IMG/VR virus record: IMGVR_UViG_3300020596_000029
Location: 1 to 52,887 of that record
Source: a virus
Length of the DNA: 52,887 bases
Direction: 5' to 3' (one strand)
Position numbers and translations under genes: made by a program. Positions 1 through 52,887 of this stretch are shown here, piece by piece (position 1 is the first letter of the stretch; every line of letters starts with the position of its first letter). The notes under the pieces were generated by a model. That model did no database searches and was not told the origin of the DNA. It saw nothing but the letters and a program-made list of their open reading frames with translations.

Positions 1-441
1 GTATGCAGAGTGTTTCGCCAAGTGCCGCAACGCTATCAAGCGCGGCAATCCCAACGCTCGCGTTGTTCCGGCACCGTGCGCGCCCTACCATGCCAGCCCC
101 GTGAGTTGGCTAGACTATTGGCGCGACATGCTTGGCTATATCGCGGCGAATGGCGGCTGTGATGGCATTGCCGTGCACGCCTATACTCGGTCGAGCAACC
201 CTGCGGACATTGCCAGCAGTGCCAAGATGGGGCCGCCGCTTGAAAAAACATACAGCGGCTTTCGCACCTATGAGGATGCGCTGGACGCTGTGCCGATGGC
301 ACTCGGCAACTTGCCAGTATACATTACTGAGTTCAATGAGTTGCTTGACGGTGGATGGGATGACCGCAATACAGGCGTGGTGCAGGCGGCATACGAAAAT
401 GTCAACGAGTGGAACAGCCGGTCGGATAGGGAAGACCGCTT
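1..441. repeat. Left copy of imperfect terminal repeat
   Basis: Bases 1-441 align without gaps to 52447-52887 with about 30 substitutions, mostly at third codon positions. Bases 1-63 and 329-441 are identical between copies. The reading frame is kept across the overlap, which supports circular closure of the genome through this locus, with two sequence variants present. Confidence 0.9.
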
Positions 442-1813
442 GCCAATCCAATGCCTTGTCCTCTATCGCTGGCCCAAGTTCGACAGATGGTACATAGACG
501 GTAAGAACGGCGTCATTGACGACTTTCGCGCGGCGGTGGAGCGCGGCTACCTCTCGCCAACAGGAGCAAACGTTGTGAATACACACATCCCCGTCGTAAG
601 CCCCGGAAGCCCCGCACCACAGCCGAGCTTGCCGCCGCGCGGTTGGGACGAGCGATTGACGCAGCGCGGGGTGACTGTCGAGACGCCTCCTATTGCGCCA
701 GGGAAACAGTTCTGGCGAGTGGTCAAGGCGCGCTGGTATAACGAGGACGAAGCCGGGGGACGACACCATATTTACATTGAGACGTACAATCCGAATGGCA
801 ATCCTATGGCTGATGTGCCGTTTCGTGTTACGTGGCCCTCTGGAGAAACGCGGGGGCGCACGAATCTTCGAGAGGGGTTTGACGCTGCCAATTATCCTAT
901 GAGTAAATCACTCAATGAGTTTAGCGTGATGATTCGGCCCGATATTGACTTTCCCTCCGAAACGCTCAAGGGTATCGGCATGGGCGCGGATGGCAACAGT
1001 GGCATCCACACGTCAACGTCCGTCACGTTTCGGTTGGTGCGAATGCCACAGATCACGACTGGCAGCACTCCGGAAAAGCCGGACACCTCACTGCCGCCGC
1101 CCATCATGCAGCCGCCTGTTACGTTTTTCGTGTCGGTAAAGTTGGGTGCGAACGTCCGCACGCAACCCCTAACGGGCAGCATCGTGACGGCCATCCCGTT
1201 TGGCGAACAAGTTTCTGTCACCGGCTACGACGCCGTGCGCCAATGGGCCTATGTGCGATGGCAGGGCATCGAGGGCTACGTGCTGGCCGCGCTACTCAGT
1301 TCGCAACTGCCGAGCGTGGGGACAGGGCCGACACCTGCACAGCCGCCGCAGCCTGCACCAAGTGTAGATAGCTGGCAACGCAGTTTGGCCTTCATCAAAA
1401 AGTGGGAGGGCGATTGGGCAGACAATCCAAATGACCCAGGAGGAGCTACCCAAAAAGGTATTACCATCGGCACATACACCCGTTGGCGTGCAGCGCATGG
1501 GCAGCCCGCTCCGAGCAAAGATGACTTGCGGAACATCCCTGACGCCATTGTGGAGCAAATTTTCCGGGAGTGGTATTGGAATGAGTCAAAAGCCAACACG
1601 CTTGCATGGCCTATGTGCTTGGCGCAAATGAATATTGCCGTCAACGCTGGGCCTGGGCGCGCTATGCAGTTTTTGGCTGACAGTGGCGGTAACTTTCTGC
1701 TCTATAACGCAATCGCGTTGGAGTGGTACACAAAGATAGACGGCTGGAAGCATTTTAGTGCTGCGTGGGCGCGCCGATGTGCCGATGTGCTGCGCGAGGC
1801 AGCGGGCAAATGA
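1..1813 (+). CDS. Endolysin, C-terminal part (GH-A-like + SH3 + GH108)
   Basis: Open from the first base in the frame that the right end of the window enters, so this is the 3' part of the gene starting at 52121. Joined, it encodes 712 residues. The left part completes a clan GH-A-like glycosidase barrel: a TEF motif near base 325 is the expected nucleophile, and the acid/base NEP motif lies in the right-end part. A proline-rich linker and a beta-rich segment follow, then an SH3-like wall-binding domain (about 1129-1305). The C-terminal GH108-type lysozyme domain (about 1372-1810) has the hallmark WEG...DPGGATQKGIT with the catalytic Glu in WEG. It should cut peptidoglycan at the end of infection, since holin-like genes precede it. 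Two glycosidase domains plus SH3 is a long architecture for an endolysin. A virion-associated lysin is the alternative. Confidence 0.85.
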   Translation, partial: YAECFAKCRNAIKRGNPNARVVPAPCAPYHASPVSWLDYWRDMLGYIAANGGCDGIAVHAYTRSSNPADIASSAKMGPPLEKTYSGFRTYEDALDAVPMALGNLPVYITEFNELLDGGWDDRNTGVVQAAYENVNEWNSRSDREDRLPIQCLVLYRWPKFDRWYIDGKNGVIDDFRAAVERGYLSPTGANVVNTHIPVVSPGSPAPQPSLPPRGWDERLTQRGVTVETPPIAPGKQFWRVVKARWYNEDEAGGRHHIYIETYNPNGNPMADVPFRVTWPSGETRGRTNLREGFDAANYPMSKSLNEFSVMIRPDIDFPSETLKGIGMGADGNSGIHTSTSVTFRLVRMPQITTGSTPEKPDTSLPPPIMQPPVTFFVSVKLGANVRTQPLTGSIVTAIPFGEQVSVTGYDAVRQWAYVRWQGIEGYVLAALLSSQLPSVGTGPTPAQPPQPAPSVDSWQRSLAFIKKWEGDWADNPNDPGGATQKGITIGTYTRWRAAHGQPAPSKDDLRNIPDAIVEQIFREWYWNESKANTLAWPMCLAQMNIAVNAGPGRAMQFLADSGGNFLLYNAIALEWYTKIDGWKHFSAAWARRCADVLREAAGK

Positions 1814-1925
1814 GCATAAGCGCAGCAGTGCCAGGGTGCAGACGCGTAGCCTGTTGCGCGCTGGGGACTATGACAAACTGCAAACGGTTATCGCCGTGGG
1901 CTATACGGATTGAACGGAGGTTTTT

Positions 1926-2150
1926 ATGAAAGACAGTGGGTTCTGGGCGTCACTCTCGATAGGTGCGATTGTGACGATGAGTATCGCCTTCGCCCTTAAT
2001 CAGAACGAAGCGCAAGCGGCAACAAACAAGACTTTCCCGCTTTGCGAGCCGATTAACAGCGCGGCAACGATTATCGTGTACCGTTGCGAGCCAGATGATG
2101 GCGCGCCGTACTTGCTCAATAGCGTCGGATTTATGCTCCAAGTCGAGTAG
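1926..2150 (+). CDS. Small secreted protein, unknown function
   Basis: A 74-residue protein with a clear export signal: a charged start, a hydrophobic stretch (about residues 6-23) and an AxA-type cleavage region (QAATN, about residues 30-34). The mature part would be only about 40 residues and contains two cysteines that could form a disulfide. The start is fixed by GGAGG at 1916-1920. It lies 112 bases after the endolysin stop, a gap in which I see nothing else, and 31 bases before another secreted protein, so the two are probably co-expressed. No family recognised. A lysis accessory or a surface-exclusion protein are possible but unsupported roles. Confidence 0.6.
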   Translation: MKDSGFWASLSIGAIVTMSIAFALNQNEAQAATNKTFPLCEPINSAATIIVYRCEPDDGAPYLLNSVGFMLQVE

Positions 2151-2181
2151 CTTTTTTTTTGTATCGGGAAGGGGTCGGAAG

Positions 2182-3021
2182 ATGAAAAAATTAGTTATCG
2201 TAATTCTTGCCGTCGTTATAGCTCTGGTGATTGCACCCAACCCAAGCCATGCGGCTGACAGCGGGTGGATCACCACATGCAACTATTCACACTCGTTGCC
2301 CGACGACCCCATCGTTTCACCCAGCCAACCTGGCGCAGCGCACCTACACGACTTCGTAGGCGCGACCACCACCAACGCCGCGTCCACAGGAGAATCTCTT
2401 TTGGCGGGTGGCACAACGTGCCTCGTGCCGGGTGACAAGTCGGCCTATTGGGTTCCGGCACTTTACCGCAATGGGGTACGCCTTCTGCCACAGGGGACAA
2501 GCAAAAACGCTTTGTTCTACTACCGGCGTAAGGGCGCACCCGCCGGTGTAACCGTGCAGCCGTTCCCGCTTGGGCTGAAAATCATTGTCGGCAATGCAAA
2601 AGCCACGTCACCCGCTGAGAATCCGCAACTCGGCAGCCAGATTATTTGGAAGTGTGGGCCTGGCAGCGGAACGGATTTAGCCGCCCCACCTACGCAATGT
2701 AGCAGCGGCATCATGGTTGTGTCGTTGCAGTTCCCGAATTGTTGGGACGGAACAAATCTGGACAGCGCAGACCATCGCTCGCACATGGCCTATCCAAGTG
2801 GCAGCAGTTGTCCCGCGACACATCCTGTCGTGTTACCACGCATCGAATCGTTCTTCCGCTATAACGTCGGCACGGCACCCATCGGCACAATCACGCTGGC
2901 CAGTGGCCCGTACTATACGATCCACCAAGATTTCTTTAACGCCTGGGAGCCAGGCGTATTGCAGAGCTTGATTAACAAGTGCATAAATCCAGGCACCGAC
3001 TGTGGAACTAATCCAAATTAA
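2182..3021 (+). CDS. Secreted DUF1996 protein
   Basis: 279 residues beginning with a textbook signal peptide (MKK, hydrophobic core, PSHAAD cleavage region near residue 24). The mature protein matches DUF1996: DDPIVSPSQPGAAHLHDFVG with TTTNA, then a WDGTNLDSADHRSHMAYP block and CPATHPVVLPRI. The His- and Asp-rich motifs suggest metal or sugar binding, but the biochemical activity of the family is not established. DUF1996 proteins are mostly secreted proteins of fungi and actinobacteria, so a phage copy is notable. The ATG at 2182 is chosen over an upstream start because the signal peptide begins there and GGGAAGGGG lies just before it. The stop overlaps the next start (TAATG), so it is translationally coupled to a virion-like protein. 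Confidence 0.8.
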   Translation: MKKLVIVILAVVIALVIAPNPSHAADSGWITTCNYSHSLPDDPIVSPSQPGAAHLHDFVGATTTNAASTGESLLAGGTTCLVPGDKSAYWVPALYRNGVRLLPQGTSKNALFYYRRKGAPAGVTVQPFPLGLKIIVGNAKATSPAENPQLGSQIIWKCGPGSGTDLAAPPTQCSSGIMVVSLQFPNCWDGTNLDSADHRSHMAYPSGSSCPATHPVVLPRIESFFRYNVGTAPIGTITLASGPYYTIHQDFFNAWEPGVLQSLINKCINPGTDCGTNPN

Positions 3022-5033
3022 TGGCAATCGCGTTTGCGAATCTGGGCGCGTCGGCTAACCCGGACATTAACAACAGCACGGATGCAACTTCCTACGCTAA
3101 CACGTCATGGACGCCGCCAACGAGCGGTCTGATTCTGCTTTTTGTTAACTCAAGACGAGCGGCAGCGGTGGACACACCTACCGTATCCGGCAACGGCTTA
3201 ACTTGGGTACAAATTGGTACGACAATCACCCCTGGTTCCGGCTTGGCAGGGTCAGGCTTATCGCTTTTTGCTGCTGATGCCAGCGGCAGTACGGTAGGGG
3301 CGACGACCATTAGTTTCGGGGCCAACACCCAGCTACATTGTACAGCTAGTTTCTTTCATGCCGACGGCGTCGATCTGTCAGGCGGCGTAGCTGCCGCCCT
3401 TGTGCAATCCGTCACGGCGACGGACGGCGCTGTGGCAGGCACAACGGGAACTGTAACGCTGGCCGCTGCGGGCAATTCTAACAACCGTCCCGTAGCGGGC
3501 TTTTTGCACCTTACCAACGAAGTTCACACGCCGCGCGCCAACTGGACAGAAGCCGATGATTTGGGCGGTGCTGGCGGTGCGCGCGGCGTCGAGACGCAGT
3601 ACCGTAGTGACGCCTTCGAGACAACTGCCACCGCGACTTGGGCAACGTCAGCCGGCTGGTGTGGCATAGCCGCCGAACTCAAGGCGACGTTGGGCACAAG
3701 TTACAACCAGAGCGCGGGCGGAACCGTTACCCCCGCAGGCGCGATTAGCAAAGGTATCGCCAAGTTATTTGCAGGAACGTTAACGACCGCCGGTGCGCTG
3801 ATTCGCCTAGTCGCTAAGTTATTCGCGGGGACGCTAACGAGTAGTGGCACACTCATTCGCAACGCAGGCAAAACGCTTGCAGGCACTTTAACAACCAGTG
3901 GAATACTGAGTACGGCTCGAAGTTATGTGCGCTCCTTTGCTGGCACGTTGACGACAGCGGGAAGCCTAGTACGGGCAACGGCGAAGGCTTTGGCAGGCAC
4001 GCTAACGAGTAGCGGCGTTGTGACAAGAGTACGCGGTTATTTTCGCTCCCTTGCCGGAACGCTTACGAGTAGTGGCGCACTAAGCCGTAATGCAGCAAAG
4101 GCACTTGCTGGCACATTAACGAGTAGTGGCGCGCTTACTACCGCGCGCGGTTATGTGCGCTCACTCGCTGGGACGCTCACCAGCGCGGGCGCACTAAGCC
4201 GTAATGCAGCAAAGGCACTTGCTGGCACGCTCACCAGCAGTGGCGTTGTCACAACAGCACGCGCTTATGCCCGTTCACTTGCGGGTACGCTCACCACTTC
4301 CGGCGCATTGCTGCGTACCATCGCTAAGGGCCTTGCCGGAACACTAACGAGCGGCGGCGTTGTCTCAACCGCACGCGGTTACATTCGTTCCTTTGCAGGA
4401 ACGTTAACGAGTAGTGGCACTATCGCCCGCAGCATAAGCAAAGCATTTGGCGGGACACTCACCAGCGCAGGCACGATGGTTCGCAACATCGCTAAACTCC
4501 TGAGCGGCGTGTTAACGAGTGCGGGTGCGCTAAGTACAGAGTTGGCTGGCGGCTTTGCCCAAGCGGTGGGCGGCACGCTTACGCTGGCAGGCGCAATCAC
4601 GCGACAGACTAGCAAGAGCCTAGCAGGTACGCTCTCAAGCGCAGGCAACATCCTACGCGCCATCGCTAAGTCATTTGCTGGCACGTTGACGCCCAGCGGC
4701 ACATTGCAAACGGCGCGCACCTACATTCGCTTATTTGCCGGGACATTGACGACGGCTGGCACGCTGGCACGCAACACGGGCAAGACGCTCACGGGCGCGC
4801 TAGTTCCAAGCGGCGCAATTGCCAGAGCCATCAGCAAAGCCGTCGCGGGCGCGTTGTCGTTTATCGGTACGCTCGTTAGGACGTTGGCGGGTGGAAGTAC
4901 GGCACTGTTGGATGTCACACTCAGTGACAGTGCCGTGAATATAGTAAACCTAGTCGATAGCGCGGTGTACGCCGCGACGTTACAAAGTAGCGCGGTCTAC
5001 ACCGTGACCTTATCAGATACAACGAGGACATAA
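3021..5033 (+). CDS. Repeat-rich virion surface or fibre protein
   Basis: 670 residues. The N-terminal 230 or so look like a beta-sandwich domain often found in phage surface proteins. From about residue 235 to 630 there are about 21 imperfect 18-20 residue repeats of the form AGTLTSSGALSRNAAKAL, alternating with a GTLTSSG..TTARGYVRSL variant. The alternation predicts a regular solenoid of a beta hairpin plus a short helix. A short C-terminal domain follows (LLDVTLSDSAV...). There is no signal peptide, which points to a structural part of the particle rather than a secreted product. It is one base overlapped with the DUF1996 gene and 2 bases from the next virion-like gene. Receptor binding or adhesion is the likely job, by inference only. 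Confidence 0.6.
   Translation: MAIAFANLGASANPDINNSTDATSYANTSWTPPTSGLILLFVNSRRAAAVDTPTVSGNGLTWVQIGTTITPGSGLAGSGLSLFAADASGSTVGATTISFGANTQLHCTASFFHADGVDLSGGVAAALVQSVTATDGAVAGTTGTVTLAAAGNSNNRPVAGFLHLTNEVHTPRANWTEADDLGGAGGARGVETQYRSDAFETTATATWATSAGWCGIAAELKATLGTSYNQSAGGTVTPAGAISKGIAKLFAGTLTTAGALIRLVAKLFAGTLTSSGTLIRNAGKTLAGTLTTSGILSTARSYVRSFAGTLTTAGSLVRATAKALAGTLTSSGVVTRVRGYFRSLAGTLTSSGALSRNAAKALAGTLTSSGALTTARGYVRSLAGTLTSAGALSRNAAKALAGTLTSSGVVTTARAYARSLAGTLTTSGALLRTIAKGLAGTLTSGGVVSTARGYIRSFAGTLTSSGTIARSISKAFGGTLTSAGTMVRNIAKLLSGVLTSAGALSTELAGGFAQAVGGTLTLAGAITRQTSKSLAGTLSSAGNILRAIAKSFAGTLTPSGTLQTARTYIRLFAGTLTTAGTLARNTGKTLTGALVPSGAIARAISKAVAGALSFIGTLVRTLAGGSTALLDVTLSDSAVNIVNLVDSAVYAATLQSSAVYTVTLSDTTRT
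3760..4860 (+). repeat. Tandem 54-60 bp coding repeats
   Basis: About 20 degenerate repeats encode the GTLT-SG-L-R--AK-LA unit of the 670-residue protein. Some neighbours are nearly identical at DNA level, such as the two copies of CGTAATGCAGCAAAGGCACT at 4087 and 4199, so unequal recombination could change copy number. There are no unique spacers, so this is not a CRISPR array. Confidence 0.85.
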
Positions 5034-5035
5034 TA

Positions 5036-5644
5036 ATGAACAGCATAGTAAACATGGCGGGTAATTTGGGATTCAAGGTGCAACGCGCACAGGGCGCTCC
5101 CCTCGCTTGGCGCATTCGTAACGCGCTGCGACCGAGCTTTTGGAGTGGATGGCTGGCTGTGCAAATGGCCAAAGCCTTTAGTGCGCTGACAGGCTTCCCC
5201 ATCCTTCACAGCCAGCTAGAAGTACAACTGCGCCGCAAGGACGGCAGCCGCGTCAACTACGGCGTGGTGGGCTATCGCGTCGTGACCACGGCCTTTGTCA
5301 CCTTCGTGGTGGATCAGTTGCAAACAGAAACGGCCGTCTTCGGTGACTTCAAATTTCACGACAGCGGCGTTGGCGTTACGGCGGAAAATGTAGCCAATAC
5401 CACGATGGAAACGACAGACGGCGAGGCGCGCGTGAGTGGTACGCAGACCGAGAGCGCAGCGACGATTTACCAAAGTGTCGGCACGATCACCTACACGACC
5501 ACGAAAGCCATAACCGAGCATGGTTTGTTCAACGACTTGACCGCTGGAACTTTAATGGACAGAACAGTATTCACGGCAATAAATGTGGTAAACACTGACG
5601 CCTGTACTTTTACGTACTCTCTGACTGTATCGGCTGGCGGATAA
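5036..5644 (+). CDS. Probable virion (tail tip or fibre) protein
   Basis: 202 residues, no signal peptide. The C-terminal half is beta-rich with a pattern common in phage structural proteins: ITEHGLFNDLTAGTLMDRTVF, then F-Y-LTVSAGG at the very end, which reads like a tail-tip or fibre domain. The N-terminal half has a short hydrophobic and basic stretch. It starts 2 bases after the repeat-rich protein and is followed 15 bases later by an Ig-like protein, so the three probably form one structural module. The exact place in the particle cannot be told. Confidence 0.5.
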   Translation: MNSIVNMAGNLGFKVQRAQGAPLAWRIRNALRPSFWSGWLAVQMAKAFSALTGFPILHSQLEVQLRRKDGSRVNYGVVGYRVVTTAFVTFVVDQLQTETAVFGDFKFHDSGVGVTAENVANTTMETTDGEARVSGTQTESAATIYQSVGTITYTTTKAITEHGLFNDLTAGTLMDRTVFTAINVVNTDACTFTYSLTVSAGG

Positions 5645-5659
5645 GTAAATGGGGGCAGC

Positions 5660-5956
5660 ATGGCAAACGGCTATACCGTAGGCGACCTCGTAAAGGTCGC
5701 AGCAATCTTTACCAACGCGGCAGGGACGGCGGTAGACCCCACTGCCGTTCTTGCCAAATACAAGACGCCGGCGGGCGTCATAACTACGCTCACCTATGGC
5801 GTGGACGCCGCGTTGGTGCGCGACAGCGCGGGCAACTATCACGTGGACATTAACGCCGCCTCAGAAGGTCGCTGGCGATACCGCTTTTACTCGACAGGCA
5901 CGGGCCAAGCCGCCAACGAGGAAGATTTCATCGTGTCGGGAAGCAGCTTCGATTGA
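5660..5956 (+). CDS. Small Ig-like virion protein
   Basis: 98 residues with a compact beta-sandwich pattern: Y-VGDLVKVAAIFTNAAGTAVDP, VRDSAGNYHVDINA, GRWRYRFYSTGTGQAANEEDF. Small proteins of this build are common in siphovirus structural modules and are probably head or tail decorations. GGGGGC lies just before the ATG. The stop (TGA 5954-5956) overlaps the ATG of the CAP-domain gene. Confidence 0.55.
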   Translation: MANGYTVGDLVKVAAIFTNAAGTAVDPTAVLAKYKTPAGVITTLTYGVDAALVRDSAGNYHVDINAASEGRWRYRFYSTGTGQAANEEDFIVSGSSFD

Positions 5957-6453
5957 TGCCAAACGTTTATTTGCCACAGGTGTTTGGCACCGGCCCCACC
6001 TCGCAAGGCGGCTTGTCTGTGGAGCGCGAGGTGTACGCCCTTATGGCCTCCCATGCCGAACAAGGGCGCGTCGGCATGGCATGGGACGACGCTCTTGCCG
6101 ACATTGCCCATTCGCGCGTGATGAGCCAAGCGCGCGACGGCTGGTCGGGGCATGTAGACCCACAGGGGCGTGGGCCTAATGCTTACTGTCGCATGGTAGG
6201 CTACCAACTTCCTGACTGGTATTTGCAGGATAACGACGCGAACAACATTGAGAGCATCGCAGATTCAGGAGACGGCAGCGTCGAAGGCGTGTGGGACTCG
6301 TGGCTCGGCTCAACTGGCCATCGTATGCACATTTTAGCGACAGACAGTTTTTACAAGGCGCAAACTCAGGTTGGCATTGCGTATTACTATCTGGCGACAA
6401 GTAAGCATTTGCACTACTGGTGCATTCTTAGTGCGCCGATGGTGGGGGAGTAG
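5956..6453 (+). CDS. CAP-superfamily (SCP/PR1-like) protein
   Basis: 165 residues with CAP-domain signatures: an N-terminal helix (REVYALMASHAEQGRVGMAW), then HVDPQGRGPNAYCRMVGY, NNIESIA, VWDSWLGSTGHRMHIL and QVGIAYYY...HYWCIL. The His-Glu-Glu-His type cavity residues appear present (H of GHVDP, E of NIESIA, H of GHRMH). CAP proteins are usually secreted and bind lipids, sterols or metals, or act as proteases in a few cases. Here no signal peptide is seen. It may be displayed on the virion or leave the cell on lysis. ATG 5956 overlaps the previous stop; a TTG at 5953 is less likely. Confidence 0.75.
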   Translation: MPNVYLPQVFGTGPTSQGGLSVEREVYALMASHAEQGRVGMAWDDALADIAHSRVMSQARDGWSGHVDPQGRGPNAYCRMVGYQLPDWYLQDNDANNIESIADSGDGSVEGVWDSWLGSTGHRMHILATDSFYKAQTQVGIAYYYLATSKHLHYWCILSAPMVGE

Positions 6454-6459
6454 GGGAGC

Positions 6460-7011
6460 ATGAGCGAGAAGATAAAGGCTTACGAAGTCGATTTGAACGA
6501 GTTGCGACCTGATCCAAGCAACGCCAATGCAGGGTCAGAACGTGGGCAACACATGATTGACGCCTCGGTGACTGAAACAGGGCTGCATAGAGGCGTTGCT
6601 GTAGACGCTAACGGCTATTTAGTGGCAGGTAACAAAACGCATCAATCGGCGATTGATGCAGGATTTAAGCGCGCCATTATTGTTGAGACTTCTGGCGATA
6701 CCCTAGTTGTCACCAAGAGACTTGACTTTGATTTGATGGATGCCGACCCAAACAACAAGGCAAGACGCGCCGCATATTTTGACAACAGAACTTCTGAAGT
6801 GTCTATGCAATGGAATGTCGAGCAACTGTTTGCCGACATGGGCGCGGGGCTTGACCTGTCGGGCATGTTTCGCGAGGACGAGCTAGACGCGATGCTGGCG
6901 GGGATGCAGGTGCCTGACTTTCAGCCTGTGGATGCAAGCGAACAGCCACGCCTTGACCAAAAGAAACCGATTGTCTGCCCGCATTGCGGCGAGGAATTCA
7001 CTCCAGAATGA
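6460..7011 (+). CDS. ParB/Srx-fold protein with C-terminal zinc knuckle
   Basis: 183 residues. Residues 1-125 form a ParB/sulfiredoxin-like domain (LRPDPSNANAGSERG, then VAGNKTHQSAIDAG, the GNK/R-T/E nucleotide-binding motif). The C-terminus carries CPHCGEEF, half a zinc ribbon. Unlike the second ParB-type protein at 7772 it has no methyltransferase domain. It overlaps mom by four bases (ATGA), so the two are translationally coupled. In phage Mu the zinc-finger protein Com overlaps mom and activates its translation. A similar role here is an inference from the arrangement and the CPHC knuckle. Its 3' part is identical over 75 bases to the methyltransferase gene. Confidence 0.7.
   Translation: MSEKIKAYEVDLNELRPDPSNANAGSERGQHMIDASVTETGLHRGVAVDANGYLVAGNKTHQSAIDAGFKRAIIVETSGDTLVVTKRLDFDLMDADPNNKARRAAYFDNRTSEVSMQWNVEQLFADMGAGLDLSGMFREDELDAMLAGMQVPDFQPVDASEQPRLDQKKPIVCPHCGEEFTPE
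6832..6906 (+). repeat. 75-bp segment identical to 8138-8212
   Basis: Bases 6832-6906 and 8138-8212 are identical and code for the same ADMGAGLDLSGMFREDELDA segment in the two ParB-like proteins. Flanking sequence is much less similar. This suggests recent gene conversion or domain transfer between the two genes. Confidence 0.9.
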
Positions 7012-7694
7012 GCAAGGTAGAACTGCGCGTCGATTGGTGTAACCACGAAGCAGCTAAGTACGCTGTGGAGAAGTGGCACTATAGCTGCAGGATGCCTATG
7101 CCTCCAATACTCAAGATAGGTGCGTGGGAATGCAATCAATTCATTGGTGCGATTTTGTTCGCGCGGGGCAACACGCCGACGCTAGGTCATCGGTACGGAT
7201 TGAAAATGCTGGAAGTTTGCGAGCTGGTTCGCGTTGCCTTGACTAATCATGCTTCGCCTGCGAGTCAGATTGTGTCAGCAGCAATGAAATTACTAGAGCA
7301 TAGTAACCCAGGTTTGCGTCTGATTGTGTCTTTTGCAGACCCCGCGCAAGGTCATAACGGCGCAATCTATCAAGCGATGAATTGGGTATATACAGGCGAA
7401 AGCGAACCATCGTGGCAATGGTTGCACGAGGGGCGTTGGAAGCATAATCGAGAAATGACATCAGGTGCGTTTGGTGGAGCGCGAAAAGTCGCAGACTTAG
7501 CGGTGCTTACCAAGCGTCTGCCGCTTGGTAAGCACCGCTATCTCTACCCGCTTGACCGTGCCATGCGTAAGCAGATTGCACCACTCGCCAAGCCGTACCC
7601 GAAACGTTTACCCCGCGGGCAAAGTGTCGAAGGTGACACGTCCAACGACCAGTTGGAAGAGGCAGGTTCAATCCCTGCTGCCCGCTCTGAATGA
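7008..7694 (+). CDS. mom: Mom-family DNA adenine modification enzyme
   Basis: 228 residues. The core (about 1-165) matches the Mom family: WHYSCRMPMPPILKIG, GAILFARGNTPTLGHRYG, ELVRVALTNH, LRLIVSFADPAQGHNGAIYQ, NWVYTGE and WKHNREM. Mom is a GNAT-fold enzyme that turns adenine into an N6-carbamoylmethyl (glycinamide) form and protects phage DNA from restriction. The conserved tail (GKHRYLYPLDRAMRKQ...PYPKR) is present. The last 25 or so codons coincide exactly with a tRNA-like cloverleaf (7615-7686), so the C-terminal extension looks like read-through of an RNA element rather than protein selected for itself. ATG 7008 overlaps the previous stop. A 19-bp perfect hairpin lies inside the gene (7498-7540). 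Confidence 0.88.
   Translation: MSKVELRVDWCNHEAAKYAVEKWHYSCRMPMPPILKIGAWECNQFIGAILFARGNTPTLGHRYGLKMLEVCELVRVALTNHASPASQIVSAAMKLLEHSNPGLRLIVSFADPAQGHNGAIYQAMNWVYTGESEPSWQWLHEGRWKHNREMTSGAFGGARKVADLAVLTKRLPLGKHRYLYPLDRAMRKQIAPLAKPYPKRLPRGQSVEGDTSNDQLEEAGSIPAARSE
7498..7540 (+). repeat. 19-bp perfect hairpin within mom
   Basis: Left arm 7498-7516 (TAGCGGTGCTTACCAAGCG) is perfectly complementary to right arm 7522-7540, with a five-base TCTGC loop. It sits inside coding sequence for VLTKRLPLGKHRY, just after the catalytic core and about 75 bases before the tRNA-like element. No T-run follows, so it is not a standard terminator. It may be an RNase III or processing site that separates the downstream RNA, or a translation-control structure. 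Confidence 0.85.
7615..7686 (+). tRNA. tRNA-Gly-like cloverleaf at the 3' end of mom
   Basis: 72 bases fold as a full cloverleaf. Acceptor stem: GCGGGCA 7615-7621 with TGCCCGC 7679-7685, 7 of 7 pairs. D arm 7624-7639 (GTGTC/GACAC) with GG in the loop. Anticodon arm 7641-7657 (TCCAA/TTGGA) with loop CGACCAG. T arm 7662-7678 (GCAGG/CCTGC) with loop TTCAATC. G1-C72, C2-G71, G3-C70, discriminator U73 and C35-C36 are the identity elements used by bacterial glycyl-tRNA synthetase. It lacks U33, U8 and A14 and has anticodon ACC, so it should be poor in translation. No CCA is encoded (CTGA follows U73). It overlaps the sense strand of the mom reading frame, so it would have to be processed from the mom transcript. 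A degenerate tRNA gene is the alternative. Confidence 0.7.
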
Positions 7695-7751
7695 CTAATA
7701 AATTGGATATATTGCGCGATGGCTAGAGGCAACACAGATAAGTACACGATA
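7692..7751 (+). repeat. 60-bp direct repeat, copy 1
   Basis: Bases 7692-7751 are identical to 9325-9384. Each copy holds a TGA, an AT-rich stretch and the first 33 bases of the terminase small subunit gene. The pair brackets the ParB-methyltransferase gene, which makes the unit look like an insertion or tandem duplication that could be lost by recombination. Confidence 0.95.
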
Positions 7752-7775
7752 CAAGCATGTCAAGAGGCCAAATGA
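7719..7775 (+). pseudogene. TerS N-terminal remnant (18 codons)
   Basis: The start of the terminase small subunit (MARGNTDKYTI) is duplicated here and continues for only seven unrelated codons to a TGA that overlaps the ATG at 7772 (ATGA). It may act as a leader whose translation is coupled to the methyltransferase gene. The intact copy begins at 9352. Confidence 0.7.
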
Positions 7776-9331
7776 CTGAGAAGATAAGCAAGGCAAATTT
7801 AGCCGACATCCACTTCGATAAGTCGAACGCGAACAAGAGCAGCGAACGTGGGCGCGGCATGATCGAAGCGTCTATGCGTGAGTTTGGCTTTGCCGACGCC
7901 GGAACACTCGACCGAAATAATGTCATAATTGGCGGAAACAAGCGCACGGAGGTAGCGGGTGAAATTGCGCTAAGTGACGAGGCTATCATCATAGACGTGG
8001 ATGGCACGAAGCCTGTGTACATTCGGCGCAATGACCTTGACCTGAGCGACCCAGAGGATGACAGGGCGCGCAAACTTGCCTATGCGCTGAATCGCACAAG
8101 TGAAGTGTCTATGACTTGGGACACCGAGCAACTCCTAGCCGACATGGGCGCGGGGCTTGACCTGTCGGGCATGTTTCGCGAGGACGAGCTAGACGCGATG
8201 CTGGCGGGGATGATGCCTGAGCCTATGACCGACGCGGGCGCGCAGGTGGATAAGGCAGACGAGTTGCGCCAAAAGTGGGGCGTTGAGTTGGGCCAAATGT
8301 GGCAGCTTGGCGAGCATCGGCTGATCTGCGGCGATTGCACAGATGCCGAGGTGGTGGCAAGGGTGATGCAAGGCGAGAAGGCTGTTTTGTGCCACGCCGA
8401 TCCGCCATACGGCATGGGCAAGGAGAATGAGGGCATCGCCAATGACAACCTGTATCGCGAGAAGCTAGACGCCTTCCAGATGGCATGGTGGCACGCGTGC
8501 CGTCCTGCGCTTGAGGACAATGCCAGCGCGTACATTTGGGGCAACGCTGAGGGCCTGTGGCGACTATGGTATTGCAGTGGATTGCGCGACAGCGAACGAT
8601 TGACGTTCCGCAATGAGATTGTCTGGGACAAAGGCGGCGGTGGATTTGGCGTTGGGACTGAGGGGTTACGCTGCTATTTCCCAGAGGAGCATTGTCTGTT
8701 TTTTATGTTGGGCGAGCAGGGATTTAACAACAACGCCGACAACTATTGGGAGGGGTGGGAGCCGATACGCGCCTATTTGGACGACGAACGGCTCAAGATG
8801 GGGTGGAATAATAAATTTGTTGCCGATCTATTCGGTTTCCATCCGAGAATGGCAGATCATTGGTTCAATATTTCGCAATGGTCAATGCCGAAAGACGAAC
8901 AATATAAACGGATGCAACAAGCCGCACGCGGCGACGCCTTCAAGCGGGACTATGACGACCTCAAGCGGGACTATGACGACCTCAAGCGGGACTATGACGA
9001 CCTCAAGCGGGACTTCTACGCCACGCGTGCCTACTTCGACAACGCCCACGACAATATGACCGACGTGTGGCGTTTCAACCGCGTGCATAACGAAGATCGA
9101 TATGGTCACGCCACGCCCAAGCCCGTTGATATGATTGCGCGAGTCATCAAGAGTAGCACGCCAGAGGGGGGCATCGTTTACGTTCCCTTCGCGGGGACGT
9201 TGCCAGAGGTGATCGCCTGCGAGCAACTTGGGCGCAAGTGCCGAGCCGTGGAAATAAGTCCCGCCTACGTCGCCGTTGCCTTGCAACGCTTTGCTGATTC
9301 GACAGAAAAAACGTGTGTGCTAGTTGACTAA
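7772..9331 (+). CDS. ParB-domain DNA methyltransferase
   Basis: 519 residues. Residues 1-150 form a ParB/Srx-like domain with GGNKRTEVAG. A beta-class amino-methyltransferase domain follows, with catalytic DPPYGMG (about residue 210) and a C-terminal SAM-binding region (VPFAGTLPEVIACEQLGR). The usual motif is DPFxGSGTT, so the Asp, the second Gly and the Thr pair are changed, and SAM binding may be weakened. Residues of about 391-415 are four KRDYDDL heptads, as in related phage enzymes. It probably methylates adenine (N6) or cytosine (N4) as anti-restriction beside mom. ATG 7772 has AAGAGG five bases upstream and overlaps the TerS remnant stop; ATG 7757 is possible. The stop codon lies inside the second 60-bp repeat. 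Confidence 0.85.
   Translation: MTEKISKANLADIHFDKSNANKSSERGRGMIEASMREFGFADAGTLDRNNVIIGGNKRTEVAGEIALSDEAIIIDVDGTKPVYIRRNDLDLSDPEDDRARKLAYALNRTSEVSMTWDTEQLLADMGAGLDLSGMFREDELDAMLAGMMPEPMTDAGAQVDKADELRQKWGVELGQMWQLGEHRLICGDCTDAEVVARVMQGEKAVLCHADPPYGMGKENEGIANDNLYREKLDAFQMAWWHACRPALEDNASAYIWGNAEGLWRLWYCSGLRDSERLTFRNEIVWDKGGGGFGVGTEGLRCYFPEEHCLFFMLGEQGFNNNADNYWEGWEPIRAYLDDERLKMGWNNKFVADLFGFHPRMADHWFNISQWSMPKDEQYKRMQQAARGDAFKRDYDDLKRDYDDLKRDYDDLKRDFYATRAYFDNAHDNMTDVWRFNRVHNEDRYGHATPKPVDMIARVIKSSTPEGGIVYVPFAGTLPEVIACEQLGRKCRAVEISPAYVAVALQRFADSTEKTCVLVD
8138..8212 (+). repeat. 75-bp segment identical to 6832-6906
   Basis: Second copy of the shared ParB-domain segment. Identity is total over 75 bases and drops at both ends. 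Confidence 0.9.
8941..9013 (+). repeat. 21-bp tandem coding repeat (KRDYDDL)
   Basis: Three full and one partial copy of a 21-base unit starting CAAGCGGGACTATGACGACC encode heptads inside the methyltransferase. The unit keeps the frame, so copy number can change without disrupting the protein. Heptads of this type occur at the same place in related phage methyltransferases. Confidence 0.9.
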
Positions 9332-9384
9332 TAAATTGGATATATTGCGCGATGGCTAGAGGCAACACAGATAAGTACACGATA
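9325..9384 (+). repeat. 60-bp direct repeat, copy 2
   Basis: Identical to 7692-7751. This copy supplies the methyltransferase stop codon and the true start of the terminase small subunit gene. Confidence 0.95.
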
Positions 9385-9753
9385 GAGCAAATTATTACCG
9401 CCATCAAGGGCAGTAGCGGTATCAAGATGACGATCATGCGTCGCCTTGATTGCAGCCGCAACACGGTGGACAACTACCTGCGTCGCTATGCCACGGCGCA
9501 AGCTGCCTACGACGAGGAGACGGAGCTGCCGCTTGACTTTGCCGAGTCGATTGTGATTAACGACATGGCGAACAATCGCAGTGTCGAAACGGCGAAATGG
9601 TATCTCAAGGCGAAGGGTAGAAGCCGCGGGTACACAGACCGCAGCGAGACGGAGCATAGCGGGACAATCGAGCATAAACATGTCACTGAACTTAGCGACG
9701 AAGAACTTTCCCGTATCGCCGCCCTTAGCGGCAGCGGAACTGCTAAGGCGTAG
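9352..9753 (+). CDS. terS: Terminase small subunit
   Basis: 133 residues directly before the large terminase. The N-terminal 50 form a helix-turn-helix (TIEQIITAIKGSSG, MTIMRRLDCSRNTVDNYLRRY), as expected for recognition of the packaging site. The middle (DFAESIVINDMANNRSVETAKWYLKAKGR) matches small terminase subunits of this type. The 3' end overlaps the large subunit gene by 74 bases, so the two are coupled. Its start region is duplicated upstream at 7719. Confidence 0.75.
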   Translation: MARGNTDKYTIEQIITAIKGSSGIKMTIMRRLDCSRNTVDNYLRRYATAQAAYDEETELPLDFAESIVINDMANNRSVETAKWYLKAKGRSRGYTDRSETEHSGTIEHKHVTELSDEELSRIAALSGSGTAKA

Positions 9754-11152
9754 ACAAGCACGCCGCAACCTAATGGACTTCACCACCTACACGATGCCTG
9801 AGTTCGAGCGCAGTTGGCATCATGAGGTCATGTGCGAGTACCTAGACGCCTTTGTGCGGATTGACATTACGCGGCTGATTATCTCATTGCCGCCACGCCA
9901 CACCAAGAGCGAATTTGTTAGCCGTCGCCTGCCTGCGCTCATCTTAGGGCAAAACCCCGACGCGCCAATCATCGCCGCCAGCTATGGAGCCGACTTAGCG
10001 CGGCGCATGAATCGCGACGTTCAGCGCATTATGGATGATGCGCCCTATCGCCGTCTGTTTCCAGAGACAACGCTTTCGGGTGCCAATGTTCGCACCGTGG
10101 CCCAGGGGTCTTGGCTTCGCAATAGCGACATGTTTGAGGTAGTGGAATACAACGGCTATTACCGCGGGGCTGGTGTCGGGGGTGCCATCACAGGCATGGG
10201 CATGAAATACGGCATTATAGACGACCCAATCAAAAACAGGCAGGACGCCAACAGCCCCACCATTCGGCAAAAGATTTGGGACTGGTACACGTCTACCTTT
10301 CGCACGCGCCTAGCCCCTGGTGGGTGCATTTTGGTCACCATGACCCGTTGGCATCAAGACGATTTGGTTGGCCGTTTGCTCGCCCTGGCCGCCAGTGACC
10401 CAGACGCCGACCAATGGACGGTGCTAACGTTGCCAGCCATCGCCGAGGAACCGATAGCCGACTATGACAGGCGCGAAGTAGGCGAGGCACTATGGCCCAC
10501 ACGCTTCGACCTAGCCGAACTCAACAAGACGCGCGTCAGTCTGGGTAGCTACGACTGGAACAGCCTCTACATGCAACGGCCCGCCCCACCCGAAGGCGGC
10601 ATGTTTAAGAGGCAATGGTTTGATATTGTGGGTGCTGCGCCACGTAACGCGCAGCGAGTCAGGTATTGGGACAAGGCCGGAAGCGCGAGCAAAGGTGACT
10701 ACACCTGCGGCGCACTTCTGGCGAAGGATACCAACGGCACATTTTATATTGAGGACATTGTGCGTGGGCAATGGTCGGCACTTGAGCGTGAAACTATCAT
10801 CAAGCAAACGGCTGAAGTAGACGCCCAGCGCGGCGGTGTCGTTATTTGGCAAGAGCAAGAGCCGGGCAGTGGCGGCTTGGAAAGCGCACAATCCACCACG
10901 CGCAACTTGGCGGGCCATGTGGTGAGGACGGAGCGCGTGACAGGTGACAAAGAAACACGCGCCATGCCCTTTGCGGCACAGTGCGAAGCCATGAATGTAA
11001 AGATAGTGCGCGGCGAGTGGAATACAGCCTACCTGAACGAACTGGCTAGCTTTCCGTATGGAGCGCATGACGACCAGATCGACGCGTCGTCATGCGCATT
11101 TAACAAATTGGTTGTGCCGATGCGCCAACAGGTTCGGAGCAGAGAATATTAA
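9680..11152 (+). CDS. terL: Terminase large subunit
   Basis: 490 residues, a full-length ATPase-nuclease packaging motor. The ATPase part has an adenine-binding region (SWHHEVMCEYLDAFV), a deviant Walker A (PPRHTKSE, about residue 71) and Walker B (YGIIDDP, about 177). The nuclease part has WDKAGS (Asp near 330) and AHDDQIDA (about 461), the acidic residues expected for an RNase H-like fold. It cuts and pumps phage DNA into the prohead through the portal. ATG 9680 is chosen because ELLRRRQARR just after it is typical of the family N-terminus. ATG 9772 is an alternative. The stop overlaps the portal start (TAATG). Confidence 0.95.
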   Translation: MSLNLATKNFPVSPPLAAAELLRRRQARRNLMDFTTYTMPEFERSWHHEVMCEYLDAFVRIDITRLIISLPPRHTKSEFVSRRLPALILGQNPDAPIIAASYGADLARRMNRDVQRIMDDAPYRRLFPETTLSGANVRTVAQGSWLRNSDMFEVVEYNGYYRGAGVGGAITGMGMKYGIIDDPIKNRQDANSPTIRQKIWDWYTSTFRTRLAPGGCILVTMTRWHQDDLVGRLLALAASDPDADQWTVLTLPAIAEEPIADYDRREVGEALWPTRFDLAELNKTRVSLGSYDWNSLYMQRPAPPEGGMFKRQWFDIVGAAPRNAQRVRYWDKAGSASKGDYTCGALLAKDTNGTFYIEDIVRGQWSALERETIIKQTAEVDAQRGGVVIWQEQEPGSGGLESAQSTTRNLAGHVVRTERVTGDKETRAMPFAAQCEAMNVKIVRGEWNTAYLNELASFPYGAHDDQIDASSCAFNKLVVPMRQQVRSREY

Positions 11153-12942
11153 TGATTGACATTAGCCGCTTATCACCACAGGAACTTGACCGCTTCTTGC
11201 ACCTTCAAGCCATTATAGACCGCCAGAAAGAGGCGCAGGATACGGTCAAGGAGTTGCGAAACTACTATTACGGCGCGCACCCTGTTTTGCTTACCACTCG
11301 ACAAAAGGAGTTTCTCGGTGCGCTCGTCAACCCCGACCAGTTCCGCTTTAGCCATAATCTTGTTCGCACCATTATCGACACCTTGCGCGAACGTCTGAAC
11401 GTGATCGGCTTTACGGTCAACGGCGCGGCGGCGGGTGATTTGGAGGATGACAACCCGACACCAGAAGCGCAACTCGCCGCGCTCAAATGGTCGTGGTGGA
11501 ATAGCAACCGTATGGACAGCCAGCAAATTAGGTTGCACCGCCGCGCGCTGCGCGATGGGGAAAGCTACGCCATTGTGGACTTCAGCACGGAAACGGGCAG
11601 GCCGCGTATCAGCCTGCACAAAGCAGATGACGGCAAGACAGGTGTCACCTTCCATCGTGACCCAACCGACAGCAATAAAGTGTTGTTCGCTGCACGCTAT
11701 TTTTATACCTATGACCCGTTGAAACCAGGCACAACGGGAATGGAGCGCAAGACCGTTTACCTGGCGAACGAGATTCGCAAATACATGAAGCGTGGCAGCG
11801 GTGATTGGGAACAGTATAGAGACCCTGAGGATAACGACGTTTGGCCTTTGCCGTGGCGCGACAATAACGGACAGCCGCTTGGCGTGCCTGTGTTTGAGTT
11901 TGAGAACCCAGGCGGAAGCGAAATGGCGCAGGTGATCGGCTTGCAGAACGCCGTCAACAAAGCATGGCTTGACGTAATTGCGGGTGCGGATAGCAGCGGC
12001 TTTCCGTTGCTTGTCACCGAGTACATGGGTGAGGGCGGGATGCCTGTGGTTAAAGATGACGACAATCTCGATGGCACCGACGAAGTACGGATGGCACCTG
12101 GGCGCATGATTGAAGTAGACAACGCCCGCGTGCATCGCATCGAAGCCTCTAGCCTATCGCCCATGCTGGAAGTCGTCTGGGCGTTGGTCGCAGCAATGGC
12201 GGGTGTGGCCCGCGTGCCACAGTACACCTTGCGTCCTGCGGGCGGCAACGATGTGCCAAGCGGCGAGGCACTCAAGATGCTCGAATCAGGGCTTGTCAAG
12301 CGCGCGCAGGAACGTCAATTGATTTACGGACAAAGCTGGGCGGATGTGATGATCATGTGTGTCAAGGTAGCGCGCACCTTTGGCAGCGAGAATGTACCCG
12401 AACTTGACAACGCCGATGTGGGCGTCGTCTGGGCGTCGGCGGAAGTAAGAAATGAGAAGGTGGACGCTGAAACCGCGGCCTTGTATAAAGGCTTGGGCAT
12501 GAGCGATGAATACGTGTGGGCGAAGGCGGGCGTAGAGCCGGAACAGATTGCAGCCTTCAAAGACAACGCACGCGCCGACCGCGCAAAAGATGTAGCAGCA
12601 ATTGCCGGGGCTCTCAAGACCAATGGAGTGAATAATCTTCCACAGACCAACCCGCAGGCATTTGGCAATGGTGGACAAAGCGCGGACGCATCGCCAGAGA
12701 ACCTTGCCAGCACGCAAGGATTGAACGGCATTCAGATTCGCGCCGCCGTCGAACTTCTGGCGCAAGTCACGAATGGCGAGATTGCGCCATCTATTGCGCT
12801 AGAGTTGATCGTGTCGTTGGGTATTGACCGCGCAAAGGCTGAAGCAATGGTCAACGAAGCGGGTAGTTTTGTCACGGTAAATAAGCCGCAAGTCCCTGTT
12901 ACGAATGTCAAGAATGAGAGGAATACAAATGGCACCGATTGA
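11152..12942 (+). CDS. Portal protein (SPP1 gp6-like)
   Basis: 596 residues, of typical size and position for a portal. The N-terminal region (ELRNYYYGAHPVLLTTRQKEF...FSHNLVRTIIDTLRERLNVIGF) matches SPP1-type portals, as does the middle (GVPVFEFENPGG..., ASSLSPMLEVVWALVAAMAGVARVPQYTLRPAGGNDVPSGEALKMLESGLVKRA). A dodecamer of this protein would form the DNA entry ring at one capsid vertex and bind terminase. One base overlap with terL and 14 bases overlap with the next gene. Confidence 0.92.
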   Translation: MIDISRLSPQELDRFLHLQAIIDRQKEAQDTVKELRNYYYGAHPVLLTTRQKEFLGALVNPDQFRFSHNLVRTIIDTLRERLNVIGFTVNGAAAGDLEDDNPTPEAQLAALKWSWWNSNRMDSQQIRLHRRALRDGESYAIVDFSTETGRPRISLHKADDGKTGVTFHRDPTDSNKVLFAARYFYTYDPLKPGTTGMERKTVYLANEIRKYMKRGSGDWEQYRDPEDNDVWPLPWRDNNGQPLGVPVFEFENPGGSEMAQVIGLQNAVNKAWLDVIAGADSSGFPLLVTEYMGEGGMPVVKDDDNLDGTDEVRMAPGRMIEVDNARVHRIEASSLSPMLEVVWALVAAMAGVARVPQYTLRPAGGNDVPSGEALKMLESGLVKRAQERQLIYGQSWADVMIMCVKVARTFGSENVPELDNADVGVVWASAEVRNEKVDAETAALYKGLGMSDEYVWAKAGVEPEQIAAFKDNARADRAKDVAAIAGALKTNGVNNLPQTNPQAFGNGGQSADASPENLASTQGLNGIQIRAAVELLAQVTNGEIAPSIALELIVSLGIDRAKAEAMVNEAGSFVTVNKPQVPVTNVKNERNTNGTD

Positions 12943-13378
12943 GTTGATCAAAGGCAGTAGCCGGCAAACAGTCTATTCAGAGCCGAAGGCAGACGCGCTT
13001 GTAGCCGATGGCTGGCAGCGCGTGCGCGACTTGCCGCCAGAGCAGCAGCGCGAGTTAGCCGACTTGCCGCCGTCCCCCTGGAATGGCTACGAAGACATGC
13101 GCGTTGAAGAAGTCCTAGAGAGAGCAAAGGGCTTGCCGCCTGAGCAGATTAAGCAGATCGTCACCTATGAGAGCGCAACAAAGGGGCGCGTTAGCGTCGT
13201 CAACAAGCTGACGGGCAACAATGCGTCACAGGCGCAAGTTGAGGAACAGCCGCCAGTGACGGTGGAAACGGTCAAGGAAGGAGAATTGCAGACCGTCGAA
13301 ACCGTTGAGATTGTGGCGACTGAGGATGCGTCTGCAACACGTAAGCGTGGAGTGCCACGGGGAACCACGAGCGAATGA
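12929..13378 (+). CDS. Conserved head-region protein, unknown role
   Basis: 149 residues. The middle part (LPPSPWNGYEDMRVEEVLERAKGLPPEQIKQIVTYE) resembles a small helical domain often found next to portal and MuF genes. The C-terminal 60 residues are acidic and Val/Thr/Glu-rich and are probably disordered. The start is set by GAGAGG seven bases before ATG 12929. It overlaps MuF by four bases (ATGA). Expected to be a minor head or chaperone protein. Confidence 0.55.
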   Translation: MAPIELIKGSSRQTVYSEPKADALVADGWQRVRDLPPEQQRELADLPPSPWNGYEDMRVEEVLERAKGLPPEQIKQIVTYESATKGRVSVVNKLTGNNASQAQVEEQPPVTVETVKEGELQTVETVEIVATEDASATRKRGVPRGTTSE

Positions 13379-14913
13379 ACCCACTTTTAAGCGCGCTTGT
13401 CCAGGCTGGCTTAATGACGCCCGCAGACGCGGCGCGCCTCAATAGGCAAATCAACACAACCGCCGCACGCGAATACGCGGAAGATGAAATGCTACGTGCC
13501 TTTCAAGGCGGGCTTGCTTCACAGCGTGATCGCCTTGTGGACGCGGTGCGAGGCACAGACGGCCTATTGAGTATCGCACAGCAAAACAGGCTGTGGCAGG
13601 GAGAAAACGCGCGGCTATGGGCGAGTGTACGTGAAACGGTGCTAGACGTGGCCAGCGAACGGGCCGTATTAGCCACTGCCAGCGCGGGCGATGTTTCGAT
13701 GTGGGAACTTGTCAACGAGCAAGTTGTCGAGTACGCAGATACCTATTATCTGAGCGACGCCGCCAATGACGTTGGCAGCATACCCAACTTGAACCAGACG
13801 AGCAGAACCCGTTTTACGCGTGCCTTTGTCGATTGGCAACGGGGCGAGTTGGAAACGGCGGGCTTTGCCGATGGCTTGCCGAATTTGATTCGCAGCTTAG
13901 AAAATATATTTGGCGCAAGTCGGGCAGAGGCGATTGGCGTCACTGAGACGACGCGCCTGTTTTCCTATGCCGAGCTTGCCGCGGGCCATGCGAACCCGTT
14001 CATCGAAGGCTGGCTATACAACACGGCGAATGATAGTTATGTTAGCGACTTGTGCCGTCCTGCGAATCAGTCGGTAATGATGAAGGGGCAAAACACGTTT
14101 CCCGATGGGCTGGGGCCGCCACCGCGCCATGTTCGGTGCAGATCATTTATCACCTCCATTTCACAAGGTGCATTGGACGTACTGCGAGCGCAGGGATTGA
14201 TTAACGATAATCCACAGCCGTCTAGTCGCGGCGCGCGTTCCGCACCAGTCGAGGTGGAATCACCCGCCTTTGTGACGGTGACGCCTGTGGCCGAGCCTGT
14301 GGTGGCGCAAGGGCCAAAACCCCTTGTTACTGGTGACCAAGAGTTCAAGCCATTCAGTGAGACGAGATGGCAAAGCGCGGATCATATCGAGTTAAATAAG
14401 CGCAGCGAAGCATGGGCAAACACGCTGAATGACGAGCAAAAGGCGAGTGTCACTGAATGGACACGCTCATGGAGAATCACTCGCGAGAATATCGCCAACG
14501 GCAACATCGGGCCGGATGAACAAAGATTATTGGACGCATTAAAATCTGCGCCCAAGATGGAGGGGATCGTCTATCGGGGCATCAATCCTGGCGGCTCGTT
14601 TCAATCCGTACAAGACGTTCTCGACACATACAGGCGGGGTGTTGGCACAACAATCGAATGGGACACGCTAAATTCAACCAGTATTCTTCCAGATACGGCG
14701 GCGGCATTTGGTAACACTGTATTTGAGGTCAAGACCAAAAATGCGCGTTACATCAATTCGTTGAGCAAATACTATGGCAAACCTGACGATGAATTTGAGG
14801 CGGTCATTATGCCAAATGCCAAATTAAAGATCGCTAATGTGGGCCGCGCCCCCGTTGAGTTCCTGGATGGGCCGCAAGAGCGTTGGATCATTCAACTGGA
14901 GGAAGTGGAGTAA
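13375..14913 (+). CDS. MuF head protein fused to an ADP-ribosyltransferase
   Basis: 512 residues. Residues of about 170-280 are a MuF-like minor head domain ([49 protein letters not shown]). The C-terminal 180 or so have the layout of an R-S-E mono-ADP-ribosyltransferase: Arg401 in [14 protein letters not shown] at 433-441 and E473-F-E475 in DEFEAVIM. MuF proteins sit inside the head at the portal and can enter the host with the DNA, so the enzyme could modify a host target, for example in transcription, at the start of infection. The target is unknown. ExE rather than QxE is seen, as in many Arg-specific enzymes. The stop overlaps the next start (TAATG). Confidence 0.85.
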
Positions 14914-15107
14914 TGGACGAGAAGATGGTCTCCGATGGGCGGCATGAGCGCTTTTTATCAAGCTGCCCGAATTGCAAACATAAGCACAAGGATGCGGCGA
15001 CGTGTGATGCTTTCCCGCGTGCGATTCCGGCTGTGATTTTGTCAGGTGGGAACGATCACAAGCAGCCCTACCCAGGCGATGGGGGCATAACGTTCGAGGC
15101 GATTTGA
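14913..15107 (+). CDS. Small cysteine-containing phage protein
   Basis: 64 residues: [30 protein letters not shown] followed by [11 protein letters not shown]. The C..C....C pattern and PGD-G--FE ending recur in a small conserved protein found next to MuF genes. Possible zinc binding; function unknown. ATG 14913 overlaps the MuF stop. Its 3' end overlaps the minus-strand ribbon-helix-helix gene by 40 bases. Confidence 0.65.
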
Positions 15108-15277
15108 GTGGGTCTCGCTGTCTCACGATACATTCTGTCGATTGCAGTCGCGATCACGTTGGCGTCACTAGCACCCATGTTGGTGGCTAGTTCCTTGATT
15201 TGGCGCAATGTCATGTCAGTTAGGCGGTAGGAGGTTACTTTGCGGGTCATGGATTTTGTAGGCAGTTTTGACGACAT
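15068..15277 (-). CDS. Ribbon-helix-helix repressor
   Basis: 69 residues (60 if it starts at 15250). Pattern of an Arc/MetJ-type ribbon-helix-helix: [39 protein letters not shown], with the beta strand in TSYRL and two helices after it. It runs against all surrounding head genes and follows a 70-residue gene of the same strand. The shared promoter at 15583-15611 lies almost entirely inside a 28-bp palindrome, the kind of site a ribbon-helix-helix dimer pair would bind, so self-repression is likely. It resembles an inserted immunity or regulatory cassette. Confidence 0.7.
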
Positions 15278-15293
15278 GCCCAGGTCGATTAGG

Positions 15294-15506
15294 CTAGCGG
15301 AGCGTAATAAGCCCGTCAGCGTGAACAACCGCGTCATCTTCCCACTCCCACTCCATCTCGATTTGAGAGGAATTGAGCGTGAGCGGAGTACCAGCGTCAA
15401 GCACGCTTGCTGTAACAACCCAGGCGTACCCGTCGCGCTGCTCAATGACACGAACACGAATAGATGTAGAGAGAAATCCAACCACACCATAAGCGATTGC
15501 GTACAT
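15294..15506 (-). CDS. Small protein in the RHH cassette
   Basis: 70 residues, first gene of the minus-strand cassette, with AAAGGGG seven bases before the ATG. N-terminus hydrophobic (MYAIAYGVVGFLST), then a beta-rich and acidic part (IEMEWEWEDDAVV). No family recognised. It ends 17 bases before the ribbon-helix-helix start, so the two are co-transcribed. It could be an antirepressor, an exclusion protein or a partner of the regulator. Confidence 0.5.
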   Translation of the reverse strand: MYAIAYGVVGFLSTSIRVRVIEQRDGYAWVVTASVLDAGTPLTLNSSQIEMEWEWEDDAVVHADGLITLR

Positions 15507-15580
15507 AGGAAGCCCCTTTCAGGCTATCCAGGTATCCCCCTGGCGGGGCGGCGCATGATGCGCTGTGCGGCTTCCTATTC

Positions 15581-15611
15581 ACATTGTAATACTATAGTAT
15601 TACAATGTCAA
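15581..15611 (-). promoter_or_regulatory. Promoter inside a 28-bp perfect palindrome
   Basis: Bases 15581-15608 are a perfect palindrome (arm ACATTGTAATACTA). On the minus strand it contains TTGACA (15606-15611), a 17-base spacer and TACAAT (15583-15588), a near-consensus sigma70 promoter. Any protein bound to the palindrome would block RNA polymerase. The ribbon-helix-helix protein at 15068-15277 is the obvious candidate. Confidence 0.85.
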
Positions 15612-15669
15612 GCATCAATTTACGGCATCCAGTTTGAGCCGCTAGACAAAGCGCAGGAGGCTGACGCCA

Positions 15670-16083
15670 ATGGCTGAAATCACCATAACCGTTGACGCTC
15701 GTGCCGTACAGCAACTACTCGACCGCGCACCGCAAGCGTTAGAGACTGCCATTCGCGGCAGTCTCGAAGATTCGTCTACCCTATTCCGTGCAACGATGCA
15801 ACGCTACCCGGCCCCGCCGCCAAACAGCAGTTATAGACGCACCGGCACATTGGGTAGGTCTTGGTCAGTCAAGCCGATTTCGCGCACGGCAAGCGGCTGG
15901 AGTGTTGTCATTGGCAGCAATGGCAATATGGCACCATACAATAGAGCCGTGCAGAAACGAAGCGAGCAAGCTAGGATTCACCGCGGTCGCTGGGTCACAG
16001 CCGAAACCGCAACGGAGCAAAGCGCGTCGCAGATTCAGCGTTTTGTAGACGCGCGCATTCGCGCGGCAATGGCGGGGGTGTAA
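15670..16083 (+). CDS. HK97 gp10-like tail completion or neck protein
   Basis: 137 residues with the layout of HK97 gp10-type neck proteins: an N-terminal helix (VQQLLDRAPQALETAIRGSLEDSSTLF), YRRTGTLGRSW, then GWSVVIGSN...APYNRAVQ, the strand-rich core, and a C-terminal helix. It probably joins head and tail. Its place before the scaffold rather than among the other connector genes is unusual. RBS AGGAGG lies 11 bases upstream of ATG 15670. Confidence 0.65.
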   Translation: MAEITITVDARAVQQLLDRAPQALETAIRGSLEDSSTLFRATMQRYPAPPPNSSYRRTGTLGRSWSVKPISRTASGWSVVIGSNGNMAPYNRAVQKRSEQARIHRGRWVTAETATEQSASQIQRFVDARIRAAMAGV

Positions 16084-16275
16084 GTGGAGAGCAAGACGCC
16101 GTATGAAGTGATAGAAGCCAACCTATTGCAAACGTCGCGCAATTCATGTACAATAGAGCAGGATCAGCTTTGTGCGCCACTTGACTTGTTCCAGATAGAG
16201 CGCATGTTGATTCCGTTCCTGAATCAGATTCGCAAGGCGCAAGGCAAAAAGCCGGTGATTGTACCAAAGGGCTAG
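16084..16275 (+). CDS. Small protein, unknown function
   Basis: 63 residues with a GTG start directly after the previous stop. GCGGGGGTG upstream could serve as a weak ribosome site. Contains LFQIERMLIPFLNQIRKAQGKKP, an amphipathic helix. No family recognised. It ends about 55 bases before a strong terminator, so it closes this transcription unit. Confidence 0.4.
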   Translation: MESKTPYEVIEANLLQTSRNSCTIEQDQLCAPLDLFQIERMLIPFLNQIRKAQGKKPVIVPKG

Positions 16276-16329
16276 TTAACACCTAACCAAATATTGCACT
16301 AGCCCCACTTAAACGGCTACAAGTTTAAC

Positions 16330-16373
16330 AGCGGCGAGATCGACCTTAACGGGTCGGCCTCGTTGCTTTTTTT
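16330..16373 (+). terminator. Rho-independent terminator
   Basis: AGCGGCGAG-A-TCGACC (16330-16345) pairs with GGTCGG-C-CTCGTTGCT around a short loop, followed by seven T (16367-16373). It separates the packaging and portal genes from the capsid operon. Confidence 0.85.
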
Positions 16374-16397
16374 ATTGGTTTTTTCAGGAGCCTACCA

Positions 16398-16538
16398 ATG
16401 GCCGCAGACGATTACCACCGACCTAGCAGGCCAAAGGGGGACACCAAGAACGTGTTTCCCTTCAACGTGAAAAAGACCCAGCCACCACCACCGCCGGCGA
16501 CGCTGACACCATCGCAGCCGGTTGACTATAACGAATAG
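16398..16538 (+). CDS. Tiny proline-rich protein
   Basis: 46 residues (MAADDYHRPSRPKGD...VDYNE) with AGGAG seven bases before the ATG. Strongly proline-rich centre (QPPPPPATLTPSQP), no membrane segment. It is the first gene after the terminator and lies 26 bases before the scaffold gene, so it may be a minor head protein or an assembly helper. No family recognised. Confidence 0.5.
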   Translation: MAADDYHRPSRPKGDTKNVFPFNVKKTQPPPPPATLTPSQPVDYNE

Positions 16539-16564
16539 CAGGTTTTAGTAAAGGACTGAGCTAG

Positions 16565-17188
16565 ATGCTTATCAACAGCAAATTGAACTGGCGTGATGCC
16601 GTTTTATTTGAAGCGGAGTTAGGAGGCGGAGCCTCAACTGACAACGCGAGCGACACAGCAGCGGCAACAGGTGTGATACCAACGCCCGCAGAGCTGGTTG
16701 CAGAGTTAGAGCGAACCAAAGCCGCATTGAAGGCCGCCAACAGCGAGGCGCAACAACGCCGCCTCAAGTTGGATGCCATCGAAAAAGCGGACAAAGAACG
16801 CGAAGAGAAGGAGTTGAGCGAGGCACAAAAGGCGAACAAGCGGATGCAAGAGGCAGAGGATGCTTACAAGGCACTCGAAGCTAAGCACCGTACATCGGCA
16901 ATCAACAGTGCCGTAAAAGTAGCCGCGATGGCTGCGGGCTTTGCTGATTCAGATGACGCCGTGAAACTAGCCGACCTTTCTGGTGTGCAAGTTGGGGACG
17001 ACGAAGTAGTGGTGGGTGCCAAAGAAGCAGTTGCGAAACTTGCTACAGCCAAGCCGCACCTACTCGCGCCGACACGTCTCAACGCACCAAACATCAACGC
17101 CACAGGTGGTGGCGCACCTCGCTCGCTGACGGTCGAAGACCTGAAGCAACAGCGGCGAGACACGGACACGATTTATCAACCATTTTAG
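16565..17188 (+). CDS. Capsid scaffolding protein
   Basis: 207 residues with the usual scaffold design: a low-complexity N-terminus, a long charged coiled coil (about residues 40-110; ELERTKAALKAANSEAQQRRLKLDAIEKADKEREEKEL), then a helical and a basic C-terminal region (VEDLKQQRRDTDTIYQPF) for contact with the capsid protein. It should template prohead assembly and then leave. No protease domain is seen. Followed by the decoration and major capsid genes. Confidence 0.8.
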   Translation: MLINSKLNWRDAVLFEAELGGGASTDNASDTAAATGVIPTPAELVAELERTKAALKAANSEAQQRRLKLDAIEKADKEREEKELSEAQKANKRMQEAEDAYKALEAKHRTSAINSAVKVAAMAAGFADSDDAVKLADLSGVQVGDDEVVVGAKEAVAKLATAKPHLLAPTRLNAPNINATGGGAPRSLTVEDLKQQRRDTDTIYQPF

Positions 17189-17197
17189 AGGTGAGAC

Positions 17198-18118
17198 ATG
17201 GCTTTAATCACACGGGCCACAACTGCCAGCATGGATGCGTCCACTGGTATGTTTGCGCCGCAAATCACGGGGCTTGTCGCCGGAGAAGTGCTTGACGTAG
17301 CGTCCCCTTGCTACATCAAGACCAGCGACGGCAAAGTTTATATGTCAAACGCCACCGGCGCCAACGAAGCCGCCGAGGTAGCGGGCTTCAATGCGCGTGC
17401 TGTCGCCGCGGCAGACCAGCCGGTGACGCTCTTCGGAGTCGGCGCGCGTTTTAGCTATGGTACTAGCCTCACAATAGGCAATATCCTGTATGTTGGTGCC
17501 ACGGCGGGCCGGCTGGATACAGTCTCGACTACGGGCGACGCCTTTGGCATTGCACAAGTCATCACTGCCACAGATATTGTTATCCTTAACTGTATGCCGC
17601 GCTTGACCAGTGCCACAGTGGGCGCCAACACCATCACGACCACCGAACTGGCTGATGATGCGGTTGCCACGGCCAATATCTTGGACGCCAACGTGACGGC
17701 GGCCAAGCTCGAAGTAGGAGCGGCAACCGACGGTATTACCGGGTTACAAGTGCAATTCGCAGCCAATGTCAACGTGATTGGCGCAGTTCCGGTACTGCAC
17801 CGGGTGACTGTCGCCGATGGAGCTACAGCCGATGTCGATGTGGTACTGACTCACAAAACACTAATCATTGATGTTTGGTTGGTCAAGACTGCGGCGGCGG
17901 GTGGCGCGAGCGATACTATCACCGTCAAAAACAGTGCCACGGCGATTACCGACGCCATTGACATCAACGTGGCAGATAAGGTCGTCAAGCGCGCCGGCAC
18001 GATCGACGATGCACAGAACGCTATTGCTGCCGCCGGAACATTGCGCGTCACGCGAACGAAGGCATCCGCAAATAACGTCGCCTGTGAAGTTTATGTACTC
18101 GGTCTCCGGGTGGCATAG
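17198..18118 (+). CDS. Head decoration or fibre protein (DUF2190-like N-terminus)
   Basis: 306 residues between scaffold and major capsid genes. The first 140 residues look like a capsid cement protein of the DUF2190 type (ATTASMDASTGMFAPQITGLVAGEVLDV...CYIKTSDGKVY...GDAFGIAQVI). A spacer of ITTTELADDAVATANILDAN type follows, as in trimeric fibres, then a beta-rich C-terminal domain (VTVADGATADVDVVL...VYVLGLRVA). It probably caps capsid hexamers and projects a fibre. AGGTGAG precedes the ATG. Confidence 0.65.
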   Translation: MALITRATTASMDASTGMFAPQITGLVAGEVLDVASPCYIKTSDGKVYMSNATGANEAAEVAGFNARAVAAADQPVTLFGVGARFSYGTSLTIGNILYVGATAGRLDTVSTTGDAFGIAQVITATDIVILNCMPRLTSATVGANTITTTELADDAVATANILDANVTAAKLEVGAATDGITGLQVQFAANVNVIGAVPVLHRVTVADGATADVDVVLTHKTLIIDVWLVKTAAAGGASDTITVKNSATAITDAIDINVADKVVKRAGTIDDAQNAIAAAGTLRVTRTKASANNVACEVYVLGLRVA

Positions 18119-18132
18119 GGAGATAACATAAT

Positions 18133-19188
18133 ATGACAACTGGAACACATGATATTAGTACCCTTCTGGCTTCACGCGATACAAGCGCAGCCGAGTTTGG
18201 GCTGAACAATATTCTGCCTATCATCAACGGGGAACTAGCGCGCCACAATGCCATTGTGACGACGCTCGTCAACGATTTGGCAACATTCACCACCGACCGC
18301 CAGCGAAAATACGGGATTTCCGTCGCGGGCGATATGCACGAAGTGGACGAGTACGGGCGCGCACCAACCCAAGTGTCAAAGCCTGGGGCAACGGTGGGTT
18401 TCCCGCTGAAAATGTTCCAATACGCGCTTGGCTGGACACGAAAATGGTTCGAACTGCATACGCCTGCGGATATGGTGATTGCGGTTCAAGGCGGTGAGCG
18501 CGCTCATTTACGCATGTATTCGCGAGAAATCAAGCGCGCGTTTCTGCTTTCCGGTAATTACACCTGGGACGATTTCCTGGTGGATGGCGTAGACCTGGCT
18601 GTCAAACGCTTGGTAAATGCTGACAGTGCACCAATCCCTGAAGGGCCAAACGGCGAAACGTTCACCGCATCCACGCACACGCACTATGTGGGAGAGGCAT
18701 CGTTGCTCGCGTCCTTTGTCACCGCAGAGATTTCCAACGTGCTTGAGCATGGGCATGGCAACATGATCAGGATTGCCATTTCCGCGACAGACGAAGCAGC
18801 GTTCCGTGCCTTGACAGGCTTCGTGGCCTACACAGACCCGCGTTTGACTATGTCAACCGCAGCCGACTCACTTTCGACACGGCTCGACATCACGCGCGCC
18901 AACAACCGAGCTATCGGTATCTTCGGGGCCGCTGAAGTGTGGGTCAAGTCGTGGATGCCTGCCAGTTACTTGTTCTTCTGGGACGCAGGCAGTGACAAGC
19001 CGCTTGTGATTCGCCAACGAACTAGCACATCGATGCAAGGCTTGCGTATCGCTGGCGCGCTTGACGCCTTCCCGCTCTATGCTGAATACATGGAATCAGA
19101 GTTCGGCGTAGGTGTGAATACGCGCACCAATGGTTCAGTGCTTTACACTGGAAATGCCACATATTCTGACCCTACGGTGACTAGCTGA
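18133..19188 (+). CDS. Major capsid protein
   Basis: 351 residues in the expected place after scaffold and decoration genes. The pattern fits an HK97-fold major capsid protein: an N-terminal arm (ELARHNAIVTTLVNDLATFTTDRQ), an E-loop-like segment (GDMHEVDEYGRAPTQVSKPGATVGFPLKMFQYALGWTRKWF), a long spine helix (DMVIAVQGGERAHLRMYSREIKRAFLLSGN) and a C-terminal A-domain (VKSWMPASYLFFWDAGSDKPLVIRQR). There is no gene for a maturation protease nearby. Confidence 0.85.
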   Translation: MTTGTHDISTLLASRDTSAAEFGLNNILPIINGELARHNAIVTTLVNDLATFTTDRQRKYGISVAGDMHEVDEYGRAPTQVSKPGATVGFPLKMFQYALGWTRKWFELHTPADMVIAVQGGERAHLRMYSREIKRAFLLSGNYTWDDFLVDGVDLAVKRLVNADSAPIPEGPNGETFTASTHTHYVGEASLLASFVTAEISNVLEHGHGNMIRIAISATDEAAFRALTGFVAYTDPRLTMSTAADSLSTRLDITRANNRAIGIFGAAEVWVKSWMPASYLFFWDAGSDKPLVIRQRTSTSMQGLRIAGALDAFPLYAEYMESEFGVGVNTRTNGSVLYTGNATYSDPTVTS

Positions 19189-19273
19189 GTATAATATAGT
19201 TCCGTTATGACAATTTAGTTCACATAACACAAACGATGCAACGCGAGTTGCTTGCATAGAATAGGAATAGATC

Positions 19274-19657
19274 ATGGCAGAAACCGCAGAAGGCGGAGTC
19301 TATAGAAACGCATCAGGCGTCGGGTATCACGATGCCAACGGCAAGCCCGTTGAGGCGGGCAAGGTCAGCGAGGCAAAAGAGATGCAGCGCAAAGAGTCGC
19401 AAACCAAAATGGCGACCTTGACACCGATTCCTTCGCAGTCCAGCGAGGCATTGGCTGCCGCCATGCGTAGTTTGCTTGTGCCGCAACAGCCAACAAGCGC
19501 GCCTAATACCAACAATGCGCCTGAAACCAACGCGGACACAGGCGACTTGACGCCTGAAACCAACGCGGACACAGGCGACTTGACGCCTGAAACCAACGCG
19601 GACACAGGCGACTTGACGCCTGAAACCGAACGGCGTGCGCGTAATCGACAGGGTTAA
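19274..19657 (+). CDS. Small capsid-region protein with PETNADTGDLT repeats
   Basis: 127 residues. The N-terminus (YRNASGVGYHDANGKPVEAG) is conserved-looking, the C-terminal third is three perfect copies of the 11-residue PETNADTGDLT plus a partial one. The repeats are acidic and should be disordered. It is probably a head accessory protein because of its place after the capsid gene. AGGAATAGATC precedes the ATG. The 85-base gap upstream holds a TATAAT-like box at 19191-19196 without a good -35. Confidence 0.5.
   Translation: MAETAEGGVYRNASGVGYHDANGKPVEAGKVSEAKEMQRKESQTKMATLTPIPSQSSEALAAAMRSLLVPQQPTSAPNTNNAPETNADTGDLTPETNADTGDLTPETNADTGDLTPETERRARNRQG
19521..19628 (+). repeat. 33-bp tandem repeat
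   Basis: Three exact copies of a 33-base unit (starts CCTGAAACCAACGCGGACAC) plus nine bases of a fourth. In frame with the protein, so copies may be gained or lost freely. Confidence 0.95.
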
Positions 19658-19659
19658 TC

Positions 19660-20133
19660 ATGTACGGCGACCTGGATGGCGTGAGCGCACTACTGCCGAG
19701 CATTGGCGAATACTCGTCTACCTCGACACCGACTGAGGCGCAGGTCTATACATGGCTAGATGAGGCCAGCGCACTGATTAATGGTGCGCTGGCTGGTGCT
19801 GGCTATAGCATTACCGTTGCTGGAGATGCCTTGATTCTGCCTGTTCTAAGCGGCATGACGCAGCTCTATGCCGCGGCGAATGTGTTGCAGGCACGCGGCT
19901 TGGATAGCACCAGCGGCGGCGACGAAAACAAGAGTGAGCTAATGTTTAGACGCTTCTACGCTCAACTCAAGTTATTCGGCGGTGGCAACCTGGACTTGCT
20001 CGGCGTGACCGTGTTGGCTTCGGTGGCGAGTGCCAATAGCCGTCGTATGCGCACGCGACAAACGCGGCGCATTGATGGCTACAGCGCGACCTACGAAGGC
20101 AGCGCGACAGCTTATGAGTATCCAAGCGAATGA
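19660..20133 (+). CDS. Head-tail connector protein
   Basis: 157 residues, mainly helical (TEAQVYTWLDEASALINGALAGAG, LPVLSGMTQLYAAANVLQARGL, SELMFRRFYAQLKLFGGGNLDLLGV), consistent with a gp6/gp15-type adaptor that binds beneath the portal. It follows the capsid gene and overlaps the next connector gene by four bases (ATGA). Confidence 0.6.
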   Translation: MYGDLDGVSALLPSIGEYSSTSTPTEAQVYTWLDEASALINGALAGAGYSITVAGDALILPVLSGMTQLYAAANVLQARGLDSTSGGDENKSELMFRRFYAQLKLFGGGNLDLLGVTVLASVASANSRRMRTRQTRRIDGYSATYEGSATAYEYPSE

Positions 20134-20600
20134 CATCCGTTACCGACGTTGCAACCCAACTCAAAGCGATTCTTGCCGTGCTTGCCGATGTGGACGAAAG
20201 CAGCCTGAGCAGCTATACGCCTGCCATCAAGACGCAAAAGATTGCGCTGCTGATTGTGCCGTTTGAACAAAGCGGCATGATGAGCTACGCCGGAACAGGC
20301 AAGCATAGCCTTGTTCACGCTCATCGCATCTCTTGCGAGTTTTGGGTAAAAGTCGATACGGGCAACGTGGCCGCGGCGGTGGAGCGTGGGCGTGACATCT
20401 GCTTGCAGGCCATGCGTCTGATTGCCGCCAACCCCACGCTCAACGGCTCGGTGCTGCAAGTCGGCTCATCGCTGTTGGGTAATCAAGGGCGCATCGGGGA
20501 GTACAACATTCTCCCTCGCTATGAAGAACGGGGACAAATCCCCTATATCATCGCCCGGCTTTTTGTGCCTGTTGAACTTAGAGAGACAGCCGCCTGGTAG
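20130..20600 (+). CDS. Tail terminator or neck protein
   Basis: 156 residues with the alpha/beta pattern of small tail-terminator proteins: an N-terminal helix (TDVATQLKAILAVLADVD), strands (KIALLIVPFEQS, HRISCEFWVKVDTGN), a helix (VAAAVERGRDICLQAMRLIAAN) and a final strand (YIIARLFVPVELRE). Its position between the connector and the tail tube gene supports a role in stopping tube growth and joining the head. Confidence 0.6.
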   Translation: MTSVTDVATQLKAILAVLADVDESSLSSYTPAIKTQKIALLIVPFEQSGMMSYAGTGKHSLVHAHRISCEFWVKVDTGNVAAAVERGRDICLQAMRLIAANPTLNGSVLQVGSSLLGNQGRIGEYNILPRYEERGQIPYIIARLFVPVELRETAAW

Positions 20601-20619
20601 CAGGCGCAGGAGATAAGCA

Positions 20620-21984
20620 ATGGCTTCAACAAACGAACGCGCGAGCGTATTTCAAACTGTAAAGATTGCCGTTGAAACGACAGCGGGGACACCGCCTAGT
20701 AGCGGCTACAAAAAGTTAACCGCGCTCGGCTTTAGTCCCACCATCAACGCGACCGTTCAATCATTCCGTCCTGCGGGGCAGAAGTACACGACTGTCACCG
20801 CGCTAAATCGCGAAGATACAACTTGGTCATTGGACGGCTTGCCGACTTACACCGAAATTGTCTACCCGCTCAGTAGCGTGTTGACGGAAGCATTGATAAC
20901 CGCGGCGTCTGGCACCACAAGCGCGGCGGCGGGTAGTCGCCTGATGGGTGCAGACGGCACACATTGGTTCTTCAAGCCAAGTGCGGTGGATGCAGACGCG
21001 CCTGTATCGTTCACCGCTTACAAAGGCGGTATCACCGCCGCCGAGCGTGCGTCGTTCCTGCGCGTGGGTGACTTAACCATCACCTACAATCGCAGCGATT
21101 CCAGCTTGAGCGGCTCGGCTATGTCGCGCCAGTTGGAAATAGATCAGGCCATGCCGGGCAATGAAGTGCAGCAAATCGCGGTCAACGCCACGGGTGGCAC
21201 TTATACCGTTAGCTACGCCGGGCAGACTACCAGCGCGATTGCTTACAACGCAAGCGCGGCTACCCTTCTCGCGGCACTTGAGGCATTGAGCAACATTCCG
21301 AACGGTTCTCTGCGTGTGACGCAGACTGTCGCGGTGAGTCCTGCCTTTACCTACACAATCGAGTTCGGCGGGTCACTTGGCGAAACCAACGTTGCTGCGG
21401 TGACAACGGGTGTGGGCAGCTTGACGGGTGGCACGGCTGCCGCGGTGGTGACGACCGTTACCGGGGGCGCAGCCGTTAGCTCGATTGCGCTTGTGCCGAT
21501 TCTGCCTACACAGGTCAGTATCTATGCCTTTGCCACTGCGCCTGCGAGTATTAGCGATACGACAAACGAGACAAGCACCTACCGTCTCAGTGACGTGATG
21601 GAAGCGGTGTTCAGCGTGTCGAGTCGTTACGGCCCGTACTATACGTTGGACGCCTCACAAAGCAGCTTTGGGGCAATGGTGGAAACGCCGCCCACCATGC
21701 AACTCACCACGAAAATGCAAGCCAATACCGAAGGCTTGGCTTATCTGACCACGCTTCGCAATGGCGGCACGGTCTACTTCCGCATCAAAGCGGTGGGCGC
21801 AACCATCTCAAGCGCAGAAGAATACGAGTACGTAATGGACTTTGCGGGCAAGGTAAGCGCAGCCAGCGAACTCGCCGACAGTGATGGTGTTTACGCCGTT
21901 ACCTGGACATGGGACGCCGTGCCGACTTTGACGGGTGGCGGGCCTTTGGAAATTGCCGTTGTCAACAATGTTACCGCTTTGTAA
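20620..21984 (+). CDS. Major tail tube protein
   Basis: 454 residues directly before the tail chaperone. The N-terminal part (KIAVETTAGTPPSSGYKKLTALGFSP) is typical of siphovirus tube proteins. Residues of about 185-290 are an inserted beta-sandwich (QQIAVNATGGTYTVSYAGQTTSAIAYNASAATLLAALEAL), a domain often appended to phage tail proteins and probably exposed on the tube surface. RBS AGGAG ten bases before the ATG. Confidence 0.8.
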   Translation: MASTNERASVFQTVKIAVETTAGTPPSSGYKKLTALGFSPTINATVQSFRPAGQKYTTVTALNREDTTWSLDGLPTYTEIVYPLSSVLTEALITAASGTTSAAAGSRLMGADGTHWFFKPSAVDADAPVSFTAYKGGITAAERASFLRVGDLTITYNRSDSSLSGSAMSRQLEIDQAMPGNEVQQIAVNATGGTYTVSYAGQTTSAIAYNASAATLLAALEALSNIPNGSLRVTQTVAVSPAFTYTIEFGGSLGETNVAAVTTGVGSLTGGTAAAVVTTVTGGAAVSSIALVPILPTQVSIYAFATAPASISDTTNETSTYRLSDVMEAVFSVSSRYGPYYTLDASQSSFGAMVETPPTMQLTTKMQANTEGLAYLTTLRNGGTVYFRIKAVGATISSAEEYEYVMDFAGKVSAASELADSDGVYAVTWTWDAVPTLTGGGPLEIAVVNNVTAL

Positions 21985-21993
21985 GGAGAAATT

Positions 21994-22446
21994 ATGCCAG
22001 TTGAACTAAGTGATCTGCTCAGTAACAAGCGATGGATCGGGGTAGAAATGGGGGGGCATGTAATTAGCGTGGCCTATAGGCCCGGAGCTACCAGCTTGCG
22101 CCGTCAGGCAGAATTACAGCGGCAAATGCGCCAATTGCAAGCCGCCGAGAACGTAGACGAAGTCGTGATCGTGGACAGCGTAGCGAGTGTTTTCTGTGAA
22201 ATTGTCTGCGATTGGGATTTGACCGAGAACGGGAGATCCCTGCCCGTCAACGCCGAATCGGTGGGCAACCTTCCCGGAATTATCTACAACGCCATCATGG
22301 ATGCCATTAACAGCGATGGCAAAACGCAGGATGACGAAAAAAAACGATTGAACGCGACCTCCGTCGCTGGCTTACCACACGAGGTCAAACAGGTTCCTGC
22401 CCTGAATGGTATCCCCTTCTCCGAGCCGCGCGGTACTTGGGCGTAG
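21994..22446 (+). CDS. Tail assembly chaperone, unshifted product
   Basis: 150 residues, between the tail tube and tape measure genes as in lambda gpG. It is the short form. A run of eight A at 22337-22344, read GAA AAA AAA CGA, is a classic slippery site (A AAA AAA) in the zero frame. RBS AAGGAG seven bases before the ATG. It should bind the tape measure protein during tail assembly. Confidence 0.75.
   Translation: MPVELSDLLSNKRWIGVEMGGHVISVAYRPGATSLRRQAELQRQMRQLQAAENVDEVVIVDSVASVFCEIVCDWDLTENGRSLPVNAESVGNLPGIIYNAIMDAINSDGKTQDDEKKRLNATSVAGLPHEVKQVPALNGIPFSEPRGTWA
22338..22344 (+). promoter_or_regulatory. Programmed -1 frameshift site (A AAA AAA)
   Basis: The heptamer is in the correct phase of the chaperone frame. 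After slipping back one base, the -1 frame stays open for 68 codons and gives a sequence typical of gpGT-type extensions. Efficiency cannot be judged from sequence. Confidence 0.75.
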
Positions 22447-22550
22447 CACCGTGGGAGATGCCCGACCAATCATCCGCATGGATGGAGTGGGCATTGATTG
22501 CCGAGAATGTTGAAACTGAAAGCAGCGGCAATCGTTCCGGTGTCACGTAA
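22344..22550 (+). CDS. -1 frame extension of the tail chaperone
   Basis: Read after the slip, the frame gives 68 residues ending at TAA 22548-22550, for a 185-residue fusion. It contains WYPLLRAARYLGVAPWEM and SSAWMEWALIAENVE, the helical pattern seen in C-terminal halves of frameshifted tail chaperones. This is the segment expected to contact the tape measure or tube protein. Confidence 0.75.
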   Translation, partial: TIERDLRRWLTTRGQTGSCPEWYPLLRAARYLGVAPWEMPDQSSAWMEWALIAENVETESSGNRSGVT

Positions 22551-22583
22551 TCAGTCAGCAAATCGTCCACTGGTATCGCGTTT

Positions 22584-22718
22584 ATGCCAGATTATTGGAT
22601 GTTTGCAGATGGGACACATCTTCCTAAAGGGCCAAACGAAGGCGCGCTTGAACATGTCGACCCAAAGGCGAAAAGGCGAAACAAGACAGCCACGCATGGA
22701 AGATTCGGTGCATCGTGA
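22584..22718 (+). CDS. Possible 44-residue protein
   Basis: MPDYWMFADGTHLPKGPNEG... with a basic C-terminus (PKAKRRNKTATHGR). No clear ribosome site. It fills part of the 270-base gap between the chaperone extension and the tape measure. Another frame is also open across the gap from a TTG at 22498, and neither is convincing. Confidence 0.25.
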   Translation: MPDYWMFADGTHLPKGPNEGALEHVDPKAKRRNKTATHGRFGAS

Positions 22719-22820
22719 ACAATCTCGGCATTTTTGTTTTGGTGCCATTGTGGGGGGTCCTTTGATGGGCATTGAATATCGCGTTTTCATTGTAACAAAA
22801 GCCGAACGGAACGCAACCCA

Positions 22821-25800
22821 ATGCCAGATGTAAATATCCTAATCAACGCGACAGATAAAGCATCTGGGCCGCTAAAGTCAGTCGGCGGTGAAGTTGACAA
22901 CCTCAACAACAAAGCCAAAAACGCCGCGAGTAGTGGCCTAGCATCGCTTGCGGGTGCGCTCGGCACTGCAATTGCTGTGGGTGCGGCGACAGGCGTTGTG
23001 GCGCTGGTAGGGCTTGGCGGCGCTGTAGCTGTAACGGGCATTGCATTCGACAACATGAAAGAGCAAGCCCAGATTGCCTTCACAACGATGCTGGGCAGTG
23101 GCGCGCAAGCCAAAGCTTTTCTTGATGATTTGCAGAAATTTGCCGCCAAAACCCCGTTTGAATTCCCAGAATTAGTATCAGCCTCGCAACGCATGTTAGC
23201 GATGGGCTTTGCGGCTGAGGACGTGCTGCCTACCCTGACGGCGATTGGTGACGCCGTGGCGGGGCTTGGTGGCTCAAGCGAAATGGTGGGGCGTGTCACA
23301 ACTGCCCTGGGCCAAATGCAAGCAAAAGGCAAAGCGTCCGGTGAGGAAATGATGCAACTTACCGAGGCGGGTATTCCTGCCTGGAAGTTTTTAGCCGACG
23401 CCATTGGCACCAACGTTGCCGGGGCAATGAAAGCCGTCACGGCGGGGACAGTCAGTGCTGACGTTGCCATTGGCGCATTGGTCGCGGGCATGAACGCCAA
23501 GTTTGGTGGCTTGATGGAAGCGCAGTCCAAAACTTTTGGTGGAATGTTGTCAACCATCAAAGACACATTTAGCCAGGTAAGCGGCCAGGTAATGCAGCCG
23601 CTCTTCGAGCAACTCACGCGCGGACTTGCAATGGTTGTTTCGTGGACAAGCAGCCCCGCGTTTACCTCTGGCGTAGCAGCACTTGTGGGGTGGATGGAAA
23701 AGGCGGGCGTGGCGGCAGAGCGGTTTTTCGATCATATTAGTGCAGGGCTTTCGCCTATCGACGCGCTCAGTAACGCTTTTGCGCTTGTGCTGCCTGATAG
23801 TTTATTTGCTATCTGGTGGAGATTTACCGAGATTCTTAAAGGCACTACGCGCTTTGTTCAAAGCTTGTTCGGCGAAGTCAAACGTTTTGAAGATGACTCG
23901 CCGATGATGGGCTATTTACTCGACCTGGGCGACCGCGTCCGTGAGGTGTTTGGTTACTTCGTGGATTGGCTCGGGCGAGCGGCCAAAGCGACATGGGATT
24001 ATGCCCAGCGCGTGTTACCTCCCTTCATCGAGGTTCTGGTCAAAGTGTGGGACGGCTTAGTTTTTGGTGCCGACATGATTGGAAAATTCATCGCCTCGCT
24101 CGCGAAAACTTTTATGCCTGTTAGCGCAGCTATAGCCAAATTCGGCGGCTTTGAGGACATCTTGAACGCGGTGGTAGCGGTGCTTGGCTACTTCGTGTTG
24201 ACAGCCATCCCGCCGCTGATTGCGGGCCTTGTCTCGTTCCTGGCACCCATCGCGGGCGTGATTGCAGCGGTGACGGCCTTGCGCTGGGCGTGGGAAAACG
24301 ACTTTGGGCGGATACGCTCCTACACACAGGAGACGGTCAAGAGAATTTCAGACTGGTTTTTCAAAGAGTCTGGCATCTGGAAAGGCACCTGGGAGGAAAC
24401 AGTCGAGTATATCACCTGGTACGTGGAGCGCGGCTGGAAGATCGACCTGTTCAATGCCACGGTGGGCAACTGGGCAAACATTCGTGAAAAATTGAAATTC
24501 CACTGGCGGATAATGCGCGACACGCTGATCGCGTGGACGAATGAAACCATACAGGACATTGTAGGATGGAAAGACAGAACAGTCCACGCTTTTTTTGAGT
24601 TGGGAAGGAATATTTCAGACGCTTGGAGAGACTGGACAGGGCCGACAGTTCATGATCTTGAAGTATGGGCCGTCGTAACGCAGTCGAGAATTAAGCATTG
24701 GATTGATTGGGGAATCAAGTATTTTAATGATTTCAAGACTGACGCCGTTGCGGTGTTTGACGCTGTCCTGGGCTGGTGGGATGACAACATTCAGCCGTGG
24801 CTAGACGCGGGGCGCGATGTAATTCAGGGGCTTTGGGACGGCATACGCGACAAGTGGACTGACCTCTCGTCTTGGTTTAGCGGCGTTTGGGGTGACTTGT
24901 CCGACCGCTTCAAACGCTTTTTTGGCATCGCATCGCCATCAACTGTCTTTTACGGATACGGTAAAAACTTGATGGAAGGTTTGGGCGAGGGCATCCGCGC
25001 CTACGCCAGCGTGCCGATTTCGTACATGGAAAGCGTAAGCAATAGCTTGACATCGCAGATGGATCGGCTTAAAGGCGCGGTGGTGCAGAATGTATTTGAC
25101 CTCAAAAACGCCGTCAAACAATTTAACCTTGACCCGGCAACCGTGCCTGTGTCGTGGGGTGGCACCTTGCAGCCTGGGCAGGGTATCAATAATCTGCCCA
25201 TCCACACCAACCCCACCGCCATCACCCCTGTTGTGTCAACAACGCCCATCAGCACCATCGGCAGTGCCGTGGGTGGCAATCTTGCCACAACGGGCAGCAG
25301 CCAAAACCTATTGGGTGGCATCAGCGTAGGCAGCGCCAACATTCAGGGCGCGGTCGATAGTGCGGCGGCGTCTGCCAACAAAGTCAAGGATTTCATCGCG
25401 GGCCTGGGCGACTTCCTCATGGCGACGGTAGACAACCGCACCATGTCCAGAGTATTTCAAACGCTTGACGCTAATCTGACAGGCATCAACGATTTGCGTG
25501 CAGCGGATGCCAGTATCGGCCAAACAATGGCAAGCATCCTGGGCGTTGACACGCTGTATGGGCGACTGACTGACAGCGTTCAATTGGTGATGGATAAAAT
25601 CACGGCGGGTACCGACATCAACAAAGTCAAAGAACTTTTGCAGTCGGCTGTTACATTTCGTGAGTTAGCCAACTTCCATTCCACCACCGACTACGCCAAC
25701 GTACTTCCGACCGATACGCGGCTGACAGGTGGCACGGCAAGCGCGCCGGGTACGGTCAATAACTTCAACATCAACCTCGCGAGTGGGGCCAGCGCGAGTG

Positions 25801-25859
25801 ACGATCTGCGTAGTACGTTTAATTTGCTCAATAGCCTGTACGGAACGGCACCCGCATGA
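22821..25859 (+). CDS. Tape measure protein
   Basis: 1012 residues, the longest gene. The N-terminal third has the tape-measure domain (FDNMKEQAQIAFTTMLGSGAQAKAFLDDLQKFAAKTPFEFPELVSASQRMLAMGF, SGEEMMQLTEAGIPAWKFLADAIG). Hydrophobic segments follow (about residues 445-495). Trp-rich helices fill the centre (W-D-I-PWLDAGRDVIQGLWDG), followed by a GIASPSTVFYGYGKNLMEGLGEGI block common in these proteins. At about 0.15 nm per residue it implies a tail of roughly 150 nm. Four bases overlap with the next gene (ATGA). Confidence 0.95.
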   Translation: MPDVNILINATDKASGPLKSVGGEVDNLNNKAKNAASSGLASLAGALGTAIAVGAATGVVALVGLGGAVAVTGIAFDNMKEQAQIAFTTMLGSGAQAKAFLDDLQKFAAKTPFEFPELVSASQRMLAMGFAAEDVLPTLTAIGDAVAGLGGSSEMVGRVTTALGQMQAKGKASGEEMMQLTEAGIPAWKFLADAIGTNVAGAMKAVTAGTVSADVAIGALVAGMNAKFGGLMEAQSKTFGGMLSTIKDTFSQVSGQVMQPLFEQLTRGLAMVVSWTSSPAFTSGVAALVGWMEKAGVAAERFFDHISAGLSPIDALSNAFALVLPDSLFAIWWRFTEILKGTTRFVQSLFGEVKRFEDDSPMMGYLLDLGDRVREVFGYFVDWLGRAAKATWDYAQRVLPPFIEVLVKVWDGLVFGADMIGKFIASLAKTFMPVSAAIAKFGGFEDILNAVVAVLGYFVLTAIPPLIAGLVSFLAPIAGVIAAVTALRWAWENDFGRIRSYTQETVKRISDWFFKESGIWKGTWEETVEYITWYVERGWKIDLFNATVGNWANIREKLKFHWRIMRDTLIAWTNETIQDIVGWKDRTVHAFFELGRNISDAWRDWTGPTVHDLEVWAVVTQSRIKHWIDWGIKYFNDFKTDAVAVFDAVLGWWDDNIQPWLDAGRDVIQGLWDGIRDKWTDLSSWFSGVWGDLSDRFKRFFGIASPSTVFYGYGKNLMEGLGEGIRAYASVPISYMESVSNSLTSQMDRLKGAVVQNVFDLKNAVKQFNLDPATVPVSWGGTLQPGQGINNLPIHTNPTAITPVVSTTPISTIGSAVGGNLATTGSSQNLLGGISVGSANIQGAVDSAAASANKVKDFIAGLGDFLMATVDNRTMSRVFQTLDANLTGINDLRAADASIGQTMASILGVDTLYGRLTDSVQLVMDKITAGTDINKVKELLQSAVTFRELANFHSTTDYANVLPTDTRLTGGTASAPGTVNNFNINLASGASASDDLRSTFNLLNSLYGTAPA

Positions 25860-26770
25860 GTTACACCGTAGAGATTATCCGCGGCAGCACAACATACAAT
25901 CTGTCGAATGGCGCGCCCTATTGGTCGCTGACGTTGACGGGCATTGGATTACCCCCCATTCGCCTCATCAAAGAGCGCGGGCCACAGCAGCACGGCTCCA
26001 CCGTGGTAGGTCATCTTCTTGATGAGCGACTCATCAATTTGGCACTGCTCATCAAGGTGGCTACCGAGGCACTTTCCGACCAAGCCCGCGACGACCTAGC
26101 GGAAATACTCAAGCCAGTTGACGACTTGCCGTGCAAGATACGCATCACGCGCGAGGATGGTACGCAGCGGCAAATCGACGCCTATACCGTAGGCACGGTG
26201 GACTTCCCCAACACGCAACAAGACCGCTTTGCCGGAACGCAAATGGTGATCGCTCAGTTTGAGGCACCTGACCCCATCCCGTATAACCCGGCGCTGAACA
26301 ACATTGTCTTTACGGTGGTTAGCGGCGGCGCGGCCCCTGGCGGCTACACGGTTCCGCTGTTTATCCCGATGATTTACGCCGTGGGCAGCAGCATAAACGA
26401 CGTAGAGAATCTTGTCTATGTAGGAAAAAGGGAAACATTTCCCATTATCTTTGTGACTGGCCCCGCTGTCAGTTTGGTGATCACCAACGAAACAACAGAC
26501 CAAATACTAGATTTCACAGGTCATACCATCGCGGCGGGCGTCACCTATGCCATTGATTTGCGTTACGGCTACAAAACTATCACAGACCATCTTGGTGTGC
26601 GGCAAAATGCTGCGCTGACTGATGCGAGCGACCTGGTGACATGGAGCATTGTACCAACGCCCACCGCGCCAGGTGGCGTGAATGACATACGAGTTAACGT
26701 GCCTTCCGGCGCAACCGTAGACACAAAAATACGCGTAGAATACTATGATAGATACCCATCGTTGGGATAA
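25856..26770 (+). CDS. Distal tail protein (Dit-like)
   Basis: 304 residues after the tape measure, the usual Dit position. The N-terminus (VEIIRGSTTYNLSNGAPYWSLTLTGIGLPPIRLIKERGPQQHGSTVVGHLLDERLINLALLI) and the C-terminal galectin-like beta domain (FPIIFVTGPAVSLVITNETTDQILDF...) match siphovirus Dit architecture. It would form the hub ring that joins tube and tip. Confidence 0.75.
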   Translation: MSYTVEIIRGSTTYNLSNGAPYWSLTLTGIGLPPIRLIKERGPQQHGSTVVGHLLDERLINLALLIKVATEALSDQARDDLAEILKPVDDLPCKIRITREDGTQRQIDAYTVGTVDFPNTQQDRFAGTQMVIAQFEAPDPIPYNPALNNIVFTVVSGGAAPGGYTVPLFIPMIYAVGSSINDVENLVYVGKRETFPIIFVTGPAVSLVITNETTDQILDFTGHTIAAGVTYAIDLRYGYKTITDHLGVRQNAALTDASDLVTWSIVPTPTAPGGVNDIRVNVPSGATVDTKIRVEYYDRYPSLG

Positions 26771-26779
26771 GAGGCAATT

Positions 26780-28069
26780 TTGGCTGAATTAAGCATACTC
26801 TGGGAAACAGTTTCGGGAACGGGTGACAGCAGCACATCGGGTTATACAGACACTTTGATGTTTCAGCTTTTTCGCTCACTGTTTTCGCGTACTGCCAACC
26901 TGGGCGGCGTCACTCCTGACTTTCAAAACGAGTTAGCGGTAACGGGCGCGTCATCACCTGTCGCCGTGAACACAGGCGCAGGGCTTGTCTATGGCATACC
27001 CTATTTCAATAGTGCCAGCGTCAACGTCGTCATCGCCACGCCAGGCGCCAGCACGCGCGTTGATCGCATTGTGCTGCGTGCGAGTTGGGCGGCTAAGACG
27101 GTTCGTATCACGAGAATTGCAGGCACGGAGGGTGCGGGCGCTCCTGCTATGACGCAGATAGGCGGCACGACCTGGGATATACCACTAGCCACAGTGAGTA
27201 TTACCACGGGTGCCGTAATCACCGTTACTGATGGCCGTGAGTGGTTAGATGGCGCGGGCGACGGCACGATTGACAGCACAAAGCTCGCAACGGGGGCAGT
27301 GACCACCGCCAAGATTGCAGCAAGCGCGGTTGGAGCATCTGAACTCGCAACGAGCGCAGTAACCACCGCCAAGATTGCAGACGATGCTGTCACCGCCGCC
27401 AAACTTTCAAACATGGCTCAAGATACTATCAGGGGGCGCATTACAGCTAGCACAGGCGACCCAGAGGATTTGTCTGCTACCAACGTTCGCACGATCATCA
27501 ACGTCGCCAACGGAGCAGACGTTACTAGCGCCACAAATATCGCCAGTTCTGTCGTTGGGTCAAGTGCCAAGACAACGCCAATCGATGCAGACTCCATCGC
27601 ATTGATTGACAGCGCAGCCAGCAACGCGCTCAAAAAAGTGACGATTGCCAATTTGCGCTTGGTCACGGCTACGGCAGCAAAAGCATCTTTTACGCCAACC
27701 TATCTGGTGGCAGGATCAGAGACGGGTGTAACGTACGGCCTCCGGAACGGACAATATCTCGTTTCGGGCGAAATGGTTTTTGTTAGCATTCACATGGAGC
27801 TGACCAACAAAGGGGCAGGGTCGGGTGCTATCACCATCGGTGGTTTGCCATTTTCCGTTGTATCTCCTGCCGCGTCGATGGCGGTAAATTGGCATTTAGG
27901 CACGACGAGCCTTGTACACATGAGCGGGTTAGTTTTGGTATCCGGCACGACAATAACCCTGTATGGCATGACCGCGGCGGCGACAAGTTCGCTAACCTCT
28001 ATTCAAAATTCGGATATGTCCAATACTTCCCGGCTTTATATTTCAGGATCATATTTCAAGGCAGCATAA
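26780..28069 (+). CDS. Baseplate or tail fibre protein
   Basis: 429 residues. TTG start with AAGAGG seven bases upstream. The N-terminus looks like a baseplate attachment domain (ELAVTGASSPVAVNTGAGLVYG...VDRIVLRASWAAKTVRI). The middle has TTAKIA and ELATSAVTTAKIADDAVTAAKL repeats and VRTIINVANGADVTSATN, as found in fibre shafts, and the end is a beta-rich tip. The same shaft-type segments occur in the proteins at 17198 and 29191. Confidence 0.7.
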   Translation: MAELSILWETVSGTGDSSTSGYTDTLMFQLFRSLFSRTANLGGVTPDFQNELAVTGASSPVAVNTGAGLVYGIPYFNSASVNVVIATPGASTRVDRIVLRASWAAKTVRITRIAGTEGAGAPAMTQIGGTTWDIPLATVSITTGAVITVTDGREWLDGAGDGTIDSTKLATGAVTTAKIAASAVGASELATSAVTTAKIADDAVTAAKLSNMAQDTIRGRITASTGDPEDLSATNVRTIINVANGADVTSATNIASSVVGSSAKTTPIDADSIALIDSAASNALKKVTIANLRLVTATAAKASFTPTYLVAGSETGVTYGLRNGQYLVSGEMVFVSIHMELTNKGAGSGAITIGGLPFSVVSPAASMAVNWHLGTTSLVHMSGLVLVSGTTITLYGMTAAATSSLTSIQNSDMSNTSRLYISGSYFKAA

Positions 28070-28072
28070 CGC

Positions 28073-29194
28073 ATGACCACCTCCTACATCGTTCGCATCC
28101 GCAACCGCGCCGGCGTGCGTCAATACGACGTGACCGACTTTCTCGCGCTCAACTACAGTAAAGTCGTTAACGATGTAGGCATGTTGCGCGTTGACTTGGC
28201 GGGCAATCATCAGGCAATTGCCGCGCTTGAAAAGGACGGCCAGATTGAAGTGTGGCGTTATGACGACGCAGAAGGCATCGCGCCCTACTGCGACTTCTAC
28301 GGCCTCTATCGTGACCGCGACCGACGCACGCCCACCGATTCCAAAAACGGAATATTCACCCTGAAATGCGTGTCCCAACTGCACTTCCTCAAGCGCGCGC
28401 TGATTGCCTTTTATGCAGGCACGAACCTACGCAACGATTTCACGGCTGTGGTGGCTGAAACCGTGATGAAACTCATGGTGCGCTATAACGCAACGGTGGA
28501 TGCCACCACTGCCAATAGCCGCCGACGAACGGTGGGTACATGGTCAACAAATATCAGCTATGCCGCTGATACGGCCGCGGGCGCGAGTATTACAAAAGCC
28601 TTTGCCCACCTAAACTTGCTCGAAGCCTTGCAGGAAGTAGCTTTGCTGGGCGGTCTTGATTTTGATTTGGTCAAGACGGGTTTGCAGACGTGGCAATTTC
28701 GCACCTACGCGCTCTTGGGAGTTGACCGCACGGCGACGGTGAAGTTCAGCATGTCATGGGGCAATATGGAGAATCCATCTTTAACGGGGGGCGGCTTGGA
28801 CGAGGCGACAGTTGCCATTGTGGGGGGTGAAGGCGAGGAGGCGGCGCGCGCTTTTGCCATACGTACAGGGCCGAATTATGTCGCTAATTACAATGACATC
28901 GAGGTCTTTGTCAACGCCGCGCAACAGGTTAGCGGCTCGCTTAATGCCGCTGGAGACGCACGGCTAAAAGAATTGCGCTCCCGTGAAGATTTCGTCTTTG
29001 ATACATTGCAGGGGGGGGCATATCGCTATGGGCGCGATTACTGCGCGGCGGGGGCTATGGGTGACAAGGTGACGGTGACTTACGCCGAGGCATCTGTCAT
29101 CAAGAAAATTCGCGGCGCGCATGTTGCGGTTGCGACTGCGGCAGGCGGGCAAAAGGCTGAACAAATTCGCTTGGACATGGTGACGGCTCTATGA
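28073..29194 (+). CDS. Tail hub protein (gp37-like / Tal)
   Basis: 373 residues. Resembles the siphovirus ReqiPepy6 gp37-like hub family: YIVRIRNRAGVRQYDVTDFLALNYSKVVNDVGMLRVDL at the N-terminus, GQIEVWRYDDAEG...YCDFYGLYRDRDR, then the hub core and a KVTVTYAEASVIKKIRGAHVAV ending. It probably closes the tail tip below Dit. Overlaps the following fibre gene by four bases. Confidence 0.72.
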   Translation: MTTSYIVRIRNRAGVRQYDVTDFLALNYSKVVNDVGMLRVDLAGNHQAIAALEKDGQIEVWRYDDAEGIAPYCDFYGLYRDRDRRTPTDSKNGIFTLKCVSQLHFLKRALIAFYAGTNLRNDFTAVVAETVMKLMVRYNATVDATTANSRRRTVGTWSTNISYAADTAAGASITKAFAHLNLLEALQEVALLGGLDFDLVKTGLQTWQFRTYALLGVDRTATVKFSMSWGNMENPSLTGGGLDEATVAIVGGEGEEAARAFAIRTGPNYVANYNDIEVFVNAAQQVSGSLNAAGDARLKELRSREDFVFDTLQGGAYRYGRDYCAAGAMGDKVTVTYAEASVIKKIRGAHVAVATAAGGQKAEQIRLDMVTAL

Positions 29195-30672
29195 CGCCTC
29201 AGGAGGAAACGCTGTTTCGGCAGTTGATCCAGGAAATAGCCCGCATCAAGAAAGTTATTGGTGTTACGGATACCCTGGAAATGGTAGCGAGTACCTACAC
29301 AGACGAGCAGGCTCAGGACGCCGTGGGCACTATCCTCACGGACACCACGACGATAGACTTTACCTACGTCGACGCAACGCCTGGAATCGTCGCCTCTGTC
29401 AAAACTGATTCCATCGACAATACGCTTTTGGCGAACATGGCGGCAGACACGATTAAGGGGTACGCTGGCATAGGCACAGGTGACCCAACCGATCTGACGG
29501 CAACGCAAGCCAGAACCATCCTCAACGTTGCCAGTGGTGCCGATGTAACAGGCACGGCCATCACCGCACTGGCGGCAAAGGTAACGCCCGTTGATGCCGA
29601 CGCGGTGGTCATCACCGACAGCGCAGCAGCTGACGCGCCGAAACGTACACTGTGGAGCAACATAAAGGCGACGCTAAAAGCCTATTTCGACCCGTTGTAT
29701 GTGCAACTTGCGGGTGTAGCGGGTGGGCAGCGAGTGACGGGGATTGCTTCGACAGGGATTGCGCTGGAGGCGTATCGCAACCTTGTGGCGGCATCGACGG
29801 ATTCGCCTGTGTTTCAAGTTTACCAAGATCATGCCAGCGATGATCAGCCGGTGGCTGTGTTCAGACAGGATGGCAGCGGCAATATCATTGAGGGCTACAA
29901 TAACGCTGGTGCTAAGGTGATGTGGAATGAGCAGGGTTCGACGTACAGCATCCTGAAAACTGATGCGAGTACGTTGGGGACTTCGGCTTTTTCTGGATTT
30001 GGCACGGCCACCGATCAGGGGCGCATTGAGTATAGTGCCTATGGGTCTGCGCTTAGTGGCTCACATTTTGGGCAGACGCGTGCGGGGGCTGGCATTTTTC
30101 GCACAGTGGACTTGACCAAGTTTTTGCTTGGCACGTTTGACTCTGCGCCTGTCATTTTTGGCACCAATAACACGTTTGCCGGGGCAATTTCGACGGCGCA
30201 GGACTGGGGCATTGGCGTGCTGGCTCCCGCCGCAAGGCTAGACGTACTACAGCTGACGCTTGGAAGCGCAGTACAGAAGTTGGCTTCAACCGCTACGAAT
30301 GACGACCCGTCCGAAATTGTCTATCAAAACCGCGTTGCTACTACCGATGCCACAGTCACCACACTGCACACTTTTACGATTCCCGCCTCAACTACCTACG
30401 CGATTCGTGCCACAGTGGTGGCGAGGCGCACAGGGGGAGTATCGGGCGCAGCGGAAGACGGTGCGTTTTATACACTTGAGTCTGTATACAAAAATGTAGC
30501 GGGTGTGGCGACCATTATCGGGGCAGCGGTTTACACAGCAAAAGAGTCTGTCGCAGGATGGGATGCCGTCTTCGATGTGACGGGAGCGACCGTACGGGCC
30601 AGGGTAACTGGGGCTGCAACTACGTCAATTACCTGGCACGTGACCGCTAAAGTGAACATGGTCAGCACATAG
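29191..30672 (+). CDS. Tail fibre protein
   Basis: 493 residues. N-terminal attachment helix (EETLFRQLIQEIARIKKVIG), a fibre-type segment (YTDEQAQDAVGTILTDTTTIDFTY), a shaft with ARTILNVASGADVTG shared with the protein at 26780, then a beta-rich tip (YVQLAGVAGGQRVTGI..., GTFDSAPVIFGTNNTFAGAIS). A likely host-recognition fibre. The C-terminal 110 residues form a separate sandwich. Confidence 0.72.
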   Translation: MTPQEETLFRQLIQEIARIKKVIGVTDTLEMVASTYTDEQAQDAVGTILTDTTTIDFTYVDATPGIVASVKTDSIDNTLLANMAADTIKGYAGIGTGDPTDLTATQARTILNVASGADVTGTAITALAAKVTPVDADAVVITDSAAADAPKRTLWSNIKATLKAYFDPLYVQLAGVAGGQRVTGIASTGIALEAYRNLVAASTDSPVFQVYQDHASDDQPVAVFRQDGSGNIIEGYNNAGAKVMWNEQGSTYSILKTDASTLGTSAFSGFGTATDQGRIEYSAYGSALSGSHFGQTRAGAGIFRTVDLTKFLLGTFDSAPVIFGTNNTFAGAISTAQDWGIGVLAPAARLDVLQLTLGSAVQKLASTATNDDPSEIVYQNRVATTDATVTTLHTFTIPASTTYAIRATVVARRTGGVSGAAEDGAFYTLESVYKNVAGVATIIGAAVYTAKESVAGWDAVFDVTGATVRARVTGAATTSITWHVTAKVNMVST

Positions 30673-30682
30673 GGAGGCAACA

Positions 30683-30952
30683 ATGGCGGGTAATATAAGC
30701 ATAACGATAGGGAGCAATACCTTCACGTTGCCACTGGCCGCAACGAACGCTCAGATAGGCTCGGCCCTCACGCGTTACGCGCGTAGCCTGGGCATCTCCA
30801 CCGCTGGCACGAACGCCGAGAGCATGACGGCTATCCTGGAACACATACGCGACGACATTAGACGCCGCTCTAAAGACGCGCAACTGGCGGACATCGAAGC
30901 GGCACAGGATGCTGCCAACCAAGCGACTGTCGATGCAGACAATCCGTTGTAG
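30683..30952 (+). CDS. Small tail-end protein
   Basis: 89 residues after the fibre gene with AGGGAGG before the ATG. N-terminal strands (ISITIGSNTFTLPLAAT), a helix (AQIGSALTRYARSLG) and an acidic helical end (LADIEAAQDAANQATVD). Conserved-looking but of unknown role, perhaps a fibre chaperone or tip protein. It ends the rightward late operon. Confidence 0.5.
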   Translation: MAGNISITIGSNTFTLPLAATNAQIGSALTRYARSLGISTAGTNAESMTAILEHIRDDIRRRSKDAQLADIEAAQDAANQATVDADNPL

Positions 30953-30954
30953 GG

Positions 30955-30985
30955 CCAACGCCGGGTTGGCTAGCCCCGGCGTTGG
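30955..30985. terminator. Hairpin between convergent operons
   Basis: CCAACGCCGGG (30955-30965) pairs perfectly with 30975-30985 around a nine-base loop. No T-run on either side. It lies exactly where rightward late genes meet leftward early genes, so a two-way terminator or mRNA-protecting hairpin is likely. Confidence 0.6.
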
Positions 30986-31034
30986 TGTGCGGCTATTCGA
31001 TTGCGCCATGCTCAGGGCGTTGCTGTGTTCTGTG

Positions 31035-31241
31035 CTATTCCTCACCGCCAGTGAGGTTCTCGACGATGATGTCGATTGCCTCCTGCTCGGTGAGGCAGTT
31101 GACCGTCTCGTCGTTGCAGGCGACCCAGAATTTACCCTCCAGGTCAAGCCCCACCATCAAGTCTCCGCCAATTAGACGGCCTATTGTGTCGGCGCGCTCT
31201 ACAGATTCCTCTGCTATTCTGCGTGCTTGTTGCTCGTTCAT
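31035..31241 (-). CDS. Small early protein
   Basis: 68 residues, last gene of the leftward block, with GAGGAG nine bases before the ATG. An amphipathic helical N-terminus (EQQARRIAEESVERADTIGRLIGG) and an acidic C-terminus. No family recognised. Confidence 0.5.
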   Translation of the reverse strand: MNEQQARRIAEESVERADTIGRLIGGDLMVGLDLEGKFWVACNDETVNCLTEQEAIDIIVENLTGGEE

Positions 31242-31285
31242 GGTTTTTGTCTCCTCTTGTGCATGTGGTTGATTGCGCTAGTTGA

Positions 31286-31624
31286 TTACTCGTCGGCTAC
31301 CTCGATGGCTTCCAAGTGGTCAGCTACCTGTCGCCATGTTGTGCCGATGCCCCGGAAACTATGGGCGGGGCCGGCGTCTAAGCGGTAGAATCCCTTGATG
31401 CCGTTGGTTTCCAGTAATCCTACGTCGCTGCGGTTGGCAGCAACCCATTGTTGGAGCCACGATTGCGTGATACTGCGGGGTTGATTGTTGTTCATGTTCA
31501 TGTTCTCCTCTTGGGTGACAAGTGTGTCTAGCAGTTCTATCATCGTGACTTCGTAGCGTGCTGCTAGTACCTTGAGCCGTCGTCGTGTGCTGTCCAGTAC
31601 TTTGATGGTGGTTACGTCGTTCAT
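31286..31624 (-). CDS. Ribbon-helix-helix-like protein with C-terminal domain
   Basis: 112 residues. The first 37 (TTIKVLDSTRRRLKVLAARYEVTMIELLDTLV) fit a ribbon-helix-helix DNA-binding fold. A second part (ITQSWLQQWVAANRSDVGLLETNGIKGFYRLD...) has no known family. The start is set by AAGGAG. A second, very strong ribosome site (GAGGAGA) lies inside the gene before ATGs at 31501 and 31495, so the C-terminal 71 residues may also be made alone, or two genes have fused. ATG overlaps the stop of the gene before it (ATGA). Confidence 0.6.
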   Translation of the reverse strand: MNDVTTIKVLDSTRRRLKVLAARYEVTMIELLDTLVTQEENMNMNNNQPRSITQSWLQQWVAANRSDVGLLETNGIKGFYRLDAGPAHSFRGIGTTWRQVADHLEAIEVADE

Positions 31625-31815
31625 TTGTATTCTCCTTCGAGTTCGCGCATGGCTGCGACGGCATCCCGGCGGAAGGCCGCCAGCTTGTCGCCGAGCTTGA
31701 GCGTGAACGATTTTGGCTTTGGCCCGGCACCGGGGCGCGAGCCACCGTTGTTTGTGCGCTGGTCGGCGGCGCGCACTTTGGGTCGCGCGCCGCCGTGGTT
31801 GGAAGATGCGTTCAT
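31621..31815 (-). CDS. Small basic protein, probably nucleic-acid binding
   Basis: 64 residues starting NHGGARPKV...NNGGSRPGAGPKPKSFTLKL. The GG-RPGAG-PK motif is common at the N-terminus of small phage and plasmid DNA-binding proteins. The C-terminal helix (AFRRDAVAAMRELEGEY) resembles DAIAAMREIEEE in the 180-residue protein encoded at 32191. Both ends overlap neighbours by four bases. Confidence 0.5.
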   Translation of the reverse strand: MNASSNHGGARPKVRAADQRTNNGGSRPGAGPKPKSFTLKLGDKLAAFRRDAVAAMRELEGEYK

Positions 31816-32087
31816 CGGTTTTCCACTGCGTCAAAAAAGTCAGAGAAAAGTTGCGCCTCCGCCTTTGGGCTTGTTTTCGGCATGGCGTTGAATTCGTCCT
31901 CGGTCATCGGGCGAATCTGACAGAACCAAGACATGCCCTCTGGGCCATTCATCTTCTTGACCGAATCGACCACAAACCATTCGTCGGTCTTGTGTGACTG
32001 GTAGAAGTCTCCAGCCGAAATGCTCTTGTGATGCCAGTGACCGTTTATGATGGTGCCATCTGCCGATTGGTAATATCCGGGTCTCAT
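31812..32087 (-). CDS. Early protein, unknown function
   Basis: 91 residues with GAGGAG before the ATG. Rich in aromatic and His residues (YYQSADGTIINGHWHHKSISAGDFY). No family recognised. Overlaps the next gene by four bases. The gap upstream holds a repeated hairpin element (32151-32184). Confidence 0.5.
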   Translation of the reverse strand: MRPGYYQSADGTIINGHWHHKSISAGDFYQSHKTDEWFVVDSVKKMNGPEGMSWFCQIRPMTEDEFNAMPKTSPKAEAQLFSDFFDAVENR

Positions 32088-32100
32088 TGTGTTTCTCCTC

Positions 32101-32184
32101 TAGGTGTTTCGGCCTTCGTTCCGGCCTTCGTCAGTAGCGCCGATTGCGCTAGACACCGAGCAGTTTTGCGACTTGCCCAGGTCG
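32101..32184 (-). repeat. Repeated intergenic hairpin element, copy A
   Basis: Bases 32151-32184 differ from 32801-32834 at only two positions, and TAGGTGTTTCGGCCTTC (32101-32117) is also shared. On the minus strand the core folds as GGGC-A-AGT, CGCAAA loop, ACT-GCTC. Copies B and C keep the fold with compensating changes. Confidence 0.8.
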
Positions 32185-32190
32185 GCGTGA

Positions 32191-32733
32191 TTATTTGGCT
32201 TCAGCAACGATCTCGTTTTTGTTGTCAACGATTACGTCCGTACCATCGCGGTGAGTTTCGGTGAACTCAGCATCCCAGCCATTTTCTTGCGCCAGTTGTA
32301 TCAGGTCTGCGACGGTGGTTTCGGCTGCCTCGTTGCCGTAACGGTCGTTGACGATTGTGTAGATTTTTATTTCTTCTTCGATTTCGCGCATGGCGGCGAT
32401 GGCGTCACGGCGATGGCTCTCGTAGTCTGCGTCATTGCCCAACCGCACACTGTAATCTGCAATGCGCTCGCGCACGTCGCCGATGTCAACGCCCAGCTTG
32501 GTAGCCAGTGCCTCGACCTCTGCGTCGGTGGCCTCGCTGTCACTGATATATCTGGCCCACCAGTCGTAGGTGTGCTGGCTGGCGATGTAGGCGTTTTCTT
32601 CCTCCGACCAGACAAACTGGCCGTCGCTGAGTGCGCCTGTGTTGCCAATGAGGTCGGCGACCCAATTGACGCCGTTGTCGCTAATGATGGTCAGGTCTGT
32701 GCGCTCGTTGGTTTCTGTGATGATGATGTTCAT
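32191..32733 (-). CDS. Acidic early protein, unknown function
   Basis: 180 residues with AAGGAG before the ATG. N-terminal beta part (MNIIITETNERTDLTIISDNGVNWVADLIG), then helices (EATDAEVEALATKLGVDIGDVRERIADY; RRDAIAAMREIEEEIKIY). Acidic overall, so perhaps a DNA mimic or inhibitor, but no family is recognised. Confidence 0.5.
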   Translation of the reverse strand: MNIIITETNERTDLTIISDNGVNWVADLIGNTGALSDGQFVWSEEENAYIASQHTYDWWARYISDSEATDAEVEALATKLGVDIGDVRERIADYSVRLGNDADYESHRRDAIAAMREIEEEIKIYTIVNDRYGNEAAETTVADLIQLAQENGWDAEFTETHRDGTDVIVDNKNEIVAEAK

Positions 32734-32750
32734 TTTGGTTCTCCTTTTGG

Positions 32751-32834
32751 CTAGGTGTTTCGGCCTTCTGGCCTCATTCAGCGCCGGTCAATTTCCGGTC
32801 AGACACCGAGCAGTTTCGCGACTTGCTCAGGTCG
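32751..32834 (-). repeat. Repeated intergenic hairpin element, copy B
   Basis: Minus-strand core GAGC-A-AGT, CGCGAA loop, ACT-GCTC. The flanking CTAGGTGTTTCGGCCTTC (32751-32768) also matches copy A. It sits in the gap before the 180-residue gene. Confidence 0.8.
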
Positions 32835-32840
32835 ATTTAA

Positions 32841-33173
32841 CTAAACCAGTTTTTTGTTCTTGAGGTCGTCAATCAATTTTGACGCCTCGACGGAGGTGAG
32901 TCCGCGAGCAACCATCGCTCGCAAATTGTGGATGGCCTCGAAGGCCTGAGCCTTCAGCGTTGAAAGAGTAATCGGATTGCGACGAAGGCGAATGTTCAGA
33001 AGTTCAGCGTACCACAGCGAGACCTGGCCCTCAAGCATTTGGATTTTCACTTCGGACCCTCCGTTCTGGCGTAATTCCTCAATTGTGACTTCCAGTCCAG
33101 CGAAATAGGGAGCCGATTCGATTCCGTCAATCATGCTGTTGATATAGTCGAGTTGCTTCTGTGTGGCGGTCAT
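32841..33173 (-). CDS. Early helical protein
   Basis: 110 residues. N-terminus MTATQKQLDYINSMIDGIE; the C-terminus GLTSVEASKLIDDLKNKKL resembles short motifs seen in other small phage proteins that bind helicase or DNA partners, but the family is unclear. AAGGAG eight bases before ATG 33173. First gene behind the promoter at 33220-33248. Confidence 0.5.
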   Translation of the reverse strand: MTATQKQLDYINSMIDGIESAPYFAGLEVTIEELRQNGGSEVKIQMLEGQVSLWYAELLNIRLRRNPITLSTLKAQAFEAIHNLRAMVARGLTSVEASKLIDDLKNKKLV

Positions 33174-33219
33174 TTTGTTTCTCCTTTTGGCTAGTGGTTC
33201 GTTTGTCGTCCTTGATACC

Positions 33220-33248
33220 ATTCTACCACAAGTCAGACCCGATTGCAA
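33220..33248 (-). promoter_or_regulatory. Sigma70-type promoter
   Basis: Minus strand: TTGCAA (33243-33248), 17 bases, TAGAAT (33220-33225), with TGG before the -10. The upstream TTTGCCTATTG extension is shared with the promoter at 36887-36915 and nearly with that at 38067. Confidence 0.75.
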
Positions 33249-33304
33249 TAGGCAAAGTGACGAGTTTTGAATATTCGTTGCTGTGCGTTGGACGATGCCA
33301 AACC

Positions 33305-33820
33305 CTATCTGCGGCTAGTCCCCTGCCCTGGCCGCTGCGTGAGTGTGGCGCGAGTGTCGAAAAATAGCGACAGTGGCGCACGCTTCGCGGGGTTGTTGTA
33401 GCCCCATTTGCCACCCACCCAATTGTAGCTAAGTTTCCCCCATTTGGGTTCGCATTCGTAGTAGCACCACGCAAAGTGGATGCCATCCATGCCGCTTGAC
33501 GCTACCAGGTGCGCGTAGTTAGCCCACGGATGCCGTTCCCATTCAGGCGGGAACGTGTGCATCCAGTCAGCCGCGACAGGGGTCGCCGCGTGCTGTGCGA
33601 CTGCGAGGGCATCGCTCACCTCCTGTTTGTCCATCGCTTCTACGCACTTGGGGCAGTAGTCGCGCCGTATCGCCCCCTTCCAACCGCCACCCACTATGCT
33701 CCGCACCCATCCTGTGCGTTTCGCCTCTGTCCTTGCCGCCCGTGGCGACAACTCGTGCGCGGCAAAGTGTACCGCGCCGCACTTGTCGCAACTTACTCGG
33801 TAGCCACGCTCAAGAGCCAT
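33305..33820 (-). CDS. Zinc-ribbon protein, unknown function
   Basis: 171 residues. Two Cys pairs (VSCDKCGAVHF and DYCPKCVEAMD) would bind one zinc at the N-terminus. The rest is Trp- and Tyr-rich (HFAWCYYECEPKWGKLSYNWVGGKWGYNN). GGAAGGGGG precedes the ATG. Overlaps the upstream gene's end by 11 bases. Confidence 0.5.
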   Translation of the reverse strand: MALERGYRVSCDKCGAVHFAAHELSPRAARTEAKRTGWVRSIVGGGWKGAIRRDYCPKCVEAMDKQEVSDALAVAQHAATPVAADWMHTFPPEWERHPWANYAHLVASSGMDGIHFAWCYYECEPKWGKLSYNWVGGKWGYNNPAKRAPLSLFFDTRATLTQRPGQGTSRR

Positions 33821-34151
33821 CGCCCACCCCCTTCCATCCCGCCGGCAGCGCGTCCAACCAGGTGCGCACCGTCAAATAGTCGTCGTGCAGTTGATCCGGC
33901 ATGTTGCCAGCATCGTCGCCGAACATCCCCGCCAACCGATTCAGCACGCGATCCATGGCATCGGCTGCGTCTTTTGGCACACTCACCACCTCGCGCTCAG
34001 TGGCGCGGCAGAGGCGCACGTCACTAGGCAGAGTGTCTCCCCAAACCCCAAAATCTTCACTGACAAACATAGAGATTTCGGTGTAGTTCTCGACAGAGAT
34101 TTCGGAGAAACTACCCTGTTCGATTGGCTGCCACGTCGTCACTGTTGCCAT
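33810..34151 (-). CDS. Early protein, unknown function
   Basis: 113 residues from ATG 34151, or 114 from a GTG just before. Beta-rich N-terminus (WQPIEQGSFSEISVENYTEISMFVSEDFGVWG) and a helical C-terminus (ADAMDRVLNRLAGMFG). No family recognised. Start overlaps the upstream stop. Confidence 0.5.
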   Translation of the reverse strand: MATVTTWQPIEQGSFSEISVENYTEISMFVSEDFGVWGDTLPSDVRLCRATEREVVSVPKDAADAMDRVLNRLAGMFGDDAGNMPDQLHDDYLTVRTWLDALPAGWKGVGDGS

Positions 34152-34492
34152 CACGCCACCCCCTCATTTTCTTCCGTGCCATCCAAACAATCGACGCACA
34201 TTGGTTGCCACTGCCCGCGTTGCGCCTCGTCGAGCTGTGCGCGCAGGCTGTCGAGCTTGGCTTCGTAAATTTTGCAATACATCTCCGCAAGGCTGGTCGC
34301 TTGCAGAACTTCAATGTACGGCTCATTTTCTTTGAGGTAGCCCTTTGGCGTTTGGCAATTGATCATGTCTCTACGCACACGTTCACTCGAAACCAACGGC
34401 TCCACCGCTTCGCGTGCTGCCTTGTAGCCCTCGCTGTAGCCTAGTCCCCGTTCATAGTGGAGAGCATCATTCAACTCCTGTTGCTCGGTCAT
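34151..34492 (-). CDS. Early helical protein with CxxC
   Basis: 113 residues from ATG 34492, which has AGGGA eight bases upstream. Mostly helical and charged (EQQELNDALHYERGLGYSEGYKAAREAVEPL; LAEMYCKIYEAKLDSLRAQLDEAQ). Ends with a MCVDCLDG pair. Function unknown. Confidence 0.5.
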   Translation of the reverse strand: MTEQQELNDALHYERGLGYSEGYKAAREAVEPLVSSERVRRDMINCQTPKGYLKENEPYIEVLQATSLAEMYCKIYEAKLDSLRAQLDEAQRGQWQPMCVDCLDGTEENEGVA

Positions 34493-34556
34493 TGTGTCAA
34501 TCCCTGCAACCATACGAAGCCTGGGTGCGTGGCGTCTAGTCGGCTATGGTGGGTGA

Positions 34557-35297
34557 TTAGGCTTCGATGGGCGTCGCATCTTGCGCGACTTGCACGAGGC
34601 GGTCTTGAAATTTCTTGTCAAGCCCTTTGATGAGTTTTTTGGCTTCCGCGTCATAGAGTTGGTTTATTGTGTTTCGCGCTCCCTGGCTGCACCACTCGGC
34701 ACTCTTAGCTTTGTTCGCTTCCCATTCGCCGTCACCCGGATATGCGAGCATCCCCAGCCGGTTGATTTCCTTCAATTGGTCTGCGTTCGCACGCGCTCGC
34801 GTTGACGCTGGCTCCTCAATAGGCTTGCTCGCGGCCTTTGCCTGTTGCGGCTTGGCAGCATCCTGCGCGGCTTCTGTTTCGTGTTCGCCGTCCTCATTGC
34901 CTACCCCTACATTGAGGAGCTTGGCGATGAAATACTTATGGCCGCTGGTAATAGCTTTGTACATCGCTTTGTCAGGTACAAAAAAGTCTGAACCACGACC
35001 TGCCCAAAACGCCATGAGTTCGCTTTCCCCGTCCATGATAAGCATCTCGAAATTGACGATGGCGTCATAACGCGTCTTGGCCTTGCCATAGCCATCAGTA
35101 TAGGAGATTTCCGTCACCGACTCATTAACGATGCGTGGCAGTATGACAATGCCCTGATTACTCAACGCGTCCCCGGCACGTTGCAGAATCTTATCAGCCG
35201 AAATGTAGGAGTAGTTTTGCGCCGTATTTATCTTGTCTGGCATCAAAGCACCGACGGCAGTTGAGGCGGCGGCAAGTTTTGCAATAAGTGTGTTCAT
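34557..35297 (-). CDS. erf: ERF-family single-strand annealing protein
   Basis: 246 residues. The N-terminal 135 match ERF recombinases: LIAKLAAASTAVGALMPD, NYSYISADKILQRAGDALSNQGIVILPRI, ...GSDFFVPDKAMYKAITSGHKYFIAKLL. ERF proteins anneal complementary single strands and help recombination-dependent replication and genome circularisation. An acidic Glu/Ala/Lys linker and a C-terminal helical domain (EINRLGMLAYPGDGEWEANK) follow, as is common. AAGGAGAAG lies in the end of the preceding gene. No matching exonuclease gene is seen beside it. Confidence 0.8.
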   Translation of the reverse strand: MNTLIAKLAAASTAVGALMPDKINTAQNYSYISADKILQRAGDALSNQGIVILPRIVNESVTEISYTDGYGKAKTRYDAIVNFEMLIMDGESELMAFWAGRGSDFFVPDKAMYKAITSGHKYFIAKLLNVGVGNEDGEHETEAAQDAAKPQQAKAASKPIEEPASTRARANADQLKEINRLGMLAYPGDGEWEANKAKSAEWCSQGARNTINQLYDAEAKKLIKGLDKKFQDRLVQVAQDATPIEA

Positions 35298-35300
35298 CGT

Positions 35301-35453
35301 CTACTTCTCCTTGTCCTTTTTGGGTGCCGGCTTGGTTGCCTGCGTTTGATTGTCTGTCGGTGGACGTGGTGCCGGTGCCATCCTGATGGCTATGAAGTCG
35401 GCAAACACTTTGCCCGTGCAAAAAATGCGCTTGCCCTGCGATTCGTTTGTCAT
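35301..35453 (-). CDS. 50-residue basic protein
   Basis: Coupled to both neighbours: the ATG (35451-35453) overlaps the previous stop (TAATG), GGAGG lies eight bases upstream, and ERF starts three bases after its stop. The C-terminus is Pro/Lys-rich (ATKPAPKKDKEK). It may assist the annealing protein; no family recognised. Confidence 0.6.
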   Translation of the reverse strand: MTNESQGKRIFCTGKVFADFIAIRMAPAPRPPTDNQTQATKPAPKKDKEK

Positions 35454-35704
35454 TACCAACCTCCAAACGCGTGGTATGCACAGTCGAGCATGTCATCCTC
35501 ATATTCAACCGCGGCAGCAATTGCCTCGGTGGTGTCCTTCCACGCGCATATGTACCGTTCGATGTTCTCTGTCTTCCAGAACCATTCAAGCGGCTGGCAT
35601 TCTAGGCCAAGTCGCGCGTCGAGCATTGCGATTTCCTCAGGCGAGGCAAAGTCCATTTCTTCGGGCATAGCGTATGTTTCGGTGTTGACCTGTGTAGCGT
35701 TCAT
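35453..35704 (-). CDS. Acidic early protein
   Basis: 83 residues, very acidic (YAMPEEMDFASPEEIAMLDARLG; AVEYEDDMLD). Weak ribosome site (AGGGATAA). It may begin its own transcript, since a hairpin lies upstream (35754-35782) and TTTACC-N17-TAATTT between them. Function unknown. Confidence 0.5.
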   Translation of the reverse strand: MNATQVNTETYAMPEEMDFASPEEIAMLDARLGLECQPLEWFWKTENIERYICAWKDTTEAIAAAVEYEDDMLDCAYHAFGGW

Positions 35705-35753
35705 AGTGTAAAATTATCCCTGTCTGAGTAAATGGTAAAAGTAGTTGCAGTGG

Positions 35754-35782
35754 GGGCCAGGGTGTTAGCGCACTCCTGGCCC
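35754..35782 (-). terminator. Hairpin after the gene at 35789
   Basis: GGGCCAG and CTGGCCC arms, with inner GTG/CAC pairs. No T-run on the minus strand, though TTCGTTTT follows on the plus strand. It may stop or slow transcription coming from 36058. Confidence 0.45.
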
Positions 35783-35788
35783 TTCGTT

Positions 35789-36058
35789 TTACGCCGCCTG
35801 TGCTGCCTGATAACGAGCTAGATAGTCGGCTCTCTGAATTTCATGCAGATGTGGATGTGTGGACAGTAGCAGCAAGTCGGCTGCTCCAATGTGTGAGCAG
35901 CCAATTGCATAGCTGCGTCTCAGTGCCTCGGTTTGTGCCTTCGTCGGCCTGGCGTACATGCCAGATGCTTGGCGTCGCTTGCGCGTTGCCGTGGCAAGCC
36001 GGGTGTGAAAGTCGCGCTGCGTTGGTGCGTCGGTGGTGGTAGATGCTGCGTGTGTCAT
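35789..36058 (-). CDS. Early protein with basic helical region
   Basis: 89 residues with AAGGAG before the ATG. Arg/Thr-rich (TRLATATRKRRQASGMYARPTKAQTEALRRSYAIG) then a helical end (HLHEIQRADYLARYQAAQAA). Probably nucleic-acid binding; family not recognised. Confidence 0.45.
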   Translation of the reverse strand: MTHAASTTTDAPTQRDFHTRLATATRKRRQASGMYARPTKAQTEALRRSYAIGCSHIGAADLLLLSTHPHLHEIQRADYLARYQAAQAA

Positions 36059-36100
36059 GGTGCTGGCTCCTTTGCGTGTGATTGTTGGTGTCGTGGTTGA

Positions 36101-36268
36101 CTACTCAAAAAACTTGTTGACATCGCAGGTGACGAATTGCTGAACGTAAACGAGCGTGGCGGTTTCGCCTTCCGTGTTATAGATGTTCAAAGCGTGCTTA
36201 TAAATCTTGTGATTGAAAATGCGCTTGATAGTGGATAGTACAGGTGTGTTGACGGCGGTGTGTTTCAT
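36101..36268 (-). CDS. Small early protein
   Basis: 55 residues from ATG 36268, set by AGGAGA. Contains TIKRIFNHKIYKHALNIYNTEG. The longer reading frame upstream lacks a ribosome site and overlaps the preceding gene. Function unknown. Confidence 0.45.
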   Translation of the reverse strand: MKHTAVNTPVLSTIKRIFNHKIYKHALNIYNTEGETATLVYVQQFVTCDVNKFFE

Positions 36269-36279
36269 CTTTGTGTCTC

Positions 36280-36537
36280 CTATGCTAATTTCTGGAAATT
36301 TGCGATGAACTTCCATTCGTTCGTTTCCTCCGCCCAGTGGCATCCTGCGCCGTCCCATGTGCCGTTTTGGTTGTCTACGCTGAAGTCACGCGTGATGGCG
36401 TCGATGTGGCGGTACTGGTTGCCGTGTCGCCCTTTCTCCCACTTCAGCGAGACAGAGAGGACGATGTAGACGACACCGTATTCGTTTTTGTATTGCTCCC
36501 CCTTTTTGACTATCGGTTTCTCGCTGATGACGTTCAT
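36280..36537 (-). CDS. Early beta-rich protein
   Basis: 85 residues: KPIVKKGEQYKNEYGVVYIVLSVSLKWEKG then GTWDGAGCHWAEETNEWKFI. GAGGAG before the ATG. The ribosome site lies right after hairpin copy C, so that hairpin could affect its translation. No family recognised. Confidence 0.45.
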   Translation of the reverse strand: MNVISEKPIVKKGEQYKNEYGVVYIVLSVSLKWEKGRHGNQYRHIDAITRDFSVDNQNGTWDGAGCHWAEETNEWKFIANFQKLA

Positions 36538-36548
36538 GTGTGGCTCCT

Positions 36549-36575
36549 CAAGCAGTTTTGTGACTTGCTTAGGTC
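36549..36575 (-). repeat. Repeated intergenic hairpin element, copy C
   Basis: Minus-strand AAGC-A-AGT, CACAAA loop, ACT-GCTT, with the flanking GACCT kept. The A-T closing pairs replace G-C pairs of copies A and B, which supports a conserved RNA fold. Confidence 0.7.
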
Positions 36576-36589
36576 TGGTAGTGGGTGGG

Positions 36590-36838
36590 TTAGTTGGCGG
36601 CTTTGATTGCGACGTTCCAGGCTTTGCGATTCGGCCAGATAATGCAGTCAGCGAGTTCGCAGGCGAGATACTTGTTGTTGTGGGGATTGACGCCCGCGCC
36701 CGCCACTACGAATTCGCGGTCATCAACCTTCGTGATGCTAAAGCCAGCGAGGGCGGCGGTTTGGCCGATGCTCATGCGGGCGTCTAGGTGATCAGCGACT
36801 TTGTGTGCGTGTGCGTTGCTGCGAATGGTGGTGGTCAT
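36590..36838 (-). CDS. First gene of the leftward early block
   Basis: 82 residues from ATG 36838 with AAGGAG upstream. MTTTIRSNAHAHKVADHLDARMSIGQTAALAGFSITKVDDREFVV suggests a small DNA-binding or regulatory protein, but the family is not recognised. It lies 49 bases downstream of the strong promoter. Confidence 0.5.
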   Translation of the reverse strand: MTTTIRSNAHAHKVADHLDARMSIGQTAALAGFSITKVDDREFVVAGAGVNPHNNKYLACELADCIIWPNRKAWNVAIKAAN

Positions 36839-36886
36839 TGTGTGGCTCCTTGTGCGAATGTGGTGGCGTGTGCTGCTTATGCGTCC

Positions 36887-36915
36887 ATTGTAGCACGTAT
36901 GTAGCACCATGTCAA
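36887..36915 (-). promoter_or_regulatory. Strong leftward early promoter
   Basis: Minus strand: TTGACA (36910-36915), 17 bases, TACAAT (36887-36892), with TGC before the -10. Upstream are two copies of TTTTGCCTA, and GTGCTACA occurs twice within it. It drives the leftward block and is the best early promoter in the window. Confidence 0.85.
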
Positions 36916-36998
36916 TAGGCAAAATAGGCAAAATACCTATGAGTTTTTAAGGGGTGGCGTATCGGCCTGTGGTGTGGTATCGTCTATGAGGGTAGATC

Positions 36999-37108
36999 GT
37001 CTGTTGCCGGTGTGGATGCCGGCAACAGACTAAGCCATCGGCAGTGGAGTGCCAACAGCCTGACGCTATTATAGCACGCGTCTCTGTTGCGTCTCTGTTG
37101 CCAGCCGG
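36999..37108. promoter_or_regulatory. Divergent control region with TGTTGC sites
   Basis: A perfect 12-bp inverted repeat, GTCTGTTGCCGG (36999-37010) with its complement at 37019-37030, and two copies of GTCTCTGTTGC (about 37079-37101). Each has the TGTTGC/GCAACA half-site also found at 41806-41847. TATTAT at 37065-37070 could be a rightward -10 without a good -35, so activation may be needed. Confidence 0.6.
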
Positions 37109-37133
37109 TAATAGAGCGTCGTGGAGGGCGCGA

Positions 37134-37964
37134 ATGATGGAAGCAAAACCGAGGTACAACTACATTGCCGCGCTGGAAGATTTAGCACCGCCGCCGGCGC
37201 AAGTTGAAATGCAACACGTTGCGCCACACCCCGTCATCGAAACCAATCTAGGCTTTGTGCTGACTGTTGCAAATCTATTAATAACCGCGATCATAATCAC
37301 GGCCATGATGCTGGACGGCACGCAGGCGATGAGCGCAATCATTGCGGGCAGCATCTACTTTGCCGTGACTATGACGGGCTTTTCGTTGGTGGTAACGGGC
37401 GCGCTATCTGCCATCGTTGCATCAACGGCTCATGAGCGCACCGAACGCCAGCGCATAGAGTCGTATGAGGTGCTAGGCGCGTTGGCTATCGAATGGCGGC
37501 GCGATGTGGAGCGCAATCGCACTATTGAGATGCAAGCGCAGGCCATGCCGATGCAACTCACGCGCCGCATCGCTGCACTGGAAACTGAGCTATTGCAACG
37601 CGCCATAGCCGTAGACCCCCTGCACACCCCACACACGTTTGTCACGGCTTACAGCAACGTTTCCACCGCAGCGCACAGTGACATGGGGCCGCAAGTGGAT
37701 ACAAGCGCACAGGAGGCCGTGGCGTGGCTATCGTCTCTGTACAATGACTTGGGTGGCCCTGATCCAAAGAAGCTGCAACTCGTCGGGGAGCCTACCAGTA
37801 TCGGCCGCTTGCGCGTGCGGATGCTGGGCAGCAATCGCGGCGGCGGCACGCGTGAGGCCGGCTTGTTTTTGCTGCATAATGGCGCAATCAAAAAGGTTGC
37901 TGGCGGTTATCAGTTGCAACTAAGTGCCTTCCCTCACCGGGAATCGCTAAGAAATTTATTGTAG
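37134..37964 (+). CDS. Membrane protein with two helices, unknown function
   Basis: 276 residues from ATG 37134, set by GGAGGG. Two membrane segments (about 39-60 and 66-97), then a charged helical part and a C-terminal domain (IGRLRVRMLGSNRGGGTREAGLFLLHNGAIKKVAGGYQL). It is the first rightward gene after the divergent control region. A role in early takeover or superinfection exclusion is possible, unsupported by any family match. Confidence 0.55.
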   Translation: MMEAKPRYNYIAALEDLAPPPAQVEMQHVAPHPVIETNLGFVLTVANLLITAIIITAMMLDGTQAMSAIIAGSIYFAVTMTGFSLVVTGALSAIVASTAHERTERQRIESYEVLGALAIEWRRDVERNRTIEMQAQAMPMQLTRRIAALETELLQRAIAVDPLHTPHTFVTAYSNVSTAAHSDMGPQVDTSAQEAVAWLSSLYNDLGGPDPKKLQLVGEPTSIGRLRVRMLGSNRGGGTREAGLFLLHNGAIKKVAGGYQLQLSAFPHRESLRNLL

Positions 37965-38066
37965 CTACGCCCTTGTATGTGGGTGGTGTGGAGGGTGGTC
38001 AGTACACCCACACCCACCTCACCGTCGGGGGAGTGGGGGAGACAGCTTGCGTAGTCTTATTGCCTG

Positions 38067-38095
38067 TTGACACAACGCCTCTCATGTGCTACGAT
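38067..38095 (+). promoter_or_regulatory. Rightward promoter
   Basis: TTGACA (38067-38072), 17 bases, TACGAT (38090-38095), with TGC before the -10 and TTGCCTG just upstream of the -35. It drives the ribbon-helix-helix and methyltransferase genes. A GT/AC-rich imperfect hairpin lies at about 37980-38025, just before it. Confidence 0.8.
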
Positions 38096-38135
38096 TATGC
38101 CATAGCGAAAATAAGTTTATATCATGGAGGTTTTG

Positions 38136-38342
38136 ATGAGCAATGACGCAATGCTTCGCGTAAAGATGAGCAAAGACAAGCTTAACTCGCTGTCTGGCAT
38201 GGCACAACGGTACGGCTGCAACAACATGAGCGATTATGTGCGGATGGCTCTGGACTATTTCGCGCAGCATCAGCCGCCAGTCGTGTGGTTGCCGAACCGT
38301 GACACCACCGACCGCGAGCTAAACGAAAAGGCGACGCGATGA
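38136..38342 (+). CDS. Ribbon-helix-helix protein
   Basis: 68 residues from ATG 38136, set by GGAGG five bases upstream (ATG 38124 is less likely). AMLRVKMSKDKLNSLSGMAQRYGCNNMSDYVRMALDYFAQ fits an Arc/CopG-type fold. It sits directly behind its promoter, so it probably regulates this region. The stop overlaps a 28-codon gene. Confidence 0.65.
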   Translation: MSNDAMLRVKMSKDKLNSLSGMAQRYGCNNMSDYVRMALDYFAQHQPPVVWLPNRDTTDRELNEKATR

Positions 38343-38425
38343 CACTCTTTTGGATAGCGATGGCCGTGAGCTTTTGCGCGACGCTGCTGCTATGGGCGTG
38401 CGTGCGCTTGGGGGGTGACGAGTGA
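38339..38425 (+). CDS. 28-residue membrane peptide
   Basis: MTLFWIAMAVSFCATLLLWA is one membrane helix, followed by CVRLGGDE. Overlaps the stop before it (ATGA) and the GTG of the methyltransferase after it. Tight coupling suggests it is real. Function unknown. Confidence 0.5.
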   Translation: MTLFWIAMAVSFCATLLLWACVRLGGDE

Positions 38426-39105
38426 ACGCGATAGCTACCTTGTTTGAGTTAGACGCACCCGCGCCGAGCCATCCCGCCAAATACACGGACGCCCTACTCG
38501 TCACGATGGCGCAGATGTTGCGCGGCAGCACGCGTATCCTTGACCCCTTTGCAGGGACGGGAAAATGTTTTTTGCTTGAAAGATTCCTCCCTGATTGCGT
38601 GGTTTCTGGCGTTGAGATCGAGGAGGAATGGTGTCTTATCAACCCGCGCACAACGCTCGGCAACGCACTGCACTTGCCGTGGCCTGATGACACGTTCGAC
38701 GCCGTAAATACCAGTCCCGTATATGGCAACCGCATGAGTGACACCTTTGTGGATGGTTCCAAGCGCATGACCTATACCGCGCGGTTAGGGCGCAAACTAC
38801 ATCCTGATAACGCGGGGCAACTGCAATGGGGGCCGAAGTATCGCGAATTTCATACGCTTGCGTGGACTGAAGCGCGGCGCGTGCTGGTCGCGAGCGGCGC
38901 GTTTGTTCTCAATGTGAAAGATTTTATTCGGGATGGGAAACGCGTTGAAGTTACGGATTGGCATATCGAATGTTTAGAATCGCTTGGCTTTCGCCTGCTG
39001 CAACACGAGCAGATTGTCACCCCGTCGCACCGTTACGGGGCCAACAGTGAGGCGCGTATGCCTTACGAAAGCATTATCCTGTTCCGCTTGGAGCCGACGC
39101 AATGA
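38422..39105 (+). CDS. DNA methyltransferase (SPxYGNRM type)
   Basis: 227 residues. SAM-binding motif ILDPFAGTGK (about residue 38), a motif-IV-like TSPVYGNRMSD (about 93) and GRKLHPDNAGQLQWG...FHTLAWTEARRVL, a pattern seen in phage-borne orphan methyltransferases. The base modified (N4-cytosine or N6-adenine) cannot be told. GTG start overlaps the upstream stop. A second enzyme besides the ParB fusion suggests layered anti-restriction. Confidence 0.78.
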   Translation: MNAIATLFELDAPAPSHPAKYTDALLVTMAQMLRGSTRILDPFAGTGKCFLLERFLPDCVVSGVEIEEEWCLINPRTTLGNALHLPWPDDTFDAVNTSPVYGNRMSDTFVDGSKRMTYTARLGRKLHPDNAGQLQWGPKYREFHTLAWTEARRVLVASGAFVLNVKDFIRDGKRVEVTDWHIECLESLGFRLLQHEQIVTPSHRYGANSEARMPYESIILFRLEPTQ

Positions 39106-39275
39106 CAGCCGACACCCTGTACATCATCGGCGTAGGGATGCTTGGCGGCGCAATGGCCGTCGTCGGCATGTGGGGGCGAACATGTCCAGGTTGCAAGGGA
39201 CGTCGCGTAAAACATAACACTGATGGCACGGTTGGCGAGTGTGGCGAGTGTGGCGGGACGGGAGAGGTGGAGTAG
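39102..39275 (+). CDS. Small membrane protein with a zinc-finger-like tail
   Basis: 57 residues, ATGA overlap with the methyltransferase. A membrane helix (YIIGVGMLGGAMAVVGMW) then CPGCKGRR...GECGECGGTGEVE, like half of a DnaJ-type CxxCxGxG zinc finger. Function unknown. Confidence 0.55.
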   Translation: MTADTLYIIGVGMLGGAMAVVGMWGRTCPGCKGRRVKHNTDGTVGECGECGGTGEVE

Positions 39276-39368
39276 GCACACACACAACGCTACGTTCACG
39301 CGTGCGGGGCGGTGCAAAGCCGCCAGCGTCGTATGGTTTTCATTTTTGCATTCAGAAAGGGGCACTCA

Positions 39369-39728
39369 GTGAAAAATAAGTTTGTAGTACGACAGGGCGA
39401 TATTTGCTTGATTCGCACGGACAATGTTCCCGCCAATCTCGTTCGCAAGCCGACCGAAGACAGCGCGGTGACGGTCGGCTTTGGCGAGGTAACGGGCCAC
39501 CACCACTCCATACAGGACGCCGTATGGTATGTCGCACCCGAAACAACGGTTGAGGATTTGCATCAGTTCGCGCTGGGCAACGGCACTGTACCCGTTTTTG
39601 TGGTGCTGGACGAAGCGAGTGTTTTGACGCACCAGGAACACGCGCCGATCTCTTTGGACGCGGGCGTGTGGCGCGTGCTACGTCAACGAGAGTACACACC
39701 TGAGCGTGTTTTGTCCGTGCGCGACTAG
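39369..39728 (+). CDS. Conserved phage protein with HxEHAPI motif
   Basis: 119 residues from GTG 39369 (AAAGGGGC upstream). RQGDICLIRTDNVP, GEVTGHHHSI and LTHQEHAPISLDAGVWRVLRQREYTPE recur in a widespread phage protein of unknown role. The strand pattern and paired His suggest a small cupin-like, metal-binding fold. A longer frame starting at 39312 has no ribosome site. Confidence 0.6.
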   Translation: MKNKFVVRQGDICLIRTDNVPANLVRKPTEDSAVTVGFGEVTGHHHSIQDAVWYVAPETTVEDLHQFALGNGTVPVFVVLDEASVLTHQEHAPISLDAGVWRVLRQREYTPERVLSVRD

Positions 39729-39789
39729 CCCGCCTCGGTGAGAGGTATTGCTACCTCTCACCGTTATTCACCTTCCAGTGGAGAAAATT

Positions 39790-40872
39790 ATGCAAAAGAT
39801 CACAAAACTTACCGCAGAGCAGGAGTCGTTGTTGCCCGCGTGGGCAGATAAATGGACAAGCATTGGCCTATCATGCGAGCCGTTGAATTATGACGCCGCT
39901 GTAGATGCGGCGAAACGAGCTTATGCCGCCGCCAGTCTCCCCGCACCCGAACGCTTTGTCGTGTGCGACGGGCCTTTTAGTGGCGCAATTGTCGCCGCAA
40001 TTCTAATGACGGGTATCCCAGCCGGCGTTCGGGCCAGCGTTCGGGCCGGCGTTCGGGCCAGCGTTGGGGCCAGCGTTCGGGCTGGCGTGTTGGACAGCGT
40101 TGGGGCCAACGTGTGGGACAGCGTGTGGGATAGTGTTCGGGACAGCGTGTGGGATAGTGTTCGGGCTGGCGTGTGGGCCAGCGTTCGGGACAGCGTTCGG
40201 GACAGCGTGTGGGATAGTGTTCGGGCTGGCCTTCGGGATAGCGTTTATGGCGCGCATGATGCACATTGGCTCGGCTTTTATGATTTCTTCCTCTCTAATT
40301 GCGGATTGGCTGAACAAGTCGCCCCGTTGCAACCGCTGATTGATCTGGCCTCGCATTGCGGCTGGTGGAGTCCATACGCCAATGTATGCATCCTCCAGCA
40401 TCGCCACTGTGAGTTGCACCGTGACCCTGAGGGTCGATTGCACAATGCCAATGGCCCTGCCGTACTCTATCGCGACGGATGGGGCGTTTGGGCTTGGCAT
40501 GGCGTTCATATTCCCATCGAAAAAGCGTGGATTATCGACGATCCGAATCGCATTGATGTGGCAGCCATTGATGGCGAGCGTAATGCCGAAATTCGCCGCG
40601 TGATGCTGGAACTTTTTGGCCATGATAGATACATTGTTGAGAGCGGCATGAAGCCAGTTCAGACAGACACATATGGCGAATTGTTTCGGCGTGAAATTGC
40701 AGACGACGAGCCTCTGTGTATGGTGCGCGTGGTCAACAGCACGCCCGAATCAGATGGCGAATTGAAAAAATATATGTTACGCGTACCGCCCACCATGCAG
40801 ACGGCACACCAGGCGATTGCATGGAGCTTTGACATGTCTGCGGCCGAATACGCACCAATGGCAGAGTCGTAA
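39790..40872 (+). CDS. DUF6745-like protein with tetrad repeats
   Basis: 360 residues from ATG 39790 (GGAGAAAATT upstream). The C-terminal half ([58 protein letters not shown]) matches DUF6745. Residues of about 80-155 are four-residue repeats ([16 protein letters not shown]), predicted to make a beta-solenoid like pentapeptide repeat proteins. DNA-mimic roles are known for pentapeptide repeats; here that is only analogy. Confidence 0.65.
40024..40245 (+). repeat. 12-bp-based coding minisatellite
   Basis: About 18 units of the type GTTCGGGCCAGC or GTGTGGGATAGC encode V-R/W-A/D-S/G. Pairs form 24-base and longer repeats, so copy number may change readily in frame. No spacers. Confidence 0.9.
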
Positions 40873-41061
40873 AAGCACCACACAGCGCAGGGACACGCCC
40901 GATGCCAGCCGCAACGCTGGCGCGCCACTTCAGCCACTTCGCAGCCGCGCACAGTTCGGGGGTCTCCTTTCGTACCTCGTTAAATCAGCGGCAAGCTGCC
41001 CCTCATTAGTGACTGGTGAAAGGGTCAACAGCAGCAGCGGGAACTCCTTTGGGTGTGTGAA

Positions 41062-41091
41062 GACGGTGGCATATGCGAGTGTGCCACCGTC
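41062..41091 (+). repeat. 10-bp hairpin before the gene at 41127
   Basis: GACGGTGGCA (41062-41071) pairs with TGCCACCGTC (41082-41091), loop of 10. It lies in the 254-base gap 40873-41126, where no convincing gene was seen. It could end the preceding transcript, though no T-run follows. Confidence 0.55.
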
Positions 41092-41126
41092 GCACGCAAA
41101 TTGTAGACAGAAAGGGTGGGCAGCAC

Positions 41127-41348
41127 ATGAGCGACGAACACGTTGACGACTTCCGCGAGCTAGAGGACTTCTGGCCTGACATGGATGGCCTAGCTGACGG
41201 CGTGGACATATTCCTGGCGCAGTACGGGCCACCCACAGGCGACGAAGATGCTGCCTACCTCACAGCGCAGGCCGGCAGCATCAGCAGCCTGTGCAACGAT
41301 TATGCCACGGCAATGGCACTAGGCAACGGAAGCGGGGCGGAAGGATGA
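41127..41348 (+). CDS. Small acidic protein
   Basis: 73 residues from ATG 41127. DDFRELEDFWPDMDGLADGVDIFLAQYG, then a helical end (AQAGSISSLCNDYATAMAL). No family recognised. The stop overlaps the next ATG. Confidence 0.45.
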   Translation: MSDEHVDDFRELEDFWPDMDGLADGVDIFLAQYGPPTGDEDAAYLTAQAGSISSLCNDYATAMALGNGSGAEG

Positions 41349-41581
41349 CGACAAAGCGCAATTTCAACCGTTTACGCGGTGCGATTGACGCCCGCAATTC
41401 GCAGTGGCTTGAGGACATGGAGCCTGACATCGCCTCGGCTTTACGCCAGGAGATAGACGACGGTGCCAGCCTAGACGAGGTGGAAAGATTCGCCGTTGAA
41501 CTGAGCGGCGAACGCGACAGATTCGCCCGCAAGTTGACCAGCGCAGCTAGGCACCTCGCGAGCGTGCAGGCGGGGCGTTAG
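41345..41581 (+). CDS. Small charged helical protein
   Basis: 78 residues from ATG 41345 (GGAAGG upstream). FNRLRGAIDARNSQWLEDMEPDIASALRQEIDDG, DEVERFAVELSGERDRFARKL: long charged helices. Function unknown. It converges with the minus-strand ribbon-helix-helix gene 10 bases away. Confidence 0.45.
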   Translation: MTTKRNFNRLRGAIDARNSQWLEDMEPDIASALRQEIDDGASLDEVERFAVELSGERDRFARKLTSAARHLASVQAGR

Positions 41582-41591
41582 TTGGTGACGG

Positions 41592-41783
41592 TCACGACTT
41601 GGGCGGAAGTGCAGCAGGCAATTTAGTGCCTTGAGGCAACTGAGTCAAGGCGTACAATTCCAACGCTTCAAGCAACTGGTTATTCAGTGATCGCTTATTG
41701 TCCCTAGCGATTTTAGTCAGAATTTCATGGAATGCTTCGGTAGTGCGAATCATAATTCGCTTCTCTTTTAGTCCGTCACTCAC
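41592..41783 (-). CDS. Arc-type ribbon-helix-helix repressor
   Basis: 63 residues, GTG start with AAGGAG nine bases upstream. KRIMIRTTEAFHEILTKIARDNKRSLNNQLLEALELYA fits Arc-type proteins: strand (IMIRT) then two helices with N in the turn. It is read divergently from the helicase operon and flanks a promoter packed with TGTTGC sites, so it probably represses both itself and the helicase operon. Confidence 0.72.
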   Translation of the reverse strand: MSDGLKEKRIMIRTTEAFHEILTKIARDNKRSLNNQLLEALELYALTQLPQGTKLPAALPPKS

Positions 41784-41797
41784 TGGATTTCTCCTTA

Positions 41798-41847
41798 TTG
41801 ACTTGGCAACAAAATGTTGCTATAATGTTGCAGCAGCTTAATGTTGC
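41798..41847 (+). promoter_or_regulatory. Helicase operon promoter with TGTTGC operators
   Basis: TTGACT (41798-41803), 17 bases, TATAAT (41821-41826). GCAACA-AAA-TGTTGC (41806-41820) fills the spacer. TGTTGC recurs at 41826-41831 and 41842-41847. A repressor on these sites would block the promoter. Minus-strand reading also offers a divergent -10-like CATTAT. Confidence 0.85.
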
Positions 41848-41888
41848 AAGTTTAGCACGCAGACGATACAGGTGTCAAGGGGATGGAC

Positions 41889-43850
41889 ATGCGAACCTTA
41901 CGCAGTAAGAAATTAAGGGCCGCACTCTATTACAGTCAGGGCGGCAAATGCGCCATATGTGGCGGCGAATTACCAGAGGATTGGCACGCTGATCATATCG
42001 TACCGTGGATGGTCACAAAGCGCACGAATGTACACGAAATGCAAGCGTTATGTCCCAAGTGCAACTTGGGGAAAGGTACGAAAATGCTCAGAAAGCATCA
42101 AGCGGAGATGGAGAGTCACGTCAAGAGTCTTGTCTCAGGTCTTTCTACAAAGAAGAAAATCCTCGTCTATTGCACGCCGGGCGGCGGCAAGAGCGCATTG
42201 CCTGCAATCATGATGAAGTACCTGGGCGAGATGCTACCCGACGAACGAAATTACCGCATTTGCTGGCTTGTGCCACGGGATTCCCTGCGCGATCAGGGCG
42301 AATGGTCATTCGTTGAACTCAAGTCCATCGTTGGGCATCATTGTGAAATTCGCGCGGCTGGCAACGATTTCAATCCTGCGCGCTCGACGATGGGATACGT
42401 TATCAATTACCAGTCTTTGTCTGCTAACCCAGACCTACACCGAGATAACTTCGAACTCGCTAAACAGCGAAATCACCCCTACATTCTCTTCCTTGACGAG
42501 TGCCACCATATCCCAGCACCCAACGAGGATGTAGACGATCCAGAGGAAAAAGCATACTACAAGGCAGTCGCCCCCCTCGTGGAAAAGTGCGACATTCTTG
42601 TAATGGCGACTGGAACGCTAGAGCGTCACGACAAAAAGAAGATCGCTTTCCTTCCCTACACTGGATCGGCTGGCGGAGAATGGGTAGACCTGAAATCAAA
42701 GGACTGGCACGTTATTCGATACACGCGGAAGGATGCGCTAGAGGAAGGCGCAATCGTACCGTTACACATGACCTACGCGGATGGTGCCGCGGTCTGGACT
42801 TCGGCAACGGGCGAAGAAATCTCAGTAGAAAGCATCGCGGAGATGGAGAGGCGTTATCAGGCTCCTGCTCTGCGCACATCTTTGGAAACGGAATATGCTT
42901 ATGCGTTACTCGATAAGTGCATACAGCATTGGCATTCATACAAGTTGAATGTTTATAGCAAGGCTAAGTTACTGATCATAGCTCCTGGCGTGCAGGTAGC
43001 CCGGTCATATTTTAAGCACATTCGCGGTTCGGGGCTTTCCTGCGAGATAGCAGTATCTGCCGATGGCGATGATGCCAAGATAGCCATCAATCGCTTCAAG
43101 GGCAAAGCAAGACCCCATTGTGACATCCTGGTAAGCGTCGCTATCGCGTACGAAGGATTAGATGTAAAGGAAATTACGCACGTTGCACTATTGACTAAAT
43201 ACCGTAGTAAGCCCTGGATTGAGCAAGCGATTAGCCGAGCAAACCGCGCCTCAGAAGGCAAGAGTCACGGCTATATCTACGCGCCAGACGACCCTTCATT
43301 ACGTGCCATTCTTGACGAGATTGAACGCGAACAACAGGGTGTAGTGATTGCTAAGCGGGAAGGGCCACGAGGGACAGTTCCAGATGTGCCGCCGCCGCCA
43401 CGTGTTGAAATTAGTCCCATTGGTAGCGAATTGACCGGGGCTAGAGCGGGCGATCTTGATGGCACGATGAGGACAACTTACGAAGAAGATGCCTTTTTGT
43501 CTGAGCGAATGAAACAGTTTGGCTTGCACGGTAGCACGATCCAACTCAAGCAACTTCTTACTGACATCGGTGTGAGCGAACTGATGCCTGTCAATGGCAA
43601 GGGCAATACAAGCCAGTCCGTATTGCCGCCAGTATCGGTAAGAGAAAAAAAGATTAAAGACAACATATTGGCCTATGTCAAATCTATTGCGAAAGGCGAA
43701 CCAGAAATTATCAAACAGGTACGATTGGCGGCCAAGAATAAATTTGGGCCAATCGACTATCTTGATTATGAAGGATTACGTGAACAGTGGGCATGGCTTC
43801 AAGCAACCTATCCTGGCGGAGTGACCTATGAACCTATTGCTGAACACTAA
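41889..43850 (+). CDS. HNH nuclease-SF2 helicase fusion
   Basis: 653 residues from ATG 41889, six bases after AAGGGG (ATG 41883 is too close). Residues of about 15-65 are an HNH nuclease: CAIC at 21-24, WHADHIVPW, CPKCN at 55-59. A DEAD/DEAH-type helicase follows: Walker A TPGGGKS (about 96-102), DECH (203-206), MATGTL, VAIAYEGLDV and motif VI QAISRANRA (about 446). The C-terminal 170 residues are of unknown fold. The joined nuclease and translocase resemble restriction-type or defence enzymes, yet the place at the head of the replication operon suggests a role in replication, recombination or attack on host DNA. Confidence 0.82.
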   Translation: MRTLRSKKLRAALYYSQGGKCAICGGELPEDWHADHIVPWMVTKRTNVHEMQALCPKCNLGKGTKMLRKHQAEMESHVKSLVSGLSTKKKILVYCTPGGGKSALPAIMMKYLGEMLPDERNYRICWLVPRDSLRDQGEWSFVELKSIVGHHCEIRAAGNDFNPARSTMGYVINYQSLSANPDLHRDNFELAKQRNHPYILFLDECHHIPAPNEDVDDPEEKAYYKAVAPLVEKCDILVMATGTLERHDKKKIAFLPYTGSAGGEWVDLKSKDWHVIRYTRKDALEEGAIVPLHMTYADGAAVWTSATGEEISVESIAEMERRYQAPALRTSLETEYAYALLDKCIQHWHSYKLNVYSKAKLLIIAPGVQVARSYFKHIRGSGLSCEIAVSADGDDAKIAINRFKGKARPHCDILVSVAIAYEGLDVKEITHVALLTKYRSKPWIEQAISRANRASEGKSHGYIYAPDDPSLRAILDEIEREQQGVVIAKREGPRGTVPDVPPPPRVEISPIGSELTGARAGDLDGTMRTTYEEDAFLSERMKQFGLHGSTIQLKQLLTDIGVSELMPVNGKGNTSQSVLPPVSVREKKIKDNILAYVKSIAKGEPEIIKQVRLAAKNKFGPIDYLDYEGLREQWAWLQATYPGGVTYEPIAEH

Positions 43851-44478
43851 ACCGCTAGACGAACTTGGCGACCTCACTGCGCCGATTGGATCACGGAAAT
43901 GGCTGCTTGGTGTCGCGAACGAGATTCGCAAGACGCTCTACGACAAAGAGCAAACAGGGCGACGCCTACAGGACCTAATAGAAGTATTTAAGGAACACGC
44001 TGGCTGGCAGGAGTTTGGCTATTTCACTTGGGAAGAATACTGCACCAAGCGTTTGCAGACTGAGCCGGAGAAGGTTGACACAGAGGCCACGCTACGCGAG
44101 AAGGCGGGCGGAGTACCGGGCAATGTAAATAATCCAACAGGGAATAACCAATACAAGAGAGTGGATGATTCTGATAATTATCAGAATCATCCTGCGGAAG
44201 AAGGCAAGCGACAAAAGTCCTTAGGCGAGTTAGCCGGCACATCGGCTGCGTACACGCTTGCGCGGCTAAAGCGCGATGAACCGTCCCTATACGAGCGAGT
44301 CAAGCGCGGTGAATTGTCTGCCAATGCCGCGGCGATTGAGGCCGGATGGCGCAACCCCAAGACGCGCTACAGCCTTCCAGATGACCCACAGGCGGCGGGG
44401 CGGTACTTGGCGGAGCGCGTGGATCGTGAGTGGTTCGATATGTTGATTGATACCTATTACAAGGCGATTTCGGAATAG
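43828..44478 (+). CDS. Probable DNA-binding replication or regulatory protein
   Basis: 216 residues, 23 bases overlapping the helicase gene. N-terminal helical part (EIRKTLYDKEQTGRRLQDLIEVFKEHAGWQEFGYFTWEEYC), C-terminal ELAGTSAAYTLARLKRDEPSLYERVKRGELSANAAAIEAGWR, a phage helix-rich motif often near replication genes. A 30-bp palindrome lies in its middle (44163-44192). Exact role unknown. Confidence 0.5.
   Translation: MNLLLNTKPLDELGDLTAPIGSRKWLLGVANEIRKTLYDKEQTGRRLQDLIEVFKEHAGWQEFGYFTWEEYCTKRLQTEPEKVDTEATLREKAGGVPGNVNNPTGNNQYKRVDDSDNYQNHPAEEGKRQKSLGELAGTSAAYTLARLKRDEPSLYERVKRGELSANAAAIEAGWRNPKTRYSLPDDPQAAGRYLAERVDREWFDMLIDTYYKAISE
44163..44192. repeat. 30-bp perfect palindrome
   Basis: Arm GGATGATTCTGATAA and its complement, centred on AATT, inside coding sequence (DDSDNYQNHP). 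Palindromes of this length are rare by chance, and coding does not require it. It could be an operator or a replication-associated site, about 550 bases before the iterons. Confidence 0.9.
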
Positions 44479-44480
44479 CT

Positions 44481-45413
44481 ATGAGCGTCAAAATGACAGC
44501 GCGTGTGTGGGCAATCGAAGATGAGGAACTCAAGGACGCGCGCCTACTCACGCTGCTGTCATTAGCGGACTATGCCAACAGCGACGATCTGAGTTGGCCT
44601 TCCGTGCCTACACTCGCCAAGCGCACGCGCATCAGCGAGCGACAGATTCAGCGCAGTATCCATTGGCTAGAGCAAGCCGCCTACATCAAAATCACCGAAA
44701 AGGGCAACGGTCGCGGTCGCGTGACAACTTACAAGCTACTTGTAAAGGGTGACATTAGCGACATAAAGGGCGACACCATGACACCCTTTAGCGAAGAATT
44801 GACACCCGTTGACAGCATAAAGGGTGACATTAGCGACATAAAGGGTGACATTGGCGAAGAAATTCAGTCATACGTGCGAATTGAACCATTAACAACAGAA
44901 CCATTAAGAGCTAAGGGAACTAAAAGCATTGTGGCTGACGCCACACCCGCCCCGCCAGTTGCCCCCGTTGTCACCGTTTTGGAAAAACCAAAAGGCAAGC
45001 GCACAGCCAAACCAAAAGAACCCCCCCACACTTCCGAAATTACCCCCCGTGAGCCGAGCGAGTGGCAAGAGTTTGTCGGTGCATTTTGCTGGTTATGTCA
45101 CGCGCACAAGGAGGTAGGCACTTTGACGAAGGAGCAGAGAGGCGCGTTGTTGGCAGAGGCGAAGGTGGTGCATGACGACGGTTACGACACGGATAATTTG
45201 CGCGAATGGTACAAGTCTATTTGGCTTCAAAGTTGGCAGTGGAAGAAAGACCGAAGCCGCCCCAAGCCAGCCGATGTGCGCTCTAGCATAGCCCAGCTAC
45301 GAGCCGAGACACCAGAGGGCTTTGAAGTTTCACCTGTGTTGAACGGCAACCATTCCACCAACAACGGTATCAATGCGGTACTTGCTTACAGGGAAAGACG
45401 AGGCTACCAATGA
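44481..45413 (+). CDS. Replication initiator (lambda O-like layout)
   Basis: 310 residues. An N-terminal winged helix-turn-helix (about 10-85: LTLLSLADYANSDDLSWPSVPTLAKRTRISERQIQRSIHWLEQAAYIKI) is typical of phage initiators. The middle codes for KGDISDIKGD repeats from DNA iterons and is followed by an AT-rich segment and a Lys/Pro linker. The C-terminal domain (WQEFVGAFCWLCHAHKEVG...) may bind a loader. Initiator with origin iterons inside its gene, then a loader gene, is the lambda O-P arrangement. Four bases overlap with the next gene. Confidence 0.75.
   Translation: MSVKMTARVWAIEDEELKDARLLTLLSLADYANSDDLSWPSVPTLAKRTRISERQIQRSIHWLEQAAYIKITEKGNGRGRVTTYKLLVKGDISDIKGDTMTPFSEELTPVDSIKGDISDIKGDIGEEIQSYVRIEPLTTEPLRAKGTKSIVADATPAPPVAPVVTVLEKPKGKRTAKPKEPPHTSEITPREPSEWQEFVGAFCWLCHAHKEVGTLTKEQRGALLAEAKVVHDDGYDTDNLREWYKSIWLQSWQWKKDRSRPKPADVRSSIAQLRAETPEGFEVSPVLNGNHSTNNGINAVLAYRERRGYQ
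44743..44930. other. Probable replication origin: iterons and AT-rich stretch
   Basis: AAAGGGTGACATTAGCGACA occurs at 44744-44763 and 44819-44838; shorter copies start at 44765 and 44840, and an inverted copy (ATGACACCCTTTA) is at 44778-44790. The sequence after them (about 44870-44930) is AT-rich. The two tandem pairs are 75 bases apart. Iterons followed by an AT-rich unwinding element inside the initiator gene are what lambda-type origins show. Confidence 0.7.
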
Positions 45414-45820
45414 ACGAGATCGAGAAGGTCGGCAAGCAGGGATTGGCTTGGAATGGGCGGCGCATCAAGAGTACCGACGATGAGATTAGTCGGATTCTTG
45501 GCCCAATGTTTGTTCTGTTTTCGCAAGCCAAAATTACGGAAGAAATGGTCGCCGTTTACGTGATGATGCTGCGCGACATTGAGCCGCAAGCGTTGGCAGC
45601 GGCGGTACTCAAGGCAATGAACGCGTGCAAGTTTCTGCCTACTGTTGCCGAGATTCGCGAGCAGTTGGGCGCACGGGTGCCAGGCCCAAGCAGCGACGTT
45701 GATTTGACCAAACTCAAGCCAGTACCTAGCAAAATGTTTCACCTTGACCCAGACGAGGATAGACGGCAGCGTATGGCGCAATTGCGACGCACCGAGAAAT
45801 GGAACCGCTACTATGCGTGA
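45410..45820 (+). CDS. Probable helicase loader
   Basis: 136 residues after the initiator. EISRILGPMFVLFSQAKITEEMVAVYVMMLRDIEPQALAAAVLKAMNACKFLPTVAEIREQLG resembles small phage helicase loaders and lambda P-like helper proteins. It has no ATPase motif. By position it should recruit the host replicative helicase, as no helicase of DnaB type is encoded in the window. Confidence 0.6.
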   Translation: MNEIEKVGKQGLAWNGRRIKSTDDEISRILGPMFVLFSQAKITEEMVAVYVMMLRDIEPQALAAAVLKAMNACKFLPTVAEIREQLGARVPGPSSDVDLTKLKPVPSKMFHLDPDEDRRQRMAQLRRTEKWNRYYA

Positions 45821-46202
45821 CATTCACGGACGTTATCCCGATGTTTTGACAATTGCTACGAGTGGCCCCGCCTGGGCGAAGGGGTGCGATGCCTGCAAGT
45901 ATGGCATCGTTGCGTCACCCGAAGTCACCGGAGCCGTTGAGTTCTACCTAGAGCGCGTCGTGCAAGCCGTTGACGGCGATCTCACCTTCTGCACCTGCAA
46001 GGCGGGGCAAAGATACCGCGTGTCGCTGCTGAACCGTCACCGCAAGCTACTTGCGGATGCCAAAAAGGATGGGCGCATGACTGAGGCGGTAAGCAACAAG
46101 TCGCATCCGGACATTGAAAATGCGCGCGCGGCCATGTTGGAAAGCCACGGCAAACTGAACAAAGAACCCACGATCCATTTTGAGAAGAGTGCGCCGGCAT
46201 GA
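45813..46202 (+). CDS. Cysteine-rich replication-region protein
   Basis: 129 residues from ATG 45813 (8 bases overlap). CDACKYG and CTCKAGQRYR pairs could bind zinc. The rest is basic and helical (LLNRHRKLLADAKKDGRM). Such proteins often sit beside phage loader genes; role unknown. Confidence 0.5.
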   Translation: MRDIHGRYPDVLTIATSGPAWAKGCDACKYGIVASPEVTGAVEFYLERVVQAVDGDLTFCTCKAGQRYRVSLLNRHRKLLADAKKDGRMTEAVSNKSHPDIENARAAMLESHGKLNKEPTIHFEKSAPA

Positions 46203-46396
46203 GCGACACAAAAATCAGAACGCTTACTGCGCTCACGGGTACGCCAGTGACGAAAATGACCATCGTGCAGCTTTTGCGCGGCATGGCGACGGTCTGCCTG
46301 TTGCCGCCTGATTCGGAGTCGGTTGACCGTGCGGCTGTGTTTTCCAGCATAATGCTTGAGGCGGCGCGGCGCGACGGGGACAAGGTGACGCCGTGA
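46199..46396 (+). CDS. Small protein, unknown function
   Basis: 65 residues. VTKMTIVQLLRGMATVCLLPPDSESVDRAAVFSSIMLEAARRDG is mainly helical. Overlaps both neighbours by four bases, so it is part of a coupled string of genes. Confidence 0.5.
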   Translation: MSDTKIRTLTALTGTPVTKMTIVQLLRGMATVCLLPPDSESVDRAAVFSSIMLEAARRDGDKVTP

Positions 46397-46593
46397 GCAT
46401 TATCTACCGCGACGTTGTGCAGTACGATTATGAGCTAGATGAGCTAGACCCGCGTGTCATCCTGGTCAAGCGCGAGGGACAGGACGCCTACTGGCGCATG
46501 TGGGGAACGTTCAGTACGCCTCGCCAGGCACGGCGCGTTCTGGGGCTGCTCAGGCAAGGCACGCAAACAGAGCAAGGGGAGGTGCGGCCGTGA
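46393..46593 (+). CDS. Small protein, unknown function
   Basis: 66 residues, GTG start overlapping the upstream stop. Beta-rich N-terminus (SIIYRDVVQYDYELDELDPRVILVKREG), basic C-terminus (TPRQARRVLGLLRQG). No family recognised. Confidence 0.45.
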   Translation: MSIIYRDVVQYDYELDELDPRVILVKREGQDAYWRMWGTFSTPRQARRVLGLLRQGTQTEQGEVRP

Positions 46594-47072
46594 GCAAGTT
46601 CAGCGAGCGAGAATTGACGACGCTGTTACGTGCCAACCCCGAAATTGTCATAGACGGCACGGCACCGGTGCAGCGACTGGTCGAGGCTGTCACGCCTGCC
46701 AAACGCGCAGAGCCGGAGCATCTTATGCAAATTGCAATCATCGCAGAATGCGGCAGACGTGCCGAGCATGACCCGCGGTATAGACTTTTGCTAGCAATTC
46801 CCAATGGAGGCCATCGCAGCAAGCGCACGGCGGGCAAGCTCAAGGCGGAAGGAGTGCGAGCCGGAGTGCCAGATTTATTTTTACCCGTCGCAGCGCATGG
46901 GATGCACGGAATTTGGCTCGAACTCAAGTGCGAAAAAAACAAGCCATCCGTCGCCCAAGCTGCCTGGGCGAAGGCACTCAGGGAACAGGGCTATTGTGTT
47001 GAGGTGGTCTATGACCACCCGCAGCACGCGCTTAATTTGATTGCGTGGTATCTGTCGGGGGGCCAGCAATGA
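46590..47072 (+). CDS. VRR-NUC domain nuclease
   Basis: 160 residues from GTG 46590 with GGGGAGG upstream. AIPNGGHRSKRTAGKLKAEGVRAGVPDLFLPV (about 70-98) then GIWLELKCEKNKPS gives the PD-(D/E)xK core: Asp in GVPDL and E-L-K. Phage VRR-NUC proteins are stand-alone nucleases tied to DNA replication or repair and may cut branched DNA such as Holliday junctions. The N-terminal 60 residues are an extra helical part. Confidence 0.8.
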   Translation: MSKFSERELTTLLRANPEIVIDGTAPVQRLVEAVTPAKRAEPEHLMQIAIIAECGRRAEHDPRYRLLLAIPNGGHRSKRTAGKLKAEGVRAGVPDLFLPVAAHGMHGIWLELKCEKNKPSVAQAAWAKALREQGYCVEVVYDHPQHALNLIAWYLSGGQQ

Positions 47073-47755
47073 GCATCTACGAAACGACTAGCGGCAGAGC
47101 ATTTGCCAACGACCCAGATTTCGACGGCATGACAGGCCGCGTGACCTATCAGCGCACCGTCACGGGCATGACGCTGGATGGTTGGAAAGTGCGGAACACA
47201 ATCAGCTATGTGGACATCGGCAGAGCCGCGCACGTTGACGCCGTTGACCCGGAGGCGGCCCTTGTGCCTGAGAGATTCCCCTATGCCACCGCCACCGCCA
47301 CCGCCTTAGCAGATGGCAAGCGTAAAGCGGCTGCCGAGCGCGTCATTACATTGCGTGGGCAGGTGGAGGCGTGTTTGCGTGAGCATGGGCCGCAATCGGC
47401 TTATGCCATTGCCACGAAGCTGGAAGATGGCGGAAAGCGGCGCGTTCTGGACTGTTTGCGCCGCTTTCCGGATCGCTTTTTTTTCCACGGCGGGCAATTC
47501 CAGATTTGGAGTCTGATTGGGCAGGAATGGACGCCGCCCCAAGTTAAGAAAATTAGCAACACCATGCGCGCCATTCGCGCCGCGCTGGAAGAGCATGGGC
47601 CACAGACAGTGGGCGATTTAGCCAAACGGCTAGGCACTTACCAGTCCACCGTGCAAAAGAGCATGGCGCGCCATGCTGAGTGGTTTCGTGTGGTCGAGAT
47701 ACGCAAAGGTGTTGGCAACGCGCCGAATACAAGGGTGTGGGGATTGGCCGCATGA
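47069..47755 (+). CDS. Protein with tandem winged-helix domains
   Basis: 228 residues from ATG 47069. After a 75-residue N-terminus, two similar winged-helix parts follow: VEACLREHGPQSAYAIATKLEDGGKRRVLDCLRRFPDRFF and IRAALEEHGPQTVGDLAKRLGTYQSTVQKSMARHAEWFRVV. It probably binds DNA as a late-stage regulator or replication factor. An inverted repeat followed by eight T lies inside it (47431-47484). Confidence 0.6.
   Translation: MSIYETTSGRAFANDPDFDGMTGRVTYQRTVTGMTLDGWKVRNTISYVDIGRAAHVDAVDPEAALVPERFPYATATATALADGKRKAAAERVITLRGQVEACLREHGPQSAYAIATKLEDGGKRRVLDCLRRFPDRFFFHGGQFQIWSLIGQEWTPPQVKKISNTMRAIRAALEEHGPQTVGDLAKRLGTYQSTVQKSMARHAEWFRVVEIRKGVGNAPNTRVWGLAA
47431..47484 (+). terminator. Terminator-like hairpin inside a gene
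   Basis: CGGAAAGCGGCGC (47431-47443) pairs perfectly with 47458-47470 (loop 14). Six bases later come eight T (47477-47484). The gap between stem and T-run is unusual for a full terminator. It may weaken read-through or produce truncated mRNA. Confidence 0.45.
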
Positions 47756-48009
47756 GATACGCGCTCAAGCTCACCAGCCGTCAACGCGTCGTGCGCTTTA
47801 TTCAAACATTTTGGTCTGAGTTCCACTACGCTCCTACTGTACAGGAGGTTGCCAACGGGCTTGGCCTCGGCAGCCGCAATGCTGCGATCTACCATATCAG
47901 AGCATTGCGTGCGCTAGGAACTGTCGAGTGGACAGAGGGCGACAACAGAACAATCAAGCTAAAGGAGGTTAAGCCGTGGCGAATTGGGACAACGAATCTA
48001 CAAAAGTAG
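47752..48009 (+). CDS. LexA-type DNA-binding domain protein
   Basis: 85 residues from ATG 47752. RQRVVRFIQTFWSEFHYAPTVQEVANGLGLGSRNAAIYHIRALRALGTVEWTEGDNRTIKL is the winged helix of LexA without the peptidase part. It may regulate middle or late genes, or compete with host LexA. Confidence 0.72.
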   Translation: MRYALKLTSRQRVVRFIQTFWSEFHYAPTVQEVANGLGLGSRNAAIYHIRALRALGTVEWTEGDNRTIKLKEVKPWRIGTTNLQK

Positions 48010-48185
48010 TTCAGGAGGATATGCAAGCCATTTTCGACAGGGGCATGGTCGAAGGCTATGAGTACACAGGACGCTTCAACCCCGACTTTTTCAGCAAGCC
48101 GTACTACCTGCTTAAGCCTAGCGAGCGCGGCTTTATTTTTGGCTATGAGGTGCGGAAATTAGAGAGGGAGGAGGAATCCTCATGA
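47976..48185 (+). CDS. Small protein, unknown function
   Basis: 69 residues, GTG start with AAAGGAGG seven bases upstream, overlapping the previous gene. VVQEDMQAIFDRGMVEGYEYTGRFNPDFFSKPYYLL then a charged end. No family recognised. Confidence 0.5.
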   Translation: MANWDNESTKVVQEDMQAIFDRGMVEGYEYTGRFNPDFFSKPYYLLKPSERGFIFGYEVRKLEREEESS

Positions 48186-48661
48186 GGCACAGTTGGGACG
48201 AGGGCGATATGTTCATGGGTACAATCGTTAGCGAGTGCCTGGCCTGTGGTGGCTATCGCACTCGAAAACGCTTGGCGAATGTTGACTTTATCAACACGGG
48301 TACAATTTCCATCGACATGGTGGGCAAAACAAATAAGGGATGGACACTTGACGAAGGTACGCCACGTAGTTGCCCTGGCAAAAGAATTGAGGTCAAGCGC
48401 ATGAGTGACATGACTGTTTACAGCCACAGAAATGGTGAATCGGACGAACCAAAAGTAGCAGGATGGTATTGGTTTGACGGCGTCACATTATTTCCACCGC
48501 AAGAATATATAAAACGGCCCGTTCTGGTTGAACGAGAAGATGATGAGCTAGGTTCTAAATATTGGTATGGTGCAACTGAGGACGCGGACGATGCGTGCGC
48601 TGATGGCTGGCTAGAAGGCCACTGGTGGGGGCCAGTTCATGCCCCCTGGGTGAGCGCATGA
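48182..48661 (+). CDS. Protein of unknown function
   Basis: 159 residues. CLACGGYRTRKR suggests a metal site. The second half (KVAGWYWFDGVTLFPPQEYIKRPVLVERED...WLEGHWWGPV) is aromatic-rich. No family recognised. Overlaps both neighbours by four bases. Confidence 0.45.
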   Translation: MRHSWDEGDMFMGTIVSECLACGGYRTRKRLANVDFINTGTISIDMVGKTNKGWTLDEGTPRSCPGKRIEVKRMSDMTVYSHRNGESDEPKVAGWYWFDGVTLFPPQEYIKRPVLVEREDDELGSKYWYGATEDADDACADGWLEGHWWGPVHAPWVSA

Positions 48662-48927
48662 GCGACACAATCACACCTGGCCCGTGGCACGCGTGCAAAG
48701 AGGGGCATTGCCCGTGCGGCATGATCTGGGCAGCAGACGGCAACACGCAAATAGGCGTGGTCTATGGGCCGTCACACGCGGGCGACGGTTGCGAGACAGG
48801 GCCAGAGTTCGTGCCGAGACGCGCAGAACAAATCGCTAACGCCAAACTGATTGCGAGCGCGCCCACGATGGCCGCACGTATTGTAGAACTAGAGCAGCAG
48901 TTGAGCGAATTTTTAGGCGAATTATGA
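48658..48927 (+). CDS. Conserved small phage protein (ANAKLIASAP type)
   Basis: 89 residues. ITPGPWHACKEGHCPCGMIWAADG, then RRAEQIANAKLIASAPTMAARIVELE. The PGPW start and ANA-LI--AP end mark a very common phage protein of unknown role. Confidence 0.65.
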   Translation: MSDTITPGPWHACKEGHCPCGMIWAADGNTQIGVVYGPSHAGDGCETGPEFVPRRAEQIANAKLIASAPTMAARIVELEQQLSEFLGEL

Positions 48928-49211
48928 GCCAGCCCGCAAACTATTTTTCCCACGCTACGGCGCGACCTATCCTGTGCCTGCTCGTGGACGATTACGTTTT
49001 CGAGGTAGGCGAGCCGAATTGCAAGCCGCGCACGCGCTATCATGGCGTGTTCGTGCCACTGGGTGAGGAAAAGCCTACCCTGTCCGCATTTTATGACGAG
49101 GTGTGCGACCGCGCCGAACAGAACATGGCAAGCACAGGCACAGTTAGCGGCGCACACTGGAATGCAATGCGTGTCATTCTGGCGGCAAAAGGCATTGAGG
49201 TGACGAGGTGA
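48924..49211 (+). CDS. Small protein, unknown function
   Basis: 95 residues. ILCLLVDDYVFEVGEPNCKPRTRYHGVFVPLG then a helical end (FYDEVCDRAEQNMAS). Overlaps the upstream stop by four bases. No family recognised. Confidence 0.45.
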   Translation: MSQPANYFSHATARPILCLLVDDYVFEVGEPNCKPRTRYHGVFVPLGEEKPTLSAFYDEVCDRAEQNMASTGTVSGAHWNAMRVILAAKGIEVTR

Positions 49212-49214
49212 GAG

Positions 49215-49478
49215 ATGCCGACTGAAAAGTCTATTGAAGCGCGAACGATGATAACAAGGCTTTACTGCGATTGCGGCGGCGAAATGTTGCCCACGGGCCT
49301 GGCATTGACTAGCTATCCGCCACAGTACCCGCACCGTTGCCAGTTGTGCGAAAAACAAACGACGCGCATTGATGTTTACCCGCGGGTCGAATATGCGCCG
49401 GTCGAGAGTGTATCCAACCTTGAGGCAGAGGTAGCGCGACAGCGGGCGCGGCTGGATGTAATGGAGGGCGGCAAGTGA
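49215..49478 (+). CDS. Zinc-ribbon protein
   Basis: 87 residues with CDCGG and HRCQLCEKQ pairs (one zinc ribbon: LYCDCGGEMLPTG...YPHRCQLCEK), then a coiled coil (SNLEAEVARQRARLDVMEGG). Common in phage accessory regions; role unknown. ATG 49248 is an alternative start. Confidence 0.55.
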   Translation: MPTEKSIEARTMITRLYCDCGGEMLPTGLALTSYPPQYPHRCQLCEKQTTRIDVYPRVEYAPVESVSNLEAEVARQRARLDVMEGGK

Positions 49479-49528
49479 AAAGCCTATTGCTAAAGCGGGG
49501 TTTATCGTGTACTATGGAGGTAGAGCGC

Positions 49529-49732
49529 ATGGACGCAACATCGGAGATTGACGCAATCTTACAGCAGGTACAGAGCGAGTTGCAGGCAATGCTCGCACAC
49601 GGCGAGACTGGGGCTGTCACCGTGTACGTCGGCGGACACCAGTTGCAGCTTGAGGCGCATGTCAAGCGCAAGCTGGAGCCGGTGCGACTTGTCAAGCGGC
49701 ACATGCCATTCATTACACGTGTCGAAGAGTAG
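49529..49732 (+). CDS. Small protein, last gene before a terminator
   Basis: 67 residues from ATG 49529, chosen because GGAGG lies eight bases upstream (the longer frame starts with GTG 49475). DAILQQVQSELQAMLAHG then a beta and basic part (VTVYVGGHQLQLEAHVKRKLE). No family recognised. Confidence 0.5.
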   Translation: MDATSEIDAILQQVQSELQAMLAHGETGAVTVYVGGHQLQLEAHVKRKLEPVRLVKRHMPFITRVEE

Positions 49733-49781
49733 CACGTAGTCTGTACAGCACAACCACAAAACAATAGGCCGCTCATTTATT

Positions 49782-49825
49782 GGGGGTCAAGCCGGAAATC
49801 CGTTTCCGCTTGGCTCCCTTTTTTT
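49782..49825 (+). terminator. Strong rho-independent terminator
   Basis: GGGGGTCAAG (49782-49791) and CGGAAA pair with TTTCCG and CTTGGCTCCC (49809-49818), followed by seven T (49819-49825). It ends the replication operon and separates it from the lysis genes. Confidence 0.88.
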
Positions 49826-49847
49826 GTTGGCACAACGAAAGAACATT

Positions 49848-50375
49848 TTGGCAACCAAACCTATTCCCGAAGTCAAAGTCGTCGCAATTGAACCAAAATT
49901 GGTGACGGACATTGCAGCGACGCTGACAACGCCAGGTGCGACGCCAAAGGGTGAGCCGCCGCCGACAATACCGACGACGCTTCTGTCGGAACTGTCAACG
50001 GCTATACCCCTACCCATTCCCGTCACCGCGCCGGAACCGCTACCCGTGACCGTAGTGGACAGCGCGCCCGTGCCGCCTCCCGTGCTGGTCACGAAAGGCG
50101 ACGGGGTGACACTCCAGCCGACCACGACGGAGCAAGCTGATAAAGTTGTCGAGCGTCAGTCCAGGGTTTCGATGTTGTGGGAAATTTCTCAAGCCACTAT
50201 CAGCATTTCAATCACCTTTGCGGTGATTTACTGTGCGATCAATAAAATTCAATCTAGCATGATAGAGAATGCTTTCTTTCTTCTGGCAGCTTTCTACTTC
50301 CATAGAACCAACGCGACCGCCATAGGTGGCACGGGAGCGAAGGCGAATGAACAGTACAATGGCAGGATGCTGTAG
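49848..50375 (+). CDS. Holin-like membrane protein
   Basis: 175 residues from TTG 49848 (frame open from 49824; the start is uncertain as no strong ribosome site exists). A long Pro/Thr-rich N-terminus, then two membrane helices (ISISITFAVIYCAINK and MIENAFFLLAAFYFHRTNATAIGG). The FYF-RTN--GG ending is common in phage membrane proteins next to lysis genes. Probably a holin or a holin partner. Confidence 0.55.
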   Translation: MATKPIPEVKVVAIEPKLVTDIAATLTTPGATPKGEPPPTIPTTLLSELSTAIPLPIPVTAPEPLPVTVVDSAPVPPPVLVTKGDGVTLQPTTTEQADKVVERQSRVSMLWEISQATISISITFAVIYCAINKIQSSMIENAFFLLAAFYFHRTNATAIGGTGAKANEQYNGRML

Positions 50376-50382
50376 GCAGGAG

Positions 50383-51042
50383 TTAAATGTGTTTCCAAGT
50401 CTTTCGATGTACAACAGCCCAAACACTTTGCGATGTAACCCCGTAGCATCTGGCGATGTCTTTTTGGGGTTCGCCCTTATCGTGCCTGGCACGAATCTCA
50501 AGAACTTTTTCGGCGGTGAGCTTGGCAAGATGTTGACGCTCGCCTTTTGCATTTCGTGTGTGGTCGGCTCTGTCCTTTGCGTACATATCGTCCACGTTCT
50601 CCTGTTGCGTACCAGGCAACAAATGCGCGGGATTCGTGCAATTTCTCACGTCACAGCGATGGAGAACTTGCAATCCGTTTGGGATAGGGCCATGCGTAAT
50701 TTCCCATGCAATGCGATGAGCCAAGTTGCTTCCTGTTCCGAAGGACGTAAAGTGTCCATAGCCGTTGACCATTGTGTGGCCAGTCCACAGCCAACACGCA
50801 GTTCTGAGAACGGGATGGATGGGGCCGTTCTTGTCCACCCTATCCCAGAAGCGTTGCTCATAGGGACGGCGGATGCTATGCCCAGACATAAAGCGTTGGG
50901 GCTGACCCTTGACATGGTTCCATTCGGGGCGTGTGCGCTTGGCTATCGTCGTCTTTTGCCCGCAGCCACATTTGCAGCAACCGTATTCAATTTCGTTAAA
51001 AGTAAGTTGGGGTTGCACAAATTCTGGGGTATGCTTGCTCAT
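50383..51042 (-). CDS. HNH homing endonuclease
   Basis: 219 residues, minus strand. RFWDRVDKNGP, ACWLWTGHTMVNGYGHF, LAHRIAWEITHGPIPNGLQVLHRCDVRNCTNPAHLLPGTQQENVDDM is the HNH_3 type. The C-terminal helix-turn-helix (TAEKVLEIRARHDKGEPQKDIARCYGVTSQSVWAVVHRKTWKHI) gives target specificity. GGAGG before the ATG. A free-standing selfish gene inserted backwards in the lysis region. Confidence 0.88.
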   Translation of the reverse strand: MSKHTPEFVQPQLTFNEIEYGCCKCGCGQKTTIAKRTRPEWNHVKGQPQRFMSGHSIRRPYEQRFWDRVDKNGPIHPVLRTACWLWTGHTMVNGYGHFTSFGTGSNLAHRIAWEITHGPIPNGLQVLHRCDVRNCTNPAHLLPGTQQENVDDMYAKDRADHTRNAKGERQHLAKLTAEKVLEIRARHDKGEPQKDIARCYGVTSQSVWAVVHRKTWKHI

Positions 51043-51126
51043 GCTGATTACCTCCTATTAGGTATCGGCCAAGCCAGGGACACTGTCGAGGTGTCGCCTG
51101 GTATTTTCGCGTGTTCGTACACGAGT

Positions 51127-51135
51127 AGTATAGCA
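51127..51135 (-). promoter_or_regulatory. Extended -10 promoter for the HNH gene
   Basis: Minus strand TGC-TATACT (51127-51135), an extended -10 without a good -35. CGTGTTCGTACACG (51110-51123) next to it is an inverted repeat that may be an operator. Confidence 0.45.
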
Positions 51136-51173
51136 CATTTGAGCGCAAAATCCTATAAGGCAGGCCGCATATT

Positions 51174-51299
51174 ATGAGCCAGTCTACAAAAGATTGGCTC
51201 TTGGCCGTGCTGTTTATATTTGCCCTAGCCATCCTCATCATCGTCGTACAGCAATTTTTGCAACTGAACGATTTGTCGCAATGGGTGTACAGGCAGTAG
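51174..51299 (+). CDS. 41-residue membrane protein
   Basis: One membrane helix (WLLAVLFIFALAILIIVV) after a short polar N-terminus. No strong ribosome site. It stands among holin-like genes, so a pinholin, antiholin or lysis helper are possible roles. Confidence 0.5.
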   Translation: MSQSTKDWLLAVLFIFALAILIIVVQQFLQLNDLSQWVYRQ

Positions 51300-51327
51300 A
51301 GGCCGTTAGGCCGCGAAGGAGCATAAC

Positions 51328-51501
51328 TTGGGCGACCCTATTTCATTACTCATTTATCTGCTGGTACTTGTTCTCGTCTGCTACGTCCTTTTTTGGATAC
51401 TCGGCCAGATTCCCATGCCGCAGCCGGTGCGCGTGGTCGTGACCGGCGTGATTGCGCTGATTGCGTTGGTGTACCTACTCAGGCAAGCGGGATTGCTGTA
51501 G
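51328..51501 (+). CDS. 57-residue two-helix membrane protein
   Basis: TTG start with AAGGAG seven bases upstream. Two helices (ISLLIYLLVLVLVCYVLFWI and VVVTGVIALIALVYLL) separated by a proline loop (PMPQPVRV). A small holin or related lysis membrane protein by position. Confidence 0.6.
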   Translation: MGDPISLLIYLLVLVLVCYVLFWILGQIPMPQPVRVVVTGVIALIALVYLLRQAGLL

Positions 51502-51504
51502 ACA

Positions 51505-51822
51505 ATGGATGATATGAGTTTTATTCAATGGCTTGTCGCCCAGACAGGCCTAACGGGAATTGCGGCACTCTCGATGTGGATCATGAAGACGATGAATGAA
51601 CAGGCAGTTGTACGACGGACTGAGGATATGAACAGAGAACTAGCGCGGCATGAGGAGTCGCTTTCTCGCGAGCGCGAAAACTCCGAAATTCACCGTGAGG
51701 ACAAGCGTACGCTGCTTGACGTGGTGCGCGCCAATACTGATAGCAACGCGCGCCTGACGACGATTATCGCGAGTTTCGACCGGCACATTTACCCCGGGGG
51801 GAATGGAGAAAAGCGATCATGA
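51505..51822 (+). CDS. Membrane-anchored coiled-coil lysis-region protein
   Basis: 105 residues: one membrane helix near the N-terminus (TGLTGIAALSMWIM) then a charged helix (VVRRTEDMNRELARHEESLSRERENSEIHREDKRTLLDVV). The layout fits spanin-like or XhlA-like proteins that help lysis. Overlaps the next gene by four bases. Confidence 0.55.
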   Translation: MDDMSFIQWLVAQTGLTGIAALSMWIMKTMNEQAVVRRTEDMNRELARHEESLSRERENSEIHREDKRTLLDVVRANTDSNARLTTIIASFDRHIYPGGNGEKRS

Positions 51823-52118
51823 ATGAAAGCAAACTAATTTGGGTCTTACAAAGCAGAAAATTCTGGGCGGCGGTCATTGGCCTTGTTGCTATCTTTTACA
51901 CAGCATGGCAGAGCGGCGGCGGCGTAGACCCTGACACGTTAGTCAATGCCATTCTAGGCATCGTTGCAGCATTTATGACCGCAACTGCGCTTGAGGATGG
52001 CTTGAGCAATCGCAACGCGACGACCACGACGTTGAGTACGCCGAGTGATAGCGTGCAGATACGCACAGGCGATAGCACCACAACCACGCAGCCGATAACG
52101 GGCGGGAGCAAGCCGTAA
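51819..52118 (+). CDS. Holin
   Basis: 99 residues: KFWAAVIGLVAIFYTAW and ALTNAILGIVAAFMTATALEDG-type second helix (LVNAILGIVAAFMTATAL), then a Thr/Ser-rich soluble tail. Two helices joined by a short GGGVDPD turn and placement directly before the endolysin (two bases) support a holin. Confidence 0.7.
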   Translation: MNESKLIWVLQSRKFWAAVIGLVAIFYTAWQSGGGVDPDTLVNAILGIVAAFMTATALEDGLSNRNATTTTLSTPSDSVQIRTGDSTTTTQPITGGSKP

Positions 52119-52120
52119 GC

Positions 52121-52887
52121 ATGAAAAGTCTGCTTTACGGCCTGCATGACATAGAAGCCGCCCCCCATGTTCCGCGGGGGGGATGGTGCGTTGACGTGGT
52201 TGCCCTGTCTGAGAATCCGCAACCTACTGACTATACAGCCCTAAGAGCCGATGTGAATTGGATAGTTAGATTGTCGTGGGGCTACGGCTCGACAGGCACA
52301 ATTCCGATGCCAAGTGGCTATCAGAACTTCGCGAACGCCTGCGCCAACTATGTAGCCAAGAGCCAGGGTGCAAACATTTGGATCATCGCTAACGAGCCTA
52401 ACGGCGAATGGGAGCGGCCTCACGGCACTTACATCACGCCTGCAATGTATGCAGAGTGTTTCGCCAAGTGCCGCAACGCTATCAAGCGCGGCAATCCCAA
52501 CGCTCGCGTCATCCCCGCACCGTGCGCGCCCTACCATGCTAGCCCGTCAAACTGGCTAGACTATTGGCGCGACATGCTTGGCTATATCGCGGCGAATGGC
52601 GGCTGTGACGGTATCGCCGTACACGCCTACGTGCGGTCTAGCAACCCTGCGGATATTGACAGCGGTGCCAAGATGGGGCCGCCGCTCGAAAAAACATACA
52701 GCGGCTTTCGCACCTACGAAGACGCGCTGGACGCTGTGCCGATGGCGCTCGGCAACTTGCCAGTATACGTTACGGAGTTCAATGAGTTGCTTGACGGTGG
52801 ATGGGATGACCGCAATACAGGCGTGGTGCAGGCGGCATACGAAAATGTCAACGAGTGGAACAGCCGGTCGGATAGGGAAGACCGCTT
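52121..52887 (+). CDS. Endolysin, N-terminal part (continues at base 1)
   Basis: 255 residues up to the window end. A TIM-barrel glycosidase of clan GH-A type: IWIIANEPNGEW carries the NEP acid/base Glu (near base 52390) and YVTEFNE (near 52771) the nucleophile. No signal peptide, so it needs the holin. The last 441 bases repeat the window start with seven residue differences (for example VI, SN, TV changes). The unique 109 residues here plus the left-end part make the full 712-residue enzyme. Confidence 0.85.
   Translation, partial: MKSLLYGLHDIEAAPHVPRGGWCVDVVALSENPQPTDYTALRADVNWIVRLSWGYGSTGTIPMPSGYQNFANACANYVAKSQGANIWIIANEPNGEWERPHGTYITPAMYAECFAKCRNAIKRGNPNARVIPAPCAPYHASPSNWLDYWRDMLGYIAANGGCDGIAVHAYVRSSNPADIDSGAKMGPPLEKTYSGFRTYEDALDAVPMALGNLPVYVTEFNELLDGGWDDRNTGVVQAAYENVNEWNSRSDREDR
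52447..52887. repeat. Right copy of imperfect terminal repeat
   Basis: Ungapped match to 1-441. The final 113 bases are exact, and about 30 substitutions lie in the part before. It is best explained as two alleles at the assembly join of a circular genome. Confidence 0.9.

What the first reader, a model, noticed from the sequence alone, without database searches (positions are those of the whole stretch)
7615..7686. A tRNA-Gly-like RNA is built into the 3' end of mom
Seen: a 72-base cloverleaf with perfect acceptor, anticodon and T stems overlaps the last codons of mom in sense. It has G1-C72, C2-G71, G3-C70, U73, C35 and C36, the identity set of bacterial glycyl-tRNA synthetase, but lacks U33, U8 and A14. 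Known: the Mu Mom product is N6-carbamoylmethyl (glycinamide) adenine, and Mom has a GNAT-like fold, the fold of several acyl and aminoacyl-tRNA transferases. Inference: the RNA is charged with glycine and feeds Mom. Glycyl transfer to N6 followed by a Smiles-type rearrangement would give exactly the glycinamide form. The loss of U33 would keep it out of translation. If right, this is a tRNA-dependent DNA base modification with enzyme and RNA in one gene.
Basis: partly seen in the sequence, partly recalled or inferred. Interest (0 to 1): 0.92.

Follow-up and report, generated by a model that had tools for sequence, protein, structure and literature searches.

The report
Glycine tRNA mimic built into mom
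Many phages that carry the DNA-modifying gene mom also carry, at the very end of that gene, a stripped-down glycine transfer RNA that looks fit to be loaded with glycine but not to be used by the ribosome, which suggests that the phage decorates its DNA with an amino acid taken from a transfer RNA.

Summary
ARAGORN calls tRNA-Gly at 7615-7687. A covariance model built only from other phages finds the same element at 65 bits (E about 1e-15). Of 211 non-redundant mom loci, 134 carry such an RNA directly 3' of mom; in one large Mom clade it is 131 of 152. Conversely, 170 of 177 exact RNA-motif matches in 2.9 million viral contigs lie directly behind mom. All stems covary. Acceptor G1-C72/C2-G71, U73 and C35C36 are almost invariant, the bacterial glycine identity set. 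Base 34 is free, U33 is often lost, the D arm is often missing, and most members have a bulged A in the T stem, where EF-Tu binds. In three loci the RNA lies on the opposite strand, so it acts in trans. Window Mom is a true Mom (Mu Mom 8bv8 at Z 19; S86 equals catalytic S124). Best reading: a dedicated, non-translating tRNA-Gly that GlyRS charges and that donates glycine to Mom. Charging, transfer and the proposed rearrangement are untested. Mu itself has no such RNA and would have to use host Gly-tRNA. I found no report of this link in the papers held.

The parts
7008..7694 (+). mom gene (228 aa, Mom-like DNA modification protein); S86 aligns with catalytic S124 of Mu Mom
   Evidence: Pfam PF25680 E=1e-43, phrog_1384 E=3e-50; model pLDDT 92.5 matches 8bv8 (Mu Mom S124A) at Z 19.3, 198 residues aligned; S86 = Mu S124, S/T in 34 of 34 Moms
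7615..7687 (+). tRNA-Gly-like RNA (positions 1-74), overlapping the last codons of mom in sense
   Evidence: ARAGORN, fold z -4.5, covariance model R1 65.1 bits E=8e-16
7615..7621 (+). 5' half of acceptor stem GCGGGCA; pairs with 7679-7685
   Evidence: G1 C2 in 128 of 128 distinct elements
7624..7639 (+). D arm, 5 bp with 6-base loop
7641..7657 (+). anticodon arm, loop CGACCAG, anticodon ACC at 7648-7650; G33 instead of U33
   Evidence: C35C36 in 101 of 101 assignable arms of the family
7662..7678 (+). T arm GCAGG-TTCAATC-CCTGC (unbulged type; most relatives have a bulged A on the 3' side)
7679..7686 (+). 3' half of acceptor stem and U73; CCA not encoded here (encoded in 87 of 128 distinct relatives)
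6460..7011 (+). ParB-like gene directly upstream of mom, a common neighbour of mom in relatives
   Evidence: phrog_620 E=2e-17; ParB-like gene beside mom in annotated phages L018-L021
7757..9331 (+). DNA N6/N4 methyltransferase with ParB-like N-terminus, downstream of the RNA
   Evidence: PF01555 E=4e-26, phrog_498

Best explanation
The element is a dedicated, non-translating glycine tRNA made from the 3' end of the mom transcript (or from a separate gene beside mom). It keeps what glycyl-tRNA synthetase reads (first acceptor pairs, U73, C35, C36) and has shed much of what the ribosome and EF-Tu need (U33, U8, D arm, regular T stem). Host GlyRS charges it with glycine, and Mom, a GNAT-fold transferase, takes the glycyl group from it to modify N6 of adenine in phage DNA, protecting it from restriction. 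Shown here: the RNA exists as a covarying cloverleaf family, is tied to mom, bears glycine identity bases, and can lie on the other strand, so it is trans-acting. Inferred: processing, charging, use by Mom. Speculative: glycyl transfer to N6 followed by a Smiles-type rearrangement to give the glycinamide (N6-carbamoylmethyl) product known for Mu.
For: Link in both directions: a structure-only cloverleaf scan with NCC anticodon and U73 succeeds in 69 of 122 mom 3' regions versus 3/122 on the reverse strand, 0/119 upstream, 1/119 further downstream and 1/610 shuffles. Covariance model hits sit at the mom 3' end almost without exception in 89 loci, 421 kb. In 10 whole genomes or records every hit above 55 bits lies behind a mom, including three moms not seen before, whereas ordinary host tRNA-Gly peaks at 52.4 bits in 274 genomes. 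The motif search of 2.9 million viral contigs without reference to mom gave 170 of 177 with mom directly upstream. Real RNA: 97.6% of cells paired, 16 of 21 and 12 of 17 pairs with double changes; slid controls pair 31-44%. Glycine identity: G1C2 128/128, U73 127/128, C35C36 101/101 with base 34 U52 A38 C10 G1. Not for translation: U33 46/101, pair 32-38 possible in 97/101, bulged A in the T stem 107/128, D arm reduced to about 12 bases in one class. Trans-acting: opposite strand in L018, L309, L315. Precedent: S. aureus Fem enzymes use Gly-tRNA, with tRNA-Gly isoacceptors weakened for EF-Tu (PMC4052509).
Against: No charging, expression or product data. The Mu-containing Mom clade mostly lacks the RNA (3 of 59) and the Mu genome has none. 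Firmicute, several actinobacterial and some enterobacterial moms lack it too. Some members (L015, L267, L275) look like near-canonical tRNAs. A review names glycyl-CoA as donor (PMC7824862), and the GNAT structures nearest to the model are mostly CoA-dependent enzymes. The base modified in these phages is not known. A few of the counts come from covariance-model hits, which favour members like the training set.
Confidence: 0.78

Rival explanations
1. An ordinary phage tRNA-Gly that supplements host translation and happens to sit behind mom.
For: ARAGORN accepts it; L015 passes Rfam's tRNA cut-off; phages often carry tRNA genes; annotators named it tRNA-Gly in Microbacterium phage Warren and Salinibacter phage B2_17.
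Against: Only glycine, only at mom; U33 absent in over half, pair 32-38 closed, T stem bulged, D arm missing in one class; anticodon ACC, almost never used for glycine in bacteria (own knowledge), in 38 of 101.
Confidence: 0.05
2. A cis-acting structure in the mom mRNA (stabiliser, processing site, terminator or translational control of mom), shaped like a tRNA to recruit RNase P or GlyRS to the message.
For: It overlaps the coding end of mom, and the mom frame is open through it in 105 of 128 elements versus 91 of 256 for other frames (weaker after strict thinning, p=0.07).
Against: Opposite-strand copies (L018, L309, L315) and copies one gene away or upstream (L258, L267, L275) cannot act in cis. 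The strict keeping of U73, C35C36 and encoded CCA has no purpose in a mere structure.
Confidence: 0.08
3. A decoy or regulator acting on host GlyRS, glycine supply or a host tRNA-cutting defence, travelling with mom as part of a counter-defence cassette.
For: mom is a counter-restriction gene with ParB-like and methyltransferase neighbours; phage tRNAs can serve as decoys or replacements (own knowledge).
Against: It follows mom itself across many phages and hosts, rarely anything else; the exceptions sit behind another gene set (phrog_7858 plus ParB-like).
Confidence: 0.07
4. A remnant attachment site or chance cloverleaf.
For: tRNA 3' ends are common integration sites (own knowledge).
Against: Whole cloverleaf kept with compensatory changes in all stems, 65 bits for an unseen member, 1 in 610 shuffles.
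Confidence: 0.01

Closest known systems
Mom of phage Mu (PDB 8bv8, N6-carbamoylmethyladenine / acetamidoadenine)
   Same: Window protein is a Mom by Pfam, fold (Z 19.3) and catalytic Ser.
   Different: Mu mom is controlled by com and has no linked tRNA-like RNA.
FemXAB peptidoglycan transferases of Staphylococcus aureus with their specialised tRNA-Gly isoacceptors
   Same: GNAT-fold enzymes (own knowledge) taking glycine from Gly-tRNA; special tRNA-Gly copies weakened for EF-Tu through the T stem and lacking G18G19 (PMC4052509).
   Different: Acceptor is a peptidoglycan precursor, not DNA; those tRNAs keep a full cloverleaf; no overlap of enzyme and tRNA gene.
L/F-transferase and other aminoacyl-tRNA-dependent transferases
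   Same: Divert aminoacyl-tRNA from translation (PMC4810233).
   Different: Protein N-termini or lipids as acceptors; ordinary tRNAs.
Canonical tRNA-Gly (Rfam RF00005)
   Same: Cloverleaf, acceptor GCGGGC..GCCCGCU, NCC anticodon, identity bases.
   Different: U8, U33, regular T stem and D arm often missing; below the Rfam cut-off for most.
tRNA-like structures and tmRNA
   Same: Charged RNAs with non-decoding roles (own knowledge).
   Different: No mRNA-like domain; ARAGORN calls no tmRNA here.

Membership tests
Mom DNA modification proteins | Pfam PF25680 above cut-off | tested here: met
   149.8 bits, cut-off 27.1
Mom DNA modification proteins | fold of Mu Mom and catalytic Ser124 | tested here: met
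   8bv8 Z 19.3, 198 aligned; S86 = S124
Mom DNA modification proteins | N6-carbamoylmethyladenine in virion DNA | not testable with these tools
   needs mass spectrometry
canonical (elongator) tRNA | Rfam RF00005 score above gathering cut-off | tested here: not met
   no match over cut-off in the window; only L015 of nine relatives passed
canonical (elongator) tRNA | U33, U8, A14, regular T stem | tested here: not met
   window has G33, A8; family: U33 46/101, bulged T stem 107/128
substrate of bacterial GlyRS | identity bases G1-C72, C2-G71, G3-C70, U73, C35, C36 | tested here: met
   window; family: G1C2 128/128, U73 127/128, G3 123/128, C35C36 101/101
substrate of bacterial GlyRS | charged with glycine | not testable with these tools
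   needs in vitro charging
aminoacyl-tRNA-dependent GNAT transferases (Fem type) | GNAT fold | tested here: met
   nearest non-Mom structures are GNATs, Z 11-12.6
aminoacyl-tRNA-dependent GNAT transferases (Fem type) | uses aminoacyl-tRNA as donor | not testable with these tools
   only genetic linkage shown
aminoacyl-tRNA-dependent GNAT transferases (Fem type) | structural match to Fem-type members | tested here: inconclusive
   none among the 50 best rows; absence there proves nothing

The most novel reading that the evidence does not exclude
DNA base modification that uses an aminoacyl-tRNA as donor: every Mom works with Gly-tRNA, many with a phage-made RNA that evolved solely for this and overlaps the enzyme's own gene, Mu-type Moms with host Gly-tRNA; the glycyl group is rearranged on the base so that the glycine nitrogen becomes N6 and the old N6 becomes the amide.
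Probability: 0.5. Interest if true: 0.97.

Novelty: categorically new. Interest (0 to 1): 0.93.

Why it matters
The donor of the Mom modification appears to be an open question; the review held here assumes glycyl-CoA (PMC7824862). A dedicated glycine tRNA beside mom names a different donor and gives a direct test. If true, it would be the first DNA base modification known to me that takes its group from an aminoacyl-tRNA, and a new class of non-translating tRNA in phages, missed because tRNA finders and Rfam mostly do not score it. It would also offer a defined route to writing glycinamide on DNA in vitro.

Tried and rejected
Literature: ten searches found no paper linking Mom to a tRNA; bioRxiv and most subscription journals are not held, so a preprint or paper could exist. 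Attempts to draw relatives of a virus record in the genome search are not possible. Rfam: the best sense hit in the window is tRNA-Sec at 20.8 bits, and the antisense Plastid-ycf2 hit at 31 bits looks like the complement of a tRNA shape. A first scanner with a 17-base T arm misread or missed most members because of the bulged A. Alignment A3 mixes bulged and unbulged T arms, so covariation was counted on A5 and A4 instead. That the open mom frame through the RNA is pure chance is disfavoured, but after thinning at 70% identity only 14/23 versus 16/46 remains, p=0.07. The Mu genome, searched with the model unfiltered, has no copy. Structure of the C half of the phrog_7858 protein: pLDDT 33, meaningless; no HMM similarity of it to Mom. 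Fem-type structures did not appear among the 50 best rows.

Full report
1. The observation. The sequence at 7615-7687 is a tRNA-Gly cloverleaf by ARAGORN. It folds at -35 kcal/mol, and no shuffle of 200 does as well. It overlaps the last 27 codons of mom (7008-7694) in sense. mom is a true Mom by Pfam and PHROGs. The 7 bp acceptor, 5 bp anticodon and 5 bp T stems are perfect; base 8 is A and base 33 is G. General tRNA models of Rfam do not reach their cut-off.

2. It recurs. Fetching mom relatives and looking at what follows each gene gave the decisive result. ARAGORN alone calls tRNA-Gly at the mom end in several loci with quite different sequences, for instance L005 (ACC), L008 (TCC), L015 (TCC), L020 (TCC), L102 (CCC), L134 (ACC). 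Two public phage records carry an annotated tRNA-Gly there (Microbacterium phage Warren; Salinibacter phage B2_17); in Arthrobacter phages Martha and Wyborn it is present but not annotated.

3. Controls. A scan that asks only for structure, with the result then sorted by anticodon and discriminator, finds NCC plus U73 in 69 of 122 mom 3' regions. The same scan gives 3 of 122 on the other strand, 0 of 119 upstream, 1 of 119 downstream and 1 of 610 dinucleotide shuffles.

4. The RNA family. Two classes align cleanly: class I with a D arm (A5, 22 sequences) and class II in which about 12 bases replace the D arm (A4, 20 sequences). In both, 97.6% of pair cells are standard pairs. In class I 16 of 21 pairs, in class II 12 of 17, show changes on both sides; sliding the partners by 1-3 columns drops pairing to 31-44%. 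RNAalifold finds the same structure unaided and adds pair 32-38 to class I. The acceptor pairs 1-72 and 2-71 never vary, as expected for identity bases.

5. Models. Model R1 (class I, window not included) scores the window element at 65.1 bits, E=8e-16, against 14.8 bits for the next site. Over 89 loci (421 kb) R1 gives 80 hits, almost all at the mom end; R2 agrees. In genome loci it hits L117, L123-L126, L128, L133-L135. Among phiEf11-like moms 61 of 80 loci are hit, and nearly all of L301-L316, a further divergent Mom group fetched with L015.

6. Specificity. In ten whole genomes or records, every hit above 55 bits lies right behind a mom, three of them moms that no earlier search had returned. 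Ordinary host tRNA-Gly genes reach at most 52.4 bits in 274 genomes. Searching 2.9 million viral contigs for the RNA motifs alone gave 177 matches in the loci returned. 170 have mom directly upstream on the same strand and one is too near a contig end. Of the other six, four belong to a diverged Mom branch, and two (L400, L447) follow a ParB-like gene next to a non-Mom protein.

7. Distribution. Of 211 non-redundant moms (the window's mom is represented by the identical L001), 134 carry the RNA at the 3' end. One supported clade holds 131 of 152; the clade with Mu holds 3 of 59. Ten changes on the tree suffice, against 54 or more with shuffled labels. A few distant moms have a glycine tRNA nearby instead: L258 one gene downstream, L267 and L275 just upstream.

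8. Glycine identity without decoding. In 128 distinct elements bases 1-2 are GC in all, base 73 is U in 127, CCA is encoded in 87, and the T stem has a bulged A in 107. Where the anticodon arm is assigned by pairing alone, C35C36 occurs in 101 of 101, base 34 is any base (U52, A38, C10, G1), U33 occurs in 46, and 32-38 can pair in 97. From established knowledge, bacterial GlyRS reads the first acceptor pairs, U73, C35 and C36, whereas decoding needs U33 and a proper base 34, and EF-Tu reads the T stem at 49-65, 50-64 and 51-63. The family thus keeps the synthetase's marks and has lost the ribosome's.

9. Acting in trans. In L018, L309 and L315 the RNA lies on the opposite strand just after mom, so it must be a separate transcript there. 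Still, in most loci it is built into mom: the mom frame is open through the RNA in 105 of 128 elements against 91 of 256 for the other two frames. The effect is clear in two of the three frames; with strict thinning the trend weakens. Processing of the RNA would cut mom's last codons off the message, so each transcript could yield either the enzyme's tail or the RNA. That is inference.

10. Mechanism. Mom is a GNAT-fold protein (model pLDDT 92.5; Mu Mom 8bv8 at Z 19.3), and the residue whose mutation inactivates Mu Mom (S124) is S86 here. Mom of Mu makes N6-carbamoylmethyl (acetamido) adenine (PMC10286901); a review assumes glycyl-CoA as donor (PMC7824862). Fem enzymes take glycine from Gly-tRNA, and S. 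aureus has tRNA-Gly isoacceptors weakened for EF-Tu for this purpose (PMC4052509). The simplest account is that the phage makes its own non-translating tRNA-Gly as glycine donor for Mom. Whether the product arises by a Smiles-type rearrangement is chemistry that fits the atoms but was not tested.

11. Limits. No expression, charging or enzymatic data; loci are related, so counts are not independent events; the model searches favour members like the training set; Mu-type moms lack the RNA and would need host Gly-tRNA; the literature held here is incomplete.

Noticed in passing
window 7493-7545: A 24-base inverted repeat with 5-base spacer lies inside mom; in the near-identical L002 the loop sequence is inverted relative to the window, as if the hairpin loop can flip.
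   Followed up: partly
L447:713-2824, L578:2501-4606, L579:2501-4594, L580:1-1305: The same RNA (72-92 bits) follows a ParB-like gene next to a non-Mom 451-aa protein (phrog_7858, unknown function; C half perhaps GNAT-like by eye): a possible second enzyme family that uses the RNA.
   Followed up: partly
L021 2606-2743; L111-L113, L115 about 2605-2740; L121 about 2590-2720: Moms of Enterococcus phage phiEf11, Paenibacillus and Lysinibacillus have hairpins 3' of mom in place of the tRNA, some with an ACGCGTGG-like motif.
   Followed up: no
L010, L013, L043, L102: Tandem mom copies; the RNA follows only the last one. The first copy in L010 has an internal stop codon.
   Followed up: partly
L387, L431, L432, L536: A diverged Mom branch with C-terminus LPFSEIDxRGAGMYKG in place of PYPK also carries the RNA; in L387 the gene seems split between frames.
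   Followed up: partly
L217:1425-1498: A mom-linked tRNA-like element with anticodon TCC but discriminator A73 instead of U73, perhaps fitted to a different GlyRS.
   Followed up: no
L234:2071-2166: A Mu-like Mom (55% to Mu) with a cloverleaf GCGACCC...GGGTCGCTCCA and anticodon ACC directly behind it, a rare case in the Mu branch.
   Followed up: partly
window 6840-6906 and about 8146-8212: Near-identical DNA shared by the small ParB-like gene upstream of mom and the ParB-like part of the methyltransferase downstream, as read: a partial duplication that brackets mom.
   Followed up: no
window 7544-7747, minus strand: The antisense frame reads SERAAGIEPASSNW, the kind of spurious peptide often annotated opposite tRNA genes (own knowledge).
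   Followed up: no

What the first reader, a model, noticed from the sequence alone, without database searches (positions are those of the whole stretch)
44743..44930. Lambda-style origin inside the initiator gene
Direct iterons (AAAGGGTGACAT core, five copies including one inverted) followed by AT-rich DNA lie in the middle of a winged-helix initiator gene whose neighbour is a probable loader. The KGDISDIKGD protein repeat is a by-product of the iterons.
Basis: partly seen in the sequence, partly recalled or inferred. Interest (0 to 1): 0.62.

Follow-up and report, generated by a model that had tools for sequence, protein, structure and literature searches.

The report
Phage replication origin inside initiator gene
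A phage replication-starter gene most probably carries its own DNA start site in its middle, and the same layout (repeats that co-vary with the protein's DNA-reading helix, followed by a shared GAACC(A/G)TCA array) recurs across many unrelated phages, which makes origins of these poorly known phages predictable from sequence.

Summary
In detail: three perfect and one 2-mismatch direct copy plus one near-perfect inverted copy of AAAGGGTGACAT (and two weaker inverted ones) lie in codons 88-124 of a 310-aa HTH_36 'O-like' phage initiator, followed by AT-rich DNA (98.5th percentile). The reading as a lambda-like in-gene origin is well supported by comparison, not by experiment. In 74 of 81 non-redundant relatives the stretch just after the winged helix carries DNA repeats beyond a synonymous-codon null, usually on both strands; relative L551 uses the same AAAGGGTGACAT in two reading frames (KGDIS, RVTYQ), so the peptide repeat is a by-product. 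Repeat sequence co-varies with the predicted recognition helix (R58 with TGACA: 14/48 versus 0/70). Lambda O lacks this element and is not hit by the family profile. Not shown: origin activity, binding, what reads GAACCRTCA, and the 'loader' neighbour. In-gene iterons themselves are already known (lambda, P22, L); this is a new variant of that kind.

The parts
44481..45413 (+). O-like replication initiator gene, 310 aa, N-terminal winged helix-turn-helix (HTH_36), repeat-bearing linker, helical C-terminal part
44526..44687 (+). HTH_36 winged-helix domain (residues 16-69)
   Evidence: AlphaFold2 model pLDDT mostly over 90 for residues 1-90
44637..44675 (+). predicted recognition helix, residues 53-65 (ERQIQRSIHWLEQ); E53, Q57, R58 co-vary with iteron sequence across the family
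44744..44755 (+). iteron 1 AAAGGGTGACAT
44765..44776 (+). iteron 2 AAAGGGCGACAC (2 mismatches)
44778..44789 (-). iteron 3, inverted, AAAGGGTGTCAT (1 mismatch)
44799..44810 (-). weak inverted copy AACGGGTGTCAA (3 mismatches)
44819..44830 (+). iteron 4 AAAGGGTGACAT
44840..44851 (+). iteron 5 AAAGGGTGACAT
44851..44935 (.). AT-rich stretch downstream of the iterons, candidate DNA unwinding element
   Evidence: 60% AT, 98.5th percentile of the window; family-wide synonymous AT excess at this place
44883..44891 (+). GAACCATTA, variant of the family-wide directional element GAACC(A/G)TCA, copy 1
44898..44906 (+). GAACCATTA, copy 2
44968..44979 (-). outlying inverted iteron-like site AAACGGTGACAA (2 mismatches)
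   Evidence: membership in the origin uncertain
45410..45820 (+). 136-aa ORF overlapping the initiator's stop; loader role suggested by position only, not shown
   Evidence: PHROG 9804, unknown function, 4e-12; uninformative
43828..44478 (+). upstream 216-aa ORF of unknown family
   Evidence: no match

Best explanation
44743 to about 44910 is the replication origin of this tailed phage, embedded in the reading frame of its own initiator. Copies of the protein bind the AAAGGGTGACAT iterons (in both orientations) through the recognition helix of the N-terminal winged helix; the assembled complex strains and opens the AT-rich DNA immediately downstream, which carries a directional GAACC(A/G)T(C)A array; the opened strand receives the host or phage replicative helicase with the help of a loader. 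Shown here: the sequence anatomy, its DNA-level (not peptide-level) conservation across the family, covariation of iteron with recognition helix, the AT bias and the directional element. Inferred: binding, opening, strand choice and helicase loading.
For: O-like HTH_36 initiator in a tailed phage (terminase, portal, tape measure). In 81 clusters below 60% identity, 74 have linker repeats above a synonymous null, against 6/56 in the next 270 nt and 27/209 random windows of other phage ORFs; they start about 15 nt after the winged helix and fade by about 150 nt. Copies on both strands in 67/74, in two or more frame/strand classes in 74/74. L551 uses AAAGGGTGACATATCA as KGDIS and as RVTYQ. Of 7797 residue x word tests the best is R58 with TGACA, followed by other pairs dominated by recognition-helix residues; combined 14/48 versus 0/70, p 9e-7; helix similarity predicts iteron similarity given the rest of the domain (partial r 0.28, permutation p 0.001; rest given helix 0.06); residues 53-65 form the recognition helix in the model. 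Synonymous AT excess of 0.21 per codon (over 8 standard errors) just after the iterons. GAACCRTCA element: 77 copies versus 10.9 synonymous expectation, 4 elsewhere on the same strand, 4 on the opposite strand, spacing 10-12 nt. In named phages, O-like or HTH proteins of this family lie next to DnaC, DnaB or P genes.
Against: No experiment, read coverage or skew signal. In the window itself all direct copies are in one frame, so the window alone cannot separate DNA from peptide selection; its AAGGGTGACA count (6) is reached by the most repetitive of 1000 synonymous shuffles. Its GAACC copies are only two, in the minority GAACCATTA form, spaced 15 nt. The phylogenetic control lacks power: only 2-3 independent pairs on well-supported branches. 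Out of sample, R58 alone does not predict TGACA (3/26; p 0.16), although R58 was present in every TGACA gene.
Confidence: 0.85

Rival explanations
1. The repeats are operator sites: the protein is a repressor or regulator that controls its own operon by binding within its gene, without any origin function.
For: Winged-helix fold is shared with many regulators; autoregulation by initiators is common (established knowledge).
Against: Profile matches are to replication initiators; in named phages the neighbours are replication genes; the downstream synonymous AT bias and directional GAACC array are expected of an origin and not of an operator.
Confidence: 0.07
2. Peptide repeat: KGDIS... is a selected linker or docking peptide and the DNA repeat follows from it.
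For: In the window the direct copies are all in one frame; the repeat gives part of the DNA repetition (synonymous mean 25 of 69).
Against: Inverted copies; same DNA in different frames in L551 and across the family; synonymous null exceeded in 74/81 genes.
Confidence: 0.04
3. Recent tandem duplication (slippage) in an unconstrained linker, with no function.
For: Disordered linker (pLDDT near 45-55 for residues 91-180); the 33-nt unit is 97% identical between two copies.
Against: Placement at the same distance from the winged helix in many unrelated genes, both orientations, and helix covariation are not expected of slippage.
Confidence: 0.03

Closest known systems
Phage lambda ori in gene O
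   Same: Initiator binds repeats in the middle of its own gene, followed by an A+T-rich region that opens (review PMC5043065); iterons 39034-39118 lie inside O 38686-39585 in the annotated record.
   Different: Lambda O is not detected by the family profile and has no AACCRTCA on its coding strand; the lambda iteron is a different, inverted-repeat 19-mer.
Phages P22 and L gene 18
   Same: Distantly related initiators each with different iterons inside their coding regions, as stated in PMC8022706.
   Different: Gammaproteobacterial lambdoid examples; the passage read describes no recognition code or downstream element; not compared in sequence here.
DnaD and its recognition element (PMC10201434)
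   Same: Weak sequence kinship of the winged helix to the DnaD N-terminal domain (E 7e-5, below cut-off); idea of a strand-specific motif in the unwinding region that guides helicase loading.
   Different: DnaD reads pairs of TnnT on ssDNA through its C-terminal tail; the present element is GAACC(A/G)TCA.
RepA_N-type plasmid initiators and DUE repeats of iteron plasmids
   Same: Initiator N-terminal domains 4pql and 4pt7 are among structural matches (Z about 9); iterons plus AT-rich repeats.
   Different: Plasmid arrangement and DUE repeats differ (established knowledge); a shared winged-helix fold is common and shows no membership.

Membership tests
HTH_36-containing phage replication initiators (PHROG 270/1032/391 group) | HTH_36 winged helix at the N-terminus over the curated cut-off | tested here: met
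   PF13730 46 bits, cut-off 25
HTH_36-containing phage replication initiators (PHROG 270/1032/391 group) | similarity to annotated phage replication initiators | tested here: met
   PHROG 270, 1032, 391 at 3e-15 to 4e-14
HTH_36-containing phage replication initiators (PHROG 270/1032/391 group) | DNA repeats in the linker after the winged helix (feature found here) | tested here: met
Lambda O family (Pfam Phage_rep_O) | sequence match to lambda O or its Pfam model | tested here: not met
   no such Pfam hit at E up to 1; family profile does not hit lambda O
Lambda-type in-gene origin (as an architecture) | iterons within the initiator's coding sequence | tested here: met
Lambda-type in-gene origin (as an architecture) | adjacent AT-rich unwinding region | tested here: met
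   (composition only; opening not tested)
Lambda-type in-gene origin (as an architecture) | initiator binds the iterons and replication starts there | not testable with these tools
   needs footprinting and replication assays
Lambda-type in-gene origin (as an architecture) | helicase loader (P-like) encoded next door | tested here: inconclusive
   downstream ORF of unknown family

The most novel reading that the evidence does not exclude
GAACC(A/G)TCA at 10-12 nt steps is a previously undescribed strand-specific origin element common to a large class of phage initiators whose iterons differ: a fixed unwinding or helicase-loading signal read by a conserved partner, while the iteron is the fast-changing lock matched to the recognition helix.
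Probability: 0.55. Interest if true: 0.78.

Novelty: new variant of a known kind. Interest (0 to 1): 0.62.

Why it matters
HTH_36 initiators are found in tailed phages and in genomes of several bacterial phyla, and I know of few mapped origins among them. If right, the origin can be read off the sequence: start just after the winged helix, iterons, then GAACCRTCA. The iteron and its reader sit in one gene, so natural sequence diversity gives a recognition code for this winged helix and predicts which phages or prophages can share an origin. The invariant array raises a testable question on how a helicase is placed on one strand.

Tried and rejected
Close relatives of the window's initiator in IMG/VR: none. 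Alignment A1 was too diverse for a scan. Iteron DNA in named phages by blastn: only chance matches. GC skew as an origin signal: nothing. R58 as sole predictor out of sample: 3/26, p 0.16, not sufficient. Independent-pairs test on the tree: too few supported pairs, so relatedness is handled only by clustering and the partial Mantel test. DnaD's TnnT motif as explanation of the GAACC element: fits the complement of GAACCATCA but not of GAACCGTCA, set aside. Loader identity of 45410-45820: no informative match, poor model. Host assignment: the two genomes with the same iteron and helix (L551, L557) were drawn from the phylum of an Anaerolineae genome, and a 27% terminase match lies in one of them; suggestive of Chloroflexota, not proof. 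Literature searches for the element or for a survey of in-gene origins in this family found none in the open library; most subscription papers are not in it.

Full report
OBSERVATION. The window is a 52,887-base virus record of a tailed phage (terminase, portal, tape measure). ORF 44481-45413 (310 aa) begins with an HTH_36 winged helix and matches PHROG replication initiation and O-like families. Copies of AAAGGGTGACAT lie at 44744, 44765, 44819, 44840 (+) and 44778-44789 (-), with two weaker inverted ones. AT content of 44851-44935 is in the 98.5th percentile of the window. A synonymous shuffle of the same protein reaches a repetition score of 25 on average against 69 observed. A stricter count of AAGGGTGACA only (6 against mean 3.1, maximum 6 in 1000) shows that the peptide repeat accounts for part of it, so the window alone is not conclusive.

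FAMILY TEST. Pattern scans of viral and genome contigs and named phages gave 296 loci with such a gene, 81 clusters below 60% identity. In 74 of 81 the 270 nt after the winged helix have more repeated 7-mers (either strand) than synonymous shuffles (p 0.05 or less), against 6 of 56 for the next 270 nt; coverage by repeats rises from about 0.2-0.3 to 0.7 between 15 and 150 nt after the helix domain. Random windows of 209 other ORFs of the same loci pass in 27 cases with mean score 9.5, so the false-positive rate of this test is nearer 13% than 5%, still far from 91%. Copies occur on both strands in 67 of 74 and in at least two frame/strand classes in all. A second set of 72 clusters from about 1200 genomes, which by eye includes ordinary chromosomal regulators, gave 47 positives.

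DNA, NOT PEPTIDE. L551, from a genome drawn from the phylum of an Anaerolineae genome, shares the window's iteron; its copies read KGDIS in one frame and ERVTYQ in another, with only 28% identity to the window in the rest of the domain and 75% in the compared recognition-helix positions.

RECOGNITION. Among 7797 residue-by-word tests in the first set the strongest is R58 with TGACA (11/22 against 0/52), followed by Q57 with CACCC and E53 with CCCGC/GCACC; other high-ranking residues are 52 and 54, and also residue 43 outside the helix. The AlphaFold2 model puts residues 53-65 in the second helix of the HTH, mean pLDDT over 95. Out of sample every TGACA gene again has R58, but R58 alone is not sufficient; the SERxxQR helices seen there (L539, L551, L557) all have TGACA. 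Combined: 14/48 against 0/70. Helix similarity predicts iteron similarity after removing similarity of the rest of the domain (partial r 0.28, permutation p 0.001), the reverse only weakly (0.06). The tree is poorly resolved and the independent-pair test has no power.

DOWNSTREAM ELEMENT. Choice among synonymous codons is shifted to A+T just after the iterons, by 0.21 per codon at the E-P-S-like motif. This motif turned out to be DNA: GAACC(A/G)TCA repeats at 10-12 nt, in all three frames (EPS, RTI, NHQ and so on), e.g. L264 CCCAGAACCATCATAGAACCATCAATGAACCGTCA. In the first set AACCRTCA has 77 copies 30-300 nt after the winged helix against 10.9 in synonymous shuffles, 4 elsewhere on the same strand, 4 on the opposite strand of whole genes; frames 51/15/11; AACCRTNA occurs in 47 genes, at least twice in 28 against 1.3 expected. 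Density is 95 in 21.8 kb of linkers against 25 in 242.7 kb of other ORFs; close pairs in 28 of 81 genes against 1 of 209. It is as common in GC-rich genes (11 of 17 above 62% GC), spans several C-terminal types, and lies downstream of the iterons (in 86% of genes at least three quarters of iteron hits precede it). The window's copies are two GAACCATTA at 44883 and 44898, a minority form with 15-nt spacing. Lambda O has none on the coding strand and is not hit by the profile.

INTERPRETATION. The layout matches what is established for lambda: initiator-bound iterons in its own gene next to an A+T-rich stretch that opens (PMC5043065). That distantly related lambdoid initiators have different iterons within their genes is published (PMC8022706). 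What appears new is the extent in HTH_36 initiators, the iteron-helix covariation, and the invariant directional array. Its spacing near one helical turn and its strand bias suggest either a protein array on one face or a ssDNA signal for helicase placement, as proposed for DnaD's element in B. subtilis (PMC10201434); which of these is not known. Binding, opening and origin activity are inferred.

NEIGHBOURS. The loader claim is open: the downstream ORF matches only PHROGs of unknown function.

Noticed in passing
window 1-300 and 52447-52746: Imperfect 300-nt direct repeat (91%) at the two ends of the record, perhaps a duplicated or permuted end.
   Followed up: no
window 7692-7751 and 9325-9384: Exact 60-nt direct repeat flanking a ParB-like/DNA methyltransferase gene (7757-9331); a 112-nt 91% repeat at 6795 and 8101 lies nearby. 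Looks like a duplicated or inserted module.
   Followed up: no
window 41883-43850: Fusion of an HNH nuclease domain with a superfamily II helicase (ResIII/Helicase_C) two genes upstream of the initiator.
   Followed up: no
window 39991-40278; 19518-19627; 8933-9014: Other tandem repeats (12-nt period; exact 33-nt triplicate; 21-nt triplicate) elsewhere in the window.
   Followed up: no
L630, L704: O-like/DnaD-like initiators without a detected HTH_36 carry CAACCATCAAG arrays at 11-nt steps, possibly the same element in another initiator class.
   Followed up: partly
L551:630-1844, L557:1447-2883: Genomes drawn from the phylum of an Anaerolineae genome hold initiators with the window's iteron and recognition helix, hinting at a Chloroflexota host for the window phage.
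   Followed up: partly
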